From NCBI RefSeq assembly GCF_008014745.1, contig NZ_VPFD01000028.1, positions 1 to 64,000 of the forward strand: a stretch of DNA of 64,000 bases, written 5' to 3'. This DNA is from Massilia arenae. Lineage in GTDB: Bacteria; Pseudomonadota; Gammaproteobacteria; Burkholderiales; Burkholderiaceae_D. The position numbers were made by a program, and so were the translations under genes. Shown here piece after piece: positions 1-64,000 of this stretch (the stretch's first letter is position 1; each line of letters starts with the position of its first letter). Below the pieces are notes generated by a model, which ran no database searches, had not been told where the DNA came from, and saw nothing but the letters and a program-made list of their open reading frames with translations.

Positions 1-48
1 TAAGTAGGCCTCAACGGCTGAAAATTTAAACTGCTCGTCGTACTTCAT
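1..48 (-). CDS. IS3-family transposase OrfA, N-terminal fragment
   Basis: Sixteen codons are visible before the window edge, starting ATG at 48 and reading MKYDEQFKFSAVEAYL. This matches the first residues of the helix-turn-helix OrfA of IS150-like IS3 elements, which usually start MKY.FE.K..VV..YL. OrfA binds the inverted repeats of the element and is normally joined to the DDE integrase OrfB by ribosomal frameshifting. Only the N-terminus can be seen, so completeness and activity cannot be judged. Confidence 0.55.
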   Translation of the reverse strand, partial: MKYDEQFKFSAVEAYL

Positions 49-50
49 AA

Positions 51-84
51 GACCCCTTGAAGTGGAGTCTCACTTCAAGGGGTC
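51..84. repeat. 14-bp perfect inverted repeat at the IS end
   Basis: GACCCCTTGAAGTG (51-64) and CACTTCAAGGGGTC (71-84) are exact reverse complements separated by six bases. The hairpin sits directly upstream of the transposase start codon. It probably contains the terminal inverted repeat plus a sub-terminal mirror copy, which could block read-through transcription into the transposase after insertion. Confidence 0.7.
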
Positions 85-91
85 ACATCAA

Positions 92-107
92 AGGCGGGAA
101 CCCAAGT
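92..107. repeat. Half copy of the palindromic repeat
   Basis: AGGCGGGAACCCAAGT equals the right half of the repeat found complete at 5253-5283. The left half (CGTCGTTCCCGC) is missing and is replaced by the insertion sequence. The break falls at the short GCA loop of the palindrome. Confidence 0.75.
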
Positions 108-133
108 CCTTCGCGCACCGAACACCCAAAAAG

Positions 134-160
134 AAAAGGGATCTACAACGGATCCCTTTT
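134..160 (-). terminator. Rho-independent terminator of the mks operon
   Basis: A 10-bp stem (AAAAGGGATC at 134-143, GATCCCTTTT at 151-160) lies just after the mksB stop codon. On the minus strand it is followed by a T-rich run. The symmetric A and T tracts could make it work in both directions. A terminator here suggests that mksB is the last gene of its operon. Confidence 0.75.
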
Positions 161-163
161 TCA

Positions 164-2986
164 TTACGCGGCCTTCGCCTCGTCCTTCCTTCGCTGCAGC
201 ACGAAGATCGGCTGCGCCCACTGCATGTCCTTCTTCTTCTTGCTCGTGATGAGCGTGAGTTCCGAAGGATCGTAGACGTCGGTGTTGTGCGTCAGCGGCG
301 TCGTCATCAGGTACTGGGCGTCGGTGTTCTTCAGGAACTCGCCGACCAGCTGGATGTTGCGAATGTCCAGGTGGGCGAACGGTTCGTCGATGAACACGAA
401 GCCGCCCGAGCCCTCTTCCGATTTCAACAGGCCGATCAGCAGCACCAGCGACTTCATCACCTGCTGGCCGCCCGAGGCTTCGCCGTCGTTCATCCCGATC
501 TGGTCCTTGCCGTCGAACTTGAAGCGCACGTGCAGGCCGGCCTGGGACAGTTGCACATCGTCGTTCTCCAGCCGCACCGGGTCGGCCTGGACGTCGATGC
601 CGGCCAGCGCACCCAGTTCGCGGATGTTCTTGGTATAGGTCTTGATCGTGTAGCGCAGGCGCTCGATATAGGCCCCGCGCGCATTGCCGGTGGCCTCGAT
701 CGCGCGGTTGTTCTGGTAGCGGCGCTCCTCGGTCTCGCTCTGGCGCGCCTCGAGCTGCTCGTGCAGGCGCGCATACTGGTCGATCACGGTCGGATCCAGT
801 TCCCAGTCCTCGCGCGCCAGCGAATGCTCGAGCGAACCGAGACGCAGGTTGACCTGGTGCGCATTCTGGTGCTTGGCCACCAGGTCGCCGCGCCAGTTGG
901 GATTCTTCCAGGCGTCCGGCACCGCGCGCCAGCCGCGGCGCATCTCCAGCAGCGCCTTGGCGTGCTCGCTGCGCTGCTCGATCTGGCGGCGATGGTTCAG
1001 GCGCATGCCGGCTTCGGCCTCCGACAGCGCCATCCGCGCGTTCTGCCATACGGTGTCGGCACGGGTGCGGTTCACCGTCGCGTTCTTGCTCAGGGTCTGC
1101 AGCTCGCCCAGGCGCGCGCCGACCTCCAGGCGCTCGGCCTTGAGCGGCGCGATGGTGCGCAGCGCTTCCTCGAATTCTTCCTGGCGCGCCGACAATTCTT
1201 TGGCGGCGTCGACGCCGGCGATGCGCGCCTTCAGGCCGCCCACTTCGGCGGCCAGCTTCGAGATCGCGAGGGTCAGCTCGTCTTCGCGCTTTTCCAGCGC
1301 CGGCATCAGCTTCTGGATGGCTTCCAGGCGCTGGGTCTTGCCCGCTGCGCCGAAGCGGTAACGCGAAGCCTCGACGAACAGCGAGCGGCCGCCGCGGCGT
1401 TCGCGGTGGTAGGCGTCCGGCGTGATCCATTCGTCGGAACGGCTCTTGAAGCCTTCGTCGACCGAGTCGACGCGTTCGATGCGTTCCAGCTGGTCGATCA
1501 GCCAGCCCGGCGCCTTGCCCGAGAAGCGCACCACCGACAGCAGGCTGTCGTCCTTGACCACCGGCGCATTGACGCAATCCGGCACGATGAAGTGGCGATA
1601 GCGTTCCTTCTCGGCCAGGCGGTAGGCCGCCGGCGCATCTTTCGCATTCTCCAGCAGCACCACCGAGGCATAGCCGCCCAGCACACCCTCGACCGCACCC
1701 TGCCACTTCGGATCGGTCACCTCGACGATGTCCGACAGCATGGCGTGGGCGATGCCCTCGTCGCGCAAGGCGCGGCGCATCAGGCGCTGCGCTTCCGGCT
1801 CCGGCATCGAGGTCTTGCCCTGCAGCGCCGAGATGGTCGCCATCTCGCCCGCGATCTTGCTCGACACCGCTTCGCGTGCGCTCTTCTGGCGCGCCAGCTC
1901 GGCTTCTTTTTCGTCGAGCTGCTTGGCCACTTCGGCGATGTCGGCGCCGGCGTCCGCCGACAGCTTTTGCAGGCGGTCGCGCTGTTCCAGCAGGCTTTCC
2001 AGGGGCTTCAGGCGCGTGTTCACCTCGGACAGGCGCTTGGCCAGTTCGCCGCCCTCGGCTTCGAGTTCGGTTTCCTGTTTCTGCGCGTCGGTGAGCGCGC
2101 GCTGCTGCGCCGCCAGCTGGCTGCGTTTCTCGGCCAGTTGGCCGTCGGCCTGGACCAGTGGCTTCTTCGCCTCGCGCAGCATGCGGCTGTTGTTGGCGGC
2201 CTTTTCGCGCGCCTCGTGGTATTGCAGCGCCGGCAGCACTTCTTCGTGCAGCTCGCGCCTTTCCTTGTTCAGGTCGGACCACTGGTGGTGGTTGGCCACG
2301 CGCAGGCGCAAGCCCTCGAGGTTGGTGCGCGAGGTCTCGAGTTCGGTCTCGAAGCGTTTCAGCTCGACCTCGGTGTCGCGCTGGTGGCGCTTGGCTTCGT
2401 CGTAGGCGTCCAGCACTTCCTTGTCGCCGAAGACCTGGAACACCAGGTCCAGCAACTGGCGCGGCGCGTATTCGCACAGTTTATCGGTCTCGCCCTGCTC
2501 CAGCGCCAGCACCTTCGACATTGCCGGCGACAGGCCGGCCGAGGCCAGGCGCTTGCGATAGTTTTCGACGCCCAGCCAGTCGGTGGCTTCGGTCACCTCC
2601 TCGATCTCGACATTCCCCGGACGCATCAGGTACTGGCGCTTCCAGTCGCCGCCGTTCTTCTGCACCTGACAGAACAGCGTCACCTCGTCGTCCGCGAAGA
2701 AGCCCGAATGGCGGAACGGCCGGTTCGACAGCTGGCGTCCGATCGGCTTGTTGTCGACCACGGCGCGCAGCCAGGCGCTTTGCTGGCCCGAGTGGCGCGC
2801 ATAGTGTTTATAGGTGCGGCCCATCGAGCAATCGAGGCCGAACAGGGTGCGCATCGCGTCGAGCAGCGTGGTCTTGCCCGAGCCGTTCTGGCCGGCGATC
2901 GTGATGATCTTGGCGTCCAGCGGGATGTTCTTGATCCGCTGCCAGTAATCCCAGTGGACCAGTTCGAGTGATTTAATGTGGAACAT
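164..2986 (-). CDS. mksB: MksB/JetC-like condensin ATPase (SMC-like)
   Basis: SMC-like ATPase subunit of a MukBEF-related condensin. Residues 32-40 are a Walker A motif (GQNGSGKTT). A long middle part rich in charged residues, Leu, Ala and Gln looks like two coiled-coil arms around a small hinge. The C-terminal head carries a signature (GEASGGQQ) and Walker B (FVFIDEPFAHLD). At 940 residues it is shorter than E. coli MukB (about 1,480) and similar to MksB. It follows mksE by 8 bp in an operon ordered F-E-B, as in known mks operons. In plasmid-restricting Wadjet systems the fourth gene, jetD (a toprim nuclease), normally accompanies these three; none is seen here. Chromosome organisation (Mks) is therefore as likely as plasmid defence. 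Family confidence is high, biological role uncertain. Confidence 0.8.
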   Translation of the reverse strand: MFHIKSLELVHWDYWQRIKNIPLDAKIITIAGQNGSGKTTLLDAMRTLFGLDCSMGRTYKHYARHSGQQSAWLRAVVDNKPIGRQLSNRPFRHSGFFADDEVTLFCQVQKNGGDWKRQYLMRPGNVEIEEVTEATDWLGVENYRKRLASAGLSPAMSKVLALEQGETDKLCEYAPRQLLDLVFQVFGDKEVLDAYDEAKRHQRDTEVELKRFETELETSRTNLEGLRLRVANHHQWSDLNKERRELHEEVLPALQYHEAREKAANNSRMLREAKKPLVQADGQLAEKRSQLAAQQRALTDAQKQETELEAEGGELAKRLSEVNTRLKPLESLLEQRDRLQKLSADAGADIAEVAKQLDEKEAELARQKSAREAVSSKIAGEMATISALQGKTSMPEPEAQRLMRRALRDEGIAHAMLSDIVEVTDPKWQGAVEGVLGGYASVVLLENAKDAPAAYRLAEKERYRHFIVPDCVNAPVVKDDSLLSVVRFSGKAPGWLIDQLERIERVDSVDEGFKSRSDEWITPDAYHRERRGGRSLFVEASRYRFGAAGKTQRLEAIQKLMPALEKREDELTLAISKLAAEVGGLKARIAGVDAAKELSARQEEFEEALRTIAPLKAERLEVGARLGELQTLSKNATVNRTRADTVWQNARMALSEAEAGMRLNHRRQIEQRSEHAKALLEMRRGWRAVPDAWKNPNWRGDLVAKHQNAHQVNLRLGSLEHSLAREDWELDPTVIDQYARLHEQLEARQSETEERRYQNNRAIEATGNARGAYIERLRYTIKTYTKNIRELGALAGIDVQADPVRLENDDVQLSQAGLHVRFKFDGKDQIGMNDGEASGGQQVMKSLVLLIGLLKSEEGSGGFVFIDEPFAHLDIRNIQLVGEFLKNTDAQYLMTTPLTHNTDVYDPSELTLITSKKKKDMQWAQPIFVLQRRKDEAKAA

Positions 2987-2994
2987 CGGCTATC

Positions 2995-3726
2995 TCAGTT
3001 CGGGGTATCGGTTGCATCGTCGGCTGCGTCGGGAGACTCGACCGCGAGCGCATCGTTGGCGGCTTCTGCGTCGACCGCCACCTTGCGCGGAGCGGCCGCC
3101 AGCGGCGCGCGCTTGAAGACTTCGGACAGCGCGCCGTTGATGATGCGCTCCTTGAGCACGTCGGTGTCCATCATCAGGTCCAGCAGCGGGCCTTCCAGGA
3201 TCACGTCGCCGCGCCGTTCGATGAAGCCCAGCTTGGACAGCACGCCTAGGTTCATATCCATGCGGGTCTTCTTGCCGAGTTTATCGCCGAAGTCCGACAG
3301 CAGCGCGGTGTACGAGATGCCGATCGAGGCGTCTTCGGCGCGCGGGATCGGCGTGTCCTTCTCGAACATATCGTTCTGGTCATCGTCCACCGAGGTGTGG
3401 GTTTCCTGGCGCTCGCGCTTGGGCAGGATGATCTGGGCCCACAGCACCACCAGCAGGGCCACGCCGTCGCGGGTCAGGCCGAAGTTATTGTTCTGCCAGA
3501 TGTCCTTGGCGCCGAAGATCTTCGGCTCGACGTTGCGGTGCAGGGCCACGGTCACGTGGTCGGCATAGACGTTGTCGAGCAGTTTGAGGCCGGATTCGAG
3601 CAGGCGCTTGTCGACTTCGGCGCGGAACTGGTCGTCCGACAGCGCGCGCTTGACCATCTTGTCGTCGCGGCGCAGGGTCTGGTGCGTCAGCAGGCGCGCG
3701 ATCAGGATTTGTGCATCGTCATTCAT
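2995..3726 (-). CDS. mksE: MksE/JetB-like condensin accessory subunit
   Basis: A 243-residue protein of the MukE-like (DUF4194-type) class: mostly helical, winged-helix-like, with a middle segment (about residues 80-110) rich in hydrophobic and charged residues and an acidic low-complexity C-terminus. In condensins of this class the E subunit bridges the kleisin (F) and the SMC heads. Its ATG overlaps the mksF stop codon by four bases, and mksB starts 8 bp downstream, so the three are very likely translationally coupled. The assignment rests on operon position plus general resemblance; I see no catalytic motif, and none is expected. Confidence 0.7.
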   Translation of the reverse strand: MNDDAQILIARLLTHQTLRRDDKMVKRALSDDQFRAEVDKRLLESGLKLLDNVYADHVTVALHRNVEPKIFGAKDIWQNNNFGLTRDGVALLVVLWAQIILPKRERQETHTSVDDDQNDMFEKDTPIPRAEDASIGISYTALLSDFGDKLGKKTRMDMNLGVLSKLGFIERRGDVILEGPLLDLMMDTDVLKERIINGALSEVFKRAPLAAAPRKVAVDAEAANDALAVESPDAADDATDTPN

Positions 3727-5099
3727 GTGGGCGTGCCGTCCGAAGGGAGATCTAGATTGATGGAGAGGGTCGCGATCGACATGGCCGCCACTTCGGGGTC
3801 GTCGAGTTCGATCAACTGGTCCTGGGCCTCGAAGGAGAGCGGTAGGCGCGCCAGGTCGGCGGTCGCGCCCTGCAGGCTGGCCTCGGACGCGTCGCCCAGC
3901 AGCGGCAGCAGCGAGGCGCGGTAGGACGCCAGCGCGAAGCTGGCCGGCAGCAGCGATTCATGCAGCTGGACCCGACGGGGGCCGACTTCCGAGAATTCAG
4001 GGAAGTTGCCCAGGTTGGCGAAGTCGGCCAGCTTGTTGATCCAGTCGTTCAGCTCGACCATCATGGCCGGGTTGTCGTTGATCGTCAGCGGCGCATCTTG
4101 GCCGCTCGGCAGGCCTCTCGGCCCGGTCGAGATCACGCGCTCGGCCAGGAGCTCGGTCTCGGCCACGTCGATCATCTCGGCCGGGGTACCGAACAGCGGC
4201 GTCACCGGGCGGTCGATCGCGCCCGAGGCCAGGCTGGCCAGGTCTTCATGGGCCAGCAGCCAGCGCTTGACGTCGGTGGTCGACAGGCCGGACTGGCCCA
4301 GGTGCACGCGCTGGCGCTCGATCTGGTTCAGCGCGCGCGAGAACATACCCTGCATATTGAGCAGCGCGCTCTGGGCTCGGCCGATGGCCTGGGCCGCGCG
4401 GTGCGTGGCGGAATCCGCCCGCTCGTCCGAAGTGATGGCGCGCAGGATGACGGAGCCCTTCTCCACCCAGTCGCAGGCCATATGCCACTTGGCCTGCGAG
4501 GTGCGCAGGCGGAATTCGGAGCCGGAGGCGATCGCGTCGCGGAATTCCTCGGTCAGCTCGATCAGGCGGCCCAGCAGGTGCTTCAGCTGGTCGACGGTGA
4601 CGCCGCCGACCGCCTGGGCGCCGGCCACCTGCGACAGCAGGAAGCCCATCTCGGCGTCGTCGTCTTCTGGCTTGCCCAGCGCCAGCAGGGTCTCGAGCGC
4701 GGACAGGACGTTGCGCGCCAGCGGCGTGATGCGGTACACCGCGGCCGGGGCGTCCCAGGCCAGCAGGCCGTGGCCGCGCAGGCGGTTGAGCACCGTCTCC
4801 AGGCTCTCGGGAATCAGATAGGCCAGCTTCTGGTTGATGTCGGCGCGCGAGAACGCCGAGCTGGCGGTGTCGCCGGCCAGTTCGCGCAAGACGAGCAGGC
4901 GCACCAGCACGCCATCCTGGGTGCCGTGGAACAGGGCCGTGAAGGCCGACAGCATCGGCTGGGCACGCTTGAGGTGGAAGACCTGCTCGATTTCGTCGGG
5001 AGCGACGCCTTCCTGGAAGTGTGCCTGCAGCGGATCAAGTTCCGGCGCTATGGCCGGGGAGTCGGCAGCGAGGGCCGCGCCGGCAAGGGGATCGATCAT
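3723..5099 (-). CDS. mksF: MksF/JetA-like kleisin subunit
   Basis: A 458-residue protein, first gene of the mks operon. The N-terminal part (about residues 40-140) looks like a winged-helix domain that ends in a wing-like RGHGLLAWD segment. It is followed by helical middle regions and a C-terminal domain, as in the MksF/JetA kleisins that close the SMC ring. Length fits MksF. The start ATG at 5099 has only a weak ribosome site (GGTAA), but no better in-frame start lies upstream. It shares four bases with mksE. Confidence 0.7.
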   Translation of the reverse strand: MIDPLAGAALAADSPAIAPELDPLQAHFQEGVAPDEIEQVFHLKRAQPMLSAFTALFHGTQDGVLVRLLVLRELAGDTASSAFSRADINQKLAYLIPESLETVLNRLRGHGLLAWDAPAAVYRITPLARNVLSALETLLALGKPEDDDAEMGFLLSQVAGAQAVGGVTVDQLKHLLGRLIELTEEFRDAIASGSEFRLRTSQAKWHMACDWVEKGSVILRAITSDERADSATHRAAQAIGRAQSALLNMQGMFSRALNQIERQRVHLGQSGLSTTDVKRWLLAHEDLASLASGAIDRPVTPLFGTPAEMIDVAETELLAERVISTGPRGLPSGQDAPLTINDNPAMMVELNDWINKLADFANLGNFPEFSEVGPRRVQLHESLLPASFALASYRASLLPLLGDASEASLQGATADLARLPLSFEAQDQLIELDDPEVAAMSIATLSINLDLPSDGTPT

Positions 5100-5194
5100 C
5101 GTTGTTACCAGTCTCTCGTGCGCGGTCGAGACGGGCCTGGATTGTCATTGTTTCTACAACCGTGTACAGGCCCGACCGGCGTCGCGGGGGCGTC

Positions 5195-5203
5195 AGTATA
5201 ACA
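5195..5203 (-). promoter_or_regulatory. Candidate extended -10 promoter of mksFEB
   Basis: On the minus strand the sequence reads TGTTATACT: an extended -10 (TGn plus TATACT), about 95 bases before the mksF start. No convincing -35 is present, which is usual for extended -10 promoters. Confidence 0.4.
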
Positions 5204-5252
5204 GTTTAGATTTGGAAATCCCCGATCGGGTGACCCAGGGGCAACAGTCGAA

Positions 5253-5340
5253 ACGTCGTTCCCGCGCAGGCGGGAACCCAAGTCGTTAGCGTTTCGATAA
5301 TGCTAGCAAACTTAGGTTCCCGCCTGCGCGGGAACGACGT
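5253..5340. repeat. Inverted pair of palindromic repeats
   Basis: Two 31-bp copies (5253-5283 and 5310-5340) face each other across 26 bp. Each contains an internal hairpin, GTTCCCGC-GCA-GGCGGGAAC. The arms differ at one base (CCCAAGT against CCTAAGT). The pair lies between the mks operon promoter and the end of the DUF3108 gene, and may act as a strong hairpin in the 3' region of the latter. A second such pair is at 61540-61627. Confidence 0.85.
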
Positions 5341-5347
5341 GGCAGGC

Positions 5348-6124
5348 TTAGTTTGATGGCTTCCCAATACTCTTGAGCGTTTGTTCGATGGTTTCCTTGT
5401 CGCCTTCCGTGAACCGGATCTTGACCGGATACCATTCGTGCTCCGGCGCCAGCCACACCTCGATGCTCTGGTCGCGGCTGCCCGGCAGGGCTTCGCGGCT
5501 GACCAGCACGGCGTCGACCTGGCCCAGCCCCGTCTTGACCTTCTCGCGCTTGACCACCTTGAAGGTCCAGGCCTCGGCGCTGCTGCGGCCTGCCACGAAG
5601 AATGGCCATTCCGAACCCGGCTTGAACTTGTCGCCGGCGGCGCGCGCGACGGCCGCGAGCTGCCAGGTGATCGACACGCGGTCCTGCTCGCCGCCCTTGA
5701 GCGGGTAGGTCTTCTCGCCTTCCGAGAAACTCATGACTTTTTCGCCACGGTCGAAGGTGATCGAGGTCGGATCCTTGCGCATGCGCTTTTCGGAAAATTC
5801 CGCCGGGGCCAGGCCGAACTCGTCGATGGCGCCCTGGCTGCGGTTGTCGAGCAGGGTGCCGAGGATGGCCACGCGCGATTCGACCTGCAGCTCGTATTTA
5901 CCGTCGCCGGCGCGCCAGACGACGGTGGCGTCGCCCTTGAGCGACAGGCCGCGCTGGCGCGCGCTCAGGTCATAGTGCAGGTCGGCCGATGGCGGCAATT
6001 CGAAGGCGCGCTTGACGGCTGGATGCGCCGCAGCCGTTGGATTTGCGGCCTGGACGGCGGTGCTGCCCAGGGCGAGTGCCAGCGTGCATGCGATGCCAGC
6101 TGTTCGAATGTTGTCTAGAAGCAT
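5348..6124 (-). CDS. DUF3108 periplasmic protein
   Basis: A 258-residue protein with a Sec signal peptide (residues 1-26, ending VQAA) and a DUF3108 domain: beta-strand-rich, with characteristic YDLSARQRG, WLAPEHEWYPVKIRF and similar segments. DUF3108 proteins are predicted beta-barrel or beta-sandwich envelope proteins of unknown function. The gene begins one base after the stop codon of a second, larger DUF3108 gene, so the two form an operon. The closely similar C-terminal motif (WLAPxHxWYPVKIR) in both indicates a tandem duplication. Confidence 0.8.
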   Translation of the reverse strand: MLLDNIRTAGIACTLALALGSTAVQAANPTAAAHPAVKRAFELPPSADLHYDLSARQRGLSLKGDATVVWRAGDGKYELQVESRVAILGTLLDNRSQGAIDEFGLAPAEFSEKRMRKDPTSITFDRGEKVMSFSEGEKTYPLKGGEQDRVSITWQLAAVARAAGDKFKPGSEWPFFVAGRSSAEAWTFKVVKREKVKTGLGQVDAVLVSREALPGSRDQSIEVWLAPEHEWYPVKIRFTEGDKETIEQTLKSIGKPSN

Positions 6125-6125
6125 A

Positions 6126-7259
6126 TCAAAATCCTGAATGGTTCAAGACGATATTATTCACTGTTTGCGTGGTTACTGCTCCATTGGCCTCCGAATTGCG
6201 AATCCGCACTGGATACCAACCATGTTGCGGGGCCAGCCAGATGTCGAGCGTCGACTTGTAGGAACCGGGCAACGGCGGGCGGGTCAGGTGCCAGGTCTGC
6301 AGCTTGCCGAGCCTGGAGTCGATCTCTTCCTGCCCCACCACCTTGAACCGGTAAACGCTGGCGTCGCGGTCTTCGCCGACAAAGATGTCGATATCGCCGC
6401 TTAATTGTTTGGCGTCGCCGCGTGCGATCGCCGACAGCTGCAGCGGGACGCTGGCCTTGTCCTGGGCTCCGGCCACCAGCGGATAGGCCGCCTGCGATGC
6501 CGAGAAGGTCAATTTGTTCTCGCCCCAGTTGAAATGGGTTGCCGTAAGCGAACGGCCGCGCCGTTTTTCCGTCATCTTGATCGGCGCGAAGCCGGTCGCG
6601 GCCACCGCGCCCTCGCTGTGCAAGACCACCAGGTTGACGCGCGTAAATACCACCCGGATGCCGGCCTCGACCTGGATCTTGTAGGTGTCGTCGTTCAGTT
6701 GCCAGGCCAGCAAGGCCTCGCCCGACCATTCGGTGCCGTCCTTGTCGGTACGGGCGACGTCCAGCGTGATCGAGGCCGGGGGTGGCATGTCGACCTTGTA
6801 GCGGCGTATTTCGGGAACGGCGGGGGCGGCCGGCTCGGCGGGCGCCGGGGCTTCTGGTGCTGGGGGCGGAGGCGGCGGCGCTGGCGCCGGCGCGGTGGCA
6901 GCCGGCGCCGGCTCCACGCCGCTTCCCCCGGGCACGCCATCGGCCGCCCCGGGCTCCATCCCGACGGTGAAGCCGCCCGCCTGGGCCGGCATGCCGAATT
7001 CGACCGGCGGAATCACGGGCAAGGGCAGCGGCGCCGCATCCGGCACCGGCAGGAGCGCGGGCGGCGGCGGTGGCGGCGGCAAGGCGGCCGGCAAGACTTG
7101 CGCCAGGATCGTCGCCGCCCCGCCTTCGCCATGATCCTGGCGCGGTAGCTCCAGATTGACGTCGAGCAGCACGCTCAGCACGATCCAGTGCAGCAATACG
7201 ACCAGCGCGACCGGCAGCAGCCGGCGGCGACGCGGAAGAAAAATCGGTGCGGATGGCAT
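6126..7259 (-). CDS. DUF3108 protein with TonB-like proline-rich N-terminus
   Basis: A 377-residue protein. Residues 1-30 are a basic segment followed by one membrane helix (LLPVALVVLLHWIVLSVLL), then about 120 residues rich in Pro and Ala, including two runs of prolines, then a DUF3108 domain (about residues 160-377). Inner-membrane anchor plus proline-rich spacer plus periplasmic domain is the layout of TonB and similar envelope-spanning proteins, although no TonB C-terminal domain is present. It probably places the DUF3108 domain across the periplasm. First gene of a two-gene operon with the smaller DUF3108 paralogue. Function unknown. Confidence 0.75.
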   Translation of the reverse strand: MPSAPIFLPRRRRLLPVALVVLLHWIVLSVLLDVNLELPRQDHGEGGAATILAQVLPAALPPPPPPPALLPVPDAAPLPLPVIPPVEFGMPAQAGGFTVGMEPGAADGVPGGSGVEPAPAATAPAPAPPPPPPAPEAPAPAEPAAPAVPEIRRYKVDMPPPASITLDVARTDKDGTEWSGEALLAWQLNDDTYKIQVEAGIRVVFTRVNLVVLHSEGAVAATGFAPIKMTEKRRGRSLTATHFNWGENKLTFSASQAAYPLVAGAQDKASVPLQLSAIARGDAKQLSGDIDIFVGEDRDASVYRFKVVGQEEIDSRLGKLQTWHLTRPPLPGSYKSTLDIWLAPQHGWYPVRIRNSEANGAVTTQTVNNIVLNHSGF

Positions 7260-7321
7260 ATCCGCTAGTGTAGCGCGGGCGAGGCCGGCGCTGCACGGCG
7301 CCGGAATCTTCCTTTAGAACG

Positions 7322-8062
7322 TCAGGTGGTCGCCCCGCCATCGACGTTGAGCACGGCGCCGGTGATCTGGCGCGCCGCCGGGCTGGCCAGGAAGGCGACC
7401 GCCGCCGCCACGTCGCGCGGTGCGCCGAAGCGTCCCAGCGGCGTGATCGACTTCTGGAATTCGGCGAAGTCGCCATTGGCCGGATTCATCTCCGTGTCGG
7501 TCGAGCCCGGCTGCACCAGGTTGACCGTGATGTCGCGCGCACCCAGTTCGCGCGCCAGGCCGCTGGTGAAGGTCTTGAGCGCGGCCTTGGTCAGGAAATA
7601 CACGGTAGCGCCGTCGCCGACGATGCGGTCGGCGCCGGCCGAGCCGATATTGACGATGCGACCGCCCTGGCCCAGGTGCGGGATGGCCGCCTGCGCCGCC
7701 AGGATCGGACCGCGCACGTTCACGTCCAGCAGGGCGTCGATATCGTCCACGGCGATGTCGGCGATCGGCGCATAGCGGGCGATGGCGGCGTTATTGACCA
7801 GGATGTCCAGGCCGCCCAGCGCCTGCGCCGCCGCGTCGACCGCGCGCCGGATCTCGGCCGGATCGGCGCTGTCGGCCTGGATCGCGACCGCCTTGCGGCC
7901 GTGGCCCTCGATGGTGCGCACGACTTCCTGGGCGCGCTCGGCCGAACGCTCGTAGGTGATCGCCACGTCGGCGCCCTGCTCCGCCAGTTCGATGGCGATC
8001 GCGGCGCCGATGCCGCGCGACGCGCCGGTGACGATGGCGCGTTTTCCTTGCAGGTTACTCAT
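7322..8062 (-). CDS. SDR family NAD(P)-dependent oxidoreductase
   Basis: A 246-residue classical short-chain dehydrogenase/reductase. Visible motifs are the dinucleotide-binding TGASRGIG (residues 12-19), NNAA near residue 89, a Ser in NIGSAG and the catalytic YFLTK near residue 155; the C-terminus is a typical GAVLNVDGG. The substrate is unknown. Start at 8062 was chosen because it is preceded by AAGGAA and because conserved SDR sequence begins there, although the frame stays open upstream. It is divergent from a TetR gene, with both promoters intertwined, so it is probably the main target of that repressor. Confidence 0.9.
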   Translation of the reverse strand: MSNLQGKRAIVTGASRGIGAAIAIELAEQGADVAITYERSAERAQEVVRTIEGHGRKAVAIQADSADPAEIRRAVDAAAQALGGLDILVNNAAIARYAPIADIAVDDIDALLDVNVRGPILAAQAAIPHLGQGGRIVNIGSAGADRIVGDGATVYFLTKAALKTFTSGLARELGARDITVNLVQPGSTDTEMNPANGDFAEFQKSITPLGRFGAPRDVAAAVAFLASPAARQITGAVLNVDGGATT

Positions 8063-8076
8063 GACATTTCCTTTAT

Positions 8077-8153
8077 GTGTTGATCGATACAGAAATGATA
8101 GATCGACACGCGGAGCGCTGTCAATTGATTTTTTAGTGATCGACACATATATT
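8077..8153. promoter_or_regulatory. Divergent SDR/tetR promoters with repeated operator motif
   Basis: Minus-strand promoter for the SDR gene: TTGACA (8119-8124), 18 bp, TATCAT (8095-8100). Plus-strand promoter for tetR: TTGATT (8125-8130), 17 bp, TATATT (8148-8153). The 9-mer GATCGACAC occurs at 8101-8109 and 8138-8146, one copy inside each promoter spacer, and its near-complement GTGTTGATC lies at 8077-8085. Placement inside both spacers is what a repressor controlling both genes would need. Confidence 0.7.
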
Positions 8154-8207
8154 ATGAAACGGCGTGCGGCGTTGTCCCGACCCGCAGCCGGACATATACT
8201 GTGCGCG

Positions 8208-8867
8208 ATGCAAACGCCCGACCAAGCTCTCCACGACGAAGCAGCCTCCCCAGCGCCGGCGACCCGCGCCCGCGGCCGGCCGCGCGCCTTCGACCGCGAG
8301 GCCGCCTTATCGAAGGCCATGCGCCTGTTCTGGCAAAAGGGTTACGAAGCCACGTCGCTGGCCGACCTCACTGCCGCGATGGGCATCGCCTCGCCGAGCC
8401 TGTACGCGGCCTTCGGCTCCAAGGAGGCGCTGTTCGTCGAGGCCCTGAACCATTACGGCGCCACCTATGCCTGGGGCTGGAAGAACTTCCTCGACGCCCC
8501 GACCGCGCGCGATGCGGTGAAGGCCTGGCTGATGGATTCGGCCGCCTTCCTGACCGGCGGCGTCGAAGACGTTCCGCTCGGCTGCATGGCGACCCTGTCG
8601 GTGATCGGCGCCGCCGGCCACCAGGAACTGTGCGAGCAGACGCGCACTGCGCGCGCCGCGCCGCGGGCGGTCGTCAGGAAACGCCTCGAACAGGGCGCCG
8701 CGAACGGCGAGATTCCGGCCTCGGTCGACCTGGACGCACTCGCCCGTTTCGTACAGATCGTCCAGAACGGGATGTCGCTCCACGCGCGCGACGGCGCCAC
8801 TCGCGCCGAACTGGAGGCGGCGGTCCAGGTGGCCATGCGCAGCTGGGACGCCCTGGTCGAAGGCTAG
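8208..8867 (+). CDS. TetR/AcrR family repressor
   Basis: A 219-residue regulator. After an N-terminal tail and an RGRPRAFDREAAL segment, residues about 35-75 form a TetR helix-turn-helix (ATSLADLTAAMGIASPSLYAAFGSKEALF), followed by a ligand-binding domain of the TetR_C class common in regulators next to SDR genes. The start at 8208 lies about 48 bases after the predicted transcription start. An in-frame ATG at 8154 overlaps the -10 and is unlikely to be used. It probably represses itself and the divergent SDR gene. Confidence 0.85.
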   Translation: MQTPDQALHDEAASPAPATRARGRPRAFDREAALSKAMRLFWQKGYEATSLADLTAAMGIASPSLYAAFGSKEALFVEALNHYGATYAWGWKNFLDAPTARDAVKAWLMDSAAFLTGGVEDVPLGCMATLSVIGAAGHQELCEQTRTARAAPRAVVRKRLEQGAANGEIPASVDLDALARFVQIVQNGMSLHARDGATRAELEAAVQVAMRSWDALVEG

Positions 8868-8891
8868 GCAAGCGCGGTCAACGCAGCCGAT

Positions 8892-10433
8892 TCAGCGCAA
8901 TGCTGTCAAATGGCTGCCGAGACGATGGCCCAGCGCGCAGATAGTCAACGATGGATTGACGCTGCCGGCGGTCGGGAACACCGAGCCGTCGCTCACCCAC
9001 ACGTTCTCGAAACCGAATACCTTCAGGTCGGTGTCGACGACGCCGTGTCGCGGGGTCGTCGCCATGCGCGCAGTGCCGAGGTGATGGGCGGCGGAGGCGC
9101 AGGTATCGCGCCAGCCCGTCATCGGGTCGGCCCGGCAGCCGCTCACGTCGCCGTGCCCGCGAAAGCCGTCCATCAGCAGCTCGTGGTACTGCGTGAACAT
9201 TTCGATGTCCTGCTTGCAGAGCTGCCAGTGCACGCGCGCGATCGGCATGCCGTAGCGGTCGCGCTCGTGCCCGGACAGGCTGACCTGGCTGTCCGGGTTG
9301 GGCAGCTGTTCCGTCATGAAGAACAGGTCGCCATGGTGCGAGCGCAGGCCCAGCGGCAGCTTCTGGTGCGCGATGCGCCACAGGATGTAGGGATGGCGCA
9401 CCAGCGAGGCCACGTGCGACAGGCCGATGTCGCGCGGCCCGCGCACGCCGAGGAAGGACATCACCGCCTTGTTCGGCACCGGGCGCCGGTTGATGCCCTT
9501 GCGGATGAACACGGCGTGGTTGGGCAGGCGGTGCGTCTGCTGGAATTCGCGCTTGAGCATCAGCCCGGGGAAGACCTGGACGTCTTCCTTGCCCGCGCTG
9601 GCGTGCGCCTTCGGCTTGGCCGCAAGCGGCTGGCGGAACGTGACTTGCGACAGGTAGCCGGCGGGATGGTCGATCAGGTTGCGTCCGAGCCACCAGGACG
9701 GCGGCTGCGCCATGCCATGCTGGCCCAGCGAATTGAGCAACAGGCGCGGCGTCTCGAGCGCGCCCGCCGCGATCACGAAGCGCTTCGCGCGCACTTCGAA
9801 ACGCTGGGCACCGCTGCCCACCACCAGCGCATGTGTACGTCCATGCCGTTGCCGCAACTGCAGCGCGGTGCTGTTGTACACGCAGCGCGCCTTGCCGTTG
9901 CGGCACCATTCGCGCAAGACCGGCTTGCCCCTGAACGGCGGCGAGCGGTAGCGATACGCCTTGGAGGCCAGCATATTGCCCATGCCGAGCGCCATGCCGC
10001 CGTGGTGGCCCGCCGTGTCCTGTGGCATGTCCTGGCCGCCGCACAGGAAGTCCAGCGCGACCGCATACCAGGGGTCGAGATCGCCGCGCGTAATGGCCCA
10101 GCCGCTGTGGGCGATCCAGGGGCGCGCGAGAAAATGCTCGTCGTCGAGCGGCGCACACACGCCATGCCAGAAGGCGGTGCCGCCGCCCACCTCCAGCCCG
10201 CGGCTGGTGGCAATGCCGAAGGGACGGCCGCTGCTTTCGATGCGCAGCGAAGGCGGATCGCGGCGCGACGCCGTCATCGGCCCGGTCTCGATGAACAGTA
10301 CGTCGAGTCCGGCGCGCACCAGGGGATGGGCGGTGGAAATCGCCCCCATGCCGGTGCCGACGATGCAGATGTCGGCCTCGAGTGTCGTGTCTGCTGCCAA
10401 CTGCCTGCCATCGATGAGCATTGGATTCACCAC
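8892..10433 (-). CDS. GMC family FAD-dependent oxidoreductase
   Basis: A 513-residue glucose-methanol-choline type oxidoreductase. The N-terminus has a dinucleotide fold (IVGTGMGAISTAHPLVRAG followed by an acidic residue in FIETG). GGGTAFWHG is the family's first signature region. The C-terminal active-site motif is HHLGTARMA followed by NPSLTICAL. These are consistent with FAD-linked oxidation of an alcohol or sugar. No signal peptide or partner cytochrome or gamma subunit is adjacent, so the electron acceptor is unknown. It reads away from phaM across a 204-bp AT-richer intergenic region that probably holds both promoters. Confidence 0.8.
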   Translation of the reverse strand: MVNPMLIDGRQLAADTTLEADICIVGTGMGAISTAHPLVRAGLDVLFIETGPMTASRRDPPSLRIESSGRPFGIATSRGLEVGGGTAFWHGVCAPLDDEHFLARPWIAHSGWAITRGDLDPWYAVALDFLCGGQDMPQDTAGHHGGMALGMGNMLASKAYRYRSPPFRGKPVLREWCRNGKARCVYNSTALQLRQRHGRTHALVVGSGAQRFEVRAKRFVIAAGALETPRLLLNSLGQHGMAQPPSWWLGRNLIDHPAGYLSQVTFRQPLAAKPKAHASAGKEDVQVFPGLMLKREFQQTHRLPNHAVFIRKGINRRPVPNKAVMSFLGVRGPRDIGLSHVASLVRHPYILWRIAHQKLPLGLRSHHGDLFFMTEQLPNPDSQVSLSGHERDRYGMPIARVHWQLCKQDIEMFTQYHELLMDGFRGHGDVSGCRADPMTGWRDTCASAAHHLGTARMATTPRHGVVDTDLKVFGFENVWVSDGSVFPTAGSVNPSLTICALGHRLGSHLTALR

Positions 10434-10637
10434 GAAAGGTTAATTGCCAAAATACAATTTTGTGCAGTTCAACTTTTTCATCGTAACGTAAAGACGATGC
10501 TTGTTCAATAGACAATATTCCTGATAGTTCACCCTGTCTTGGGTCCAGCGCAAACCATGCGTTTCCCGGCCCATGCCCCGCATGGCCCATCCGGGCGTTA
10601 TCTGCTAACCTTGCCGCACAACCACTGGAGACCAACC

Positions 10638-11372
10638 ATGCTGAACCAGCCCATGCCAGGAATGAGCGACACGCTCGAATTCGTCAAGAACCTGTGGGGC
10701 GGCATGAACATCCCCGGCGCCATGCCCGGGATGGGCAGCATGCACATGCCGGGCGCCGCCCTGTCGGTGGAAGACCTGGACAAGAAGATCGCCGACCTGA
10801 AGGCGGTCGAGTCCTGGCTGAACCTCAACCTGAGCATGCTGCGCGGCTCGATCCAGGCGCTGGAAATCCAGCGCGGCACCCTGGCCACGCTCAAGGCGAT
10901 GGGCGACAGCATGGCCCAGGCCATGAGCCAGACCGGCGCCGCCAGCGACGCCGCCATGGCGCCGTTTGCGCAATTCTTCACCCAGGCGGCCCAGGCCGCC
11001 TCGCCCGCCGCCGCCGCCAAACCCTCGGACAGCGCCGCGCCACCGCCGCCGGCGCCATCCGCGGCGGCGCCCGACACCCCGTCCCCGCCCTCAGAGGCCG
11101 AGGCATCGGGTGCGGCCATGCCGGCCGCGGTCGCCTGGTGGAATCTATTGCAGGACCAGTTCCGCCAGGCCGTGGCCAGCGCCATGCCGCCAGACAACGC
11201 CAATCCCGACAAGGCCGGCGGTGCGCCGTCCGATGGCGACAGCGTCCCCGCAGCCGGCGCCGCTGCTGCCGCCAAACCATCCGCCGCAGACCAATCCGCC
11301 AACGCCCAGAACGCCAACGGCAATCCGGCCCCGGCCCGGCGCAGCACGCGCGGCAAGACCGACAAGACCTGA
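10638..11372 (+). CDS. phaM: PhaM-like PHA granule regulatory protein
   Basis: A 244-residue protein resembling PhaM of Cupriavidus, which binds the PHA synthase PhaC, the granule surface and DNA, and so spreads polyhydroxyalkanoate granules between daughter cells. The conserved N-terminal part includes FVKNLWGGM and a helical segment (about residues 45-90: LDKKIADLKAVESWLNLNLSML). A long Ala/Pro/Ser-rich linker leads to a short basic tail (ARRSTRGKTDK), as expected for the DNA-binding end. The start at 10638 has GGAGA upstream. No phaC lies in the window. This implies that the organism makes PHA. Confidence 0.85.
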   Translation: MLNQPMPGMSDTLEFVKNLWGGMNIPGAMPGMGSMHMPGAALSVEDLDKKIADLKAVESWLNLNLSMLRGSIQALEIQRGTLATLKAMGDSMAQAMSQTGAASDAAMAPFAQFFTQAAQAASPAAAAKPSDSAAPPPPAPSAAAPDTPSPPSEAEASGAAMPAAVAWWNLLQDQFRQAVASAMPPDNANPDKAGGAPSDGDSVPAAGAAAAAKPSAADQSANAQNANGNPAPARRSTRGKTDKT

Positions 11373-11477
11373 ACGCTTGATCCAGACGGTGGCGTTCGCC
11401 TCCAAACCGTGCTGAACTGACACGGCGGCCCGGCCTGCCCGGCCCGGCCGCTTCCCCGTCCAGCCGGAGCGAGCGCC

Positions 11478-14400
11478 ATGTTGCCGAGCGACCTGACCCA
11501 CCTGACGCCGTCGCAGGTCGACGACCTGCAGCGCAAGCTCGCCGCCGCCGGCTGCGATCCGCCACCCGGCGCGCGCACCGTCGCCGAACTGCAAGTCGCC
11601 TTCGCCCTGCTGCGCAAGCGCCACGGCCTGGCGCCGTCGGACAAGATCGACGCGGCGCTGCTGCGCTGCCTCGACGCCGCCGCCGGCCACCTGTTCGGCG
11701 AGGTGCTGCGCGACGAACTCGACATGCTGCGCCCCGCGACGACCGAAGAAGGCGGCGCCGCGCTTGACGCCGCGCTGCCGCCCGACCGCGAGCGCCTATT
11801 GCAGCGCGCCCACGGCGGCATGCTGGCCGGCCTGGCCCTGTCCGGCGGCGGCGTGCGCAGCGCCACCTTCAGCCTGGGCGCCCTGCAGGCGCTGGCGCGC
11901 TGCGGCCTGCTGCGCCACATCGACTACCTGTCCACCGTGTCCGGCGGCGGCTTCGTCGGCGGCTGGCTGTCCAAATGCCTGCATGCCAACGGCGGCGACA
12001 TCGGCAAGGTGGAAGCCATGCTGGCGCCGCAGGCCGGCAGCGGCGAAGCCCCGGAACTGCGCTTCCTGCGCCAGTACAGCAACTACCTGTCGCCGCAGGG
12101 CGGCATGTTCAGCGCCGACACCTGGACCCTGGTCGGCACCTATGTGCGCAACACGGGCCTGAACCTGGCCATGCTGGTGGCCTGGATGTGCGCCCTGCTG
12201 CTGCTGCCGCGCTTTGCCGTCTGGGCCGTGCACCGCGTGGTCGCGCCGGGCGGGCCATGGACGCACCTGGCCGACATCGCCTGGATCGTCGGCGTGCTGC
12301 TGTTCCTGTTCGCCGTGTTCTGCATCGCGCTGTCGATCTCGAGCAAGCCCGAAAGCTCGCGCGGGATGCGCCGCTTTCCGCTGTCGCAGGGCGCGGTTCT
12401 GTGGTGCATCAACCTGCCGCTGCTGCTGGCGGGCTTCCTCGGCAGCCTGGGCCTGTGGCGCCACGGCGGCGCGGCGCCGTCAAGCATCCTGCCCACCCAG
12501 CTCGAAGGCCGCTGGCACTGGCTGCTGGCCCCGGGCCTGGTGTATTTCATCGTCTGGGCCTGCGGCTGGTACCTGGCCCACGACCGCTCCAGCCCCTACC
12601 GCCGCACCGGCTACACCGTGTGCGCCGCAGGCAGCACCAGCGTGCTGCTGGTGCTGCTCGAAGCCGGGCGCGCCTTCGCCCCCGGGATCCTGGCGCTGCT
12701 GCGGGTCGATGCCGCCCGGCTGTCGCTGCTGCTGTGCGCGACGGTCGGCCTGCTGCTGGTGCTGGCCGGCTGGCTGGCCATCTACACGCGGCTGCACGCC
12801 GACCCGCCGCTGCGCGACCTCACCCGCGCCGAACTGGGAGAAGGCCTGTCGCACTTCCTGTGCGCGATGGGCGCGCTCACCCTCGGCACCCTGCTGCTGC
12901 TGGGCGGAATGGCGGTGCTGCCCGATCCCGCCGGCCAGCGCGTGCTGAACGACGCGATCGCCCTCGCCACCTTCGGCATGCCGCTCATGATGGTGCTGTT
13001 CGCCGCCACCATGACCCTCATGATCGGCCTGGTCGGCCGCTGTACAGCGACGCCAGCCGCGAATGGTGGAGCCGGCAAGGCGCCTGGACCGCGATCTTCG
13101 CCCTCCTGTGGTTGACCGTGTACGCCACTTGCTTCTACATTCCTCCCTTGCTGCACTGGGCCTGGCTGACCTACGAGCCCTGGTCGAACCTGGGCACCCT
13201 GCTCGGCTGGCTGGCGATGACCGCCTTCGGACTCAAGGCCGGCAGCAGCATGTCGACCGGCGCGCGCGGCGCCCCGGACCCGAAGCTCGAACTGGTCGCG
13301 CGGCTGGCGCCCTATGTGTTCACGGTCGGGATCTTCGCCCTGTTGAGCAGCCTGGTGCAGGCCACGGTGGCGCTGCCGAAGGTCGCCTGCCCCAGGTCCG
13401 AGCTGACCTGCGTGCTGCGCGCCCATGCCGACGCCACCCTGGCCACGAACGGCGCGACCCTGCTGCTGGCCTTCGGCGCCTTCCTGGGCGCCGCCCTGCT
13501 GCTCGGCTGGCGGGTCGACATCAATAAGTTTTCCCTCTATATGCTGTACCGCAACCGGGTGGTGCGGGCCTGGTTCGGCGCCGGCAACCGCGCGCGCCAG
13601 CCGCATCCCTTCACCGGTTTCGACCCCAACGACGACATGCTGCTGGCCGAGCTGCGCTACGGACGACCGTACCCGATCGTGAACACCGCGCTGAACCTGG
13701 TCAGCGGCGCCGAGCTGGCCTGGCAGACACGGCGCACCGCCTCGTTCGCCTTCACGCCGCGCTGGTGCGGTTATGAGCAAGCCAGCGCGGTGCCTGGCAG
13801 CGCTGGCGCGCCAGCGGGCTGCTACCGGCCGACCGACGGATATGCCTCGCGCTCCGGCGTCGGCCTGGACGACGATGCCGGCGTGCGGCTCGGGATGGCG
13901 GTGGCCCTGTCCGGCGCCGCGGCCAGCCCGAATATGGGCGCGCACTCGTCGCCGCCCCTGAACTTCCTGATGACGATGTTCAACGTGCGCCTGGGGCGCT
14001 GGTGCCCGAATCCCGCGCGCCGCGCCTGGACCAGCGCCTCGCCGCCGATCGGCCTGTTCAGCCTTTTGTCCGAGCTGTTCGGCCAGCTCGATGCCGACGC
14101 CGCCTACGTCCACCTGACCGACGGCGGCCACTTCGACAACCTCGGCATCTACGAACTGGTGCGGCGCCGCTGCCGGCTGGTGATCGCGGTCGACGTCGGC
14201 AGCGACCGCTATCTCGCCTTCGAAGACCTGGGCAATGCGATCCGGCGCTGCGGCACCGATCTGCACGTGCGCATCGACCTCGACGTTTCGCGCCTGGCAA
14301 CGGACGGCGACAAGGGCATGTGCGGCGCAAGCTGCGCGGCCGGCAGCATCCGCTACAGCCTGGCCGACCGCGGCGCGGCCGACGGCGTGCTCCTGTACGT

Positions 14401-14671
14401 GAAACCGGCCATCGTCGGCAGCGAGAACGCCGACCTGCTCAACTACCGAAAGCTCCATCCCGACTACCCGCACGAGAGCATCGCCGACCAGTGGTTCGAC
14501 GAAGCCCAGTTCGAGAGCTACCGCGCGCTGGGCGACCACATCGTCGACTGCGCGCTGCACGAAGCGGCGCGCGCCACCGTGGGCGCCAACGGCGAACAGG
14601 ATATCGGGGCGCTGTGCGCGCAGCTGCTGCAGCGGCATGGGCCGGCGGCGCAGAATCGCACGGGCGCGTGA
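11478..14671 (+). pseudogene. Patatin-like phospholipase with membrane domain, frameshifted
   Basis: One long gene in two frames: codons run from 11478 to about 13038, then continue in the -1 frame to 14671. The junction GGCCGCTGTACAGC reads normally if one C is restored (GGCCGCCTGTACAGC). Restored length is about 1,064 residues. Parts in order: a peptidoglycan-binding-like segment (residues 10-65), the patatin oxyanion motif SGGGVRSATF and nucleophile region STVSGGGFVGG, several membrane helices spread over about residues 210-700, and the catalytic-Asp motif TDGGHFDNLGIYE near the C-terminus. Serine and aspartate of the dyad therefore fall on opposite sides of the frameshift, so the sequence as given could not make an active lipase. 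Either a real inactivating deletion or a sequencing error. It overlaps nothing and ends 1 bp from the convergent MFS gene. Confidence 0.75.
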
Positions 14672-14672
14672 G

Positions 14673-16043
14673 TCAGCCCGCCGGTAGTGGTGAGCGTGCT
14701 GGTACGCTGTGCGCCGCCAGCAACCGTCCCAGGCAGGCCAGCGCCAGCAGCGAAAACAGCACCGCGCTGCCCAGCGTCAGGCGGTAATCGTGGCCCGAAT
14801 GGTCGAGCAGGGGTCCGATGCAGCTGGCCACCAGGATGTTGGCGAAGGCGACCAGGATGTCCTTGCTCGCGTTGTAGCGAACGAACTCTTCGCGCGGGAA
14901 CAGCGCCAGCGGCATCGCCGCCGCCGCGGTGAAATAGGCGCCGGAGCAGATCACATGGGCGACGTAGAACGGGCGGAAACTGGCCGCGCCGTCGACCAGC
15001 AACCAGCCACCCAGCGCGATCGCGAAGTACAGCGCCATCATGGCGGCGGCCACGCGCACCGCGCCGCGCCGGTCGACCAGCCAGCCGATGACGAAGGCGC
15101 TGGCGATCGACACCGCATAGGCCATTGCGGTCAGCTCGCCCAGTTCCGCCTTCGACAGCCCCAGGTCGAGCGCATAGTGCAGCGAAAAGGTATTGAAGGG
15201 GACGAAGGTGACGGCGGCCAGCATGAAGGCGCCGAAGATCCACAGGTAGCGGCGCTGGGCGCAGCACAGGCGCAACTGGGTGCGCGCCAGCGCCAGCCGT
15301 CCGCCAGCCGCTGCGGCGGCAGCGTCGTCATGCGCGACAGGCGCCGGCGGCGGGTAGCCGCCCTCGCGCACCATCAGGCACATCAGCGGTATCGTCAGGC
15401 CGAAGATCAGGGCGATCGCCACCAGGATCTCGGCCAGCCAGGCTTCGCTCAGGGCGAACAGCGTCATGTTGAAACCGATCGCCACGCCCAGGCCGACGAC
15501 GCGCACGGCGGCATAGAAGCGGCCGGCCAGCCCGAACGGAATGACGTCGGCCACCAGCCCGGCGAACAGCGCCATCGTGGTCATGGCGGCGGCGTCGAAC
15601 ACGGTCCAGAACAGGCAGAACAAGCCCAGTTCGAGCGGGCGCAGGCCGGGCGACCAGGCACCCAGCAGCGCGTGCGCGCCGGCCGCGAACGCGGGCGCCA
15701 GGGCCACGCACAGCATCGCGACGGCGGCCAGCGGCGCGCTGACCAGCAAGAAGGGGCGGCGCCGTCCCCAGCGGCTGCGGCTGCGGTCGGATCTCAGCCC
15801 GATGGCCGGCACCACCAGCAGGCTGATAAGCGCCGGCACGGTCGACAGCAGCATGGCGACGGCGGTGTCCGAGGCGCCGTGGTTGCGCAGCACGACCAGC
15901 CCGATCGGGCCGGCCCAGCGCTCGCGCACCGCGATCCCGAGTGCGCCGACCAGCAGCCAGCCGACCAGTACGCACAAGCCCCAGGCGCCATAGCGCAGCG
16001 TGCCGGCCTGCCAGCTTGCGTTCGCGAGGGCGGCGCGCCGCAT
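14673..16043 (-). CDS. MFS sugar transporter
   Basis: A 456-residue integral membrane protein with about 12 hydrophobic helices. It has the MFS loop motif between helices 2 and 3 (GLRSDRSRSRWGRRRPF, the extended form seen in the SLC45/GPH-like sugar porters) and a repeated WLVDRRGAVR loop in the second half. It lies 7 bp after a LacI-type regulator on the same strand and next to a polysaccharide degradation operon, so it most likely imports an oligo- or monosaccharide released by those enzymes. The transported sugar cannot be told from sequence. Confidence 0.8.
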   Translation of the reverse strand: MRRAALANASWQAGTLRYGAWGLCVLVGWLLVGALGIAVRERWAGPIGLVVLRNHGASDTAVAMLLSTVPALISLLVVPAIGLRSDRSRSRWGRRRPFLLVSAPLAAVAMLCVALAPAFAAGAHALLGAWSPGLRPLELGLFCLFWTVFDAAAMTTMALFAGLVADVIPFGLAGRFYAAVRVVGLGVAIGFNMTLFALSEAWLAEILVAIALIFGLTIPLMCLMVREGGYPPPAPVAHDDAAAAAAGGRLALARTQLRLCCAQRRYLWIFGAFMLAAVTFVPFNTFSLHYALDLGLSKAELGELTAMAYAVSIASAFVIGWLVDRRGAVRVAAAMMALYFAIALGGWLLVDGAASFRPFYVAHVICSGAYFTAAAAMPLALFPREEFVRYNASKDILVAFANILVASCIGPLLDHSGHDYRLTLGSAVLFSLLALACLGRLLAAHSVPARSPLPAG

Positions 16044-16050
16044 CCTGGAT

Positions 16051-17064
16051 CTACGCCGGCGCGGGGCCGGTCGAGTCGCGCACCACCAGCTCGGTCTCGA
16101 AGGCGATGCGGGCGGCGGCTGGCGGGCGGCCTTCGATCATCTCGACCACCTCCCGCACCGCGCGTTCCGCCAGCGCCTCGTAGGGCTGGTGCATCGTGGT
16201 CAGGCGCGGGAACACGTGGCTGGCGGTCGAGATGTCGTCGAAGCCGACCACCGAGACATCGGCCGGCACCTTCAGGCCGCGGCTGGCGACGGCGTCGATG
16301 GCGCCGAAGGCCATCTCGTCGTTGGCGGCGAAGATCGCGGTGGGCGGCGCCTCCAGCTCGAGCAGGCGGCGGGTGGCGGCGAAGCCACCCGGCTGGTTGA
16401 AGGCGCCGTCGACCACCAGGGCCGGGTCGACGGCGATGCCGGCCGCCGCCAGCGCTTCGGTGTAACCGCGTTCGCGTTCGGCACTCTGGCCGGTGCGCTT
16501 GGTGCCGGCGATGAAGGCGATGCGGCGGTGCCCGAGGCCGATCAGGTGTTCTACCGCACGCCGCGCGCCGATGCGGTTTTCCAGCACGATGGTGGGCAGC
16601 GCCAGCTGGCGCGCATCGAAGAACACCAGCGCGCAACTGAGCTGCTGGCGCTCGACCAAGTCCAGGAAGCGGTCGTCGGCGGTCGGCATCAGCAGCAGCA
16701 GGCCGTCGCACAGCTTGCTGAGCGTGGCGCAGGTGGTCATCCGGTCCGGGCTGTCGAAGCGATCGGCGTTGAACAGCAGCAGGTCGTAGTCGCGCTTGCG
16801 CGCCTGCTCGCCGATGGCGCGCACCAGCTCGTGCAGCACCACCGGGCCGTAGTTGTTCATGAACACGCCGATCAGCTTGCTCTTGTCGCCGCGCATGCGG
16901 CGCGCGAGCATGTCCGGCGTGTAGTTCAGCTGAGCCGCGGCCGCCATGATGCGCTCGCGCGCCGCGTCCGACACATAGCCGGTGCCGCGGATCGCGCGCG
17001 AAGCGGTGATGGGCGCGACGCCGGCCAGGCGGGCGACCTCGCTCAGTTTGCTGGCTTTGGCCAT
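16051..17064 (-). CDS. LacI family transcriptional regulator
   Basis: A 337-residue LacI/GalR regulator: helix-turn-helix at residues about 7-28 ([19 protein letters not shown]), hinge helix near 50-57 (PDMLARRMR) and a periplasmic-binding-protein-like sugar sensor domain ([22 protein letters not shown]). The hinge is MLARRM rather than the usual A-L-A, which is common in GntR-subgroup LacI proteins. It shares an operon with the MFS transporter and faces the receptor operon, whose promoter carries two LacI-type palindromes. It probably represses the locus until the sugar inducer appears. Confidence 0.9.
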
Positions 17065-17087
17065 TGGTCTCCTTCAATCGATCATGT

Positions 17088-17113
17088 TGTTGAGCGTTTG
17101 CAGTAACTCAACA
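17088..17113. repeat. Inverted repeat upstream of the lacI gene
   Basis: TGTTGAG (17088-17094) and CTCAACA (17107-17113) are exact reverse complements 12 bp apart, in the leader of the lacI-type gene. It could be an RNA hairpin or an extra operator. Confidence 0.4.
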
Positions 17114-17120
17114 CCAACCT

Positions 17121-17136
17121 GTGGTTACGATACCAC
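17121..17136. promoter_or_regulatory. LacI-type operator 1
   Basis: GTGGTTACGATACCAC: perfect 5-bp outer arms (GTGGT/ACCAC) around a TACGAT core, of the size and symmetry of LacI-family operators. It lies near the lacI start, suggesting autoregulation. It shares TGGT-N6-ACCA with the second site at 17235. Confidence 0.65.
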
Positions 17137-17234
17137 GTCGAGCTCGGCCGATTCCAGGGTTTTTTCAGCAAAATCAGGCGCTTATCCTACTGGTACGGCA
17201 GCTACCCCATCCTTGTTGAGTATTTACGAGGCAC

Positions 17235-17266
17235 ATGGTAACGTAACCATACGGTTGTCATATAAG
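17235..17266 (+). promoter_or_regulatory. LacI-type operator 2 and receptor-operon -10
   Basis: ATGGTAACGTAACCAT (17235-17250) has 5-bp arms ATGGT/ACCAT and the same TGGT-N6-ACCA plan as operator 1. A -10 hexamer TATAAG (17261-17266) follows, so the operator covers the place of the -35 and spacer. Bound repressor would block polymerase there. The whole gap 17065-17367 holds only these sites, the inverted repeat at 17088 and the receptor leader. Confidence 0.6.
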
Positions 17267-17367
17267 CAGCGATGGTCGGCGACCGGTGCTTCATCTTCAA
17301 CCGCACGTGCACAGCACGGCGGTCCGACATTACAAGCGAACCTCGAAGTTCGCGGTCAGGAGACACT

Positions 17368-20253
17368 ATGCAGAAGAAGATTTTGGCCGCGGCGCTGCCG
17401 CTGGCTTTGGCCGCCGCATACATGACACCCGCGCTGGCCCAGCAGGCGCCCACCGCGCCCGACGCCACCACCCCGGACACCCCCGCTACCGCGGAACCAC
17501 CAGCGGCCGACAGCACGGCCGCGCCCACCACCGTGGTGGTCACGGGCTTCCGTTCCAGCCTGCAGAAGGCGCTGAACCTCAAGCAGCAGGCGATCGGCGT
17601 ACGCGATTCGATCGTCGCCGAGGACATCGGCAAATTCCCCGAGGCGAACGTGGCCGAATCGCTGCAGCGCGTGCCCGGCGTGATCCTGAACCGCGACGAC
17701 AGTTCGGGCGAAGGCCAGCGCATCTCGATCCGCGGCCTGCCCACCGAGTATTCGGTGACGACCCTGAACGGCGCGCCGGTCAACACCACATCCACCAGCA
17801 CCATCGGCAGCGCCGCGCGCGGCTTCAACTACGACGTATTCGCGTCCGAACTGTTCGGACGGGTCGACTTTTACAAGTCGCCATTGGCCGAACTGACCGA
17901 GGGCGGCATGGGCGGCATCGTCGACCTGCAGACCCCGCGCCCCTTCGACAGTCCCAAGCGCACCATCCGCTACGCGGTCTCCGGCGCCTACAACACCAGC
18001 GCCAAGGAGGCCGATCCGACCGGCTTCGCGCTGTATTCGAACACCTGGGGCCCATGGGGCTTCCTGGCCGGCGTGGCCCATTCGAAGGCGGTCAACAACC
18101 GCTCCGGCTTCGAAGCCACCGGCGGCTACAACAGCTCGGCCAACGGCAGCCGCAATCCGGTGCTGGGCAACTTCGCCCTCGCCCTCGACTACGACGACCC
18201 GCGCGCCAACCTGTCGGGCTACTCGCGCGAGCAGATCGACAACGCCCTGCTGCCGCGCATCTACCGCTACTACGGCTCGCAGAACCGGCGCAGCCGCGAC
18301 GGCCTGGTGAGCTCCCTGCAGTTCAAGCAGGGTGGCCTGAACCTGAGCCTGGACGGCCTGTACTCGCGCCTGGAGAACAGCCGCGACGAGCTGTACTACG
18401 GCCTCCTGATCCGCAACACCCGCACCACCAACCGCAACGCGCCGCCGGGAACCAACGGCCACAACGGCCTGGTGCCGATCGACGTGAAGATCGATCCCGG
18501 CTCGAACCTCCTGACCGGCACCTTCGGCAATACCTCGTACAGCAGCGGCGTGACCTATGGCGAAGACAAGACCGAGTTCGGCTACCTGGCGCTCAACGGC
18601 CGCTGGGAGGCGCGCCCGGGACTGGTGGTGACCGGCCAGGTGAGCGCCAACAACAGCAAGGCCACCAGCTATTCGGATACCCTGTCGGGCCAGATCTTCG
18701 GCGTCGACACGACCATCGACTACGGCGCCGACCATGTCTACCCGTCGATGTCCTCGCCGATCGACTACACCGACCCCGCTAATTTCAGCGGCTTCGACGT
18801 CACCACCGGCTGGACCCGCGAGCGCGACAAGGGCCGCCAGGCGCGCCTGGTGGTGGACTACGACTACGACCTGTTTGGCGGCTGGACCGGGCGCCTCAAG
18901 ACCGGCCTGGTCTACGTCGACACCAGCAAGGACGTCGAAAAACGCAATGCCGGCGCCGCCATGAAGGCCAAGATGGTCGGCCTGGGCGACGCCAGCGTGC
19001 GCGCCAATATGGTCTCGGTGTTGCCGATCCCCGACCTGGACATGGGCCCCGGCTGGCCGAACCGCTTCGGCACCTTCACCCGCGACTATGCGTTCTCGAC
19101 CTACGATCCGGTCGCCTTCAACACGAGCGAAGCGTTCACGCCGGCGCAGAGCTTCGGCGCGGTCGAAAAGGTCAGCACCGGCTTCGTGCAGTCCGATTTC
19201 AAGGGCGACGTGCTGGGACGCGAGCTGCGCCTGAACGCCGGCGTGCGCTGGTCGCAGACGAAGCTCGACATCGACAACTTCAAGAGGAGCGGCAGCGGCA
19301 ACGCCTACCAGCCGAACAGCGAACAGGGCAAGTACACCAATGTGCTGCCGGCCGTCAGCGCGGCCTGGGACCTGAACGACGAGCTGATCTTCCGCACCTC
19401 GTGGGGCAAGACCATCAGCCGCGCCTCGCTGTCGATCATCGCGGCCCAGACCGTGATCCCGAACGCCTTCGACAACACCGCGACCGCCGGCAACCCGAAC
19501 CTCAAGCCCCAGCAGTCGAAGAACTTCGACACCAGCCTGGAATGGTATTTCAAGCCGGGCAGCCTGCTGTCGGCGGCCTACTTCAAGAAGAAGCTGACCG
19601 ACGCCACGGTGTCGACCACCACCAATACCACCTTCGGCGCACTCGGCCTGCCCGACACCGCGCTCGGGGCGATCTTCCAGGACCCGAGCGGCCGGGTCGA
19701 CCCGAACCTGCCGATGGTGCTGCGCACCTACAGCAACGCCGGCGAACAGACGCTCAAGGGCTACGAGCTGGCCTACCAGCAGGACTTCACCTTCCTGCCG
19801 GACCCGTTCAAGGGCTTCGGCGCGCTGGCCAGCTATACCCACATCGATCCCTTCAATAGCATGCGCTGGATCACCAAGGCCGGCAAGGAGATCGAGGTCA
19901 ACTCGGTGCCCAAGTACGCCTACAGCGTCACGACCTATTACGAGCGCGGCCCGCTGGCGATGCGCCTGTCCTACAACTACAAGGACCGCTCGCTGCATGG
20001 CGACAACCCTCGGAATAACGGCGACGACCTGATACGCTGGCGCGCCGCGCGCGGCTACCTGGACGGCACCATCAGCTACAAGCTGTCCGAGAACCTGGAG
20101 CTGCGCCTGGATGCGCTGAACCTGACCGACACCCTGAATTACGACTACTTCGAGGACGCCAACGGCCAGTACGGCAGCGGCAAGCACACGCGGATGGACT
20201 ACGCGAAGTACGACGGGCGCACGTTCAAGATCGGCATCCGCGGCAAGCTGTGA
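17368..20253 (+). CDS. TonB-dependent receptor (carbohydrate type)
   Basis: A 961-residue outer-membrane receptor. Signal peptide at residues 1-25 (ending PALAQ), a Pro/Ala/Thr-rich stretch, a TonB box-like TVVVTGFRSSL near residue 55, then the plug (IAEDIGKFPEANVAESLQRVPGV-type sequence; GQRISIRGL) and a beta-barrel ending in an aromatic-rich, terminal KIGIRGKL strand. The plug resembles the receptors used for plant-polysaccharide oligomers in Xanthomonas and Caulobacter. Start at 17368 was chosen for AGGAG upstream and the signal peptide; the frame is open further upstream. First gene of a five-gene operon whose downstream genes overlap it. Confidence 0.9.
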   Translation: MQKKILAAALPLALAAAYMTPALAQQAPTAPDATTPDTPATAEPPAADSTAAPTTVVVTGFRSSLQKALNLKQQAIGVRDSIVAEDIGKFPEANVAESLQRVPGVILNRDDSSGEGQRISIRGLPTEYSVTTLNGAPVNTTSTSTIGSAARGFNYDVFASELFGRVDFYKSPLAELTEGGMGGIVDLQTPRPFDSPKRTIRYAVSGAYNTSAKEADPTGFALYSNTWGPWGFLAGVAHSKAVNNRSGFEATGGYNSSANGSRNPVLGNFALALDYDDPRANLSGYSREQIDNALLPRIYRYYGSQNRRSRDGLVSSLQFKQGGLNLSLDGLYSRLENSRDELYYGLLIRNTRTTNRNAPPGTNGHNGLVPIDVKIDPGSNLLTGTFGNTSYSSGVTYGEDKTEFGYLALNGRWEARPGLVVTGQVSANNSKATSYSDTLSGQIFGVDTTIDYGADHVYPSMSSPIDYTDPANFSGFDVTTGWTRERDKGRQARLVVDYDYDLFGGWTGRLKTGLVYVDTSKDVEKRNAGAAMKAKMVGLGDASVRANMVSVLPIPDLDMGPGWPNRFGTFTRDYAFSTYDPVAFNTSEAFTPAQSFGAVEKVSTGFVQSDFKGDVLGRELRLNAGVRWSQTKLDIDNFKRSGSGNAYQPNSEQGKYTNVLPAVSAAWDLNDELIFRTSWGKTISRASLSIIAAQTVIPNAFDNTATAGNPNLKPQQSKNFDTSLEWYFKPGSLLSAAYFKKKLTDATVSTTTNTTFGALGLPDTALGAIFQDPSGRVDPNLPMVLRTYSNAGEQTLKGYELAYQQDFTFLPDPFKGFGALASYTHIDPFNSMRWITKAGKEIEVNSVPKYAYSVTTYYERGPLAMRLSYNYKDRSLHGDNPRNNGDDLIRWRAARGYLDGTISYKLSENLELRLDALNLTDTLNYDYFEDANGQYGSGKHTRMDYAKYDGRTFKIGIRGKL

Positions 20254-21593
20254 TGCGGATGACCGGCTTTATTTATCGCTGCAGCGGGATCGTGGTCGGC
20301 GCTGTCCTGCTGCACGGCTGCGCCACTGGTCCCGCAGTTGGTCCAACCTTGAGCCAGGTCGGCCCAGGCTGGGCCGGCAACTCGGTCAATGCCGTGGTGT
20401 TTCGCAAGAACGCCCTGGCCAGCGACGGCGCGCACCAGTACATCGCCTACTACGATGGCGCCGGCCAGGTCGTGCTGGGCAAGCGCCGCCTCGGCGGCGA
20501 CGCCTGGGAACTGCGCCAGACCGTCTGGCGCGGCAATGTGCGTGACGCCCACAATGCGATCAGCATCATGGTCGACGGCGAAGGCGTGCTGCACATGGCC
20601 TGGGACCAGCACAACAGCCCGCTGAACTATGCGCGCGGCGTCGCCCCCGGCAGCCTCGAACTGCGGACGGCGCCGATGCTGGGGCGCGACGAAGCGTCGC
20701 TGTCCTATCCGGAGTTCTTCCGCATGCCGGATGGCGGCCTGCTGTTCCTGTACCGCGACGGCGGTTCGGGCCGCGGCAACCTGGTCGCCAACCGCTACGA
20801 TCCGGCCACCGGCTGGCGCCGCGTGGCCGACAACTTGATCAGCGGAGAAGGTCAGCGCAACGCCTACTGGCAGGCCGGCGTGGATGGCCTCGGGGTCATC
20901 CACCTGTCCTGGGTCTGGCGCGAATCGCCCGACGTCGCCAGCAACCACGACATGGCCTATGCGCGCTCGCGCGACGGCGGTGCGAGCTGGGAAGACAGCA
21001 ACGGCAAGCCTTACCGTCTGCCGATCACCGCTGCCAGCGCCGAATACGCGGCGCGCATCCCACAGAACAGCGACTTGATCAACCAGACCTCGATGGCCTT
21101 CGACACCCGCGGCCGGCCCTATATCGCCAGCTACTGGAGGACAAAGGACAGCGCCGTGCCCCAGTACCGCGTGCTGTACCGGCGCGACGAAGGCTGGCGC
21201 CGGCTCGACCTGGACTTTCGCAAGACCGCCTTTTCGCTCGCCGGCATGGGCACCAAGGCGATCCCGATCGCGCGGCCGCAGTTGCTGATCGATGGGAATG
21301 CGGGCGAGCCGTCGGGCCTTCTCGTGTTTCGCGACAGCGAGCGCGGCGAGCGGGTGTCGGTGGTGCGCATCCCTGGCTTCGACGCGCCGCGCTGGTCGGT
21401 GCACGACCTGACTGACAGCTCCGTCGGCGCCTGGGAGCCGAGCTACGACACCGAGTTATGGCGGCGCCACGGAGAACTGCACCTGTACCTGCAGGCGGTG
21501 CGGCAAGTCGATGGCGAAGGACTGGCCGACGTGCCGCCGTCCACCGTGCAGGTCTTGCAGTGGCGACCCGCAAGCGACACTCACATTCAATGA
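20253..21593 (+). CDS. BNR_4 beta-propeller lipoprotein, likely CAZyme
   Basis: About 446 residues. The start overlaps the receptor stop codon (a GTG at 20250 and an ATG at 20259 are alternatives). An N-terminal lipoprotein signal ends in LLHGC. The rest is a BNR_4-type repeat protein; the N-terminal hallmark RDAHNAISIMVDGEGVLHMA plus later repeats of the form ARSRDGGASWED, DTRGRPYIASYW and LFRD-like blades suggest a seven-bladed propeller. Known members of this fold include alpha-L-rhamnosidases and rhamnose-glucuronate or ulvan lyases, whose catalytic His lies in the first blades. Here it probably removes a cap from the side chain before the GH105 and GH35 enzymes act. The precise activity is not provable from sequence. 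Confidence 0.7.
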   Translation: MRMTGFIYRCSGIVVGAVLLHGCATGPAVGPTLSQVGPGWAGNSVNAVVFRKNALASDGAHQYIAYYDGAGQVVLGKRRLGGDAWELRQTVWRGNVRDAHNAISIMVDGEGVLHMAWDQHNSPLNYARGVAPGSLELRTAPMLGRDEASLSYPEFFRMPDGGLLFLYRDGGSGRGNLVANRYDPATGWRRVADNLISGEGQRNAYWQAGVDGLGVIHLSWVWRESPDVASNHDMAYARSRDGGASWEDSNGKPYRLPITAASAEYAARIPQNSDLINQTSMAFDTRGRPYIASYWRTKDSAVPQYRVLYRRDEGWRRLDLDFRKTAFSLAGMGTKAIPIARPQLLIDGNAGEPSGLLVFRDSERGERVSVVRIPGFDAPRWSVHDLTDSSVGAWEPSYDTELWRRHGELHLYLQAVRQVDGEGLADVPPSTVQVLQWRPASDTHIQ

Positions 21594-22759
21594 AAGACGA
21601 CATGACGAGACGACTCTACCTCAAGCTTGCCCTGGCCACGCTAGTCACCCTCGCCGGGGGCTGCGCCAGCACCAGTGGTCAAGCGCCTACACGGGCCGAC
21701 GTCCTGGCCGACCTGACCCGCGCCAACGATTACTGGCAACGCAACCACGCCCCGCAGCAGTGGGCGTTCTGGGACGTCGCCGCCTACCACACCGGCAATA
21801 TGGCGGCCTATGCCCTCACCCGCAACGAGGCTTACCGCGACTACTCGACCGCCTGGGCCGAGCATAATCGCTGGCGCGGTGCGGACTCGGACAAGCGGGC
21901 CGACTGGAAGTACAGCTATGGCGAGACCCAGGAATATGTGCTGTTCGGCGACTGGCAGACCTGCTTCCAGACCTATGTCGACCTGTATGAACTCGATGGC
22001 CGCAAGGACCCGCGCCGCATCGCCCGTGCGCGCGAGGTCATGGAATACCAGATGAGCACTTCCAATCGCGATTACTGGTGGTGGGCCGACGGCATCTATA
22101 TGGTGATGCCCGCGATGACGAAGCTGTACAAGGCCACGGGCGAGCAGCGCTACCTCGACAAGCTGCACGAATACTTCACGTATGCCGACCAGCTGATGTA
22201 CGACCCGGATGCGGGCCTGTACTACCGCGACGCCAAGTACATCTACCCCAAGCACAAGTCGGCCAATGGCGGCAAGGACTTCTGGGCGCGCGGCGATGGC
22301 TGGGTGTTCGCCGCCCTGGCCAAGACGCTGGCTGACCTGCCGCCCGACAATCCGAGCCGGCCCCTGCTGACCGAGCGCTTCCGCCGCATGGCAGCGGCCC
22401 TCAAGCCACTGCAGCAGGACGATGGCTACTGGACCCGCAGCCTGCTCGACCCTGGCCATGCGCCGGGGCCGGAAAGCAGCGGCACCGCCTTCTTCACCTA
22501 TGCCTACGCCTGGGGCATCAACAACGGCTACCTGGACCGCGCCGCGTATGCGCCGACCGCCCTGCGCGGCTGGCATTTCCTCAGCCGGGTCGCGCTGCAG
22601 TCCGATGGGCGAGTCGGCTATGTGCAGCCGATCGGCGAGCGCGCGATCCCTGGCCAGGTCGTGAACCAGGACTCGACCGCGCCCTTCGGCGTCGGCGCCT
22701 TCCTGCTGGCGGCGAGCGAGATGGCGGGCCTGGTCGATAACGCGGGAGGTGAGCGATGA
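21590..22759 (+). CDS. GH105 unsaturated glucuronyl/galacturonyl hydrolase, lipoprotein
   Basis: A 389-residue protein with a lipobox (LAGGCAS) and a six-hairpin (alpha/alpha)6 barrel typical of GH105. GH105 enzymes hydrate and release the 4,5-unsaturated uronic acid left by polysaccharide lyases. Family-like segments are YGETQEYVLFGDWQTCF, WWWADGIYMVMPAMTKLY (the Asp in WADG aligns with the catalytic Asp region of YteR-like enzymes) and ARGDGWVFAAL. The ATG at 21590 overlaps the upstream stop (ATGA), and the gene itself overlaps the next by four bases. Its presence implies that a lyase generates its substrate; the BNR_4 gene upstream is the only local candidate. Confidence 0.85.
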   Translation: MKDDMTRRLYLKLALATLVTLAGGCASTSGQAPTRADVLADLTRANDYWQRNHAPQQWAFWDVAAYHTGNMAAYALTRNEAYRDYSTAWAEHNRWRGADSDKRADWKYSYGETQEYVLFGDWQTCFQTYVDLYELDGRKDPRRIARAREVMEYQMSTSNRDYWWWADGIYMVMPAMTKLYKATGEQRYLDKLHEYFTYADQLMYDPDAGLYYRDAKYIYPKHKSANGGKDFWARGDGWVFAALAKTLADLPPDNPSRPLLTERFRRMAAALKPLQQDDGYWTRSLLDPGHAPGPESSGTAFFTYAYAWGINNGYLDRAAYAPTALRGWHFLSRVALQSDGRVGYVQPIGERAIPGQVVNQDSTAPFGVGAFLLAASEMAGLVDNAGGER

Positions 22760-25116
22760 CGCCTACGCTGCCTCGCCGGCGCCTGCTGCAGGGCGCCGCG
22801 GCCAGTTCCGCGCTGGCGCTCTTGCCAGCTCAGATCCAGGCTGCTGCCTCGCACCGTTTCGCGATCGGCCGCGAAGACTTTCTGCTGGACGGCAAGCCGC
22901 TGCAGATCCGCTGCGGCGAGATGCATTTTTCGCGCGTGCCGCGCGAGTACTGGACGCACCGCCTCAAGACCATCAAGGCGATGGGCCTGAACAGCGTGTG
23001 CGCCTACCTGTTCTGGAACTACCACGAGTGGCGTGAAGGAAAATTCGACTGGGCCGGCCAGCGCGATGCCGCCGAATTCTGCCGGCTAGCGCAGCAGGAA
23101 GGCCTGTGGGTGATTCTGCGCCCCGGTCCGTATGCCTGCGCCGAATGGGAGATGGGTGGCCTGCCCTGGTGGCTGCTCAAGCAACCGGGCGACGCCTTCC
23201 TGCGTTCCACGAGCGAAGCCTTCCTGGCGCCGTCGCGGCGCTGGCTGCGCGAGGTCGGCCGCGTGCTCGGCTCGCAGCAGGTGACGCGCGGCGGCCCGAT
23301 CCTGATGGTGCAGGTCGAGAACGAATACGGCTTCTATGGCGAAGACCTGGACTATATGCGCGCGCTGCGCCAGGCCGTGCTGGACGCCGGCTTCGACGTC
23401 CCGCTATTCCAGTGCAACCCGACCAATGCGGTGGCCAAGACCCACATCCCCGAGCTGTATTCGGTGGCGAACTTCGGCAGCAACCCCGAGGCCGGTTTCA
23501 AGGCGCTGACCGAGGTGCAGCAAGGACCGCTGATGTGCGGCGAGTACTATTCCGGCTGGTTCGACACCTGGGGCGCGCCGCACCGCCGCGGCGGCGTCGA
23601 GAACGCCGTAGCCGACATCAAGACGATGCTGGCAGCGAACGGCTCGTTCAGCCTCTACATGGCGCACGGCGGCACCACCTTCGGCCTGTGGGGCGGCTGC
23701 GACCGGCCGTTCCGGCCCGACACCACCAGCTACGACTACGACGCCCCGATCAGCGAGGCCGGCTGGATCGGCGCCAAGTTCGAGGCCTATCGCACCGCGA
23801 TGACGCCCTTCCTGGCACCAGGTGAGACCTTGCCGCAGCCGCCGGCGCCGATGCCGGTGATGACGATCCCCGCCTTCGCCCTGAACGAGACCGCGCCATT
23901 GAGCGCCAGTCTGCCGGCGCGCACGATCCGGGATGCGTCGCCGCGCCCGATCGAGGAATACGACATCAGCCGCGGCATCGTCGCCTACCGCGTCACCTTG
24001 CCGGCCGGTCCCGCCGGGGTGCTGGCGGCGGCCAAGGTGCGCGACCTGGCCTGGGTGCGGGTCGACGGCAAGCTGGTGGGCACGATGGACACGCGCTACC
24101 GCCGCTTCAAGGTGACGATCCCCGCGCGCAGCAAGCCCGTAACCGTCGAGGTCTTGCTGTACACGATCGCGCGCGTGAACTTCGGCGTCGAGATCCACGA
24201 CCGCAAGGGTATGCATGGTCCGGTCACCTTCACGCCAAACGGCGGCGAGGCCCAGGCGCTGGAAAACTGGGAGATCCGCGCCATCGATTTCGATGCCGAA
24301 GGCGTGCTGCCGCCGCTGGCGTTCAAACGCGGCCGCAGCAAGGACGCGGCGTTCTGGCGCGGCAGCTTCGACACGAGCGCCACCCACGACACCTTCCTCG
24401 ACATGTCGGGCTGGGGCCAGGGCATCGTCTGGATCAACGGCCGCTGCCTGGGCCGCTACTGGAGCATCGGACCGACCCAGACCATGTACCTGCCGGGGCC
24501 GTGGATCAAGCGCGGCCGCAACGAGGTAGTCGTGCTCGACCTGACCGGCCCGCGCGAGGCGCGCATCGTGGGCCTCGCCAAACCGATCCTCGACCAGCTG
24601 CACCGCGAGCGCGACCTCGAACGCCCGCCCAGCACCGTCAGGCTGCAGCTCGACGGCGTGCAGCCCGCGCACGAAGGCGCGTTCGCGCCCGGCTCCGCGA
24701 CCCAGGACGTGCGCTTCGCGGCGCCGCTGCGCGCGCGCCAGTTCTGCCTCGAGTCGCTCGACGCCTTCGACGGCAAGCCCTACGCCGCCGTGGCCGAGCT
24801 GGCGTTGCTGGACAAGAACGGCAAGACGATCGAGCAATCCGCCTGGACCATCGCCTGGGTCGACAGCGAAGAAGCGCACAAGGAAGATGGCGGTGCGCTC
24901 AATGCGATCAATGGCCAGAACAGCGATTACTGGCACACGGCCTACAGCGGCCCGGGCGCCGGCACGGCGCACCCGCACCGCCTGGTGATCGACCTCGGCA
25001 AGGACGTCGAGGTGGCCGGCCTGCGCTACGTGCCGCGCCAGGGCAAGGACGACGTTACGGGCCGCATCCGCAGGTATCGCGCCTATGCCGGCGAACGGCT
25101 GGCCGGCGAGCCCTGA
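22756..25116 (+). CDS. GH35 beta-galactosidase with C-terminal discoidin-like domain
   Basis: A 786-residue secreted enzyme. A twin-arginine-type leader (RRRLLQGAAASSALALLPA) precedes the GH35 TIM barrel. The acid/base motif QVENEYG lies near residue 189 and the nucleophile motif GEYYSGWFDTWG near residue 262. The middle part holds beta-sandwich domains, and the last ~150 residues resemble an F5/8 type C (discoidin, CBM32-like) domain ending VAGLRYVPRQG. GH35 removes terminal beta-galactose, as found in arabinogalactan and pectic galactan. Start at 22756 overlaps the GH105 stop codon. Confidence 0.9.
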   Translation: MTPTLPRRRLLQGAAASSALALLPAQIQAAASHRFAIGREDFLLDGKPLQIRCGEMHFSRVPREYWTHRLKTIKAMGLNSVCAYLFWNYHEWREGKFDWAGQRDAAEFCRLAQQEGLWVILRPGPYACAEWEMGGLPWWLLKQPGDAFLRSTSEAFLAPSRRWLREVGRVLGSQQVTRGGPILMVQVENEYGFYGEDLDYMRALRQAVLDAGFDVPLFQCNPTNAVAKTHIPELYSVANFGSNPEAGFKALTEVQQGPLMCGEYYSGWFDTWGAPHRRGGVENAVADIKTMLAANGSFSLYMAHGGTTFGLWGGCDRPFRPDTTSYDYDAPISEAGWIGAKFEAYRTAMTPFLAPGETLPQPPAPMPVMTIPAFALNETAPLSASLPARTIRDASPRPIEEYDISRGIVAYRVTLPAGPAGVLAAAKVRDLAWVRVDGKLVGTMDTRYRRFKVTIPARSKPVTVEVLLYTIARVNFGVEIHDRKGMHGPVTFTPNGGEAQALENWEIRAIDFDAEGVLPPLAFKRGRSKDAAFWRGSFDTSATHDTFLDMSGWGQGIVWINGRCLGRYWSIGPTQTMYLPGPWIKRGRNEVVVLDLTGPREARIVGLAKPILDQLHRERDLERPPSTVRLQLDGVQPAHEGAFAPGSATQDVRFAAPLRARQFCLESLDAFDGKPYAAVAELALLDKNGKTIEQSAWTIAWVDSEEAHKEDGGALNAINGQNSDYWHTAYSGPGAGTAHPHRLVIDLGKDVEVAGLRYVPRQGKDDVTGRIRRYRAYAGERLAGEP

Positions 25117-25139
25117 ATCAATCACGACAAGGAGACGCA

Positions 25140-26396
25140 ATGCAGAGACGAGATTTCATCGGCAGCCTGGCGGCAGGCGCCGCACTGGGCGGCTTGGCTG
25201 CGCCCGCGATGGCCGCGCCACCATCCGCTGCGACCGGCGGCGACCGCGCGTACATGGCCGGCCTGCTGCAGAAGATGGCCGAACCGGTGCTGTCGAATAT
25301 GGCGCGCGGCGAGCTGAAAAAGAACTTCAAGCTGGAGGTGAGCCCGAGCTCGGATGGACGCGACAACAACGTGGCCTACCTGGAAGCCTTCGGCCGGCTG
25401 ATCGCCGGCGCGGCGCCGTGGCTGGCCTTGCCCGACGACGCCAGCGCTGAAGGCAAGACCCGTGCGCGCCTGCGCCAGATGGCCTTGCAGAGCTATGTGC
25501 ATTCGGTCGATCCGAAAAGCCCCGATTACCTGACCTGGCGCGGCCACGGCCAGGCGCTGGTCGACTCGGCCTATTTCACCAATGCGCTGATGCGCGCGCC
25601 GAAAGCGCTGTGGGAGCCGCTCGACACCACCACCAAGCAGCGCATCGTCGCCGAGATCAAGGGCCTGCGCCGGATCGAGCCTCCCTTCATCAACTGGCTG
25701 CTGTTCGCGGCGATGAACGAGGCCTGGCTGCTGTCGATCGGCGAAGAGGCCGATCCGCTGCGCACCAATGTCGCGATCCGCAAGGTCAACGAGTGGTATG
25801 TGGGCGACGGCTGGATCAAGGACGGCGAATCGTTCCACTTCGATTACTACAGTTCTTTCGTGATGTACCCGATGCTGCTCGAGATCCTCGAGGTGCTCGA
25901 ACAGCATAAAGCGCCGTTCTGGAACGGCAAGCCGGCCGAGCTGCGCGCCCAGGCCCTGAAACGCACCCAGCGCTATTGCGAGCACCTGGAACGCTTCATC
26001 TCGCCGCAGGGAACCTTCCCGCCGATCGGCCGCTCGCTCACCTACCGCAGCGCCGCCTTCCAGCCGCTGGCCCTGCTGGCCTGGCGCAAGCAGTTGCCGC
26101 AGACCCTGCCCGAGGGCCAGGTGCGGGCGGCGATGCAGGCGATGCACAAGGCCTTGTACACCGCGCCGGACAACTTCACCAGGGAGGGCTATCTCACCAT
26201 CGGCTTCGCCGGCCACCAGCCGGAGCTGGGCGACTGGTATTCCAACAGCGGCAGCATGTACATCGCCTCGGCCAGCTTCCTGGCCCTGGGCCTGCCGGCC
26301 GACGATTCCTACTGGACCAGCCCGGCCCAGGACTGGACCCAGAAAAAGGCCTTCAGCGGCGCCAGATTCCGCAAGGACTACCCGGTCGATTATTGA
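25140..26396 (+). CDS. DUF2264 protein (possible beta-glucuronidase)
   Basis: A 418-residue protein with a twin-arginine-like leader (QRRDFIGSLAAGAAL) and a DUF2264 domain: (alpha/alpha) toroid, with hallmark segments DGWIKDGESFHFDYYSSFVMYP (seen in two pieces) and FPPIGRSLTYR. Strong ribosome site AAGGAGA. Some DUF2264 proteins are assigned, as I recall, to a CAZy family of exo-beta-glucuronidases; that was not checked here. It closes the receptor operon, 23 bp after GH35. In this setting it may remove saturated glucuronic acid while GH105 removes the unsaturated form. Confidence 0.75.
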   Translation: MQRRDFIGSLAAGAALGGLAAPAMAAPPSAATGGDRAYMAGLLQKMAEPVLSNMARGELKKNFKLEVSPSSDGRDNNVAYLEAFGRLIAGAAPWLALPDDASAEGKTRARLRQMALQSYVHSVDPKSPDYLTWRGHGQALVDSAYFTNALMRAPKALWEPLDTTTKQRIVAEIKGLRRIEPPFINWLLFAAMNEAWLLSIGEEADPLRTNVAIRKVNEWYVGDGWIKDGESFHFDYYSSFVMYPMLLEILEVLEQHKAPFWNGKPAELRAQALKRTQRYCEHLERFISPQGTFPPIGRSLTYRSAAFQPLALLAWRKQLPQTLPEGQVRAAMQAMHKALYTAPDNFTREGYLTIGFAGHQPELGDWYSNSGSMYIASASFLALGLPADDSYWTSPAQDWTQKKAFSGARFRKDYPVDY

Positions 26397-26497
26397 GGAA
26401 AAACGCAGCGTCCTCCCGCCGATGGTAGAAGGCGCAGCGCTTGACCGCCTGGCGGCTTCGGCGGATAACATCGATATGAACGTCCACGGGAAATGCC

Positions 26498-27748
26498 ATG
26501 TCGATCGTCAGCCGAGAGGAGATCGCCGGCGCGCTGCGCCGGCGCGAATTCGTCCTGTACTACCAGCCCAAGGTATCGCTGACCAGCAACCGCATCGTCG
26601 GCGCCGAAGCCCTGGTGCGCTGGCAGCGCCCCGACGGCACACTGCTGCCGGCATCGGCCTTCATCGGCGCCATCGAGCGCGCCGGCCTGCTCAAGAGCCT
26701 GACCCGGCGGCTGCTGCCACAGCTCGTGCATGACTTGGTCGACGGCGGCCTGGCGGAACAGTTCCAGGTGTCGTTCAATGTCTGCTCCTGCGACCTCGAA
26801 AACAGCACGCTGACAAGCATGATCCTCGACGCCATCGTGCGCGGCGGGCTGCCGCCGGCGGCGCTCGAACTCGAGATCACCGAAACGCAAGCGCTGCAGG
26901 CCGCGCCCTGCGTGCTGTACAACGTGCAGGCGCTGACCGAGGCCGGGATCGGCCTGGCGATGGACGACTACGGCATCGGCTACTCGAGCATCGATACGTT
27001 GAGCCAGTGGCCATTCACGACCATCAAGCTGGACCAGGGCATCGTGGTGCGCATGCTCGACTCGCCCAAGAACGCGACCATCGTGCGTTCCTCGATCCGC
27101 CTCGGCCACGAACTCGGCCTGGAAGTGGTCGCGGAAGGCGTCGAAACGCTTGCGCAGCACGATTTTCTGGTGGAAGCCGGCTGCGGCGTGGCCCAGGGCT
27201 TCCTGATCAGCCGCGCCCTCCCCCTGGAGGGCTTCAAGGCCTTCTGCGCCGCCGCCGGCAAGTGCCGCGGCCTGCCTGTCGGCCTGGTCCACATGGCGAT
27301 CGTCGACCACGTGCAGTGGCGGCGCCAATTGGCCAGCTTCGCGATCCGGCGTGCCGCCCTGCCTCCCGATGCGCCGCTACGCCAGTCGGCCGGCCACCCG
27401 ACCCTGTGCGTCACCAAGTGCTCCCTCGGCCGCTGGTACCTGAACGAGGGCCGCTATTTCGCGGGCACGCCGACTTACCACGCGCTCGATGCGCCGCACC
27501 GCAGGCTGCACGAGATTGGCGCCCGCATCGTCGAGCGCATTCGGGCCGGCGCCGGCCAGGCCGACATCGCACCCCTGATGCGCGAGCTCAAGCAGGTGTC
27601 GCTAGTCCTGATCGGGCTGCTGGAAGACATCGAGGATGACGGCTTCGAAAGCCTGTTCACGCCGGCGGCAGCCATTCATGCCAGCAGGCCGCTAGCCGCT
27701 CCCCTAGCGCCGGCGGTAATGCCCGCGATGCTGCACGAAAGGTCGTGA
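26498..27748 (+). CDS. EAL-domain phosphodiesterase with C-terminal CZB zinc-binding domain
   Basis: A 416-residue protein. Residues 10-250 are an EAL domain with EAL at 37-39 (EALVRW), ELEITET, DDYGIGYS (variant of DDFGTGYS), KLDQ, AEGVET and GCGVAQGFLIS, so the metal- and c-di-GMP-binding residues look kept and the enzyme is probably active in c-di-GMP breakdown. Residues about 265-385 resemble a CZB domain: candidate zinc ligands are His271 (in DHVQW), Cys308 (in KCSLGRWY), His334 and His338 (in APHRRLHE). CZB domains sense zinc or, through the Cys, hypochlorous acid, and are best known on chemoreceptors and on the cyclase DgcZ. The last ~30 residues overlap the convergent cupin gene. No transmembrane helix, so cytoplasmic. 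Confidence 0.8.
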   Translation: MSIVSREEIAGALRRREFVLYYQPKVSLTSNRIVGAEALVRWQRPDGTLLPASAFIGAIERAGLLKSLTRRLLPQLVHDLVDGGLAEQFQVSFNVCSCDLENSTLTSMILDAIVRGGLPPAALELEITETQALQAAPCVLYNVQALTEAGIGLAMDDYGIGYSSIDTLSQWPFTTIKLDQGIVVRMLDSPKNATIVRSSIRLGHELGLEVVAEGVETLAQHDFLVEAGCGVAQGFLISRALPLEGFKAFCAAAGKCRGLPVGLVHMAIVDHVQWRRQLASFAIRRAALPPDAPLRQSAGHPTLCVTKCSLGRWYLNEGRYFAGTPTYHALDAPHRRLHEIGARIVERIRAGAGQADIAPLMRELKQVSLVLIGLLEDIEDDGFESLFTPAAAIHASRPLAAPLAPAVMPAMLHERS

Positions 27749-28217
27749 CGTCGGGCACCCGAACATGCCCTTGCTGCGTAATGGCAGCGTCCCACTGCAC
27801 GCCGTAGCGCGCGAACAGCGCGGCGACCGCCGCATGTTCGAAACCGCGCTGCTCCACCATCCGGTCGAGCGTGCGAAATGCATCCTCCACCGTTCCCGGC
27901 CAGAGCGCCACGCCGACCACGGCTGGCCGGTCGCCATGCTGGGCGATGCGGTGGGCGGTATCGGGCGGCACCAGCGCCGCCTGGCCCGCCCGCAGGACGG
28001 CATGCGCCCGGGCGCCGGCGCGCAAGGTCAGTTCTCCCGCCAGCGCAACCACCAGCTTGGATTCACGTGCATGCGACAAAGGGAAGTTCACTGCCCGCAG
28101 CGGCAAGGCGAAACGCAGCGCCGTTCCAGCGCCGCCGATCTGCCGCTGCGGCACGTCGATGAAAACCGGATAACCGCCCGGGTACAGCAGTAACTGGTCT
28201 GCGGCCTTGGTCATCAT
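27657..28217 (-). CDS. Cupin-domain protein
   Basis: A 186-residue protein with a cupin-like beta-barrel core: residues 40-100 include SHARESKLVVALAGELTLRAG, HAVLRAGQAALVPPDTAHRI, in the pattern of an AraC-type sugar-binding cupin, followed by a helical tail. It may belong to an AraC-like N-terminal sensor without its DNA-binding half; the C-terminal 80 residues do not show a convincing helix-turn-helix. Two possible ATG codons at 28217 and 28214, with GAGGCGAG upstream. Its 3' end overlaps the EAL gene by 92 bp on the opposite strand. Function unknown. Confidence 0.55.
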   Translation of the reverse strand: MMTKAADQLLLYPGGYPVFIDVPQRQIGGAGTALRFALPLRAVNFPLSHARESKLVVALAGELTLRAGARAHAVLRAGQAALVPPDTAHRIAQHGDRPAVVGVALWPGTVEDAFRTLDRMVEQRGFEHAAVAALFARYGVQWDAAITQQGHVRVPDVTTFRAASRALPPALGERLAACWHEWLPPA

Positions 28218-28312
28218 GATCTCGCCTCGTGGAATGGTCAGGCCATTCTAGGCGCGATCGGCGCATGCGAAAACGCCGCCGCCGTCAACGCACCATTGCG
28301 CCGCGCGGCATG

Positions 28313-30094
28313 TCAGGCCCTGGACGGTTCGGCTTCGTCCTCGGGAGCCTGCTCCGGCGCCGGCTGGGCGGGCTCCGGAGCAGGCTTCGGCTGCAGTGCA
28401 CTCAGCTGCTCCATCAGCTGCGCGAAGCGCTGCTGGCCAGGCTGCAAGCGGTCGACGTGCTCCAGCACCTGCCGGGCTTCGAGCTCGAGCTCGGGCTCGT
28501 AGCCGCGCTGCTGCATGTGCGAGATCAGTATCTGCACGGCGTTGAACAGCACCCGGACGTTGTCCGGTAACCGCTCGCACGCCTTGCGCATCCATTTGAC
28601 GGCGTCGGGCAGCTTGCCGGTCTTCCACAGCACCACTCCCTGGTTCATCAGGTCCACCGCCTCCTTGCGCGCGGTGCGGATGATGAGCGCGCCCTCGTCG
28701 GGCAGGCGCGCGCGGTCGAAGATCTTCTGCACCTCATCCTGCAGCAGCGTGTTGTCGTGGTTGTTGCGGATGACGTGGGCCAGCACCTCGTTGGGCGTAC
28801 CCTTGACGCCGACCGCGAACAGCAGGGTCGCCATCTCGATGCAGATCGCGGTGCCGGGCCGCTTGGGATCGGCCTGCAGCATCCCATCGAGCTCGTCGCC
28901 GGCGCGGCGCGCGTTGAGGTAGTCGCCGCTCTCGTGGTAGACGTGGCCTTCGGTGATCTTCGCGCGCAGCACGATGTGTTCGTGCTCGCTGCCGAACTCG
29001 CGCTGGGCCAGCAGCAGCAGCTGCAGCGCATCCTTGGTATTGCCCTTCAGGCCGCACACGCGCGCCAGGCCGAGGTAGTCGTCGGGCGCCTTGCGGATCG
29101 AGTACTCGCCGATCACCAGGCATTTGCGGAAGGCCTTCTCGGCCATCGGCACATTCCCCAGGCGCAGCGCGGCCTGGCCCAGGTGGCGCTGGCGCGGCAC
29201 CGAGTTAGGCGACAGCTTGGCCGCGCGCTCGAGCACCGCGGCCGCCTCTTCGTGCTGGCCCATGCCCTGGTAGGCGCGGGCCAGCTGGTCGTAGGCGTCG
29301 ATGTAGTGGCGGTTCTCGGCGATCACGGTCTGGAACATCTGGCGCGCCTGCTCGAAGTCGCCGTCGGCCATGCGGATCTTGCCCAGGCCCGCGCGCGCCC
29401 AGTGGTATTCGCGCTGGGCCAGCACTTGCTCGTACACTTCGCGCGCGCGCGCCGGCTGGCCGCTTCGCTCCAGCATGCGCGCCTTCATGCGCAGCAGCTC
29501 GATCACGTGCACCCGGTTGGCGGCGATCTGCTCGTCGCACAGGCGCGCCGCGCGCAGGTAATCCTTTTCGATGAAGGCCTGGTCGATCAGGCGGAAGATC
29601 TGCTTGCGGCGCCACACGCGGTTCAGGCGCGTAAGCAGCACGCCCTCGGTGATCGGTTTCACCAGATAGGCGTCCGGCTGGTGTTCGGCCGCGCCCATCA
29701 CCGATTCCACGCTCTTTTCGGCCGATACCATCACGAACACCGAGGACGGCATCAAGAGATGGCGCAGGCGCGCTTCTTCCAGCACCTGCTGGCCATTCTT
29801 GCCCTCGCCAAGGTTGTAATCGCACAGCACCACGTCGTAGCGCAGCTTGTTGAGCAAGGCCATGGCCTCGCCGCCGCTGGACGCCTGGTCGATATTCCTG
29901 GCCCCCAGGCTGCGCAGGCTCTCGCGCAGCAGCTGGCGGATGCCGACGAAGTCGTCGACGATCAGGTAGTGCTTGCTGGCCCAGTCGATCTCTTCCAGCA
30001 CCTTGGGCTTGGACACGGCCGGCGCGGCCGGCTTCGCATCTGGCTTGGCGTCCGGCTTTGCATCCGGTTTTGCAGGGGCTGCGGGCGTGTTCAT
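28313..30094 (-). CDS. REC-TPR response regulator
   Basis: A 593-residue protein. Residues 7-25 are a PDAK repeat tail (three copies of PDAK), then a receiver domain (about 40-160) with LIVDDF, phospho-acceptor Asp in LCDYNLGEG, MVSAEK and LVKPI. From about 175 on, TPR repeats fill the protein (for example YEQVLAQREYHWARAGLGKIRM and ELARAYQGMGQHEEAAAVLERA). A second acidic Pro/Ala-rich tail closes it. It overlaps by four bases the small kinase gene upstream. There is no DNA-binding domain; output is probably by protein contacts. Proteins of this REC-TPR type occur near kinases in other Oxalobacteraceae, but the role is unknown. Confidence 0.8.
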   Translation of the reverse strand: MNTPAAPAKPDAKPDAKPDAKPAAPAVSKPKVLEEIDWASKHYLIVDDFVGIRQLLRESLRSLGARNIDQASSGGEAMALLNKLRYDVVLCDYNLGEGKNGQQVLEEARLRHLLMPSSVFVMVSAEKSVESVMGAAEHQPDAYLVKPITEGVLLTRLNRVWRRKQIFRLIDQAFIEKDYLRAARLCDEQIAANRVHVIELLRMKARMLERSGQPARAREVYEQVLAQREYHWARAGLGKIRMADGDFEQARQMFQTVIAENRHYIDAYDQLARAYQGMGQHEEAAAVLERAAKLSPNSVPRQRHLGQAALRLGNVPMAEKAFRKCLVIGEYSIRKAPDDYLGLARVCGLKGNTKDALQLLLLAQREFGSEHEHIVLRAKITEGHVYHESGDYLNARRAGDELDGMLQADPKRPGTAICIEMATLLFAVGVKGTPNEVLAHVIRNNHDNTLLQDEVQKIFDRARLPDEGALIIRTARKEAVDLMNQGVVLWKTGKLPDAVKWMRKACERLPDNVRVLFNAVQILISHMQQRGYEPELELEARQVLEHVDRLQPGQQRFAQLMEQLSALQPKPAPEPAQPAPEQAPEDEAEPSRA

Positions 30095-30792
30095 GGCAGG
30101 GTCAGGATGAAGCAGCCACCGCCAAGCGGGCCGCCGTTTTCGAGCCGCACCGCGCCGGACCGCTCGCGGTGGCGGTGCATGCGCGCCACCTCGCCCGAGA
30201 AGTACAGGCCCAGGCCGGCGCTATTGGTCAAAAAATTGACGCCGCTGTCGCCGCTGCCCGGCGTACCGGCCGCCAGCAGCGCGGGCGGAAAGCCGGCGCC
30301 GTTGTCTTCGACCCGTATCTCGAGATCGCCATTGCGCGAGCGCGCCGACAGGCGAATGCGGTCGCGCGTGTAGTGCAGCGCGTTGTTGACGGCGTGCGAC
30401 ACCACGCCCACGATCAGGTCTTCGTCGACGTGGGCGATCAGTTCGGGATCGACGTCCAGTTCCAGGACCACGCCGCGCGACTCGAGCAGCACGCGCTCGA
30501 GCGCCACCACCTGCTCGACCAGCTGGCCTACTTCGATCGGCTGGACGTCGAACGGATAGCCGGGCTTGCCGACCTGCTTGTACAGCGCCAGCAGCTGCAT
30601 CAGGTTGTCGTTCAGGCGGCGCGTCTGGTACAGCATCTGCGCCATCTGGGCGTATGCCTTCTCGGTCTCGGGCGAGGCGCCGTCGAGCAGGCGTTCGAGC
30701 GTGCCGGACAGGACGCTGATCGAGTTCTTCATGTCGTGCGCAGTGGACGCCAGGAACAGGAACAGCTCGGGCGAGTGGTGTGAATCTTCCAT
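30091..30792 (-). CDS. Small soluble histidine kinase
   Basis: A 233-residue kinase without a sensor or membrane domain. The H box (STAHDMKNSISVLSG) places the candidate phospho-His at residue 19. The ATP-binding part has N (VNNALHYT), VEDNGAGFPPALL and a G2-like GLGLYFSGEVARMH; the long PGSGDSG insertion in the ATP lid is notable. The ATG at 30792 was chosen because conserved sequence begins there. Translation is coupled to the REC-TPR gene, which is its likely partner. The signal must come through another protein. Confidence 0.8.
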   Translation of the reverse strand: MEDSHHSPELFLFLASTAHDMKNSISVLSGTLERLLDGASPETEKAYAQMAQMLYQTRRLNDNLMQLLALYKQVGKPGYPFDVQPIEVGQLVEQVVALERVLLESRGVVLELDVDPELIAHVDEDLIVGVVSHAVNNALHYTRDRIRLSARSRNGDLEIRVEDNGAGFPPALLAAGTPGSGDSGVNFLTNSAGLGLYFSGEVARMHRHRERSGAVRLENGGPLGGGCFILTLP

Positions 30793-30904
30793 CCGGACAG
30801 GCCCTTTCGGCCAAAAAGTTGCTACCAGTAAATTATACCCGCAGGCATTCCAGAGTTTGGCCGCACACGCCGATTCCGCGCGCACGTTTGCGGCGGCGCA
30901 ACGG

Positions 30905-32614
30905 TCAGGGGCTGATATCCGTGGCGTTTGGCGCAGTTTCAGGGCTATGGCGGCTGTTGCGCCGTGCCCGCAGCACGAAACGGGCGGGATCGAGCGCATC
31001 GACCAGGGCCATCTCAAGCGGCAATGGCTCGCCTTCCAGCTGGGCGGCCAGCAGCTCGGCCGCCAGCGGCGCCCAGATCAGGCCGCGCGAGGCATAGCCC
31101 AGCAAGCCGTAAAGGCCCGGATGGCGCGGCACGTCGCGTAACCTTTCGGTGGCGCCAACGGCGGCGAAGTCCGGCAGGCGGCCGACCAGCGGCAGGCGGT
31201 CCGGCGCCACGCAGCGAAACCCCACCCTGCCCGCCAGCGGCGCGCCCTCGGCGGCCTGCGGATCGGACACCAGGCCGCGCAGCCGCGCCACGTTCTCTTC
31301 CTGACTGGCGGCGCGCAGTTGCGGATCGTCGTCCAGGTCATAGGTCGCGCCGGCGCAGGTGACGCCATGGGCGGACGGCGTCAGGTAGGCTTCGCGGCAC
31401 AGCACCAGCGGCAGTTGCGGCGCGTGTTCGGGCGCCAGGTGCGTTACCTGCCCGCGCAGCGCCTGCAGCGGCAACTCACGGGTCTGCACCATCTTGCGCG
31501 CGCCGGCGCCGCTGGCCAGCACCACGGTCGGCGCCTGGCCGATGACACTGCCATCGCCGCTGCGCGCCTGCCATTCGTCGTCGCCCCGCTCCAGTTGCAC
31601 ATCGCCTGCGCCGAAGCGCCGCGTCAACAGGTCGCCGCAAGACGCCAGTAGCGCTTCGCACACGCTGCCCGGCCGCGCCCAGCCGCCTTGCGGGAACAGC
31701 CAGCCGCCATCCGGTGCGGGCAGGCCGAGCAGCGCTTCGGCCTCCATGGGTTCGAGCCAGCGGGCGAAATCGGGCGGCAGCTTGCCGTCGCCGGCGATCG
31801 CGCGCGACACGGCCGCATGGCCGGCATCGCGCGCCAGCTGCAGCACGCCGCACCCGGCGCCGTCGAAGGCGCGGCCAACGCCGCCCAGTTGCTCCCACAG
31901 GCGCAGCGCGTACAGGTAGGCGGCGCGCGTCAGGCGGGTCGGGATATTGTCGTCGCGCGAGAGCAGCGGCATGAAGATGCCGGCCAGATTGCCCGACGCC
32001 TCCATCGCCACTTGCGGATGACGTTCGATCAGCGTGACCTGCCAGCCGCGCGCGCACAGCCGCGCGGCCGCGGCGCAGCCGGCCACGCCGCCGCCCAGCA
32101 CCAGCGCGCGCCGGTCCGGTTCTGGCGTCGACGGCAGGCGCGGCTTGCGGGTCGAGAAGGTCGCATCGTCGCCATCGAAGGCGAATCCCTGGGCGCTCAG
32201 GGCCGCGCGCTGTTCGCTATCGAGGCCATGCGACTCCAGCCGTGCGCCGAGCGCCGCCAGGCGCGCCAGCGGACGGACGAAGGCCGTGCCCTGCGCGCCG
32301 TGCAGGCGGATGAAATCGGGGTGCGCATTCAGTTCGGCCAGCGCGGTCTCGAGCGACGCGGATACCAGGTCGAGCGTGACGTTATTGTCGTCCTGCGGGA
32401 CGCGGTGAAAGCCCGGCTGCAAGCTGCCGGTGAGCGCCACCACGTGCAGGTGCGCGGGCCGCTGCGGGTCGGCATACCAGGCCGCGACCAGGGAAGCAAA
32501 GCGGCTGCCGTCGCCATGCTCGCTGTCGAAGACGGTGTAGCGCGCGCGGCCGCGCCAGTGGTCCTGCACATGCATGTCAGCGGCGCTTGCTGCGGCAGTG
32601 GCACTCGCGGTCAT
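30905..32614 (-). CDS. mnmC: MnmC-like tRNA modification enzyme with degenerate methyltransferase half
   Basis: About 570 residues (556 if starting at the ATG at 32575; the ATG at 32614 has GGTGGA upstream). The C-terminal part has an FAD-binding LVLGGGVAGCAAAARL motif, a following acidic residue (LIERH) and the MnmC oxidoreductase pattern (MEASGNLAGIFMPLLSRDDN and LYGLLGYASRGLIWAPL). This half oxidises cmnm5s2U34 to nm5s2U34 in tRNA. The N-terminal part aligns with the MnmC methyltransferase domain (WRGRARYTVFDSEHGDGSRF..AWYADPQRPAHLHVV), but GFGTGLNF is replaced and the catalytic LDGF becomes LHGA; it is also shortened by some 80 residues. It overlaps tag and ends a soxR operon. Confidence 0.75.
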   Translation of the reverse strand: MTASATAAASAADMHVQDHWRGRARYTVFDSEHGDGSRFASLVAAWYADPQRPAHLHVVALTGSLQPGFHRVPQDDNNVTLDLVSASLETALAELNAHPDFIRLHGAQGTAFVRPLARLAALGARLESHGLDSEQRAALSAQGFAFDGDDATFSTRKPRLPSTPEPDRRALVLGGGVAGCAAAARLCARGWQVTLIERHPQVAMEASGNLAGIFMPLLSRDDNIPTRLTRAAYLYALRLWEQLGGVGRAFDGAGCGVLQLARDAGHAAVSRAIAGDGKLPPDFARWLEPMEAEALLGLPAPDGGWLFPQGGWARPGSVCEALLASCGDLLTRRFGAGDVQLERGDDEWQARSGDGSVIGQAPTVVLASGAGARKMVQTRELPLQALRGQVTHLAPEHAPQLPLVLCREAYLTPSAHGVTCAGATYDLDDDPQLRAASQEENVARLRGLVSDPQAAEGAPLAGRVGFRCVAPDRLPLVGRLPDFAAVGATERLRDVPRHPGLYGLLGYASRGLIWAPLAAELLAAQLEGEPLPLEMALVDALDPARFVLRARRNSRHSPETAPNATDISP

Positions 32615-33143
32615 GATCGTCCACCAGGCCGATGCCCTGCATATACGCATAGACGATGGTCGAGCCGACGAACTTGAAGCCGCGCTTGGCGAGATCCTTC
32701 GAGATGCGGTCGGACAGCTCGGTGCGCGCCGGGCGGGCGCGATCCGGCCAGTCGTTGACGATCGGCTTGCCGTCGACGAAAGCCCACAGATAGTCGTCGA
32801 GCGTCAGGCCCTGTTCGCGCAGCGCGAGGTAGGCCCTGGCGTTAGTGATCGCGGCGGCGACCTTCAGCCGGTTGCGCACGATGCCGGGGTTGAGCAGCAA
32901 CTCGGCCTTCTTGTCGTCATCGTAGGCGGCGATCTTTTCCGCATCCCAGCCGTCGAAGGCGGCGCGGTAGGTGTCGCGCTTGTTCAGGATGGTTTCCCAC
33001 GACAGGCCGGCCTGCGCGCCTTCGAGGTTGAGCATCTCGAACAGCGTGTTCTCGTCGTGGCAGGGCACGCCCCACTCGTTGTCGTGGTAGGCGATGTAGC
33101 GCGGATTGGCCATATTGGCCCAGGAGCAGCGCTTGACCGTCAT
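32577..33143 (-). CDS. tag: DNA-3-methyladenine glycosylase I (Tag)
   Basis: A 188-residue base-excision repair enzyme that removes 3-methyladenine. Zinc ligands are Cys in KRCSWA at the N-terminus, His in AYHDNEWG and the C-terminal DRECHCR pair. The conserved NEWGVP, LEGAQAGLSWETIL and KLxxGFKFVGSTIVYAYMQ-type (here DLAKRGFKFVGSTIVYAYMQ) segments are all present. It overlaps the preceding small gene by four bases and mnmC by about 38. Its place in a soxR operon suggests co-expression under redox stress. Confidence 0.92.
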   Translation of the reverse strand: MTVKRCSWANMANPRYIAYHDNEWGVPCHDENTLFEMLNLEGAQAGLSWETILNKRDTYRAAFDGWDAEKIAAYDDDKKAELLLNPGIVRNRLKVAAAITNARAYLALREQGLTLDDYLWAFVDGKPIVNDWPDRARPARTELSDRISKDLAKRGFKFVGSTIVYAYMQGIGLVDDHDRECHCRSKRR

Positions 33144-33403
33144 CGCGGCGCTCCCTGTTGTGCGCCGCGCAGGCTGGCCAGGACGTCGTCGGTGCGGCCG
33201 TCCGCGACCAGCTCGGCTGGCGTGCGGTCGTCCAGCGCCGGCTGGGGCGCCTTCATCCAGGCATCGGCGGCATCGTCATTCCCGAGCACCTTGCGCGCCT
33301 CGTGCATGACGGCGTAATAGGCCTGCGCCTTGCGCGAATGGCCGTCGAAGCGCGCCTGGAGCGCGGCGATGGAGTCGGGAGAGAGGCGTTCAGGATCGGT
33401 CAT
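33140..33403 (-). CDS. Small protein with ParS/MbcA-like antitoxin domain
   Basis: An 87-residue protein. The C-terminal half ([20 protein letters not shown] then [11 protein letters not shown]) matches the toxin-binding domain of Xre/MbcA/ParS antitoxins (DUF2384; usual form W...P.PALDGRTP...L). The N-terminal half is short and helical, without a full DNA-binding domain. No RES-type toxin gene lies next to it: the neighbours are soxR (4-bp overlap) and tag (4-bp overlap). It may be a stand-alone protein of this fold. Function unknown. Confidence 0.65.
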
Positions 33404-33900
33404 GGCGTTGGCTTGCTGATGAAGACCTCATCATACCCCGCCTCGGCCGGGCGATCGAGGAACGCCGCGCCGGCACTGTCCTCGCCAAGCTTGTCGGCCG
33501 GGTTGCGCAGCGGGCAATCGGCGAGGGAAAGGCAGCCGCAGCCGATACAGGTATCGAGTTCGTCGCGCAGCCGCTGCAGGCGCGCGATGCGCTCGTCGAG
33601 TTCCGCGCGCCAGCCGGCGCCAAGCACCCGCCACTCGTTTGCGCTGATCGTGCGCCCTTCCGGCAGCCCGGCCAGGTTTTCCCGGATCGTCTCGAGCGGG
33701 ATCCCGGTGCGCTGCGCCACCTTGATGATGGCGATATGGCGCAGCACCTCGCGCGCATACCGGCGCTGGTTGCCGTCGGTGCGCCAGCCCTTGATCAGGC
33801 CTTTCGATTCATAGAAATGGATGGTGGAGACCGCCACACCGCTGCGGCGCGCCACCTCGCCCACCGTGAGGGCTTTCTTGTCGGGATCGATCGTCGTCAT
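33400..33900 (-). CDS. soxR: Redox-sensitive MerR-family activator SoxR
   Basis: A 166-residue MerR protein. Winged helix-turn-helix at residues about 10-80 ([26 protein letters not shown]). The [2Fe-2S] cluster motif C-x2-C-x-C-x5-C ([12 protein letters not shown]) near residues 118-129 identifies SoxR. Oxidised cluster activates promoters with a 19-bp spacer. A SoxR box lies directly upstream. Start ATG at 33900 gives the usual family N-terminus. Unlike E. coli, no soxS is adjacent; many non-enteric bacteria use SoxR directly to answer redox-active drugs. Confidence 0.95.
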
Positions 33901-33905
33901 TGCGC

Positions 33906-33936
33906 TTGACCTCAAGTTAAGTTGAGATTTTATACT
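33906..33936 (+). promoter_or_regulatory. SoxR-dependent promoter with SoxR box
   Basis: TTGACC (33906-33911), a 19-bp spacer and TATACT (33931-33936). The over-long spacer is the hallmark of SoxR/MerR promoters. Inside it, CCTCAAGTTAAGTTGAGA (33910-33927) matches the SoxR box consensus CCTCAAGTTAACTTGAGG except at two positions. It reads toward the ABM-like gene, and the same region gives the soxR promoter on the other strand. Confidence 0.85.
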
Positions 33937-33969
33937 TTTTCTCGATCCCCTCACAAGCCAGGAAAAAGT

Positions 33970-34380
33970 ATGAGCACGCAGGTCGACGACATACTCACGA
34001 GCCGGACGTCATCCACTCGCGATCGGAAGGATTCGGCCGCGCGCCGACAGGATGTCATGCACGCGATTTACTTTAGATGGAAAGTGGCTTCTGGTCATGA
34101 GCGAGAGTTCGAGCAAGCCTGGCTGGAACTTACCGAACTTGTACGCGATGAGCGTGGCGGTCTTGGGTCGCGTTTGCATCGGTGCACCGACGGCCACTAT
34201 TTTGCGTATGCCCAATGGCCGTCCGAACTCGTCTGGGCTGCACAAGCCGAGCCGACTGCACGCATGGTCGAGCTGCGAAACCGGATGCGTGAATTCGCTG
34301 AGCTTGTGGATGGGCCACTTCGGGGTGACGTCGTTGCCGACCGCCTGATATCGGTAGCTCCCGACTTAAATCACCCTTAG
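33970..34380 (+). CDS. ABM-fold (antibiotic monooxygenase-like) protein, SoxR target
   Basis: A 136-residue protein. From about residue 30 it has a dimeric alpha/beta barrel pattern ([20 protein letters not shown] ... YFAYAQWPS) of the antibiotic biosynthesis monooxygenase / quinol monooxygenase superfamily. The start at 33970 follows AGGA; an ATG at 34057 (MHAIYF) would remove the odd N-terminal tail and fits the domain better. Its DNA is visibly lower in GC than its neighbours, suggesting transfer. Preceded by the SoxR promoter, so it is the probable main SoxR-activated gene; a role in handling redox-active small molecules is inferred. Confidence 0.6.
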
Positions 34381-34393
34381 TGTCTTTCCCAGC

Positions 34394-35734
34394 TCAATGC
34401 CCGCGCAACTCCGCATCGATCTTCGAATGCGCCGCCGTATCGCGCATGAACCAGCACACGACCAGCGTGCAGGCGATGACGCCGGTGACATACCAGTAGA
34501 AGCCAGACTCCATGTCGACCGACTTGAACCACAACCCGACGTACTCGGCCGTTCCACCAAAGATCGACACCGCGAACGCATACGGCACACCGACGCCGGT
34601 GGCGCGGATCGAGGCCGGGAACATCTCGGCCTTTACCAGCGCATTGATCGAGGTGTAGCCCGAGACGATGATCCAGGCGCAGGCGATCAGGCCGAAGGCT
34701 TCCCACGGGCCGCTGGCGTGGCGGATGGCCGTCAACAAGGGCACGGTGAAGATCGTGCCGAGCAGCGCGAAACCCACCAGCAGCGGGCGGCGGCCGATGC
34801 GGTCCGACAGCGCGCCGTACAGCGGCTGCAGGCACATGGCGAACAGCAGCGAGGCGGCCGAGACGGCCGTGGTCTGCGAGTCGGTCAGGCCGACCGACAG
34901 GCGCAGGAATTTCTGCATGTAGACGGTATAGACGTAGAACGCCAGGGTACCGCCCATGGTCAGGCCGACCACCAGCAGCACTTCCCTCGGGTGCTGGGCC
35001 AGCTGCCTCAGGCCGCCCATCGGCTTGGCCTTCTTGCGCGCCTTCTCGAACGAGTCGGTCTCTGGCATATCGTGGCGCATCATCAGCGCGATCAGGGCCA
35101 GCAGCGCGCCGCAGACGAAGGGAATGCGCCAGCCCCATTCACGCAGCTGGGCATCGGTGAGCAGGAAATGCTGCAGCACCAGCAGCAGCACCAGGGCCAG
35201 CAGCTGGCCGCCGATCAGGGTTACGTACTGGAAGCTGGCGTAGAAGCCGCGCCGCTTCGAGTCCGCCATCTCCGACAGGTAGGTCGCGCTGGCGCCGTAT
35301 TCGCCGCCCAGGCTCAGGCCTTGCAGCAGGCGCGCCAGCAGCAGGATGCAGGGCGACAGGATGCCGGCGGTGGCATAGGTCGGCGCGCAGGCGATCAGCA
35401 GCGAGCCGGCGCACATCAGCAGCACCGACGCCATCAGGGCCACCTTGCGGCCGTGGCGGTCGCCCAGGTGGCCGAACAGGATGCCGCCGATCGGGCGCAC
35501 GAAAAAGCCCAGGGCGAAGATGCCGGCGGTCGACATCATCTGGGCCGTGGGGTCCTGGGCCGGGAAGAAGGAATTGGCAAAGTACAGGGCGAAGGCCGCG
35601 TAGCAGTAGAAGTCGAACCACTCGACCAGGTTGCCGGCCGAGCCGACGAAGATGGCGCGCAGGCGCGCGCCGGAAATGGGTTCGGCGGCCTGCGGCTGTG
35701 CGCCGGCGACCGGATTGCTGATGGTTGTTGTCAT
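34394..35734 (-). CDS. MFS metabolite:H+ symporter (KgtP/dicarboxylate type)
   Basis: A 446-residue transporter with 12 membrane helices of the MHS family (KgtP-like). Visible features: EWFDFYCYAAFA in helix 1, HLGDRHGRK in the loop after helix 2, RLLQGLSLGGEYG in helix 4 and DRIGRRP in the second half. Such proteins take up alpha-ketoglutarate or related carboxylates with protons. Start at 35734 follows GGAGACAC. It is divergent from a DctB-like kinase/response regulator pair that probably controls it. The exact substrate is inferred. Confidence 0.75.
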   Translation of the reverse strand: MTTTISNPVAGAQPQAAEPISGARLRAIFVGSAGNLVEWFDFYCYAAFALYFANSFFPAQDPTAQMMSTAGIFALGFFVRPIGGILFGHLGDRHGRKVALMASVLLMCAGSLLIACAPTYATAGILSPCILLLARLLQGLSLGGEYGASATYLSEMADSKRRGFYASFQYVTLIGGQLLALVLLLVLQHFLLTDAQLREWGWRIPFVCGALLALIALMMRHDMPETDSFEKARKKAKPMGGLRQLAQHPREVLLVVGLTMGGTLAFYVYTVYMQKFLRLSVGLTDSQTTAVSAASLLFAMCLQPLYGALSDRIGRRPLLVGFALLGTIFTVPLLTAIRHASGPWEAFGLIACAWIIVSGYTSINALVKAEMFPASIRATGVGVPYAFAVSIFGGTAEYVGLWFKSVDMESGFYWYVTGVIACTLVVCWFMRDTAAHSKIDAELRGH

Positions 35735-35801
35735 GAAGGTGTCTCCTCTTCTGGAAACCCCATTGTCGGCACCGGTAGAGGCCGGCACATCCGCAATATT
35801 G

Positions 35802-35839
35802 GCGCGGCCTCCTCCGTAAAAATACGGAGGAGGCCGCGC
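35802..35839. repeat. 17-bp perfect inverted repeat between transporter and kinase genes
   Basis: CGCGGCCTCCTCCGTA-containing arm 35802-35818 and its exact complement 35823-35839 flank an AAAA loop. This very stable hairpin lies about 50 bp upstream of the kinase start and 68 bp upstream of the transporter start on the other strand. There is no T-run, so it is not a standard terminator; it may be an operator or an RNA hairpin. Confidence 0.7.
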
Positions 35840-35888
35840 GAAGCCTGTACAGCTGCTATTGTTGGCTATTTTGGCCAGGGACTATTCG

Positions 35889-38018
35889 ATGTCATCCTTG
35901 TTCAAACGACATCTCTGGCGCAAGCTGCTCGCCGTGGCGGGAGCGCTGGCCCTGATCTTCGCCGCCGGCTGGTTCGCCGAGCAGCGCGAACTGCAGGCCA
36001 AGATGGAGGCGCTGCACCAGGCGACGGCGGCGCACGTACTCGGCCTGCGCGGCCTGGTAGAAAAGCACGACTTTTTGCCGCATGCGGCGGCGCGCCATCC
36101 CGACGTGCATCACTTGCTGCAGGCACCCCATGACGCCGCGCTGCAGTCGCGCGTAAATGCCTATTTTGCCGACCTGCAGACGACCACCGGCGCCACCGCG
36201 CTGTTCCTGATCGATCGCGCGGGCCTGACCATCGCCTCCAGCAACTGGAACCTGCCATCGAGCTTCGTCGGCGAGTCCTACCGCCAGCGTCCCTATTTCG
36301 AGGATGCGGTGGAAGGCCGCCGCGGGCTGTTCTTCGGCCTGGGCCTGACCACCGGCCAGGCCGGCCTGTTCATCGCGGAGCCCGTGCGCGAGGGGAACGA
36401 CGTGACCGGCGTCATGGTCGTCAAGATCAGCCTCGATCCGCTGGAGCAGACATGGCGCGATGGCGCCAACCCGGTAGTCCTCAGGGACAGCCGCGGCGTC
36501 GTGTTCCTGAGCGGCGTGCCCGAGTGGCTATTCAAGAGCCTCGGCCCGGTGTCGGCACTGGACGCGGCCTGGATCGCGGACCACGGCCAGTACGGCGCGC
36601 GGCGCCGCTTCGACGTCCTGCCGTGGACGATCCGGGTGCGCGACGACGTGCCGGGCTTCGTCCTGAGGACCAGCACCGGCGGAAAGGCGCGCGACTATCT
36701 TGCGCTGGATACGCCGCTGCCCGGCCTGGGCTGGACCCTGACGGTCCTCGAGGACATGCGCGAGGTGCGCGAGGCGCGGCGCCTGGCGCTCGCGCTGGGC
36801 ACGCTGGCGATGGCCCTGCTGCTGCTGGGCGTGCTGTACTGGCGCCTGCGCGAGCGACGCTATGCCGAGCAGCAGTCGGCCCGGCTCGAGCTCGAGCACC
36901 GGGTCGAAGAGCGCACCCGCGACCTCCAGCAGGAATACGCCTTCCGCAAGGCGATGGAGGACTCCCTGCTGGTCGGCATGCGCGCGCGCGACCCGGAGGG
37001 CAAGATCATCTACGTCAACCCCGCCTTCTGCGCCATGGTCGGCTACAGTCCGGACGAATTGCTCGGCTGCCGGCCGCCCTACCCCTACTGGCATCCGGAC
37101 GACCTGGAAAAGCAGGCCAGGGATAGTGACGACGCCCTGCAGGGACGCGCCGCGCCGCACGGCTTCGAATCGCGCATCCGCCACAAGGACGGACACGACG
37201 TACTCACCATGATATATACCGCGCCCCTGATCGACGCCGACGGCGTGCACCGGGGGTGGATGAGTTCGATCGTGGACATCACCGCGCAAAAGCAGGCGGA
37301 GGCGCGCCAGCGCGACCAGGAACTGCGCCTGCAGCGCAGCGCGCGCCTGGCCAGCGCCGGCGAGATGGCATCCACCCTGGCCCACGAGCTCAATCAACCC
37401 CTGATGGCGCTGTCCAACTTCGCGATCGCCTCGCGCGCCCTCGCCGCCAGGGGCGAAGCCGCCATGCTGACCGGCGCGCTCGACGACATCGTCGAGCAAT
37501 CGCGGCGCGCCAGCGAGATCGTCAAGCGGGTGCGCGCCATGATCAACCCGCAGCGAGCCGACTACGCCACCCTCGTCATCGGCGCCGTGATCGACCATGT
37601 CGAAGCGCTGCTCAGGCCAGAGCTGAACGGCCAGGGAGTGCTGCTGCGCGTGATGCTGGAAGACCCCGCCGTGAAGGTGCGCGGCGACCAGGTCCTGCTC
37701 GAGCAGGTGCTGGTCAACCTGATCCACAACGCGGCGCAGGCCATGCACGACCAGCCGCGCCATCGGCGCCGCATCGTGCTGGCCACGTGCCGGGTCGCGC
37801 AGGGTGTGCGGATCGCGGTCAGCGACCAGGGGCCGGGCATCCCGCCCGACCAGCTCGACCAGATCTTCGCCCCCTTCTTCACCACCAAGCGCGACGGCCT
37901 TGGCCTGGGCCTGAACATCTGCCGCACCATTGTCGAGGCCCATGGTGGGTCGATGACGGTGGTGAATGAGGCCGAGGGCGGCGCCACCTTCTCGTTCATC
38001 CTGCCTATCGCTCACTGA
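35889..38018 (+). CDS. DctB-like sensor histidine kinase with PAS domain
   Basis: A 709-residue membrane kinase. Membrane helix near residues 11-33, a periplasmic Cache-like sensor (about 45-285, with FLIDRAGLTIASSNW and YFEDAVEGRRGLFFGLG), second membrane helix near 300-320, coiled coil, PAS domain (about 360-480), then HisKA with phospho-His near residue 499 (LAHELNQPLMALS), N box (LIHNAAQAM), VSDQGPGIP and GLGLGLNI. The sensor style matches DctB kinases that detect C4-dicarboxylates. It is followed 10 bp later by its response regulator. The neighbouring MFS transporter is the likely target. Confidence 0.85.
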   Translation: MSSLFKRHLWRKLLAVAGALALIFAAGWFAEQRELQAKMEALHQATAAHVLGLRGLVEKHDFLPHAAARHPDVHHLLQAPHDAALQSRVNAYFADLQTTTGATALFLIDRAGLTIASSNWNLPSSFVGESYRQRPYFEDAVEGRRGLFFGLGLTTGQAGLFIAEPVREGNDVTGVMVVKISLDPLEQTWRDGANPVVLRDSRGVVFLSGVPEWLFKSLGPVSALDAAWIADHGQYGARRRFDVLPWTIRVRDDVPGFVLRTSTGGKARDYLALDTPLPGLGWTLTVLEDMREVREARRLALALGTLAMALLLLGVLYWRLRERRYAEQQSARLELEHRVEERTRDLQQEYAFRKAMEDSLLVGMRARDPEGKIIYVNPAFCAMVGYSPDELLGCRPPYPYWHPDDLEKQARDSDDALQGRAAPHGFESRIRHKDGHDVLTMIYTAPLIDADGVHRGWMSSIVDITAQKQAEARQRDQELRLQRSARLASAGEMASTLAHELNQPLMALSNFAIASRALAARGEAAMLTGALDDIVEQSRRASEIVKRVRAMINPQRADYATLVIGAVIDHVEALLRPELNGQGVLLRVMLEDPAVKVRGDQVLLEQVLVNLIHNAAQAMHDQPRHRRRIVLATCRVAQGVRIAVSDQGPGIPPDQLDQIFAPFFTTKRDGLGLGLNICRTIVEAHGGSMTVVNEAEGGATFSFILPIAH

Positions 38019-38028
38019 AAACAGTACC

Positions 38029-38628
38029 ATGAAAGATTCACCACTAACCCTATACGTCGTCGACGACGACGAAGCCCTGCGCCGCTCGATGCTGCTCCTG
38101 CTGTTCTCGCAGGGGCTGGCGGTGCAGGCCTTCGACTCCGGCGAAGCCTTCCTCGATGCCGTCGACCTGAGCCAGCCGGGATGCGTGATCCTCGACTTGC
38201 GCATGGGCGGCATGAGCGGCCTGGCCGTGTTCGAGCGCCTGCGCGCCGAACATAGTCCTCTTGTGACGGTGTTCCTGTCCGGGCACGGCGACATCCCCAT
38301 GGCCCTCGAAGCGGTGCGCAGTGGCGCCTGGGACTGGGTGGCCAAGCCGGACACCCAGCAATTGCTGGACAAGCTGCCTGACGCCATCACGGAGGCCCGC
38401 GCGCGCGGCCACGCGAGCCGACTGTGGGAAGAATTGACGCCGCGCGAGCGCGAAGTCGCGCGCCTGGTCGGCCTGGGGCAGCCCAACAAGGAGATCGCGC
38501 GGGTGCTGGTGCCGCCCTGCGGTCCGCGCTCGGTCGAGACGCACCGCGCCAACATCTTTCATAAGCTGGGGTGCGCCAACGACAACGAACTCGGAAGGTG
38601 GCTGGCGGCCTACCCCTGGCTTCGATAG
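38029..38628 (+). CDS. FixJ/NarL-type response regulator
   Basis: A 199-residue regulator. Receiver domain at residues 1-120 with VVDDDEA, phospho-Asp in ILDLRMGG and Lys in AKPD; then a LuxR-type DNA-binding domain (LTPREREVARLVGLGQPNKEIA ... SVETHRANIFHKLG). Between these helices the turn reads VLVPPCGPRSVETH instead of the usual V-L-x-I-S-P-R-x-V: about two extra residues, including Cys, in the helix-turn-helix. It ends 4 bp from the convergent MocR gene. It probably regulates the divergent transporter and its own operon. Confidence 0.85.
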   Translation: MKDSPLTLYVVDDDEALRRSMLLLLFSQGLAVQAFDSGEAFLDAVDLSQPGCVILDLRMGGMSGLAVFERLRAEHSPLVTVFLSGHGDIPMALEAVRSGAWDWVAKPDTQQLLDKLPDAITEARARGHASRLWEELTPREREVARLVGLGQPNKEIARVLVPPCGPRSVETHRANIFHKLGCANDNELGRWLAAYPWLR

Positions 38629-38632
38629 AAGC

Positions 38633-40171
38633 TTATTTGCGCGGCCACTGGCCCTCGATCACCAGCGCCAGCGCCTCGACGCCCTGCCGGATCGCTTCCG
38701 GCTTCACCGCCGAAAAGCCGAGCAGCAGGCCGGGATCTACCGCGCAGGCAGGCGTGGCGGCGGCGTTCGCGTAATACCCCAGCGGCCTCAATTCGATGCC
38801 GGCCTCCAGCGCCGCCTGCGCAACCCTCGCTTCATCCGGGATGCGCCCCTTGCGGTCGGGCCTGAAATGCATGCACAGGTCGAGCCCCACGTCGGCCGGC
38901 CCGCAGGCGAGGCGCTCACCGAGCCGGTGTTCCAGCGCCGCCATCAAGACCGAGCGCCGTTCGGCATAGGCGTCGCGCGTGCGCCGGATATGGCGCATGA
39001 AGTGTCCTTCGGCGATAAAGTCCGCCAACACGGCCTGCGGCAGCATGGCGTGGTGCATGTCGACCACCGCCTTGGCGCGCGCCAGCGGCTCGGCCAGCGC
39101 CGGCGGCGCCACCACATAACCCAGGCGCAGCGCCGGGAACAGCACCTTCGACAGGGTGCCGACGTAGACCACGCAGCCGGCGCGGTCCAGGCTCTGCATC
39201 GAAGCCAGCGGCGGGCCGGTGTAGCGGTATTCGCTGTCGTAGTCGTCCTCGATCACCCAGGCGCGTTTGGCCGCGGCCCAGCGCAGCAGCTCCAGCCGGC
39301 GCGCCAGGCTCATGGTCGCGCCCAGCGGCAGCTGGTGCGATGGCGTCGCGAACACCAGGCGCGCATCGGGATAGTGGCGCGCGCCATAGGCCACGTCCAT
39401 GCCCTCGCTCGTCACCGGCACGGTGCGGATGCGCGCACCGGCCACCAGCATCGGCGCACAGGCGCCCTGGTAGCCGGGCGACTCGACCCAGACTTCGTCG
39501 CCCGGCGCCAGCAGCAGCTGCGTCAGCAGATACAGCGCCTGCTGCGAGCCCGAGGTAATGACGATCTGCTCCGGCGTGCAGACCACGCCGCGCGAGGCGC
39601 GCAGGTAGGCGCACAGCAGCTCGCGCAGCGGGGCGTAGCCATTGGCGGGACCGTAGCCGAGATAGGGTCCCCGCTGTGCATGGCGCAGGTGGCGCGCTTC
39701 GAGCTTGCGCCACAGGTCGAAGGGGAACAGGTCCAGGCCCGGCATGCTGGGGCGGAAGGCGCGCACCGCGCCCTCGTAGAGACGGCGCGTGCCCATGGCT
39801 TCCGCCAGCACCGCGCCGCGTTCCGGCAGCGCGCGCAGCAGCCCCGGCGCAGCCGGCGCCTGGCGCGCCAGCGGCAAGGCTTCGTCGACGAAGGTGCCTT
39901 GCCCCACGCCGCCGCGCAGATAGCCTTCGCTGGTGAGCTGGTCATAGGCCGCCAGCACGGTCTGGCGCGACACGCCGAGCTGCCGGCACAAGTCGCGCGT
40001 GGCCGGCAGGCGCGCACCCGGCGCCAGCGCGCCGTGCAGGATCGCCTCTTTCAGGCGGGCGTACAACTGGCGAAACAGCGGCACGTCGCTGCTGCGATCG
40101 AGCGAGACGCCGGCGATCAGGTCATGGACGTGCATGGCGGATGGCGAAGAATTGGTACGCCCATCTTCCAT
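38633..40171 (-). CDS. MocR/PdxR-type regulator (GntR HTH plus aminotransferase fold)
   Basis: A 512-residue fusion. N-terminal GntR winged helix (about residues 25-95: PLFRQLYARLKEAI, GARLPATRDLCRQLGVSRQTV, GQGTFV). The rest is a PLP-dependent aminotransferase class I fold; the PLP lysine region is YVGTLSKVLFPALRLGY and the aspartate DDYDSEYRY is present. These regulators bind PLP and control pyridoxal or GABA/taurine genes; the divergent target is a PaiB-like FMN-binding gene. An ATG at 40135 is an alternative start. The substrate sensed is unknown. Confidence 0.9.
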   Translation of the reverse strand: MEDGRTNSSPSAMHVHDLIAGVSLDRSSDVPLFRQLYARLKEAILHGALAPGARLPATRDLCRQLGVSRQTVLAAYDQLTSEGYLRGGVGQGTFVDEALPLARQAPAAPGLLRALPERGAVLAEAMGTRRLYEGAVRAFRPSMPGLDLFPFDLWRKLEARHLRHAQRGPYLGYGPANGYAPLRELLCAYLRASRGVVCTPEQIVITSGSQQALYLLTQLLLAPGDEVWVESPGYQGACAPMLVAGARIRTVPVTSEGMDVAYGARHYPDARLVFATPSHQLPLGATMSLARRLELLRWAAAKRAWVIEDDYDSEYRYTGPPLASMQSLDRAGCVVYVGTLSKVLFPALRLGYVVAPPALAEPLARAKAVVDMHHAMLPQAVLADFIAEGHFMRHIRRTRDAYAERRSVLMAALEHRLGERLACGPADVGLDLCMHFRPDRKGRIPDEARVAQAALEAGIELRPLGYYANAAATPACAVDPGLLLGFSAVKPEAIRQGVEALALVIEGQWPRK

Positions 40172-40245
40172 GGAATTGGCTATTTCAGCAAGCCAAAGCA
40201 GGGCCTACGATAAGGGCCTTGATCGTCATCCTGGAGAACATCTCG

Positions 40246-40794
40246 ATGTACTGCCCTGCCCGCTTCACGCAATCCGAGTCAGCCCCGATGCACGCCCTGG
40301 TCGCCGACCATCCGCTGGGGATGCTGGTCACGCAGCGCGACGGCATGCCGGATGCCGACCACCTGCCGTTCGAACTGCTGCCAGATGAAGGCGTGCTGCG
40401 CGGCCACGTGGCGCGCGGTAATCCGGTGTGGCAGCGCGCCGGGCAGCGGGTGCTGGTGGTGTTTCGCGGGCCGTCCGGCTATGCGACGCCGGACCGGATC
40501 GAAAAAGCCGAAAATGGCGGCCGGGTGGTGCCGACCTGGACCTACAACGTGGTGCACGTGCACGGCACGCTGCGCGCGATCGACGACCGGGACTGGCTAC
40601 GCGCGCTGGTCGAGCGCCAGACCGACCGCCAGGAAGCGGCGCTGCCGGATCCGTGGTCGGTCGACGATGCCCCGGCCGACTACACGGCCAAGCTGCTGGC
40701 CGCCATCGTCGGCATCGAGATCGCGATCGACCGCATCGAGGGGAAGTGGAAAAGCGAGCCGCCGCCGCGGGTGGCAACGGCACAGCTCGCTTGA
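40246..40794 (+). CDS. PaiB-like FMN-binding negative regulator
   Basis: A 182-residue protein of the PaiB family (FMN-binding split barrel). Visible are MYCPARF at the start, LPFELL, GHVARGNPVW, VVFRGPSGYATPDRIEK-type segments and VVPTWTYNVVHVHG, all typical. In Bacillus PaiB represses protease and sporulation genes, but most proteobacterial members are uncharacterised FMN proteins. Start at 40246 follows GGAGAAC. Divergent from the MocR gene, its likely regulator. Its stop codon lies in a three-copy 14-bp repeat. Confidence 0.85.
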   Translation: MYCPARFTQSESAPMHALVADHPLGMLVTQRDGMPDADHLPFELLPDEGVLRGHVARGNPVWQRAGQRVLVVFRGPSGYATPDRIEKAENGGRVVPTWTYNVVHVHGTLRAIDDRDWLRALVERQTDRQEAALPDPWSVDDAPADYTAKLLAAIVGIEIAIDRIEGKWKSEPPPRVATAQLA

Positions 40795-40833
40795 GAACTG
40801 CTCAGTGAGAACTGCTTAGTGAGAACTGTTTAG
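40792..40833. repeat. Three tandem 14-bp repeats
   Basis: TGAGAACTGCTCAG, TGAGAACTGCTTAG and TGAGAACTGTTTAG follow each other without gaps. The first supplies the PaiB gene stop codon (TGA), and the last overlaps the stop codon of the convergent DUF4142 gene. Likely a small slippage expansion. Confidence 0.9.
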
Positions 40834-41474
40834 TGGCTGGAACCGGTATGGCCAGCAGCGCCGGTGCTGCCGGTGCTGCTTGACTTGCCCTGCGCCAGTT
40901 GCTCGGCATGCTTGAGGTGCTCCTGGACGACCGGGATCGTCTTGTCGACCTGGCCCTTGACGTCAGCATCCTTGGCGCCTTTCGACGCCTTTTGCAGCTT
41001 GGCCAGGGTTTCCTTGTGCGCACCGACGCCGCCCTGCTTGACATAGGCCTTGTCGAAGGCGTCGCCCGACAGTTTCTCGAGCTTGGCCGACATGGCCTTG
41101 TGCTTGGCGTCGAGCTCGGTCGGCAGGGTCACGCTCTTGGACTGGGCCAGGGTCTGCACCTCGGTCAGCGCCTTGCCGTGATCGTCGACCATTTTTTGCG
41201 CGAAGGCTTTCACTTCGGCGTTCTGGCTCTTGCTTTGCGCCAGCTTGCCCATTTCGACTTCGGCCATATTGGACATTGCCATGTCGGTGATGGCCTTGCG
41301 GTCAGCGCTGGTCAGCTTGGCGCTGCCGCTGGCGGTGGCCGACGTCGCGCTGCTGCCCGACTGCTGGCCGGCCTGGGTGGATTCGCCGGTCTGCGCCTGC
41401 GCGCCGACCGCACCGAACATGGCGGCGGCAACCGATACCGCCAGCATGCGCTTGATCATGGGATTTTTAGACAT
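40830..41474 (-). CDS. DUF4142 protein, exported
   Basis: A 214-residue protein with a Sec signal peptide (residues 1-27, ending GAQAQ). The mature part is a ferritin-like four-helix DUF4142 domain with DHGKALTEVQTLAQSK and KHKAMSAKLEKLSG segments, after a Ser/Thr/Gly-rich linker and before a Ser/Gly tail. DUF4142 proteins are common in envelope stress and outer-membrane settings; function not known. Start at 41474 has GGAGAG upstream. It stands alone. Confidence 0.8.
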   Translation of the reverse strand: MSKNPMIKRMLAVSVAAAMFGAVGAQAQTGESTQAGQQSGSSATSATASGSAKLTSADRKAITDMAMSNMAEVEMGKLAQSKSQNAEVKAFAQKMVDDHGKALTEVQTLAQSKSVTLPTELDAKHKAMSAKLEKLSGDAFDKAYVKQGGVGAHKETLAKLQKASKGAKDADVKGQVDKTIPVVQEHLKHAEQLAQGKSSSTGSTGAAGHTGSSH

Positions 41475-41565
41475 TTCGCTCTCCGTTGAGATTTTGGATG
41501 AGCCGAGTGTAGTCCTGCCTGCTCAAAACTAGCGCCCGTTAGCCGACAAGCAATTTCATAAGAAA

Positions 41566-41591
41566 AAAGCCAGCCTGGACAGGCTGGCTTT
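41566..41591 (-). terminator. Rho-independent terminator of the acid phosphatase gene
   Basis: Arms AAAGCCAGCCT (41566-41576) and AGGCTGGCTTT (41581-41591) form an 11-bp stem with a GGAC loop. On the minus strand it is followed by TTTTTT. It lies 18 bp after the phosphatase stop codon. Confidence 0.85.
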
Positions 41592-41608
41592 CGAGCAGAG
41601 CAGCGGGA

Positions 41609-43276
41609 TCAGCGGAAGCTGAGCGCCGCCGTCAGGTCGCCCGGCGGGCGCGCGCCGCGCGCTTCGAAAGCGGCGTTGCGGGTAGTCAGGCCCTCGAGCA
41701 GCGGCAGGCCGTGTAGGCGCGTGATGAAGCGCAGGATCGAGGTCGTGTCGTAGAAATTGTGGTCGACCGCGCCGCGCTTGGCGTGCGGCGACACCACGAT
41801 CGCCGGGATGCGCGAACCCGGGCCCCAGCGGTCGCCCTGCGGCGGCGCCACGTGATCCCACCAGCCGCCGTTTTCGTCGAAAGTGATCACCACCACCATG
41901 TCCTTCCATTGCGGTGATTTCTTCAGGTGCTCGATGATATTGGCGACGTGGGCGTCGCCCGACTCGATGTCCGAGTAGCCGGCGTGCAGGTTCAGGTTGC
42001 CCTGCGGCTTGTAGAAGGCCACCGCCGGCAGCTTGCCGGCGACGATGTCGGCGATGAACTTGTTGGAGATCGGACTGTCGCCCAGGCCGCCGTCGCGCAG
42101 GTGTTCCGCGCGTTCTTTCGTGCCCGGCGCAAACTGCTTGAAGTAATTGAACGGTTGGTGGTGATACTGGAAGTTCGGCCGCTCGCCGGCGCCGCGGCCG
42201 TCGAGCGCCGCCTGCATGCCGCCGCCATACCAGGCCCAGCTCACGCCCTTCTTCGACAGCAGGTCGCCGATCGTGTCATACGTCTGCGGCGGCAGGGTCG
42301 ACCCATCGGCAGGATCGGCGTGCAGCGGGTCGCCGTCGAAGGCCGGACGCACCCAGCTCGGTTGATAGGGCGGCGCCATCGTGTTGACGGCGTAGCCGTC
42401 GGGCGTCATCGCGCCGTTGCGCACGAACTTCGGCTTGCCTTCCAGCGCCGAGGCCGGCGAATCGGGGGCCAGCGTCAGGCGCACGCCCTGCGGGCCGTCG
42501 TCCAGCACCGCGATCTTGTTCTTCGCGGCGGTTTCGGACGCATTGAAGTATTCGGGCACGCGGCCGCTGATCAGGAACTGGTGGTTCAGGTAGGAGCCGC
42601 CGAAAGCCGCCATGAAGAAGTTGTCGCACAGGGTGAACTCGCGCGCGATCTGGTACAGGCCCAGGTTCTTCGCCGTCTCGCCGTAATAACCCATCACCAT
42701 GCCGCCGGCATCGGACCAGGCGGCAAAGCCGTCGTTACGGCCGCCATTGATCTGCATCTGGTTGTGATAGAACTGGTGCACCAGGTCGCGCGTGATGACG
42801 CCTTCCGGCAGTGGCTTGCCCTCCGCATCGGTCAGCTTGTACGGCGCGTTTGGCATGTTGGCCGACTGGGCTTCGGTGGTGATGTAGTCCTTGCCGCCGA
42901 TATTCTGGCGGCCCGGCACCACGCCGCCCCAGGCCTTGGGCAAGGTTGGCAGGATCGAACCATCGCGGTCGCGCTGCTGGACGGCGGCTGCCGGCACGCT
43001 CGCCAGTGGCACGGCCAGGCCGGGGAAGTCGGCGAACAGGTTGTTGAAGCTGCGGTTTTCCAGGTAGATCACGACCACGTTCTTGACGCGGGCGCGCAGC
43101 TTGGCGTCGAGCGAGCCCTTGGCGGCGGGCTTGGCCACGGCTGCCTGGCTCACACCGGGCAAGGTGGCGGCGGCGCCGACCGCGGCGGCGGCGTGGAAGA
43201 TGCGCCTGCGCGCGGGATTGTCTGGCTGGATGGACGCCTCGGGTCCGCAGTGTTGCTCTCGCTCTTGATCTTGCAC
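41609..43276 (-). CDS. Phosphoesterase of the acid phosphatase/phospholipase C family
   Basis: A 555-residue exported enzyme of the AcpA/PlcC superfamily. GTG start at 43276 with a GAGGAG site. A twin-arginine-like leader (PARRRIFHAAAAVGAAATLP) precedes the catalytic part. Motifs are VIYLENRSFNNLF (metal-binding Glu-Asn and nucleophile Ser), HQFYHNQMQINGGRNDGF, FDENGGWWDHVAPP and SPHAKRG, as in Francisella AcpA. The enzyme hydrolyses phosphomonoesters or phospholipids in the periplasm; which one is not clear. Confidence 0.85.
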   Translation of the reverse strand: MQDQEREQHCGPEASIQPDNPARRRIFHAAAAVGAAATLPGVSQAAVAKPAAKGSLDAKLRARVKNVVVIYLENRSFNNLFADFPGLAVPLASVPAAAVQQRDRDGSILPTLPKAWGGVVPGRQNIGGKDYITTEAQSANMPNAPYKLTDAEGKPLPEGVITRDLVHQFYHNQMQINGGRNDGFAAWSDAGGMVMGYYGETAKNLGLYQIAREFTLCDNFFMAAFGGSYLNHQFLISGRVPEYFNASETAAKNKIAVLDDGPQGVRLTLAPDSPASALEGKPKFVRNGAMTPDGYAVNTMAPPYQPSWVRPAFDGDPLHADPADGSTLPPQTYDTIGDLLSKKGVSWAWYGGGMQAALDGRGAGERPNFQYHHQPFNYFKQFAPGTKERAEHLRDGGLGDSPISNKFIADIVAGKLPAVAFYKPQGNLNLHAGYSDIESGDAHVANIIEHLKKSPQWKDMVVVITFDENGGWWDHVAPPQGDRWGPGSRIPAIVVSPHAKRGAVDHNFYDTTSILRFITRLHGLPLLEGLTTRNAAFEARGARPPGDLTAALSFR

Positions 43277-43318
43277 GTATCACTCCTCTTGCTGTCGGCC
43301 CAGACGGCCGCAAAGGAA

Positions 43319-43347
43319 GTATTATCCGCGCAATTTACAATTGGAAA
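43319..43347 (-). promoter_or_regulatory. Promoter of the acid phosphatase gene
   Basis: On the minus strand: TTTCCA (43342-43347), 17 bp, TAATAC (43319-43324), about 43 bases before the GTG start. The match to the sigma-70 pattern is fair. Confidence 0.4.
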
Positions 43348-43389
43348 CAATCAGAAACAAATAAAGTGTGGTGCGTCAAAGAGGCGTCA

Positions 43390-43526
43390 CATTTCTACGG
43401 CACAATGCAAGTGCTCCTAGGGAAGGGCACTCGGCGGTGCAAACCGCCCTACCGGCGCCGGCGGTCGGGAAACATACCGGCACCAATTCCTCTAATGCAG
43501 GCCCATACGTGGGCCTGCATTTTTTC
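43390..43526 (+). ncRNA. Candidate small RNA, family not recognised
   Basis: A non-coding stretch on the plus strand ending in a strong terminator, between two minus-strand genes. It can fold into successive hairpins: AGTGC...GCACT with an internal stem; GGCGGT-GCAA-ACCGCC with a GNRA loop (43433-43448); GGCGCCGG...CCGGCACC with one mismatch; and the terminator. No plausible open reading frame. The start is uncertain; a promoter should lie between about 43330 and 43390. The loop UGCAAA with GGGAA upstream faintly recalls the cobalamin riboswitch core, but the element is too short and has no gene downstream on its strand. Confidence 0.45.
43494..43526 (+). terminator. Rho-independent terminator, plus strand
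   Basis: A 12-bp perfect stem (AATGCAGGCCCA at 43494-43505, TGGGCCTGCATT at 43510-43521) with a TACG loop, then six T bases. On the minus strand no T-run follows, so it serves a plus-strand transcript, although no plus-strand gene precedes it. Confidence 0.9.
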
Positions 43527-43534
43527 TTTCCGCT

Positions 43535-44005
43535 TCAGCCGTACAACGGAATCAGGATGTCGTAGGCATTGTCTGGCCGCGTGTCGTCATCGACCGTCGG
43601 CGTATAGCGGCGGTCGTAGCGCTGCAGGCGGATGCCGTCCTCGTCTTCTTCCATGCCCAGTTGCTCCATGGTCGCAATGCCGGTCACGGTGCTGGCCTGG
43701 GCGTGCACCATGGGGCCGCGATGGGTCATCAGGGCGTAGCGGCGTTCCGGGATCCGGATGGCGATCATGCCGGGTGGGAGGTTGTTGAGGTCCGAGACTT
43801 CAACGGCGATGCATTCGAGTTTCATGCCGCCGTATTGCGGCATGCGCACGCCATAGTGCAGGCCATCGGTCTCGCCCAATTCGGCCTCGCGGGCAAGGAA
43901 GGATCTCCAGATCTCTGGCAACTCCGTTTCCAGCACCGAGGCGGGCCCTGCGACAGGCAGCCCGGCGAGCTTCATTTCAGGTAGTGTAACGGTTGAGATG
44001 TGCAT
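43535..44005 (-). CDS. GyrI-like effector-binding domain protein
   Basis: A 156-residue protein with the fold of the effector-binding (GyrI-like) domain: EIWRSFLAREAELGE, an HYGVRMP substrate-site segment, IPERRYALMTHRGP and a C-terminal DILIPLYG. Stand-alone members bind small molecules, and some act as drug or gyrase-inhibitor binding proteins. No DNA-binding domain is attached. ATG at 44005. No partner gene is apparent. Confidence 0.75.
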   Translation of the reverse strand: MHISTVTLPEMKLAGLPVAGPASVLETELPEIWRSFLAREAELGETDGLHYGVRMPQYGGMKLECIAVEVSDLNNLPPGMIAIRIPERRYALMTHRGPMVHAQASTVTGIATMEQLGMEEDEDGIRLQRYDRRYTPTVDDDTRPDNAYDILIPLYG

Positions 44006-44109
44006 GATAGTGGCTTGCTGATGGACGAAAAGATTATAGCCTTATCTCTTCGACAAGATTAGCATCGACGCAATCGTGCGGATCGATTTCTCGTGTCAAA
44101 AGGAGAACA

Positions 44110-44697
44110 ATGTTGCCTACCTCACTCAAAGCACTGCTGAAAGAGCTCGAAACCTTCGGCATCAACCATGACGCGGCGCCCGATAACCGCACGCGCCGCC
44201 TGCTCAACATCACCCACGATACCGGCGAATTCCTGGCAGTGCTGGTGCGCGCCATGGGCGCCCGCCGCGTCCTCGAGATCGGCACCTCGAACGGCTATTC
44301 CACCTTGTGGCTGGCCGAGGCCGCGCAAGGCATCAACGGCAGCGTCACCACGGTCGAGGTGTCGGCCGAAAAGGTCGCGCTGGCGCGCGAGAATTTTGTG
44401 CGCGCGTCTTTACAGGATCGGATCGTGCAGGTTGAAGGCCAGGCGGCCGACTTCCTGGCCAGCAGCGCCGACGAATCGTTCGACCTGATTTTCCTGGACT
44501 CCGAACGCAGCGCCTATCTCGGCTGGCTGCCGCACATCGAACGCCTCCTGCGTCCGGGCGGGCTGGTGGTAGTCGACAACGCCACTTCGCACGCCCAGGA
44601 ACTGGCGCCGTTCATGCAGGCGCTGCGCTGCGCATCCGGCTGGAGCACCAGCCTGGTCCCGGTCGGCAAGGGCGAGTTCCTGGCGACCAAGCATTGA
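44110..44697 (+). CDS. Class I SAM-dependent O-methyltransferase
   Basis: A 195-residue methyltransferase of the O-methyltransferase (COMT-like, Methyltransf_3/24) group: SAM-binding VLEIGTSNGYSTLWLAEA near residue 57, VEVSAEKVALARENF, DFLASSADESFDLIFLDSER and LLRPGGLVVVDNA. Start at 44110 has AAAGGAGAA. Substrate unknown; the GyrI-like gene diverges upstream. Confidence 0.85.
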   Translation: MLPTSLKALLKELETFGINHDAAPDNRTRRLLNITHDTGEFLAVLVRAMGARRVLEIGTSNGYSTLWLAEAAQGINGSVTTVEVSAEKVALARENFVRASLQDRIVQVEGQAADFLASSADESFDLIFLDSERSAYLGWLPHIERLLRPGGLVVVDNATSHAQELAPFMQALRCASGWSTSLVPVGKGEFLATKH

Positions 44698-44816
44698 TAT
44701 CGCTTAGTTCCGGCCCCTGTGCAGCTCAGGCACGGTTTTGTGCAGTCCATCGCACGGGGCGCGCAAGGCAAGGACGCGCTCCCTAGAATGGTTTCATCAA
44801 CTTACCGGAGACCACC

Positions 44817-45446
44817 ATGAAACGCGCCGCCATCGCTGCCCTTCTCGCCTTTGCTTCCCTGTCGGCCCAGGCTGCCGACCAGGTGCGCAACGTCGCGCCG
44901 TTCAAGACCATCGATGCGCGCGGCCCGGTCAGCCTGGTGGTCGAGGTGGGCAAGGCCCATTCGGTGCGGGTCGAGGGCAACCAGAAATTCATCGACCGCG
45001 TCACGACCGAAGTCGTGAACGGCGAGCTGCGCCTGGGCTTCGAAGACAAAAACAGGAACAACGTCAATATCAAGGACGGCGAGCGGGTCGTCGTCACGAT
45101 GCCGGAACTGGCCAGCTTCCGCGGTGAAGGCGCCGGCCTGATGGTGCTGAATAACGTTCGCGGCGATAACTTCGACGTCAACTACCGCGGCGCAGGCAGC
45201 CTGCAGATGAATGGCCGCGTGGGCCACCTGCGCCTGAACGCCGAGGGCGTGGGCGAGGTCTTGGCCAAGGATCTGGTGGCGCAGGATGCCGACGTCACCT
45301 TCCGCGGCATCGGCGAAGTGTCGGTGCACGCCAAAAACCGGCTCAACGCCAGCGTGCAGGGCCTGGGTAACCTGACCTATTACGGCCAGCCGCGGTCAGT
45401 CAGCCGCTCGGTGTCGGGCATCGGCAACGTCACCGCCGCCAAATAA
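44817..45446 (+). CDS. DUF2807 (head GIN domain) exported protein
   Basis: A 209-residue protein with a Sec signal (residues 1-19, SAQAA). The rest is a right-handed beta-helix type DUF2807 domain with repeated short strands (VSLVVEVGKAHSVRVEGN, GEGAGLMVLNNVRG, YRGAGSLQMNGRVG, GIGEVSVHAKN). DUF2807 proteins are periplasmic or surface proteins of unknown role. Start follows GGAGACC. Confidence 0.8.
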   Translation: MKRAAIAALLAFASLSAQAADQVRNVAPFKTIDARGPVSLVVEVGKAHSVRVEGNQKFIDRVTTEVVNGELRLGFEDKNRNNVNIKDGERVVVTMPELASFRGEGAGLMVLNNVRGDNFDVNYRGAGSLQMNGRVGHLRLNAEGVGEVLAKDLVAQDADVTFRGIGEVSVHAKNRLNASVQGLGNLTYYGQPRSVSRSVSGIGNVTAAK

Positions 45447-45454
45447 CGCCAACC

Positions 45455-45781
45455 CTACCGATTGACCAGGTCGAGCAAGACCTGCGCATGACAAGGCCCG
45501 TCGAGCCGGCACCAGCAAGCCAGATGATGCCCGCGCAGGATGCTCTGCGCTTCTTGCGCCCGCTGGCGGCCGTCGGGATCGTCGTGCAGCCAGCGGCGAT
45601 AGGCGGCAACCGCTTCTTCCACCGTCGGCATCGCCACGTAGCGCCCGACCGGCGTGCCCGGCGCCACGTCTGGCAGCACCGAGAATGGATTACCCCAGCG
45701 GCCCGGACGCGCCACCGAAATCGTGTTCGGCGGCATGCGCCAGCCCTTCTTGCGACTCAATTGCACGCGGTGTGGCGTCAT
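45455..45781 (-). CDS. DUF4326 protein
   Basis: A 108-residue protein matching DUF4326: VQLSRKKGWRMPPNTISVAR, GRWGNPFSV and ILRGHHLACWCRLDGPCHAQVLL. The Cys-x-Cys and late Cys-His suggest a metal or nucleotide site; the fold is often found next to phage or nucleotide-metabolism genes. Function unknown. Convergent with the DUF2807 gene. Confidence 0.8.
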   Translation of the reverse strand: MTPHRVQLSRKKGWRMPPNTISVARPGRWGNPFSVLPDVAPGTPVGRYVAMPTVEEAVAAYRRWLHDDPDGRQRAQEAQSILRGHHLACWCRLDGPCHAQVLLDLVNR

Positions 45782-45830
45782 CGGTTTTCCTCATGATTGG
45801 CGGTGCGCCGGCGCATCCGGCACGAAGCCA

Positions 45831-46151
45831 TCATACCGGGGCCAGGCGCTCCTGCATCGACTGCGCGCCAGCGCTGCCGCAAGTGGACGCGAGGAACTCC
45901 ATCAAGCGCTGCAGTGTCTCCAGGCGCGCCGCATAGATGATGTAGCGGCCCTGCTGGCGTGGCGACACCAGGCCGGCGTGAGTCAACTCCTTGAGGTGGA
46001 AGGACAGCGACGACGCGGGCATTTCGAGGGCGGCGGCGATATTGCTGGCGGACTGGCCCTGGGGACCGGCCTGCACCAGCAGGCGGAAGGCGGCGAAGCG
46101 CGATTCCTGGGCGAGCGCGGAAAGTGCCGCGATGGCGAGATTGGTTTGCAT
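45831..46151 (-). CDS. ArsR family regulator
   Basis: A 106-residue winged helix-turn-helix protein of the ArsR type: ALAQESRFAAFRLLVQAGPQ, helix-turn-helix ASNIAAALEMPASSLSFHLK, wing GRYIIYAARLE. No Cys pair typical of arsenic or metal sensing on the DNA-recognition helix, so the signal is not arsenite via the classic site. Start ATG at 46151; upstream ATG codons are probably not used because conserved sequence begins here. No regulated neighbour is adjacent on its strand, so it may act on distant genes or itself. Confidence 0.8.
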   Translation of the reverse strand: MQTNLAIAALSALAQESRFAAFRLLVQAGPQGQSASNIAAALEMPASSLSFHLKELTHAGLVSPRQQGRYIIYAARLETLQRLMEFLASTCGSAGAQSMQERLAPV

Positions 46152-46156
46152 GCGAA

Positions 46157-46220
46157 CAGTATTCTTTCGATTCAAGGGCCAGCGCATCGATGCTGAAGCC
46201 ACGGTTCGAATACTGTCGAA
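46157..46220. promoter_or_regulatory. Inverted repeat pair upstream of the ArsR gene
   Basis: CAGTATTC (46157-46164) and its complement GAATACTG (46208-46215) lie just upstream of the gene. The second is nested in TTCGA-N6-TCGAA (46205-46220). Both are likely ArsR operators. Confidence 0.55.
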
Positions 46221-46245
46221 AGACTTTGACATGGTGATGACAAAA

Positions 46246-46275
46246 CGCGCGCCGGAGCCAATGACCCGGCGCGCG
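46246..46275 (-). terminator. Rho-independent terminator of the cyd operon
   Basis: A 10-bp stem (CGCGCGCCGG at 46246-46255, CCGGCGCGCG at 46266-46275) followed on the minus strand by TTTTG. It lies right after cydX. Confidence 0.8.
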
Positions 46276-46282
46276 CCAGCCG

Positions 46283-46423
46283 TCAGGCGCGTTTGCGCAG
46301 CGATTCCTGCGCCGGCAGTTCCTTCTGTTTTGCTGCATCGTCCATCAGCTCATACCACATCGCGTTCAGCACGCCGAACGCCGCTGCCAGCGGCAGTCCC
46401 AACAACCAGGCGAAATACCACAT
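46283..46423 (-). CDS. cydX: Cytochrome bd small subunit CydX (YbgT)
   Basis: A 46-residue protein: MWYFAWLLGLPLAAAFGVLN and a short charged tail (AMWYELMDDAAKQKEL). One membrane helix, with the MWYF.W start diagnostic of CydX. CydX stabilises the haems of cytochrome bd. It lies 23 bp after cydB with AAAGGA before the ATG, so it is easily missed as a small gene. Confidence 0.85.
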   Translation of the reverse strand: MWYFAWLLGLPLAAAFGVLNAMWYELMDDAAKQKELPAQESLRKRA

Positions 46424-46446
46424 GATGGTGTCCTTTCTTTCTTCGA

Positions 46447-47604
46447 TTAGTAGGCGTGGCCCTTGCCATCGCGGATTTCCGTCGGATTCACCTTGCCCCA
46501 CAAGACCTTGTAAACCCAGCTGGTGTACATGATGATCAGCGGCAGGAAGATGCAGGTGCAGACCAGCATGATGAACAGGGTCAGGTGGCTCGATGACGAA
46601 TCCCACACCGTCAGGCTGGCCTGCGGCTGGATCGACGACGGCAGGATGAAGGGGAACATCGAGGCGCCCACGGAGAGCACGATGCCGGCGACCGACAGGC
46701 TCGAGGTCAGCATCGCCACGCCCTCCTTGCGCTTGATCAGCGCCATCCAGGTCAGCAGCGCGCCGACGATGCCGGCGCTTGGGGCCAGTTGGGTCCAGGG
46801 ATGGGCCGCATAGTTGGCGAACCAGGTGCCGGCAACGCCGGCCTGCACGGTCTTGAACAGCGGGTTCGAGGGACCGGTCGTCACGAGCTCGCTGCTGATG
46901 CGGTAGCCATCGACCACGTTCCACAGCAGCACGCCGGCCACGGCGTACAGCGCCACGGTGGCGAGCGCCGCGCGGATGCCCCAGGTACGGGCGCGGCTGG
47001 CCACCAGGCCGTCGGTCTTGAGCACCAGCCAGGCCGCGCCATGCATCACCAGCATCGCCACCGACACCAGGCCGCACAGCAGCGCGAACGGATTCAACAG
47101 CCCGAAGAAGCCGCCTTCATAAAAAATCTGCATGTCGGGCTGGATGCGGAACGGCACGCCCTGCAGCACATTGCCCATCGCGACGCCGAAGATCAGCGCC
47201 GGCACGAAGCCGCCGACGAACAGGGCCCAGTCCCAGGCCGTGCGCCACTGCGTGCTGTCACGCTTGCTGCGGTATTTGAAACCGACCGGGCGCAGGATCA
47301 GCGCCAGCAGCACGGCCGCCATGGCGAGATAAAAGCCCGAGAACGAGACCGCGTACAGCTGCGGCCAGGCGGCGAAGATGGCGCCGCCGCCCAGCACCAG
47401 CCAGACCTGATTGCCCTCCCAGACTGGGCCAACGGTGTTGATGACGACGCGCCGTTCGAGGTCGGTCTTGGCCACGAAAGGCAGCAGGGTGCCGGTGCCG
47501 AGGTCGAAGCCGTCGGTCACGGCAAACGCTACCAGCAGGACGCCCAGCAGCGCCCACCAGATGACACGCAGGGTGTCGTAGTCGAGAAGCATATGAAGAA
47601 CCAT
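46447..47604 (-). CDS. cydB: Cytochrome d ubiquinol oxidase subunit II (CydB)
   Basis: A 385-residue membrane protein with 8-9 helices. Family segments are VTDGFDLGTGTLLPF and WEGNQVWLVLGGGAIFAAWP near residue 60, and LPLIIMYTSWVYKVLWGKV at the C-terminus. CydB pairs with CydA in the inner membrane, reducing oxygen with quinol at low oxygen. Start at 47604 is 4 bp after cydA. Confidence 0.95.
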   Translation of the reverse strand: MVLHMLLDYDTLRVIWWALLGVLLVAFAVTDGFDLGTGTLLPFVAKTDLERRVVINTVGPVWEGNQVWLVLGGGAIFAAWPQLYAVSFSGFYLAMAAVLLALILRPVGFKYRSKRDSTQWRTAWDWALFVGGFVPALIFGVAMGNVLQGVPFRIQPDMQIFYEGGFFGLLNPFALLCGLVSVAMLVMHGAAWLVLKTDGLVASRARTWGIRAALATVALYAVAGVLLWNVVDGYRISSELVTTGPSNPLFKTVQAGVAGTWFANYAAHPWTQLAPSAGIVGALLTWMALIKRKEGVAMLTSSLSVAGIVLSVGASMFPFILPSSIQPQASLTVWDSSSSHLTLFIMLVCTCIFLPLIIMYTSWVYKVLWGKVNPTEIRDGKGHAY

Positions 47605-47608
47605 GTCG

Positions 47609-49219
47609 TTACTCCGCAGTGATCATTGGCGCAGTGCGCATTGCCGGCGTGGTGCCGACCAGGGGGCTGTGGGTGCCAGGCGAGTGCTCGACTTCCTCCT
47701 CGGGCCCCTTGCGGATCGCCTTGAGCATCAGCTTCATCTCGACCACGATCAGGATCGAGTACAGCACCACGAAGCCGATCAGGGTGGCCAGCACGGTCTG
47801 GATGCCGATGTTCGACACCGCGACCGCGGTGGGCAGGACGCCTTCGACGGCCCATGGCTGGCGACCCAGTTCGGCCACGATCCAGCCGGCTTCGGCGGCG
47901 ACCCACGGCAGCGGGATCGACCACACGGCCACTTTCAACAGCCATGGATGGGCGTCCAGGCGACGGCGCGCCGACAGCCAGAAGAACACCGCGGTGAGCA
48001 CGATGAAGTACAGCCCCAGGCCGACCATGATGCGGAACGACCAGAACAGCGGCGCCACCTGCGGCACGGTGTCGTTGGCGGCCTGCTTGATCTGCGCCTC
48101 GGTGGCCTGGCGCGGATCGTCGACGTAGCGCTTGAGCAGCAGTGCATAGCCCAGCACCTTGCTGTTCTCTTCGAACCTGGCCTGCAGCTCGGCCGGCACG
48201 GGGCCCTTGCCGCCGAGGGCGCGGATCTGCTCCAGCGCGTCATAGGCCAGGATGCCCTGGCGCACACGCACTTCGGCCAGCTTGACCAGGTCGTTGATGC
48301 CCGGGATCTCGCTGGAGATCGAACGGGTGCCGATCAGGCCCATCACCCAGGGGATGTGGATCGCGTAATGGGTTTCGCGCGCCGCCTGGTCAGGAAAGCC
48401 CACCGCGGTGAAGGCTGCCGGCGCCGGCTGGGTGTCCCACATGGCTTCGACCGCGGCCAGCTTCATGTGCTGGTGCTCGGTGGCCAGGTAGCCGCTTTCG
48501 TCGCCCAGCACCACCACCGACAGCGAGGCGGCCAGGCCGAACGAGGCGGCCACCGTCATGGAGCGCTTGGCCAGTTCGATGTGACGGCCCTTAAGCAAAT
48601 ACCAGGCCGAGATGCCGAGCACGAACAGCGCCGCGATCACGTAGCCGGCCGACACGGTGTGCACGAACTTGGCCTGCGCCACCGGATTGGCCAGCACCGC
48701 GCCGAAGTCCGACACCTCCATGCGCATGGTCTGCGGATTGAGCGACGCGCCGACCGGGTTCTGCATCCAGCCGTTGGCGATCAGGATCCACAGCGCCGAG
48801 AAGTTGGTGCCGATGGCGGTCAGCCAGGTCACCATCAGGTGCTGGCGCTTCGACAGCCTGTCCCAGCCGAAGAAGAACAGACCCACGAAGGTCGCTTCGA
48901 GGAAGAACGCCATCAGGCCTTCGATGGCCAGCGGCGCGCCGAACACGTCGCCGACGTAGTGGCTGTAGTAGCTCCAGTTCATCCCGAATTGGAACTCCAT
49001 CACCAGGCCGGTCGAGACGCCGATGGCGAAGTTAATCCCGAACAGCACGCCCCAGAACTTGGTCATCTGGCGCCAGATCGGGCGGCCGGTCATCACATAC
49101 ACGGTTTCCATGATGGCGATGACCATCGACAGCCCCAGTGTCAGGGGAACGAACAAAAAGTGGTACAGCGCCGTGAGGGCGAACTGTAGTCGGGAGAGCC
49201 CGACGACGTCGAGATCCAT
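47609..49219 (-). CDS. cydA: Cytochrome d ubiquinol oxidase subunit I (CydA)
   Basis: A 536-residue haem and quinol-binding subunit. LTALYHFLFVPLTLG carries the haem b595 His ligand, QAKFVHTVSAGYV a haem b558 His, and FWSFRIMVGLG its Met partner. AELGRQPWAVEGVLPTA is the quinol-loop region; the length and this loop fit the long Q-loop (E. coli-like) type. Start at 49219 has AAAGGA. Preceded by cydC 38 bp upstream. Confidence 0.95.
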   Translation of the reverse strand: MDLDVVGLSRLQFALTALYHFLFVPLTLGLSMVIAIMETVYVMTGRPIWRQMTKFWGVLFGINFAIGVSTGLVMEFQFGMNWSYYSHYVGDVFGAPLAIEGLMAFFLEATFVGLFFFGWDRLSKRQHLMVTWLTAIGTNFSALWILIANGWMQNPVGASLNPQTMRMEVSDFGAVLANPVAQAKFVHTVSAGYVIAALFVLGISAWYLLKGRHIELAKRSMTVAASFGLAASLSVVVLGDESGYLATEHQHMKLAAVEAMWDTQPAPAAFTAVGFPDQAARETHYAIHIPWVMGLIGTRSISSEIPGINDLVKLAEVRVRQGILAYDALEQIRALGGKGPVPAELQARFEENSKVLGYALLLKRYVDDPRQATEAQIKQAANDTVPQVAPLFWSFRIMVGLGLYFIVLTAVFFWLSARRRLDAHPWLLKVAVWSIPLPWVAAEAGWIVAELGRQPWAVEGVLPTAVAVSNIGIQTVLATLIGFVVLYSILIVVEMKLMLKAIRKGPEEEVEHSPGTHSPLVGTTPAMRTAPMITAE

Positions 49220-49257
49220 GGTGAATCCTTTCTTATTGGTGAATCGATGGTGGTGTT

Positions 49258-50934
49258 CTAGTCGTGACGCAGCGCCAGCAGCGCCGCATCGAATCCTCGT
49301 GTCCCGCGCCGGTGGTCGGCGACCAGACGGCCTGCCCGCATCACCAGCAGGCGATCGGCCAGCCGGGCCTCGCGTGCCAGGTGCGTGGCCAGCAGCACGG
49401 TGCGGCCGTGGGCATGACGGGCCAGGCGCGCCAGCACGTCGGCGGCGGTGGCGGCGTCGAGCGCCTCGGTCGGCTCGTCCAGCAGCCAGAAGTCGGCCCG
49501 GCGCAGCAGCAGCCGCGCCAGCGCCAGGCGCCGCGACTGCCCGCCCGACAGGCCCAGGCCGCCCTCGCCCAGCGGCGTATCCAGGCCGCGCGTCAGCATC
49601 TGCACATCGACCTCGAGGCCGGCGGCGCGCAGCGCGTCCCACAGCTGCTCGTCACTGGCCTGCGGATCGGCCAGGCGCAGGTTGTCGCGCAGGCTGTCCT
49701 GGAACAGTTCGGTGCGCTGGGTCAGCCAGGTGGCGGGGAGCGCCCTCACCTGCCCCGCATGCGGCGCCAGTTCGCCGGCGACCAGGCCGAGCAAGGTCGA
49801 CTTGCCGGCGCCGCTGCCGCCGACCACGGCGACCCGCTCGCCGCGCGCGATGCGCAGGCTGACCTCGTGCAGCGCGGCGCCCTCCCGGCCCGGATGCACG
49901 ACGCTGGCGTCGCACAGCAGCAGCGTCTCGTCCTCGCCCGGCGCGCCGACGGCGATGGCGTCATCCGCTTCCTGTTGCAAGCGGGGGCCGACGCGGCGCG
50001 CCGCCAGCCAGCTGCGGCCGGCCTCGATGGCGCCGCGGCGCATCGCGGCGAACGGCTCCAGCGCGGCCAGGGCGATCAGCAGGGCCAATGCCGCCGCCGG
50101 TGCATTCAATCCCAGCGCAGCCACTGCCAGCAAGGTCGCCGCCACCGTCAAGTGGCCGCCGACCGCATACGTCCAGCCGGCACCGGTCTCGAGCCGGTGC
50201 AGCGCATTGTCGGCGCGCGCCAGCTTGTCGTCGGTCTGCGCCAGGCGCGCGCACTGGGCCGGCAGGCGACCGGCCATGGCGAGGTCGGTCTGGCCGGCGA
50301 CCAGGTCGATGGCCTGGGCCCGCAGCCGTTCCAGCGCACGGGTGCGGCGCAGCGCCAGCGGGCGGGCAAGGCGGGAGACGACGAGCGCCGCGCCCCAGCC
50401 GAAGGCCAGCAGCCAGGCGAACATCGCCAGACCGAGGCGCCAGTCGAGGTTGGCCAGCACCACGCCGGCCAGCAGCGCCGCGCCGAGGGCGGCGATGGCC
50501 GGCACGATCAGGCGCAGGTAGATCGATTCGAGTGCGTCGATGTCGCCGGTCAGGCGGAAAAGCAGGCGCGCGGGACGGCGCAACAAGGCGCGCGCCGCCT
50601 GCGGACCGGCCCAGCCGCGAAACAGCCGCTCGCGCAGCGCGGCCAGCACGCCGAGCGTCGCGTCGTGGGTCACCATGCGCTCGGCGTAGCGGCCGAAGGT
50701 GCGGCCCAGGGCCAGCAGGCGGATCGCGGCGCTCGGCACGAAGACGTTGAACATCACCATGCCGCCCGCCAGGCCGGCCAGCGCGGTGGCGGTGATGAAC
50801 CAGCCCGAGGTGCCCAGCAGCGCCATCCCGGCCAGCACCACCAGGGTGGAGAGGAAGGCGCCCAGCGCCATGCGGCGCCCGCCTGTTTTCAGGAACAGGG
50901 CCAGCACCGGTTGCAGGTCGTGACGGGATTTCAT
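49258..50934 (-). CDS. cydC: Thiol reductant ABC exporter subunit CydC
   Basis: A 558-residue half ABC transporter: six membrane helices and a nucleotide-binding domain with Walker A GGSGAGKST, signature LSGGQSRR and Walker B DFWLLDEPTEALD. Exports glutathione and cysteine to the periplasm; needed for cytochrome bd assembly. ATG overlaps the cydD stop by four bases. Confidence 0.92.
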   Translation of the reverse strand: MKSRHDLQPVLALFLKTGGRRMALGAFLSTLVVLAGMALLGTSGWFITATALAGLAGGMVMFNVFVPSAAIRLLALGRTFGRYAERMVTHDATLGVLAALRERLFRGWAGPQAARALLRRPARLLFRLTGDIDALESIYLRLIVPAIAALGAALLAGVVLANLDWRLGLAMFAWLLAFGWGAALVVSRLARPLALRRTRALERLRAQAIDLVAGQTDLAMAGRLPAQCARLAQTDDKLARADNALHRLETGAGWTYAVGGHLTVAATLLAVAALGLNAPAAALALLIALAALEPFAAMRRGAIEAGRSWLAARRVGPRLQQEADDAIAVGAPGEDETLLLCDASVVHPGREGAALHEVSLRIARGERVAVVGGSGAGKSTLLGLVAGELAPHAGQVRALPATWLTQRTELFQDSLRDNLRLADPQASDEQLWDALRAAGLEVDVQMLTRGLDTPLGEGGLGLSGGQSRRLALARLLLRRADFWLLDEPTEALDAATAADVLARLARHAHGRTVLLATHLAREARLADRLLVMRAGRLVADHRRGTRGFDAALLALRHD

Positions 50935-52616
50935 GCCGCGCTCCGTTTGGTGAGAGGTTCGCCGATGCGCACCACGCGTTTCATGCGCGCGGCCAGGGTC
51001 AGGTCGTGGGTGGCGACGATCAACGTGCGGCCCTGGGCCAGCTCCACCAGTGCGTCGATCACGCCGGCGGCGGTGTCGCGGTCGAGGTGGGCGGTGGGTT
51101 CGTCGGCCAGCAGCAGGCCGGCATGCGGCGCGCACACCGCGCGCGCCAGCGCCAGGCGCACCAGCTCGCCGCCCGACAGGCCGAGACCGCCCTCGCCCAG
51201 GCTGTCGCCCGGCGTCGCGTGGCCCACGTGACCCAGTCCCGCGCGGCGCACGGCAGCGCCGACCGCCGCGCTGTCGATGCCGTCGCGCTCGATCGACACA
51301 TTGCCGCGCACCGAGCCGGAAAACACGTGCGGCTTCTGGCCAATCCAGGCCATATGCGCGCGCAGGTCGGCAGCCGACTGTGCATCGAGCGGCACGCCGC
51401 CGATGCGCACCACGCCGCCGCTGGCCGGCGCGAGGCCCGCGATGACCGAAAGCAGCGTGGTCTTGCCACTGCCGCTGGGGCCGACCAGCGCCACGTGCTC
51501 GCCGGCGCGGACGGTCAAGTCCTCGCCATCGAATAGCGGCGCTTCGCCGGGATGCTGGAACACCAGGCTCTCGATATCGACCGATGGCGCCACCGGCGCG
51601 CGACCGGTGCGCAGATTCTGCTGCGACGCCAGCGCACCCGGCAGCGCCAGGCCGGCATGCTGCAGCTGCTCGAGTTCCTTCAGCGCCGCCTCGCCCGATG
51701 CCTTGTCGTGCCACACGGCCGCAAGCTCGCGCAGCGGCTCGAAGAAGGCCGGCGCGAGCAGCAGGATGAACAGGCCTTCGGCCAGCGTCAGGCGCGCGCC
51801 CCAGCTGCCGGGGCCGATCTCGCCCAACAAGTGAAAGCCCACATAGACGGCGACCAGCGCCACGCCCAGCGCCGAGAACAGTTCCAGCGCGGTGGATGAC
51901 AGGAAGGCAATTCGCAGCACGCGCATAGTGCTGGCGCGCACGCTTTCGGCGCTGGCGCGCACCCGCTGCGCGGTAGTGTCCACGGCGCCAAGGGCGCGCA
52001 GGGTCGACAGGCCGCGCAGGCGGTCGAGCAGGAAGCCGCTCATGCCGCCGATGACCTGCAATTGCGCTTCGCTGGCCGCCTTGGCGCGCCAGCCGATGAC
52101 GGCCATGAAGACCGGGATCAGGGGCGCGGCCACGACCAGGATCAGGGCGGCGGTCCATGAGAAATAGAGAACGACGAGCGCGATCGCAGGCGGCACCAGC
52201 ATCGAGCGCATGCGTGCCGGCTGGTAGCGCAACAGCCAGGGCAGCACGGCTTCGGCCTGCTCGGCCAATGCGCTGGCGGCGCGGCCGCTGGCCAGGCGCT
52301 CGCGGTCGAGCGGCGAGCGCGATGCCAGGGCCTGCGCCGCGTCGCCGCGCAACTGGGCCAGGTGCAGGCGCGAGGCCGCGAACAGGCGGCGCGCACCCCA
52401 GGCTTCGCTGCTGGCGCGCAGCACGCCCAGCGCCAGGAAGGCGCAGGCCGGCGCCAGCATGTCCGCCAGGCCGGCGCCATTGGCCAGCCGCTGCACGGCA
52501 TGGGCCAGCAGGGCTGCCTGGGGAATCCACAGCAGCGCTGCCGCGCTCATCACGAAGGTGGCGCTGCGGGTGGATGGGACGTGCGTGGCCGGGCCACGGC
52601 CTTGGCGGCGAAGCAT
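50931..52616 (-). CDS. cydD: Thiol reductant ABC exporter subunit CydD
   Basis: A 561-residue half ABC transporter, partner of CydC. Six membrane helices and an ATPase with Walker A GPSGSGKTT, signature LSGGELVRLALARA and Walker B AGLLLADEPTAHLD. ATG at 52616 with GGAGAA upstream; the reading frame stays open further upstream but the Shine-Dalgarno and the conserved helices support this start. First transporter gene of the cluster, 53 bp after the DUF2946 gene. Confidence 0.92.
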   Translation of the reverse strand: MLRRQGRGPATHVPSTRSATFVMSAAALLWIPQAALLAHAVQRLANGAGLADMLAPACAFLALGVLRASSEAWGARRLFAASRLHLAQLRGDAAQALASRSPLDRERLASGRAASALAEQAEAVLPWLLRYQPARMRSMLVPPAIALVVLYFSWTAALILVVAAPLIPVFMAVIGWRAKAASEAQLQVIGGMSGFLLDRLRGLSTLRALGAVDTTAQRVRASAESVRASTMRVLRIAFLSSTALELFSALGVALVAVYVGFHLLGEIGPGSWGARLTLAEGLFILLLAPAFFEPLRELAAVWHDKASGEAALKELEQLQHAGLALPGALASQQNLRTGRAPVAPSVDIESLVFQHPGEAPLFDGEDLTVRAGEHVALVGPSGSGKTTLLSVIAGLAPASGGVVRIGGVPLDAQSAADLRAHMAWIGQKPHVFSGSVRGNVSIERDGIDSAAVGAAVRRAGLGHVGHATPGDSLGEGGLGLSGGELVRLALARAVCAPHAGLLLADEPTAHLDRDTAAGVIDALVELAQGRTLIVATHDLTLAARMKRVVRIGEPLTKRSAA

Positions 52617-52669
52617 GGTGGTTCTCCAGACGATTGAGGATGCGGCGGCTGGCCGCGGGTTGACACCGG

Positions 52670-53065
52670 TCAGGCGATGGGTGGCGGCGCCCTGCTGCGG
52701 TGGTCGGTGCGGAAGGTCGAGGCGGGCCGCAGCGCCGGTCCGTGGGGGCGCTGGATAGCTTCGAGCGGGGTGTCCAGCAGCACCAGGCTGCCCGGAGGGT
52801 GAGCGACGATGGCCAGGTCGTATTGCAGGTTGTACTTGGATACGCAGGCCGGGCAATGCATGCCGGAGTGGACGGCCTTGTCGCTGCCAGCACCGCCGGT
52901 ATCGAGGTCGAGCGCCACCAGCCTGGTGCCGGCCGACATGCAGACTTCGATCCAGGTCTTACCCTGGCTCGCCGGGTTCGACGCCAATGAGGGAGCAAGC
53001 ATGCCCCACAGGATCGCCAGGGCGGCGAGCCAGAGGATGATGGAGCGGTTGCGTTGCGCGTTCAT
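52670..53065 (-). CDS. DUF2946-type small exported or membrane protein
   Basis: A 131-residue protein. Hydrophobic segment at residues 9-28 (IILWLAALAILWGMLAPSLA), then a Cys-containing middle (WIEVCMSAGTR and the HCPACVS pair) and a charged, Pro-rich tail. The HCPAC motif is seen in DUF2946 proteins, whose members are often linked to copper or cytochrome genes. First gene of the cyd transcription unit, so a role in assembly of the oxidase is possible. Not experimentally characterised as far as I know. Confidence 0.65.
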   Translation of the reverse strand: MNAQRNRSIILWLAALAILWGMLAPSLASNPASQGKTWIEVCMSAGTRLVALDLDTGGAGSDKAVHSGMHCPACVSKYNLQYDLAIVAHPPGSLVLLDTPLEAIQRPHGPALRPASTFRTDHRSRAPPPIA

Positions 53066-53324
53066 GGTGTTCAGTCCAGCGGTGAAGCCGATGCCTTGAT
53101 CTACGTTATCTTTAGCTTATGCCAAACTTTCTAAAGATTTTGAATTTTCAGAAAACAGTGAAATTATGCACTGAAACTTCAAGTTTGTCTGAAAAGGAGA
53201 GTGACTTGGTCGGGAATTACTCATGTATTAACAGCTTGCTGCACCACGATGGTGAGCCGGTCCGTGTGCGTGTCGTGGGACCGTGGGATAATCCACCTTT
53301 CAAAAGCATCGAAAAGTTCTCAAC
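53066..53324. promoter_or_regulatory. AT-rich control region between cyd operon and GbsR-type regulator
   Basis: The 259-bp divergent gap is visibly AT-rich compared with its surroundings. AAACTTCAAGTTT (53174-53186) is a perfect 6-bp palindrome with a central C, and TTTCAGAAAA/CTGAAAAG motifs repeat nearby; these are candidate sites for the divergent regulator. No clear FNR/ANR site (TTGAT-N4-ATCAA) was found. A short reading frame at 53119-53328 was rejected. Confidence 0.5.
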
Positions 53325-53888
53325 ATGACGCCACTCGTCCAAACCTTTGTCAGTCACTTCGGTGAAATGGGCAGCCGCTGGGGCATCAACCGCACGGTGG
53401 GGCAGATCTACGCCCTGCTCTTCGTCACCGAGGAACAGCTGCACGCCGACGACATCGGCGAAAAGCTCGGCATTTCACGCTCCAACGTCAGCATCGGCCT
53501 CAAGGAATTGCAGTCCTGGGGCCTGGTGCGCCTGTCGCGCATTCCCGGCGACCGGCGCGAGTATTTCACCTCGCTCGGCGACGTCTGGGAAATCTTCCGC
53601 GTGGTGGCCGCCGAACGCCGCCGCCGCGAAGTGGCGCCGACCCTGTCGGTGCTGCGCGAGTCGCTGATGGCCACCGCCAAGAGTCCCGAAGACCAGTTCG
53701 CGCAAGAGCGCATGCGCGAGATGCACGAGCTGGTCGACCTGGCCAACAACTGGTTCGACGACCTGCAGCGCCTGTCGCCCGAATCGATGTCGCAGCTGAT
53801 GAAGATGGGTTCCAAGGTGCAGAAGCTGCTGTCGGCCAAGGACCGCCTGTTCGGCGCCGCGGCCAGCAAGGACATCAGGGAAGACTGA
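53325..53888 (+). CDS. GbsR/MarR family transcriptional regulator
   Basis: A 187-residue regulator with a winged helix-turn-helix typical of GbsR-like MarR proteins: NRTVGQIYALLFVTEEQLHADDIGEKLGISRSNVSIGLKELQSWGLVR (in pieces) and a wing RIPGDRREYF. The C-terminal helical part (residues 110-187) is for dimerisation. Divergent from the cyd operon, so its likely target. Start at 53325 has only a weak ribosome site. Effector unknown. Confidence 0.8.
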   Translation: MTPLVQTFVSHFGEMGSRWGINRTVGQIYALLFVTEEQLHADDIGEKLGISRSNVSIGLKELQSWGLVRLSRIPGDRREYFTSLGDVWEIFRVVAAERRRREVAPTLSVLRESLMATAKSPEDQFAQERMREMHELVDLANNWFDDLQRLSPESMSQLMKMGSKVQKLLSAKDRLFGAAASKDIRED

Positions 53889-53972
53889 TGCCGTGAGCGC
53901 GGCTTCATAGCCGTGCTCGCCGCTTTCGCATGACGGGCTAGACTGGGCTTTTGATTGCCAGGCTATCCATCC

Positions 53973-54545
53973 ATGAACATCGTCTGTATCGCCTGGGGCT
54001 CGCTGTTGTGGAAGCCCCAGGGTCTCAAGCTGGCCTCTGGCTGGCATCCCGGCGGTCCGCCGCTTCCCCTTGAATTCGCGCGCCAGAGCGACGACAGTCC
54101 CGAACTGGCGCTGGTGATGTGCGAAGGCGCACGCCTGGCGCCGACCTACTGGGCCTATGTCGCCACCGGCGACCTCGATGAAGCGCGCGCCATGGTGCGC
54201 GAGCGCGAAAAGATCACGCTTGAGCGGCCCGAATGGATCGGCAGCATCCCTGCCCGCGACGGCGCGCAGGAGGATCCCCGCATTGCGGCCTGGCTGCGCG
54301 CCAGGCGCATCGACGCGGCGGTGTGGACCGCCGTGCCGCCCAAGTTCGACGGCGAGAATGGCCGCGTGCCGACGGCCGACGAAGCCGTTCGATGGCTGGA
54401 TAGCCGCAACCGCGAACAGCGCGCGGCCGCCGAAGACTATATCCGCCGCACGCCGGCCCATATCGACACCTGCAATCGGCGCGCCATCCAGGCACGGCTG
54501 GGCTGGACGCCGCTACGCGAGGCGCACGTCACGCAGGCGCGCTGA
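53973..54545 (+). CDS. Conserved hypothetical protein
   Basis: A 190-residue protein. N-terminus IVCIAWGSLLWKP recalls the gamma-glutamylcyclotransferase-like opening (GSLIW), and EFARQSDD, WTAVPPKFDGENGRVPTADE and YIRRTPAHIDTCNRRAIQARLGW recur in related proteins of Proteobacteria. The overall fold could be GGCT-like, but the catalytic Glu was not located. The 3' end overlaps, on the opposite strand, a possible small membrane protein gene. Confidence 0.6.
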   Translation: MNIVCIAWGSLLWKPQGLKLASGWHPGGPPLPLEFARQSDDSPELALVMCEGARLAPTYWAYVATGDLDEARAMVREREKITLERPEWIGSIPARDGAQEDPRIAAWLRARRIDAAVWTAVPPKFDGENGRVPTADEAVRWLDSRNREQRAAAEDYIRRTPAHIDTCNRRAIQARLGWTPLREAHVTQAR

Positions 54546-54700
54546 CGTGGTTGTGGTGCGGGGCCGCGCAGCGCCGCCAGGGGCCAGGGCAGCGCCGATG
54601 CCAGCGCGATGACCGCGACGCCCACCCCGGTTGGCAGCGACATCACGATGATCGAGCAGAGCAGGCCTCGCAGCACGGCGGGAGCGTTTTTCGTATCCAT
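54437..54700 (-). CDS. Possible small membrane protein overlapping its neighbour
   Basis: An 87-residue protein from the ATG at 54700, preceded by an excellent ribosome site (GGAGGCAACC). Residues 11-42 are a strongly hydrophobic membrane helix pair (GLLCSIIVMSLPTGVGVAVI). The C-terminal half lies antisense to the last 109 bp of the gene at 53973 and looks unlike a natural protein, so the coding end may be fortuitous. It is divergent from the LysR gene, which could regulate it. Confidence 0.4.
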   Translation of the reverse strand: MDTKNAPAVLRGLLCSIIVMSLPTGVGVAVIALASALPWPLAALRGPAPQPRQRACVTCASRSGVQPSRAWMARRLQVSIWAGVRRI

Positions 54701-54730
54701 GGTTGCCTCCTTGACGATGAAGACATACTG

Positions 54731-54759
54731 ATGCAAGCTGGATCAATTGAAAATTGCAT
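54731..54759. promoter_or_regulatory. Candidate LysR-type binding site
   Basis: ATGCAA (54731-54736) and TTGCAT (54754-54759) are exact complements 17 bp apart, between the LysR gene and the divergent small gene. Position and symmetry suit a LysR recognition site. Confidence 0.5.
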
Positions 54760-54807
54760 GAAATGCGCTAGCGGCTATGCAGATTTGAATACCACGGGGG
54801 TGCCGGC

Positions 54808-55707
54808 TTGATCGAATGGGAACTGTATCGGAGCTTCTCTCACGTCCTGCGCGAAGGGTCGCTGTCCGGCGCTGCCCGCGTGCTGGGCATGGCCCAGCCG
54901 ACGGTCGGGCGCCATATCGCGGCGCTCGAAGACGCCCTGGGACTGGTGCTGTTCACGCGGTCGCCGACCGGTTTTCTGCCGACCGAAGCCGCGCTCGCAC
55001 TACAAGCGCACGCCTACGCAATGGAGAGCATGGCCGCCACGCTGGAGCGGACGGCCAGCGGTTTCGGTCACGGCGTGAGGGGCACCGTCAGGGTCAGCGT
55101 GAGCGAGGTGATCGGCGTCGAGGTGATGCCGGCCGCTATCGCGACATTACGCGAACGTTATCCCGAATTGAAGATCGAACTCGTCGTAGTCAACCAGGTA
55201 CAGAATCTGCTGCATCGCGAGGCCGATATCGCCGTGCGCGTCTCGCGCCCCACGCAAGAGCAGCTCATCGCGCGTCGTACCGGCATCATAGAGTGGGGCC
55301 TGCATGCAGGCCGTGGCTACCTGGCGCGCTGCGGTGAACCCGCCAGCCTTGCCGACCTGGCCAGCCATACGCTGATCGGCTATGACTGCGGCACGCCGTT
55401 CATCCGCGAAGCGCTGCGGCATTGGCCACAGTTCCAGCATGCCAATCTCGCACTACGCACCGACAACGACCTGGCGCAACTGGCCCTGATCCGCGCCGAT
55501 GCCGGCATCGGCATCTGCCAGGTCGCGCTGGCGCGAAGCGAGCCGCGCCTGGTGCGCATCCTACCCGGCGAATTGTCGATAGCCCTCGAGACCTGGGTGA
55601 CGATGCACGAGGACCTGCGCCAGAATACCGGTTGCCGCGTGACGTTCGACGCGATCGCCAGCGCGATGTCGTCTTTCGCATACCAGGGAGAGGAGGAGCA
55701 AACATGA
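54808..55707 (+). CDS. LysR family transcriptional regulator
   Basis: A 299-residue LysR regulator: helix-turn-helix at residues 15-40 (GSLSGAARVLGMAQPTVGRHI) and the usual substrate-binding domain (VSEVIGVEVMPA, YDCGTPFIREALRHWPQF). The start codon is TTG at 54808, backed by CACGGGGGT 7 bases upstream; no ATG gives a complete N-terminus. The next gene overlaps its stop (ATGA). The coinducer is unknown. Confidence 0.85.
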   Translation: MIEWELYRSFSHVLREGSLSGAARVLGMAQPTVGRHIAALEDALGLVLFTRSPTGFLPTEAALALQAHAYAMESMAATLERTASGFGHGVRGTVRVSVSEVIGVEVMPAAIATLRERYPELKIELVVVNQVQNLLHREADIAVRVSRPTQEQLIARRTGIIEWGLHAGRGYLARCGEPASLADLASHTLIGYDCGTPFIREALRHWPQFQHANLALRTDNDLAQLALIRADAGIGICQVALARSEPRLVRILPGELSIALETWVTMHEDLRQNTGCRVTFDAIASAMSSFAYQGEEEQT

Positions 55708-56255
55708 GCCAGGCCGCCGCCACTACACGTTTTGACGCCGTGTTGTCTCGTCCCGCCGACCTGCATGGAGAGGAAGGCTGGGCGTCCGTCGTCTTGCCGA
55801 AATCGGTCAGTGACCTCTTTCCACGACGCGGAAGAACCAGCATGCATGGCAAGATCGGTGGCCACCCCTTCCATGCGACGCTCGAGCCTGACGGCCAATT
55901 GAGCCATTGGTTCAAGGTTCCGGAGACGCTGATGGAAAGCGCGGGCGTCTCTATCGGAACCACGGTCGAATTCGAGATTGCGCCGGCGCCGGACGAGATG
56001 GAGCCGCCTGTGCCGCCCGAACTCGAAAAGGTGCTCGACGCGTCACCGCCAGCCAGGGCGACCTGGGACGCCACCACCACCATCGCCCGCATCGACTGGG
56101 TCCATTGGATCGAGTCGGCCAAGCAGGCCAGGACCCGTGCCAGCCGGGTCGCCGACGCCGGCGATATGCTGGCGGCCGGCAAGAAGCGGGTCTGTTGTTT
56201 CGACCCGTCGGGTTTTTACAGCAAGAGCCTCAAGCCACCGCGTGAAGCCACTTAG
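55704..56255 (+). CDS. YdeI/OmpD-associated (DUF1905) family protein
   Basis: A 183-residue protein. The N-terminal half has the DUF1905-type beta-barrel (TTRFDAVLSRP, EEGWASVVLPKSVSDLFP, HPFHATLEPDG), and the C-terminal half the OmdA/YdeI-like pattern (DWVHWIESAKQARTRASR, GDMLAAGKKRVCCFDPSGFY). Ribosome site AGGAGGAG, coupled to the LysR stop codon. Members are small cytoplasmic or membrane-associated proteins of unclear function. The LysR gene probably controls it. Its stop overlaps the convergent gene by a few bases. Confidence 0.75.
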   Translation: MSQAAATTRFDAVLSRPADLHGEEGWASVVLPKSVSDLFPRRGRTSMHGKIGGHPFHATLEPDGQLSHWFKVPETLMESAGVSIGTTVEFEIAPAPDEMEPPVPPELEKVLDASPPARATWDATTTIARIDWVHWIESAKQARTRASRVADAGDMLAAGKKRVCCFDPSGFYSKSLKPPREAT

Positions 56256-56836
56256 TCAGTCGGGATGCCGTCCTTCTGCCATTGATCGAAGCCGGCCTGC
56301 ACCGCAGCCAGGGTTTTCTGGCTGATCTCGGGCAAGCTGCCCCCCAACATGTCCTGCGCTTGCTGGAAGCCTTTTTCGACCGCGGCGCGAATGGTGTCCA
56401 TTTTGGATGGATCGGCGCCGATCATGGCCTTGGCGAAGCTCAGGATGCGTTCGGAAGTCTTTTCCACGCTGAATTCGCCGCCCTCCGCGATGGCCGCCCT
56501 GGCGGCTTCAATGGCTTCGGGATCCGCCTGCAGTTGCTGCTCTCCGCTCACCACCTTGGCGAAGTTGAGACCCTGCTGCTCGACCAGGGGGCGGATCAGG
56601 TCCATGACTTGCTGGGCCTTGCGATCGGATTCCTCGATCATGCCGGCAAGCTCGGACTGGGTCACCTTGCCGCCTTTGCTGCCATAGGTCAGCGGCTCGG
56701 CTGGTCGTCCGCCCAGGGTCACTTTGTCCTCGGCCGGGGCTTCCGTTTCTTGTCGTGCTTCGGCAACCGCGGGTTTTACCCTGGCCACAGGGAGCGTCGC
56801 TCCCTGCGGGCCCACGCTGGAGATACTCAAGCTCAT
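56252..56836 (-). CDS. DUF5610-like protein
   Basis: A 194-residue protein starting at an ATG at 56836 with GGGAGG upstream; a longer version from 56854 adds six residues. The C-terminal half (RILSFAKAMIGADPSKMDTI, GFQQAQDMLGGSLPEISQ, LAAVQAGFDQW) matches the helical DUF5610 domain of Proteobacteria. The N-terminal half is polar and may be unstructured. Function unknown; no signal peptide. Confidence 0.6.
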   Translation of the reverse strand: MSLSISSVGPQGATLPVARVKPAVAEARQETEAPAEDKVTLGGRPAEPLTYGSKGGKVTQSELAGMIEESDRKAQQVMDLIRPLVEQQGLNFAKVVSGEQQLQADPEAIEAARAAIAEGGEFSVEKTSERILSFAKAMIGADPSKMDTIRAAVEKGFQQAQDMLGGSLPEISQKTLAAVQAGFDQWQKDGIPTD

Positions 56837-56890
56837 GTCGGCCTCCCTATTCATTGATCATATCGACGATATCGGAAGGCCTGGCCAAAA

Positions 56891-56911
56891 CTTAAGCAGA
56901 TACTGCTTGAG
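56891..56911 (-). terminator. Weak hairpin after the enoyl-CoA hydratase gene
   Basis: Arms CTTAAGCAG and CTGCTTGAG (one G-T pair) with an ATA loop form a 9-bp stem 21 bp after the enoyl-CoA hydratase stop codon. On the minus strand it is followed by a short GTTTTGG run. A plausible but weak terminator of the beta-oxidation block. Confidence 0.4.
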
Positions 56912-56932
56912 GCAGCGCACGCGGCGAGATAC

Positions 56933-57706
56933 TCAATCGAATTTGCTGAAGTCGGGCTTCCTCTTCTCGAAGAATGCGGTGAACGCCTCCTTCGCCTCGG
57001 CACCCGTCAGCATCGCGCTGAAACGCTCGTTCTCGGCCGCGATGGTCTCTTTCACCAGCGCGCCACGTGCACGCTTCATCAGCGCCTTGGTAGTGCGGAT
57101 CGATGCGGGCGGCAGCTTGGCCAGCTTGGCGGCCTGGCCTTGCGCGAAGAACAGCAGTTCGGCATCCGGCAGCACGCGCGCCACGATGCCCATCTCCAGC
57201 GCTTCCTGAGCCAGGAACGGCTCGCCCAGCAGCAGCTTCTCGGCGGCGCGGGTGTAGCCCGCCGATTGGGCCACCAGCAGCGACGAGGCGAACTCCGGAC
57301 ACAGCCCGAGCTGGGTAAACGGCATCGAGAACTTGGCGTTGTCGGCGGCGTAGACCAGGTCGCAGTGCATCAAGAGCGTGGTGCCGATGCCGACCGCGGC
57401 GCCGGCCACGGCCGCCACCACCGGTTTCGTTGCGCCTTCCAGCGCCGTCATGAACTGGAATACGGGACGCTCGGCCGTCATCGCGCCTTCGCCGACGTTG
57501 TTCAGGAAGTCGTCGAGGTCGTTCCCGGCGGTGAAGATCTCGGGCTGGCCGGTGATCAGGATGACGCGCACCGCGGCGTCCTGTTCGGCTTCGCGCAGCG
57601 CGTCGGCCATGGCCTGGTACATCGCGCCGGTGATCGCGTTCTTGCGTTCGACGCGGTTGAATTCGATGGTGAGGATGCCGTCGGCTTTGGTGAGGCGGAT
57701 GCTCAT
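56933..57706 (-). CDS. Enoyl-CoA hydratase/isomerase family protein
   Basis: A 257-residue crotonase-family enzyme. IFTAGNDLDDF and AGAAVGIGTTLLMHCDLVYA supply the oxyanion hole, and LGLCPEFASS includes the catalytic-region Glu. It hydrates or isomerises enoyl-CoA intermediates in beta-oxidation. ATG at 57706 with GGAGACAAC. Last gene of the beta-oxidation block; 149 bp and two hairpins separate it from the thiolase gene. Confidence 0.85.
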   Translation of the reverse strand: MSIRLTKADGILTIEFNRVERKNAITGAMYQAMADALREAEQDAAVRVILITGQPEIFTAGNDLDDFLNNVGEGAMTAERPVFQFMTALEGATKPVVAAVAGAAVGIGTTLLMHCDLVYAADNAKFSMPFTQLGLCPEFASSLLVAQSAGYTRAAEKLLLGEPFLAQEALEMGIVARVLPDAELLFFAQGQAAKLAKLPPASIRTTKALMKRARGALVKETIAAENERFSAMLTGAEAKEAFTAFFEKRKPDFSKFD

Positions 57707-57745
57707 GGTGTTGTCTCCAGAATTGTTCATGGGCCGATTGGACGC

Positions 57746-57766
57746 GTGGGCGGGAGACCCGCCCAC
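57746..57766. repeat. 9-bp hairpin between thiolase and hydratase genes
   Basis: GTGGGCGGG (57746-57754) and CCCGCCCAC (57758-57766) with an AGA loop. Lies in the leader of the enoyl-CoA hydratase gene. Confidence 0.6.
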
Positions 57767-57828
57767 CCCACGTCACGCTCGCGGCATTGACGTACGGTGC
57801 TTGGATTTCCCGCCCACGCTTGAAATGC

Positions 57829-57848
57829 GGCGGCTGCGAACAGCCGCC
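57829..57848 (-). repeat. Hairpin with UUCG loop after the thiolase gene
   Basis: On the minus strand GGCGGCTG-TTCG-CAGCCGCC, an 8-bp stem with the very stable UUCG loop, 8 bp after the thiolase stop codon. No T-run. It may stabilise the upstream mRNA or partly terminate transcription before the last gene. Confidence 0.6.
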
Positions 57849-57855
57849 ATGTCTT

Positions 57856-59052
57856 TTAGACGCGCTCGATGATGCCCGCGGCGCCCATGCCGGCGCCGAC
57901 GCACATCGTCACCATGCCGTACTTCAGGTTGTTACGGCGCAGCGCATGCACGACGGTCGCGGCGCGGATCGCGCCGGTGGCGCCCAGCGGGTGGCCCAGG
58001 GCGATCGCGCCGCCCATCGGGTTGACCTTGCTGGTGTCCAGGCCCAGGTCGCGGATCACGGCCAGCGCCTGGGCGGCGAAGGCTTCGTTCAGCTCGATCC
58101 AGTCCAGCTGGTCTTGCGTGATGCCGGCGGCGGCCAGCGCGGCGGGGATCGCCACCTTCGGGCCGATGCCCATGATCTCCGGCGGCACGCCGCGCACGGC
58201 GAACGAGGAGAACTTGGCCAGCGGGGTCAGGTTGTGCTCCTTCAGGATTTTTTCGCTGACGACGATCAGCGCGCCGGCGCCGTCCGACATCTGCGACGAG
58301 GTCGCGGCGGTGACCGAACCCTTGGCCGCGAACACGGGCTTGAGCTTGGCCATGCCTTCAGGGCTGGCGTCCGCGCGCGGGCCTTCGTCGCTGTCCACGG
58401 TGCGTTTCTTGACGCTGATTTCGCCAGTGGCCAGGTTCGGCGTGCGGGTGATGATCTCGACCGGGGTGATCTCGTCCTTGAAGTAGCCGGCCTGCTGGGC
58501 GGCGATGGCGCGGCGGTGCGATTCCAGGCCGAAGGCATCCTGGTCTTCGCGCGAGATCTTCCACTGGTTGGCGACGTTCTCGGCGGTCAGGCCCATGCCG
58601 TAGGCCAGGCCCACGTTCTCGTCCCTGAACGTTTCCATGTTAATGGAGGGATGGTGGCCCATCATCGGCACCATCGACATCGATTCGACGCCGCCGGCGA
58701 TCATCACGTCGGCTTCGCCCACGCGGATGCGGTCGGCCGCCATCGCCAGGGCGGTGATGCCCGAGGCGCAGTAGCGGTTGACGGTGACGCCGCCCACGGT
58801 GTTCGGCAGGCCGGCCAGCACCACGGCGTTACGCGCCACGTTGAAGCCTTGCTCGGCTTCCGGGAACGAGCAGCCGATGATGGCGTCGACGATCAGCGCC
58901 GGATCCAGGTTCGGCACGGCGGCCATGGCGCCGCGGATGGCGTGCACCAGCAGGTCGTCCGGGCGGGTCTTGTTGAACATGCCGCGCGGCGCCTTGCCGA
59001 TCGGGGTGCGGGTCGCTGCGACGATGTATGCGTCTTGAAGTTGTTTGCTCAT
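57856..59052 (-). CDS. Acetyl-CoA C-acyltransferase (thiolase)
   Basis: A 398-residue thiolase. Catalytic Cys lies in VNRYCASGITALA, His in GGAIALGHPLGATGA and the second Cys in MCVGAGMGAAG. It cleaves 3-ketoacyl-CoA at the end of the beta-oxidation cycle. Starts 28 bp after the bifunctional dehydrogenase/hydratase gene, as in fadB/fadA-type operons. Confidence 0.92.
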   Translation of the reverse strand: MSKQLQDAYIVAATRTPIGKAPRGMFNKTRPDDLLVHAIRGAMAAVPNLDPALIVDAIIGCSFPEAEQGFNVARNAVVLAGLPNTVGGVTVNRYCASGITALAMAADRIRVGEADVMIAGGVESMSMVPMMGHHPSINMETFRDENVGLAYGMGLTAENVANQWKISREDQDAFGLESHRRAIAAQQAGYFKDEITPVEIITRTPNLATGEISVKKRTVDSDEGPRADASPEGMAKLKPVFAAKGSVTAATSSQMSDGAGALIVVSEKILKEHNLTPLAKFSSFAVRGVPPEIMGIGPKVAIPAALAAAGITQDQLDWIELNEAFAAQALAVIRDLGLDTSKVNPMGGAIALGHPLGATGAIRAATVVHALRRNNLKYGMVTMCVGAGMGAAGIIERV

Positions 59053-59079
59053 GTCAGTAGTCCTGTTCAGTCGTCAGCG

Positions 59080-61476
59080 TTAGTTACGCACGGGCTTACC
59101 GGTCTGCATCATGCCCATGATGCGTTCCTGGGTCTTCGGATTGTTCAGCAGGGCCACGAAGGCCTTGCGTTCCAGGTCGAGGATCCACTGTTCGCTCACC
59201 ACGCTGCCCTGGTCGATGTCGCCACCGGTCACGATTTCGGCGATGGTGTCGCCCAGGTGGTAGTCATAGGCCGAGATGAAGCCGCCGTCGCGCATATTGA
59301 CCATCTGGCCGCGGATGGTGCCCCAGCCGTAACGGCCGGTGACCGGGAAGGTACGGCGCGCCGGGGCGCGATAACCGGCGTCGAACATGGCGCGCGCGGT
59401 GGTCTTCGCCACGTGCAGCAGCTCGTACGCGTTGAACACGATCACGTCGTCTTCCTTCAGGTAACCCATGGCCTTGGCTTCCAGCGCCGACTTCGACACT
59501 TGCGCGGTGGCCGCGTTCATGAAACCGTTCTTGAGGAATTGCAGGATGTCGTTGCCCTTGGCTTCATTGGCCGCGCGCAGCGCCGCTTCCTTCAGGCCGC
59601 CGCCGGCCGGCACCAGGCCCACGCCCACTTCGACCAGGCCGATGTACGACTCGATCGAGGCCACGCGCTTGCTTGCATGCAGCGCCAGCTCGCAGCCGCC
59701 GCCCAGCGCCAGGCCGGCCACGGCCGCCACGACCGGGATGTTCGAATACTTCATCGCCATGAAGGTGTCCTGCAGCTCGCGCACGATCGGCTCCATCGCC
59801 TTCGCGCCGCCGGCCATGAAGGCTGGCAGGGCCGATTGCAGGTCGGCGCCGGCCGAGAACGCGCCGCCTTCGGCTGCGTCGGTATTCCAGATCACGATGC
59901 CCTTGAAGCCTTGCTCGGCTTCCTTCAGTGCGCGCTGGATGCCCTTGATGACGCCATCGCCGATGACGTGCATCTTGGTCTTGAGCGAGATGACCAGGAT
60001 CTCGTCGTCCGAGTGCCACAGGCGCACGGAGTCGTCTTCGAACACGGTGGTGCCGGCCGTCTTGGCGTCCAGCGTGGTCGAACCGACCACCGGTGCGCGG
60101 AACTGCTGGCGCTTGTAGACCGGCAGGTCCGACACAGGAACATAGGCGTTCTTGGTGGCCGAGTACGAGCCTTCAGGGGTATGCACGCCCTTCTCTGCCA
60201 CGGTGCCTTCGAACACCCAGGCTGGCAGCGGCGCGTCGGACAGCGCCTTGCCCGCTTCGATGTCTTCCTTCACCCACTGGGCGATCTGGGTCCAGCCGGC
60301 GGCTTGCCAGGTCTCGAACGGACCGACGCTCCAGCCGAAGCCCCAGCGCATCGCGAAGTCGATGTCGCGCGCATTGTCGGCAATCGTATCCAAGTGGAAC
60401 GCGATGTAGTGGAAGGCGTCGCGGAAGATCGCCCACAGGAACTGCGCCTGCGGGTTGGTCGAGTCGCGCATGGCCTTGAATTTCTTGACCGGGTCTTTTT
60501 CTTTGAGGATGCGACCGACGATGTCGGCGGCTTTCGCGCCGCCGGCGACGTATTCACCGGTGGCGAAGTCCAGGCGCTGGATCTCCTTGCCGACCTTCTT
60601 GTAGAAGCCGGCGCCGGTCTTCTGGCCCAGCGCGCCCTTCTCGATCAGCTTGGCCAGGATGTCCGGCGTCTTGTAGACATTGAAGAACGGATCGTCCTTC
60701 AGGTTGTCCTGCATGGTCTTGATCACATGGCCCATGGTGTCCAGGCCAACCACGTCCGCGGTGCGGAAGGTGCCCGACTTGGCGCGACCGAGCTTGGCGC
60801 CGGTGAGGTCGTCGACCACGTCCACCGACAGGCCGAACTTCTCGGCTTCGACGATGGTGGCCAGCATGCCGAAGATGCCGACGCGGTTGGCGATGAAGTT
60901 CGGCGTGTCTTTGGCGCGCACGACGCCCTTGCCCAGGGTCGAGGTCAGGAAGGTCTCGAGCTGGTCCAGGATTTCAGGACGGGTGCCTTCGGTCGGGATC
61001 AGTTCCACCAGGTGCATATAGCGCGGCGGGTTGAAGAAGTGCACGCCGCAGAAGCGCGCCTTCAGTTCGCTGTCGAAGCCTTCGGCCAGCTTGTTGATCG
61101 ACAGGCCCGAGGTGTTCGAGGCGAAGATTGCGTGTGGTGCGATGTGCGGCGCGACCTTGGCGTACAGGTCGTGTTTCCAGTCCATGCGCTCGGCGATGGC
61201 TTCGATGATCAGGTCGCAGCCGGCCAGCACGTCGAGGTTGTCCTCGTAGTTGGCCACTTCGATCAGGGCCGCGTCATCCTTGTTGCCCAGCGGGGCCGGC
61301 GACAGTTTCTTGAGGTTCTCGATGGCGCGCAGGACGATGCCGTTCTTTGGGCCTTCCTTGGCCGGCAGGTCGAACAGCACGACCGGCACCTTGGCGTTCA
61401 CGCAGTGCGCAGCGATCTGCGCACCCATCACGCCGGCGCCCAGCACGGCGACTTTCTTGACGATGAAATTGGACAT
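59080..61476 (-). CDS. 3-hydroxyacyl-CoA dehydrogenase/enoyl-CoA hydratase fusion
   Basis: A 798-residue bifunctional enzyme. The N-terminal half is a 3-hydroxyacyl-CoA dehydrogenase: NAD motif VAVLGAGVMGAQIAAHCV near residue 9 and SNTSGLSINKLAEG. The C-terminal half is a crotonase domain (GGAFSAGADLQ, AVAGLALGGGCELALHAS and EVGVGLVPAGGGLKE). The domain order is dehydrogenase then hydratase, opposite to E. coli FadB and like FadN-type proteins. Central enzyme of the beta-oxidation block. Confidence 0.9.
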   Translation of the reverse strand: MSNFIVKKVAVLGAGVMGAQIAAHCVNAKVPVVLFDLPAKEGPKNGIVLRAIENLKKLSPAPLGNKDDAALIEVANYEDNLDVLAGCDLIIEAIAERMDWKHDLYAKVAPHIAPHAIFASNTSGLSINKLAEGFDSELKARFCGVHFFNPPRYMHLVELIPTEGTRPEILDQLETFLTSTLGKGVVRAKDTPNFIANRVGIFGMLATIVEAEKFGLSVDVVDDLTGAKLGRAKSGTFRTADVVGLDTMGHVIKTMQDNLKDDPFFNVYKTPDILAKLIEKGALGQKTGAGFYKKVGKEIQRLDFATGEYVAGGAKAADIVGRILKEKDPVKKFKAMRDSTNPQAQFLWAIFRDAFHYIAFHLDTIADNARDIDFAMRWGFGWSVGPFETWQAAGWTQIAQWVKEDIEAGKALSDAPLPAWVFEGTVAEKGVHTPEGSYSATKNAYVPVSDLPVYKRQQFRAPVVGSTTLDAKTAGTTVFEDDSVRLWHSDDEILVISLKTKMHVIGDGVIKGIQRALKEAEQGFKGIVIWNTDAAEGGAFSAGADLQSALPAFMAGGAKAMEPIVRELQDTFMAMKYSNIPVVAAVAGLALGGGCELALHASKRVASIESYIGLVEVGVGLVPAGGGLKEAALRAANEAKGNDILQFLKNGFMNAATAQVSKSALEAKAMGYLKEDDVIVFNAYELLHVAKTTARAMFDAGYRAPARRTFPVTGRYGWGTIRGQMVNMRDGGFISAYDYHLGDTIAEIVTGGDIDQGSVVSEQWILDLERKAFVALLNNPKTQERIMGMMQTGKPVRN

Positions 61477-61539
61477 GTAAGTTATTCCTTGGTTAGCGTC
61501 GTTAACACTAAATTGTTAGCACTGCACCAGCGCTTATCA

Positions 61540-61627
61540 ACGTCGTTCCCGCGCAGGCGGGAACCTAAGTTTCGTCGTGCAGTGTTAACGCTTGCAAACT
61601 TGGGTCCCCGCCTACGCGGGGACGACG
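61540..61627. repeat. Second inverted pair of the palindromic repeat
   Basis: Copies at 61540-61570 (CGTCGTTCCCGC-GCA-GGCGGGAACCTAAGT) and 61598-61627 (the inverted form, with some changes: GGTCCCCGCC-TAC-GCGGGGAC), 27 bp apart. The second keeps its internal pairing through compensating changes. It lies between the acyl-CoA dehydrogenase and the bifunctional gene. Same family as 5253-5340. Confidence 0.85.
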
Positions 61628-61645
61628 GTTCAGCGTGACGTGGTG

Positions 61646-63436
61646 TTAGAACAGCTCAGCATCCAGCGCCGTCAGATTCGCGGCGCCCGAACGTGCCTGG
61701 CGGATCAGCATCGCGGTTTCCGGATACAGGCGGGCGAAGTAGAAGCGGATCGTCGCCAGCTTGGCTTCGTAGAACTTGTCGCCCGAGTCGAGCTTGGCCA
61801 GCGCGATCTTGGCCTGTTGCGCGAACAGGTAGCTGTACACCAGATGGCCGGCCACGCGCAGGTAAGGCACGGCGGCGGCGCCCACTTCGTCCGGATTCTG
61901 GAATGCCTTCATGCCGATTTCCATGGTCAGCTTGGTGACCTTGTCACCCAGTTCGCCCAGCGGGGTCACGAACTCGGACAGTTGCTCGTCCAGGCCGTTG
62001 TCTTCAACAAAAGTCTTGATCTTCTCGCCGAACTTGCGCAGTTTGGCACCGTTGTCCATCAGGATCTTGCGGCCCAACAGATCCAGCGACTGGATGGTGT
62101 TGGTGCCTTCGTAGATCATATTGATGCGGGCGTCGCGCACGTACTGCTCCATGCCCCACTCGGCGATGTAGCCGTGGCCGCCGTACACCTGCATCGCTTC
62201 CGAGGTCGCGATCCAGCCGTTGTCGGTGATGAAGGCCTTGATGATCGGGGTCAGGAGCGCCACTTCGTCGGCCGCTTCCTTGCGCACGTCTTCGTCGGTG
62301 TGGTTCAGTTCACGGTCGATCTGCAGCGCGACATAGGACGAGAACGCGCGCGCGCCTTCGGCGTACGCTTTAGCCGTCAATAACATGCGCCGCACGTCCG
62401 GGTGCACGATGATCGGGTCGGCTGGTTTATCCGGTGCTTTCGGGCCCGACAGGCTGCGCATCTGGATGCGGTCTTTCGCATAGGCCAGCGCGTTCTGGTA
62501 GGCGACTTCGGTCAGGCCTAGCGACTGCATGCCCACGCCCAGGCGGGCCGCGTTCATGAACACGAACATCGCCTGCAGGCCTTTATGGGGCTGGCCGATC
62601 AGGGTGCCGCGCGCGCTGTCCAGGTTCATCTGGCAGGTGGAGTTGCCGTGGATGCCCATCTTTTCTTCGATGGCGCCGCAGGCGATGCCGTTGCGCTCGC
62701 CCAGCGAGCCGTCTTCCTGAGGCAGGAACTTCGGCACCAGGAACAGCGAGATGCCCTTCGAGCCTTCCGGCGCGTCCGGCAGGCGCGCCAGCACCAGGTG
62801 GATGATGTTCTCGGAGATGTCATGCTCGCCGGCCGAGATGAAGATCTTGGAGCCGGTGATCAGGTAGGTGCCGTCGGCCTGCGGTTCGGCCTTCGAGCGC
62901 AAGAGGCCCAGGTCGGTGCCGCAGTGCGCTTCGGTCAGGCACATGGTGCCGGTCCACTCGCCCGAGACCAGTTTTGGCAGGTACAGGCGTTTCTGGTCGT
63001 CGGTGCCGTGCTCCAGCAGGCACTCGTAGGCGCCGTGCGACAGGCCGGGATACATCGACCAGGCCTGGTTCGACGAGTTCAGCATCTCGTAGAACGAGTT
63101 GTTCAGGGTGATCGGCAGGCCCTGGCCGCCGTATTCAGGGTCGCACGCCAGCGCCGCCCAGCCGCCTTCGACGTACTGCTTATACGCTTCCTTGAAACCC
63201 TTCGGGGTCGTGACGGTTTTATCCGCGGCGTTGAAATGGCAGCCTTCGCGGTCGCCCGAGTGGTTCAGCGGGAACAGCACCTCTTGCGTGAACTTCGCGC
63301 CTTCTTCGAGCACCTGGTTGATGATGTCGGCATCGATCTCCGAGTACTTCGGCAGACTCTTGAATTCTTCGGTGACGTTGAGGAATTCATGCAGAACGAA
63401 CTGCATATCCCGGATTGGCGCGACGTACTGACCCAT
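61646..63436 (-). CDS. Acyl-CoA dehydrogenase with C-terminal extension (DmdC-like)
   Basis: A 596-residue flavoenzyme of the acyl-CoA dehydrogenase family with the extra N- and C-terminal domains of the long (DmdC/FadE12-like) type. CLTEAHCGTDLGLL and SKIFISAGEHD are in the middle domain; the catalytic base region is MIYEGTNTIQSLDLLGRK. It introduces the first double bond in fatty acyl-CoA. ATG at 63436 with AGGAGATAACC. Confidence 0.9.
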   Translation of the reverse strand: MGQYVAPIRDMQFVLHEFLNVTEEFKSLPKYSEIDADIINQVLEEGAKFTQEVLFPLNHSGDREGCHFNAADKTVTTPKGFKEAYKQYVEGGWAALACDPEYGGQGLPITLNNSFYEMLNSSNQAWSMYPGLSHGAYECLLEHGTDDQKRLYLPKLVSGEWTGTMCLTEAHCGTDLGLLRSKAEPQADGTYLITGSKIFISAGEHDISENIIHLVLARLPDAPEGSKGISLFLVPKFLPQEDGSLGERNGIACGAIEEKMGIHGNSTCQMNLDSARGTLIGQPHKGLQAMFVFMNAARLGVGMQSLGLTEVAYQNALAYAKDRIQMRSLSGPKAPDKPADPIIVHPDVRRMLLTAKAYAEGARAFSSYVALQIDRELNHTDEDVRKEAADEVALLTPIIKAFITDNGWIATSEAMQVYGGHGYIAEWGMEQYVRDARINMIYEGTNTIQSLDLLGRKILMDNGAKLRKFGEKIKTFVEDNGLDEQLSEFVTPLGELGDKVTKLTMEIGMKAFQNPDEVGAAAVPYLRVAGHLVYSYLFAQQAKIALAKLDSGDKFYEAKLATIRFYFARLYPETAMLIRQARSGAANLTALDAELF

Positions 63437-63483
63437 GGTTATCTCCTGAACAAGGGTAAAGATGTTGGACGTGGCAGGCGGCT

Positions 63484-64000
63484 TTACGCCGCCTGATGGT
63501 CTTGCGGTAGTTGGGGATTGCGGTAATTCTCGACCAGGCGCTCGAAGGCGGCCCGCGCGCGTTCGACCGCGCCCGGGTTGCGCAGGAAGCGGGCGTCGTG
63601 GTGCAGGGCCAGGATCAGGCCGTGCATCTCGAACACCAGCTGGGCGGCATCGACATCGGAGCGCAGGTGCTTGGCGTCGACCGCCTGCTGCACGCTGCGC
63701 AGCAAGGCTTCCTGCCAGGCGCGCACCATCGACACCAGCTGCTCGCGGATCGGGCCCTCGCGGTCGTCGTATTCGACTGCCCCGCTGATATAGATGCAGC
63801 CCGACGCGATCTCGACCGAGACGCGCTTGACCCAGCGCGTGTACATCGCCACCAGGCGCGGCAGGCCGCGCGCTTCGGTGATGCTCGGGAAAAAGACCTC
63901 TTGCTCGAAGCGGTGGTGATAGAGCTTGACCACCTCGAGCTGCAGGTCTTCGCGCGAGCCGAAGTGGGCGAACACGCCCGATTTGCTCATGCTCATCCGG
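63484..64000 (-). CDS. TetR family regulator, cut by the window end
   Basis: At least 172 residues, N-terminus off the window. The visible start includes the end of the helix-turn-helix (MSMSKSGVFAHFGSREDLQLEV), then a ligand-binding domain common in regulators near acyl-CoA genes. It lies 47 bp upstream of the acyl-CoA dehydrogenase gene on the same strand, so it probably represses the beta-oxidation block. Confidence 0.85.
   Translation of the reverse strand, partial: RMSMSKSGVFAHFGSREDLQLEVVKLYHHRFEQEVFFPSITEARGLPRLVAMYTRWVKRVSVEIASGCIYISGAVEYDDREGPIREQLVSMVRAWQEALLRSVQQAVDAKHLRSDVDAAQLVFEMHGLILALHHDARFLRNPGAVERARAAFERLVENYRNPQLPQDHQAA

Follow-up and report, generated by a model that had tools for sequence, protein, structure and literature searches.

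A LacI-controlled operon of Massilia arenae likely dismantles GlcA-bearing AGP side chains outside the cytoplasm, through two eliminations that converge on a single GH105 hydrolase, a reading to which we assign a probability of about 75%. The operon was identified in a window of 64,000 nucleotides (contig NZ_VPFD01000028.1, positions 1 to 64,000), the whole stretch of DNA analyzed here. Its individual parts were already known; informative here is how they combine in this bacterial family, and the operon would provide a compact, LacI-switched proteobacterial route for a hard part of plant arabinogalactan. Three observations are new: the near-perfect co-occurrence of PL42, dehydratase, and GH105 genes, including in genomes that carry PL42 at a separate place; the pair of LacI-type operators; and repeated changes of the posterior His of PL42, including in non-gut bacteria. 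Rha-GlcA-Gal side chains of arabinogalactan, the substrate class named in the original prediction, are well supported by homology.

Locus organization and predicted regulation

Open reading frames and Pfam matches confirmed the predicted operon of TonB receptor, BNR_4 propeller, GH105, GH35, and DUF2264 genes at 17368-26396 (+ strand). Nearly all of these genes overlap, by 1, 4, and 4 bases at the TonB receptor/BNR_4, BNR_4/GH105, and GH105/GH35 junctions, and a gap of 23 bases separates GH35 from DUF2264. MFS and LacI genes on the - strand adjoin the operon, the latter divergently; the MFS gene, counted in the predicted set, is indeed present next door, at 14673-16043, outside the coordinates first given for that set. 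The features are as follows:

14673..16043, - strand: MFS sugar transporter, MFS_2 type (Pfam MFS_2, E 2.6e-15; matches beside LacI in relatives, e.g., L031, L058, L061)
16051..17064, - strand: LacI-family repressor, divergent from the operon (Pfam LacI and Peripla_BP_3)
17121..17136, no strand: predicted LacI operator O1, core 17122-17135 (chance expectation; pair conserved in relatives)
17235..17250, no strand: predicted LacI operator O2, core 17236-17249, 114 bp from O1 (same basis as O1)
17368..20253, + strand: TonB-dependent outer-membrane receptor (TIGR01782, 581.7 bits, cut-off 310; Pfam Plug and barrel)
20253..21593, + strand: PL42 (former GH145) propeller, lipoprotein-like signal (BNR_4 PF15892, E 1.2e-86)
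21590..22759, + strand: GH105-type unsaturated glucuronyl hydrolase, lipoprotein-like signal (PF07470, E 3.2e-87; 5noa_A, E 1.4e-158)
22756..25116, + strand: GH35 beta-galactosidase with C-terminal F5/8 type C domain, twin-arginine-like signal (PF01301, E 5.3e-102; PF00754, E 7.1e-08; 6eon_A, E 2e-198)
25140..26396, + strand: DUF2264 / former GH154 protein, predicted beta-D-glucuronate dehydratase, twin-arginine-like signal (PF10022, E 2.2e-111; 8oi4, 9o4u, 9nwf; active-site residues)

The operon gene order was found again in related genomes (e.g., L058, L061, L062, and L070), and the arrangement is therefore not due to chance. GH35 had no match near PL42 in L048, L052-L055, L072, and L073, and is hence not a constant part of the locus. 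For the GH88/105 protein, the PF07470 match (293 bits, cut-off 26.6) is to a model common to GH88 and GH105; its best solved relative is 5noa, and chains named GH105 score weaker. Besides the catalytic PF01301, the GH35 protein carries the beta-galactosidase accessory domains PF21317 and PF21467 (Pfam). Both 5noa and 6eon presumably stem from work on AGP.

LacI would repress the operon from the two operators 114 bp apart. Such operator cores have a chance expectation of 0.04 in the window, and the pair was found in 18 of 21 intergenic regions and absent from the other 3. All 20 NCBIfam matches of the LacI protein fell under the cut-off. Elsewhere in the genome, operator-like sites were detected at C6:107070 and, with one mismatch, C13:33283, for which only open frames were listed and no target gene was identified; allowing up to one mismatch, the pattern occurs at 9 places in the genome versus 5 for a reversed control.

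Two putative eliminations and their shared hydrolase

The propeller is well supported as a predicted L-Rha-alpha-1,4-GlcA lyase of PL42. In a PDB search, it matched 5muk, 4irt, 5mum, and 5mvh at E 2e-144 to 2e-140 over approximately residues 25-437 (2.1e-144 for 5muk, i.e., BT3686), and the FoRham1 lyase 7esk at E 1.2e-30 over residues 43-316. As described in two reports, the anterior site of GH145/PL42 relatives is a Rha-GlcA lyase acting ahead of GH105 (PMC8406133; PMC8377490), and a lyase plus GH105 assay exists for one propeller relative (PMC8406133). We compared the propeller with an anterior reference set composed of FoRham1 D83, H85, H105, Y150, R166, S170, Y202, R220, N275, and Q276, and BT3686 R333 (PMC8377490, PMC13169297, PMC8406133): D98, H100, H120, Y152, R168, S172, Y205, R223, N277, Q278, and R341 are kept. 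Three of these (H100, Y152, R341) correspond to BT3686 H90, Y143, and R333, at which mutants lost lyase activity (PMC8406133). Across 98 distinct PL42 sequences, FoRham1 D83, H85, H105, Y150, R166, S170, Y202, R220, and N275 do not vary, Q276 is found in 95, and R333 in 96, with two gaps. This comparison covers the aligned part, beyond which FoRham1 R331 and E381 fall. Overall, 10 of the 11 FoRham1 anterior residues checked are kept, the exception being the rhamnose-binding Tyr26 (PMC8377490, PMC13169297), which is Phe50 in the propeller and Phe in all 98 sequences. This change is probably not decisive, since 5muk (BT3686) also has Phe.

The proposal that the propeller might be the missing lyase thus agrees with its published relatives, and far from lacking all catalytic residues, the protein keeps those of the anterior site. 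The accompanying remark that no classical lyase family is present is out of date, GH145 having since been renamed PL42. Membership in PL24, PL25, or PL27 was rejected: 6 of 13 distinct PDB matches at E ≤ 1 were partial ulvan lyases (E 0.003-0.019), and none was labelled PL27.

The DUF2264 protein, originally predicted to be a beta-glucuronidase, is better read as a putative glucuronate dehydratase readying uncapped GlcA for GH105. More recent work assigns glucuronate dehydratase activity to DUF2264 (GH154), shown together with the activity of GH88 (PMC12269599). Three solved relatives were identified, two of which (9o4u, 9nwf) are named glucuronate dehydratases. The proposed catalytic residues of BcGDH (Y229, Y289, R285) correspond to Y237, Y302, and R298, and are kept in 46/46 homologues; nine of the ten residues mutated in BcGDH are likewise kept in the protein and in all 46. 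At the tenth position, BcGDH N176, the Massilia protein has Ile184, while the homologues carry Ile (24), Ser (14), Thr (7), or Asn (1).

Co-occurrence across 294 related genomes, searched for close homologues of PL42, dehydratase, and GH105, provides independent support for DUF2264/GH154 proteins as dehydratases through their genome-wide pairing with GH105. PL42 was found in 28 genomes, the dehydratase in 29 (these 28 and G260), and GH105 in 27 of the 28 PL42 genomes, with Fisher p-values for co-occurrence of 2.6e-38 and 2.4e-37 (294 genomes, relatedness ignored). Two genomes depart from the full set: G182 has PL42 and dehydratase without a close GH105, and G260 the dehydratase alone, without PL42 or a close GH105. 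GH105 and dehydratase genes lie ≤2.8 kb apart in 26 of the 28 genomes.

Taken together, these data suggest a scheme in which the TonB receptor would serve in glycan uptake, importing AGP oligosaccharides. The anterior face of PL42 would then cleave Rha-alpha-1,4-GlcA by beta-elimination, taking off the L-rhamnose cap and creating an unsaturated glucuronyl terminus, and the DUF2264 protein would remove water from uncapped terminal GlcA to yield the same terminus; both reactions have been shown for relatives, and the residues concerned are kept here. GH105 would take off the unsaturated uronate from either route, after which GH35 may remove the exposed beta-galactose and the MFS carrier bring products into the cytoplasm, its candidate substrates being rhamnose, galactose, or the unsaturated uronate product. 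Such a scheme would work without an alpha-rhamnosidase and without a true beta-glucuronidase. UxaC had no match in the genome (a control search matched in 7 of 14 genomes), as would be expected were the main product something other than free glucuronate. KduI also had no match (control matches in 6 of 14 genomes), and KduD nothing above cut-off; the GH105 product therefore lacks its usual route and must be assumed to take another. Pfam identified no backbone beta-1,3-galactanase in the operon. GH43 occurs at 11 places elsewhere in the genome, and the 8 typed with NCBIfam gave no match over cut-off, no subfamily call, and no galactanase.

Several known systems resemble this locus in part. Bacteroides plebeius PUL5 (GH145/PL42 BACPLE_00338, GH105 BACPLE_00337) likewise pairs GH105 with a lyase-only propeller lacking the posterior His, which acts on AGP Rha-GlcA caps, as predicted here; however, it is described as a SusC-type gut locus and includes GH43_24, absent from the Massilia operon (PMC8406133). 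Unlike PUL5, the Massilia locus brings together TonB receptor, LacI, MFS, GH35, and DUF2264. The Fusarium oxysporum PL42 lyase FoRham1 shares ten anterior residues, including His85, His105, Tyr150, Arg166, and Arg220, but is distant (E 1e-30), fungal, and gum arabic-active, with a posterior Tyr34 and Tyr26 in place of Phe (PMC8377490). BcGDH, the Bacteroides caccae former GH154 dehydratase, shares family, 9/10 tested residues, and an unsaturated uronyl hydrolase partner with the DUF2264 protein, but belongs to a chondroitin locus with GH88 and has N176 where Ile is found here (PMC12269599). In Cesiribacter sp. SM1 (L089), DUF2264, GH43, PL42, GH88/105, and a second, longer DUF2264 gene stand in a row, with SusC/SusD uptake and no match to the Massilia LacI or MFS.

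Alternative readings and the posterior site of PL42

The target may instead be a different Rha-GlcA glycan, either an ulvan-like one or a bacterial exopolysaccharide; in line with this, the propeller matches ulvan lyases weakly and partially (E 0.003-0.019). We consider this unlikely: among solved structures, those most closely related to the propeller are GH145 members from AGP research, the GH105 and GH35 relatives 5noa and 6eon presumably likewise, and no sulfatase was found among the seven genes (Pfam). Also in its favor, lyase-only Bacteroides relatives are described to cut wine AGP and not gum arabic, which makes the exact natural motif less certain and means that growth on gum arabic could mislead as a test (PMC8406133). 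On the same substrate, DUF2264 could act as a genuine exo-glycosidase, either a beta-glucuronidase or a beta-1,6-galactosidase, so that only the PL42 product feeds GH105. Its closest solved relative, 8oi4 (498 bits, versus 384 and 382 for the named dehydratases), is labelled a beta-galactosidase, and older GH154 reports of beta-glucuronidase and beta-galactosidase activity are described in PMC12269599. However, in the results given there, no glycosidase activity of BcGDH held up, dehydratase activity was also seen for BT3677, and the active site is not hydrolase-like. With the tested residues kept here, and the gene ≤2.8 kb from GH105 in 11 of the 12 genomes with PL42 elsewhere, a glycosidase seems improbable, and we favor the dehydratase.

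Least probable is that the propeller retains rhamnosidase activity on its posterior side, where Asp58 replaces the catalytic His48 of BT3686. A posterior His does occur in 37 of the 98 distinct sequences, including relatives sharing the operon gene order, but members with Gln or Asp at this position are reported to have no hydrolase activity until mutated to His (PMC8377490; PMC8406133), and the propeller scores 586.8 bits against the NCBIfam BT3686 rhamnosidase model NF052497 (cut-off 700).

More tentatively, at somewhat below even odds, we propose that in Oxalobacteraceae with this gene set GlcA of AGP side chains leaves by elimination (of rhamnose by PL42, and of water, possibly methanol from 4-O-methyl-GlcA, by DUF2264, with one GH105 collecting both), and that the second, posterior hydrolase site of PL42 is ancient, is readily lost and restored, and is spread among non-gut bacteria, rather than being a recent gut innovation. 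With a small gene set, two questions become testable: the substrate of the lyase-only PL42 proteins, and whether the posterior site is an ancestral or a recent feature. The posterior His is present in many non-gut bacteria, and the 98-sequence tree requires 20 His/non-His changes; both speak against a recent gut origin. Across these sequences, 11 different residues occupy the position. Among 70 similarly variable columns, the mean is 14.8 changes and 10 change as often, i.e., the posterior column behaves as a free column and not as an unusual one.

Gene layout and predicted LacI operators

The original prediction had placed five forward-strand genes at 17368-26396, and their coordinates were confirmed; the MFS and LacI genes lie divergent from these five:

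14673-16043, − strand, MFS gene
16051-17064, − strand, LacI gene
17121-17136 and 17235-17250, two palindromic sites predicted to be LacI-type operators, lying between the LacI and receptor genes and conserved in relatives
17368-20253, + strand, TonB receptor
20253-21593, + strand, BNR_4 propeller
21590-22759, + strand, GH88/105
22756-25116, + strand, GH35
25140-26396, + strand, DUF2264 protein

The first four + strand genes overlap at successive junctions by 1, 4, and 4 bases, and a 23-base gap separates GH35 from DUF2264. Read by eye, the propeller and GH105 carry lipoprotein-like N-terminal signals, and GH35 and the DUF2264 protein twin-arginine-like ones; given these signals, all four enzymes should be extracytoplasmic. 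Among the best 80 of 266 matches, the nearest named locus is that of Massilia timonae (L058; propeller identity 91%). At 11478-14671, a patatin-like gene recognised by reading is split over two frames (11478-13115 and that of 11975-14671), and thus is either interrupted or contains a sequencing error.

Between the LacI and receptor genes, TGGTNNCGNNACCA occurs in two copies 114 bp apart, where 0.04 would be expected in the whole window. We surveyed 21 regions in which the LacI and receptor genes are neighbours (the window plus 20 loci among L031-L055 and L058-L085), setting aside L064 and L085, where they are not adjacent. The pair was present in 18 of these 21 regions, or 16 of 19 when the two genomes represented twice are counted once, the pattern having been derived by comparing the same intergenic regions in which it was then counted. 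Spacing was 111-120 bp in 16 regions and 63 bp in two, and no further copies were found in the rest of the locus in the 18 loci with the pair. A stricter pattern found one additional perfect copy in the window's own genome. We infer that LacI represses from both predicted sites.

Active-site residues of the propeller and DUF2264 protein

Among solved structures, 5muk (BT3686), 4irt, 5mum, and 5mvh are close relatives of the propeller (E 2e-144 to 2e-140). FoRham1, a fungal lyase, matched at E 1.2e-30, and evidence from it led to GH145 being renamed PL42 (PMC8377490). As described in PMC8406133, lyase activity of Bacteroides GH145/PL42 proteins resides on the anterior face, members without the posterior histidine have lyase activity only, and a GH105 took the unsaturated product of one such lyase. 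In our alignment, the propeller holds FoRham1 D83, H85, H105, Y150, R166, S170, Y202, R220, N275, and Q276, with R331 and E381 outside the aligned part, and has Phe at the Tyr26 position, as does BT3686. BT3686 H90, Y143, and R333, at which mutants are inactive (PMC8406133), correspond to H100, Y152, and R341, and the posterior histidine position is Asp58.

We then built an alignment of 107 homologues (27 found within the family and the best 80 of 266 from a second search), comprising 97 distinct sequences, or 98 with the window propeller, a sample biased toward its relatives. The first nine FoRham1 anterior residues were invariant (98/98), Q276 was conserved in 95 sequences, and R341 in 96, the other two being gaps. 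The posterior position ranked 348 of 404 columns in conservation (His 37, Asp 17, Gln 11, Tyr 10, Asn 9, others 14). On a single quick tree made with this column left out, with weak support for 32 of its 95 inner branches and no reliable root, His/non-His required 20 changes; 70 similarly variable columns averaged 14.8, and 10 of them reached 20. By record, the histidine occurred in 16/50 Bacteroidota, 12/30 Pseudomonadota, and 9/18 rows without a phylum name; PMC8377490 gives a figure of ~70% of homologues. The view in PMC8406133 that the histidine is rarely retained outside the human gut and that the hydrolase is a recent product of human diet does not fit this sample well, because 37 of 98 sequences have it, in rows whose record titles point mostly to bacteria of soil, plants, or water.

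A member of the DUF2264 family, formerly GH154, is described as a glucuronate dehydratase that converts terminal GlcA into a form that an unsaturated uronyl hydrolase can take, an activity also shown by BT3677 (PMC12269599). The DUF2264 protein matched 8oi4, labelled a beta-galactosidase, at 498 bits, and two structures named dehydratases at 384 and 382 bits. Of ten residues whose mutants are inactive in the studied dehydratase (PMC12269599), nine are shared by the window protein and 46/46 homologues, some from the same genomes and with 11 hits <250 bits excluded; the tenth, N176, is Ile in the window and variable among the 46.

Co-occurrence of PL42, GH105, and dehydratase genes

Each gene was searched across the same 294 genomes of the family. 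PL42 had a strong match in 28 (identity at least 61% in 26), G007 and G016 being excluded at E near 4e-4. At E 1e-100 or better, the dehydratase was found in 29 genomes (all 28 plus G260) and GH105 in 27, all within the 28, with only G182 lacking it. This limit was fixed after GH105 scores were seen to split into close (1e-158 or better) and distant (1e-67 or worse) relatives, the latter being common in the 28 PL42 genomes (counted in those 28). Fisher p values for co-occurrence over the 294 genomes, relatedness ignored, were 2.6e-38 and 2.4e-37. GH105 and dehydratase genes were on the same strand ≤2.8 kb apart in 26 of 28 genomes, and directly adjacent in 18, the exceptions being G182 and, with the two genes on different contigs, G125. 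PL42 lay ≤10 kb from GH105 in 16 genomes and elsewhere in 12; at two unlinked PL42 loci, L074 (eight neighbours) and L075 (four), no carbohydrate enzyme was found among the neighbours scanned. Since co-occurrence persists where PL42 is unlinked, the association of the three genes is functional and not just positional.

GH35 is a variable neighbour of these genes (L034, L065, and others, e.g., L048 and L052-L055), and thus appears optional. The PL42-like protein of two genomes, G187 and G288 (loci L056 and L057), is divergent, with 36-38% identity to the window propeller; it has the main anterior residues and a gap at the Arg341 column, and its gene lies ~14-29 kb from a GH105 and dehydratase pair.

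Relation to known systems and uronate product fate

All enzyme families of the operon are already known, and GH154 genes often occur with GH88 or GH105 genes (PMC12269599). Bacteroidota locus L089 has a PL42/GH105/DUF2264 trio like the window, but its uptake system is SusC/SusD. The open-licence literature searched, partly in excerpt, describes neither this operon nor a two-elimination route, in which PL42 would remove Rha from capped GlcA, the dehydratase water from uncapped GlcA, and one GH105 would take both products. The same literature yielded nothing on arabinogalactan protein utilization in Oxalobacteraceae, and only PMC12269599 on arabinogalactan together with glucuronate dehydratase. 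Four papers there mention GH154 and PL42 once each, and the single paper linking Massilia, arabinogalactan and polysaccharide lyases concerns, by its title, a cellulose degrader.

In the window's own genome, UxaC and KduI had no match and KduD none above the cut-off. The absence of a UxaC match is consistent with a route without free glucuronate and, with that of KduI, means that uronate catabolism must take another route. An enzyme that reduces the unsaturated uronate product directly, as known from alginate users, is a possible substitute for the KduI/KduD route. Elsewhere in this genome, contig C13 has four GH43 places, near 42-46 kb and 71 kb, one of which scored below the cut-off of the alpha-arabinofuranosidase model that it resembles; they might supply the arabinose-removing step in arabinogalactan breakdown.
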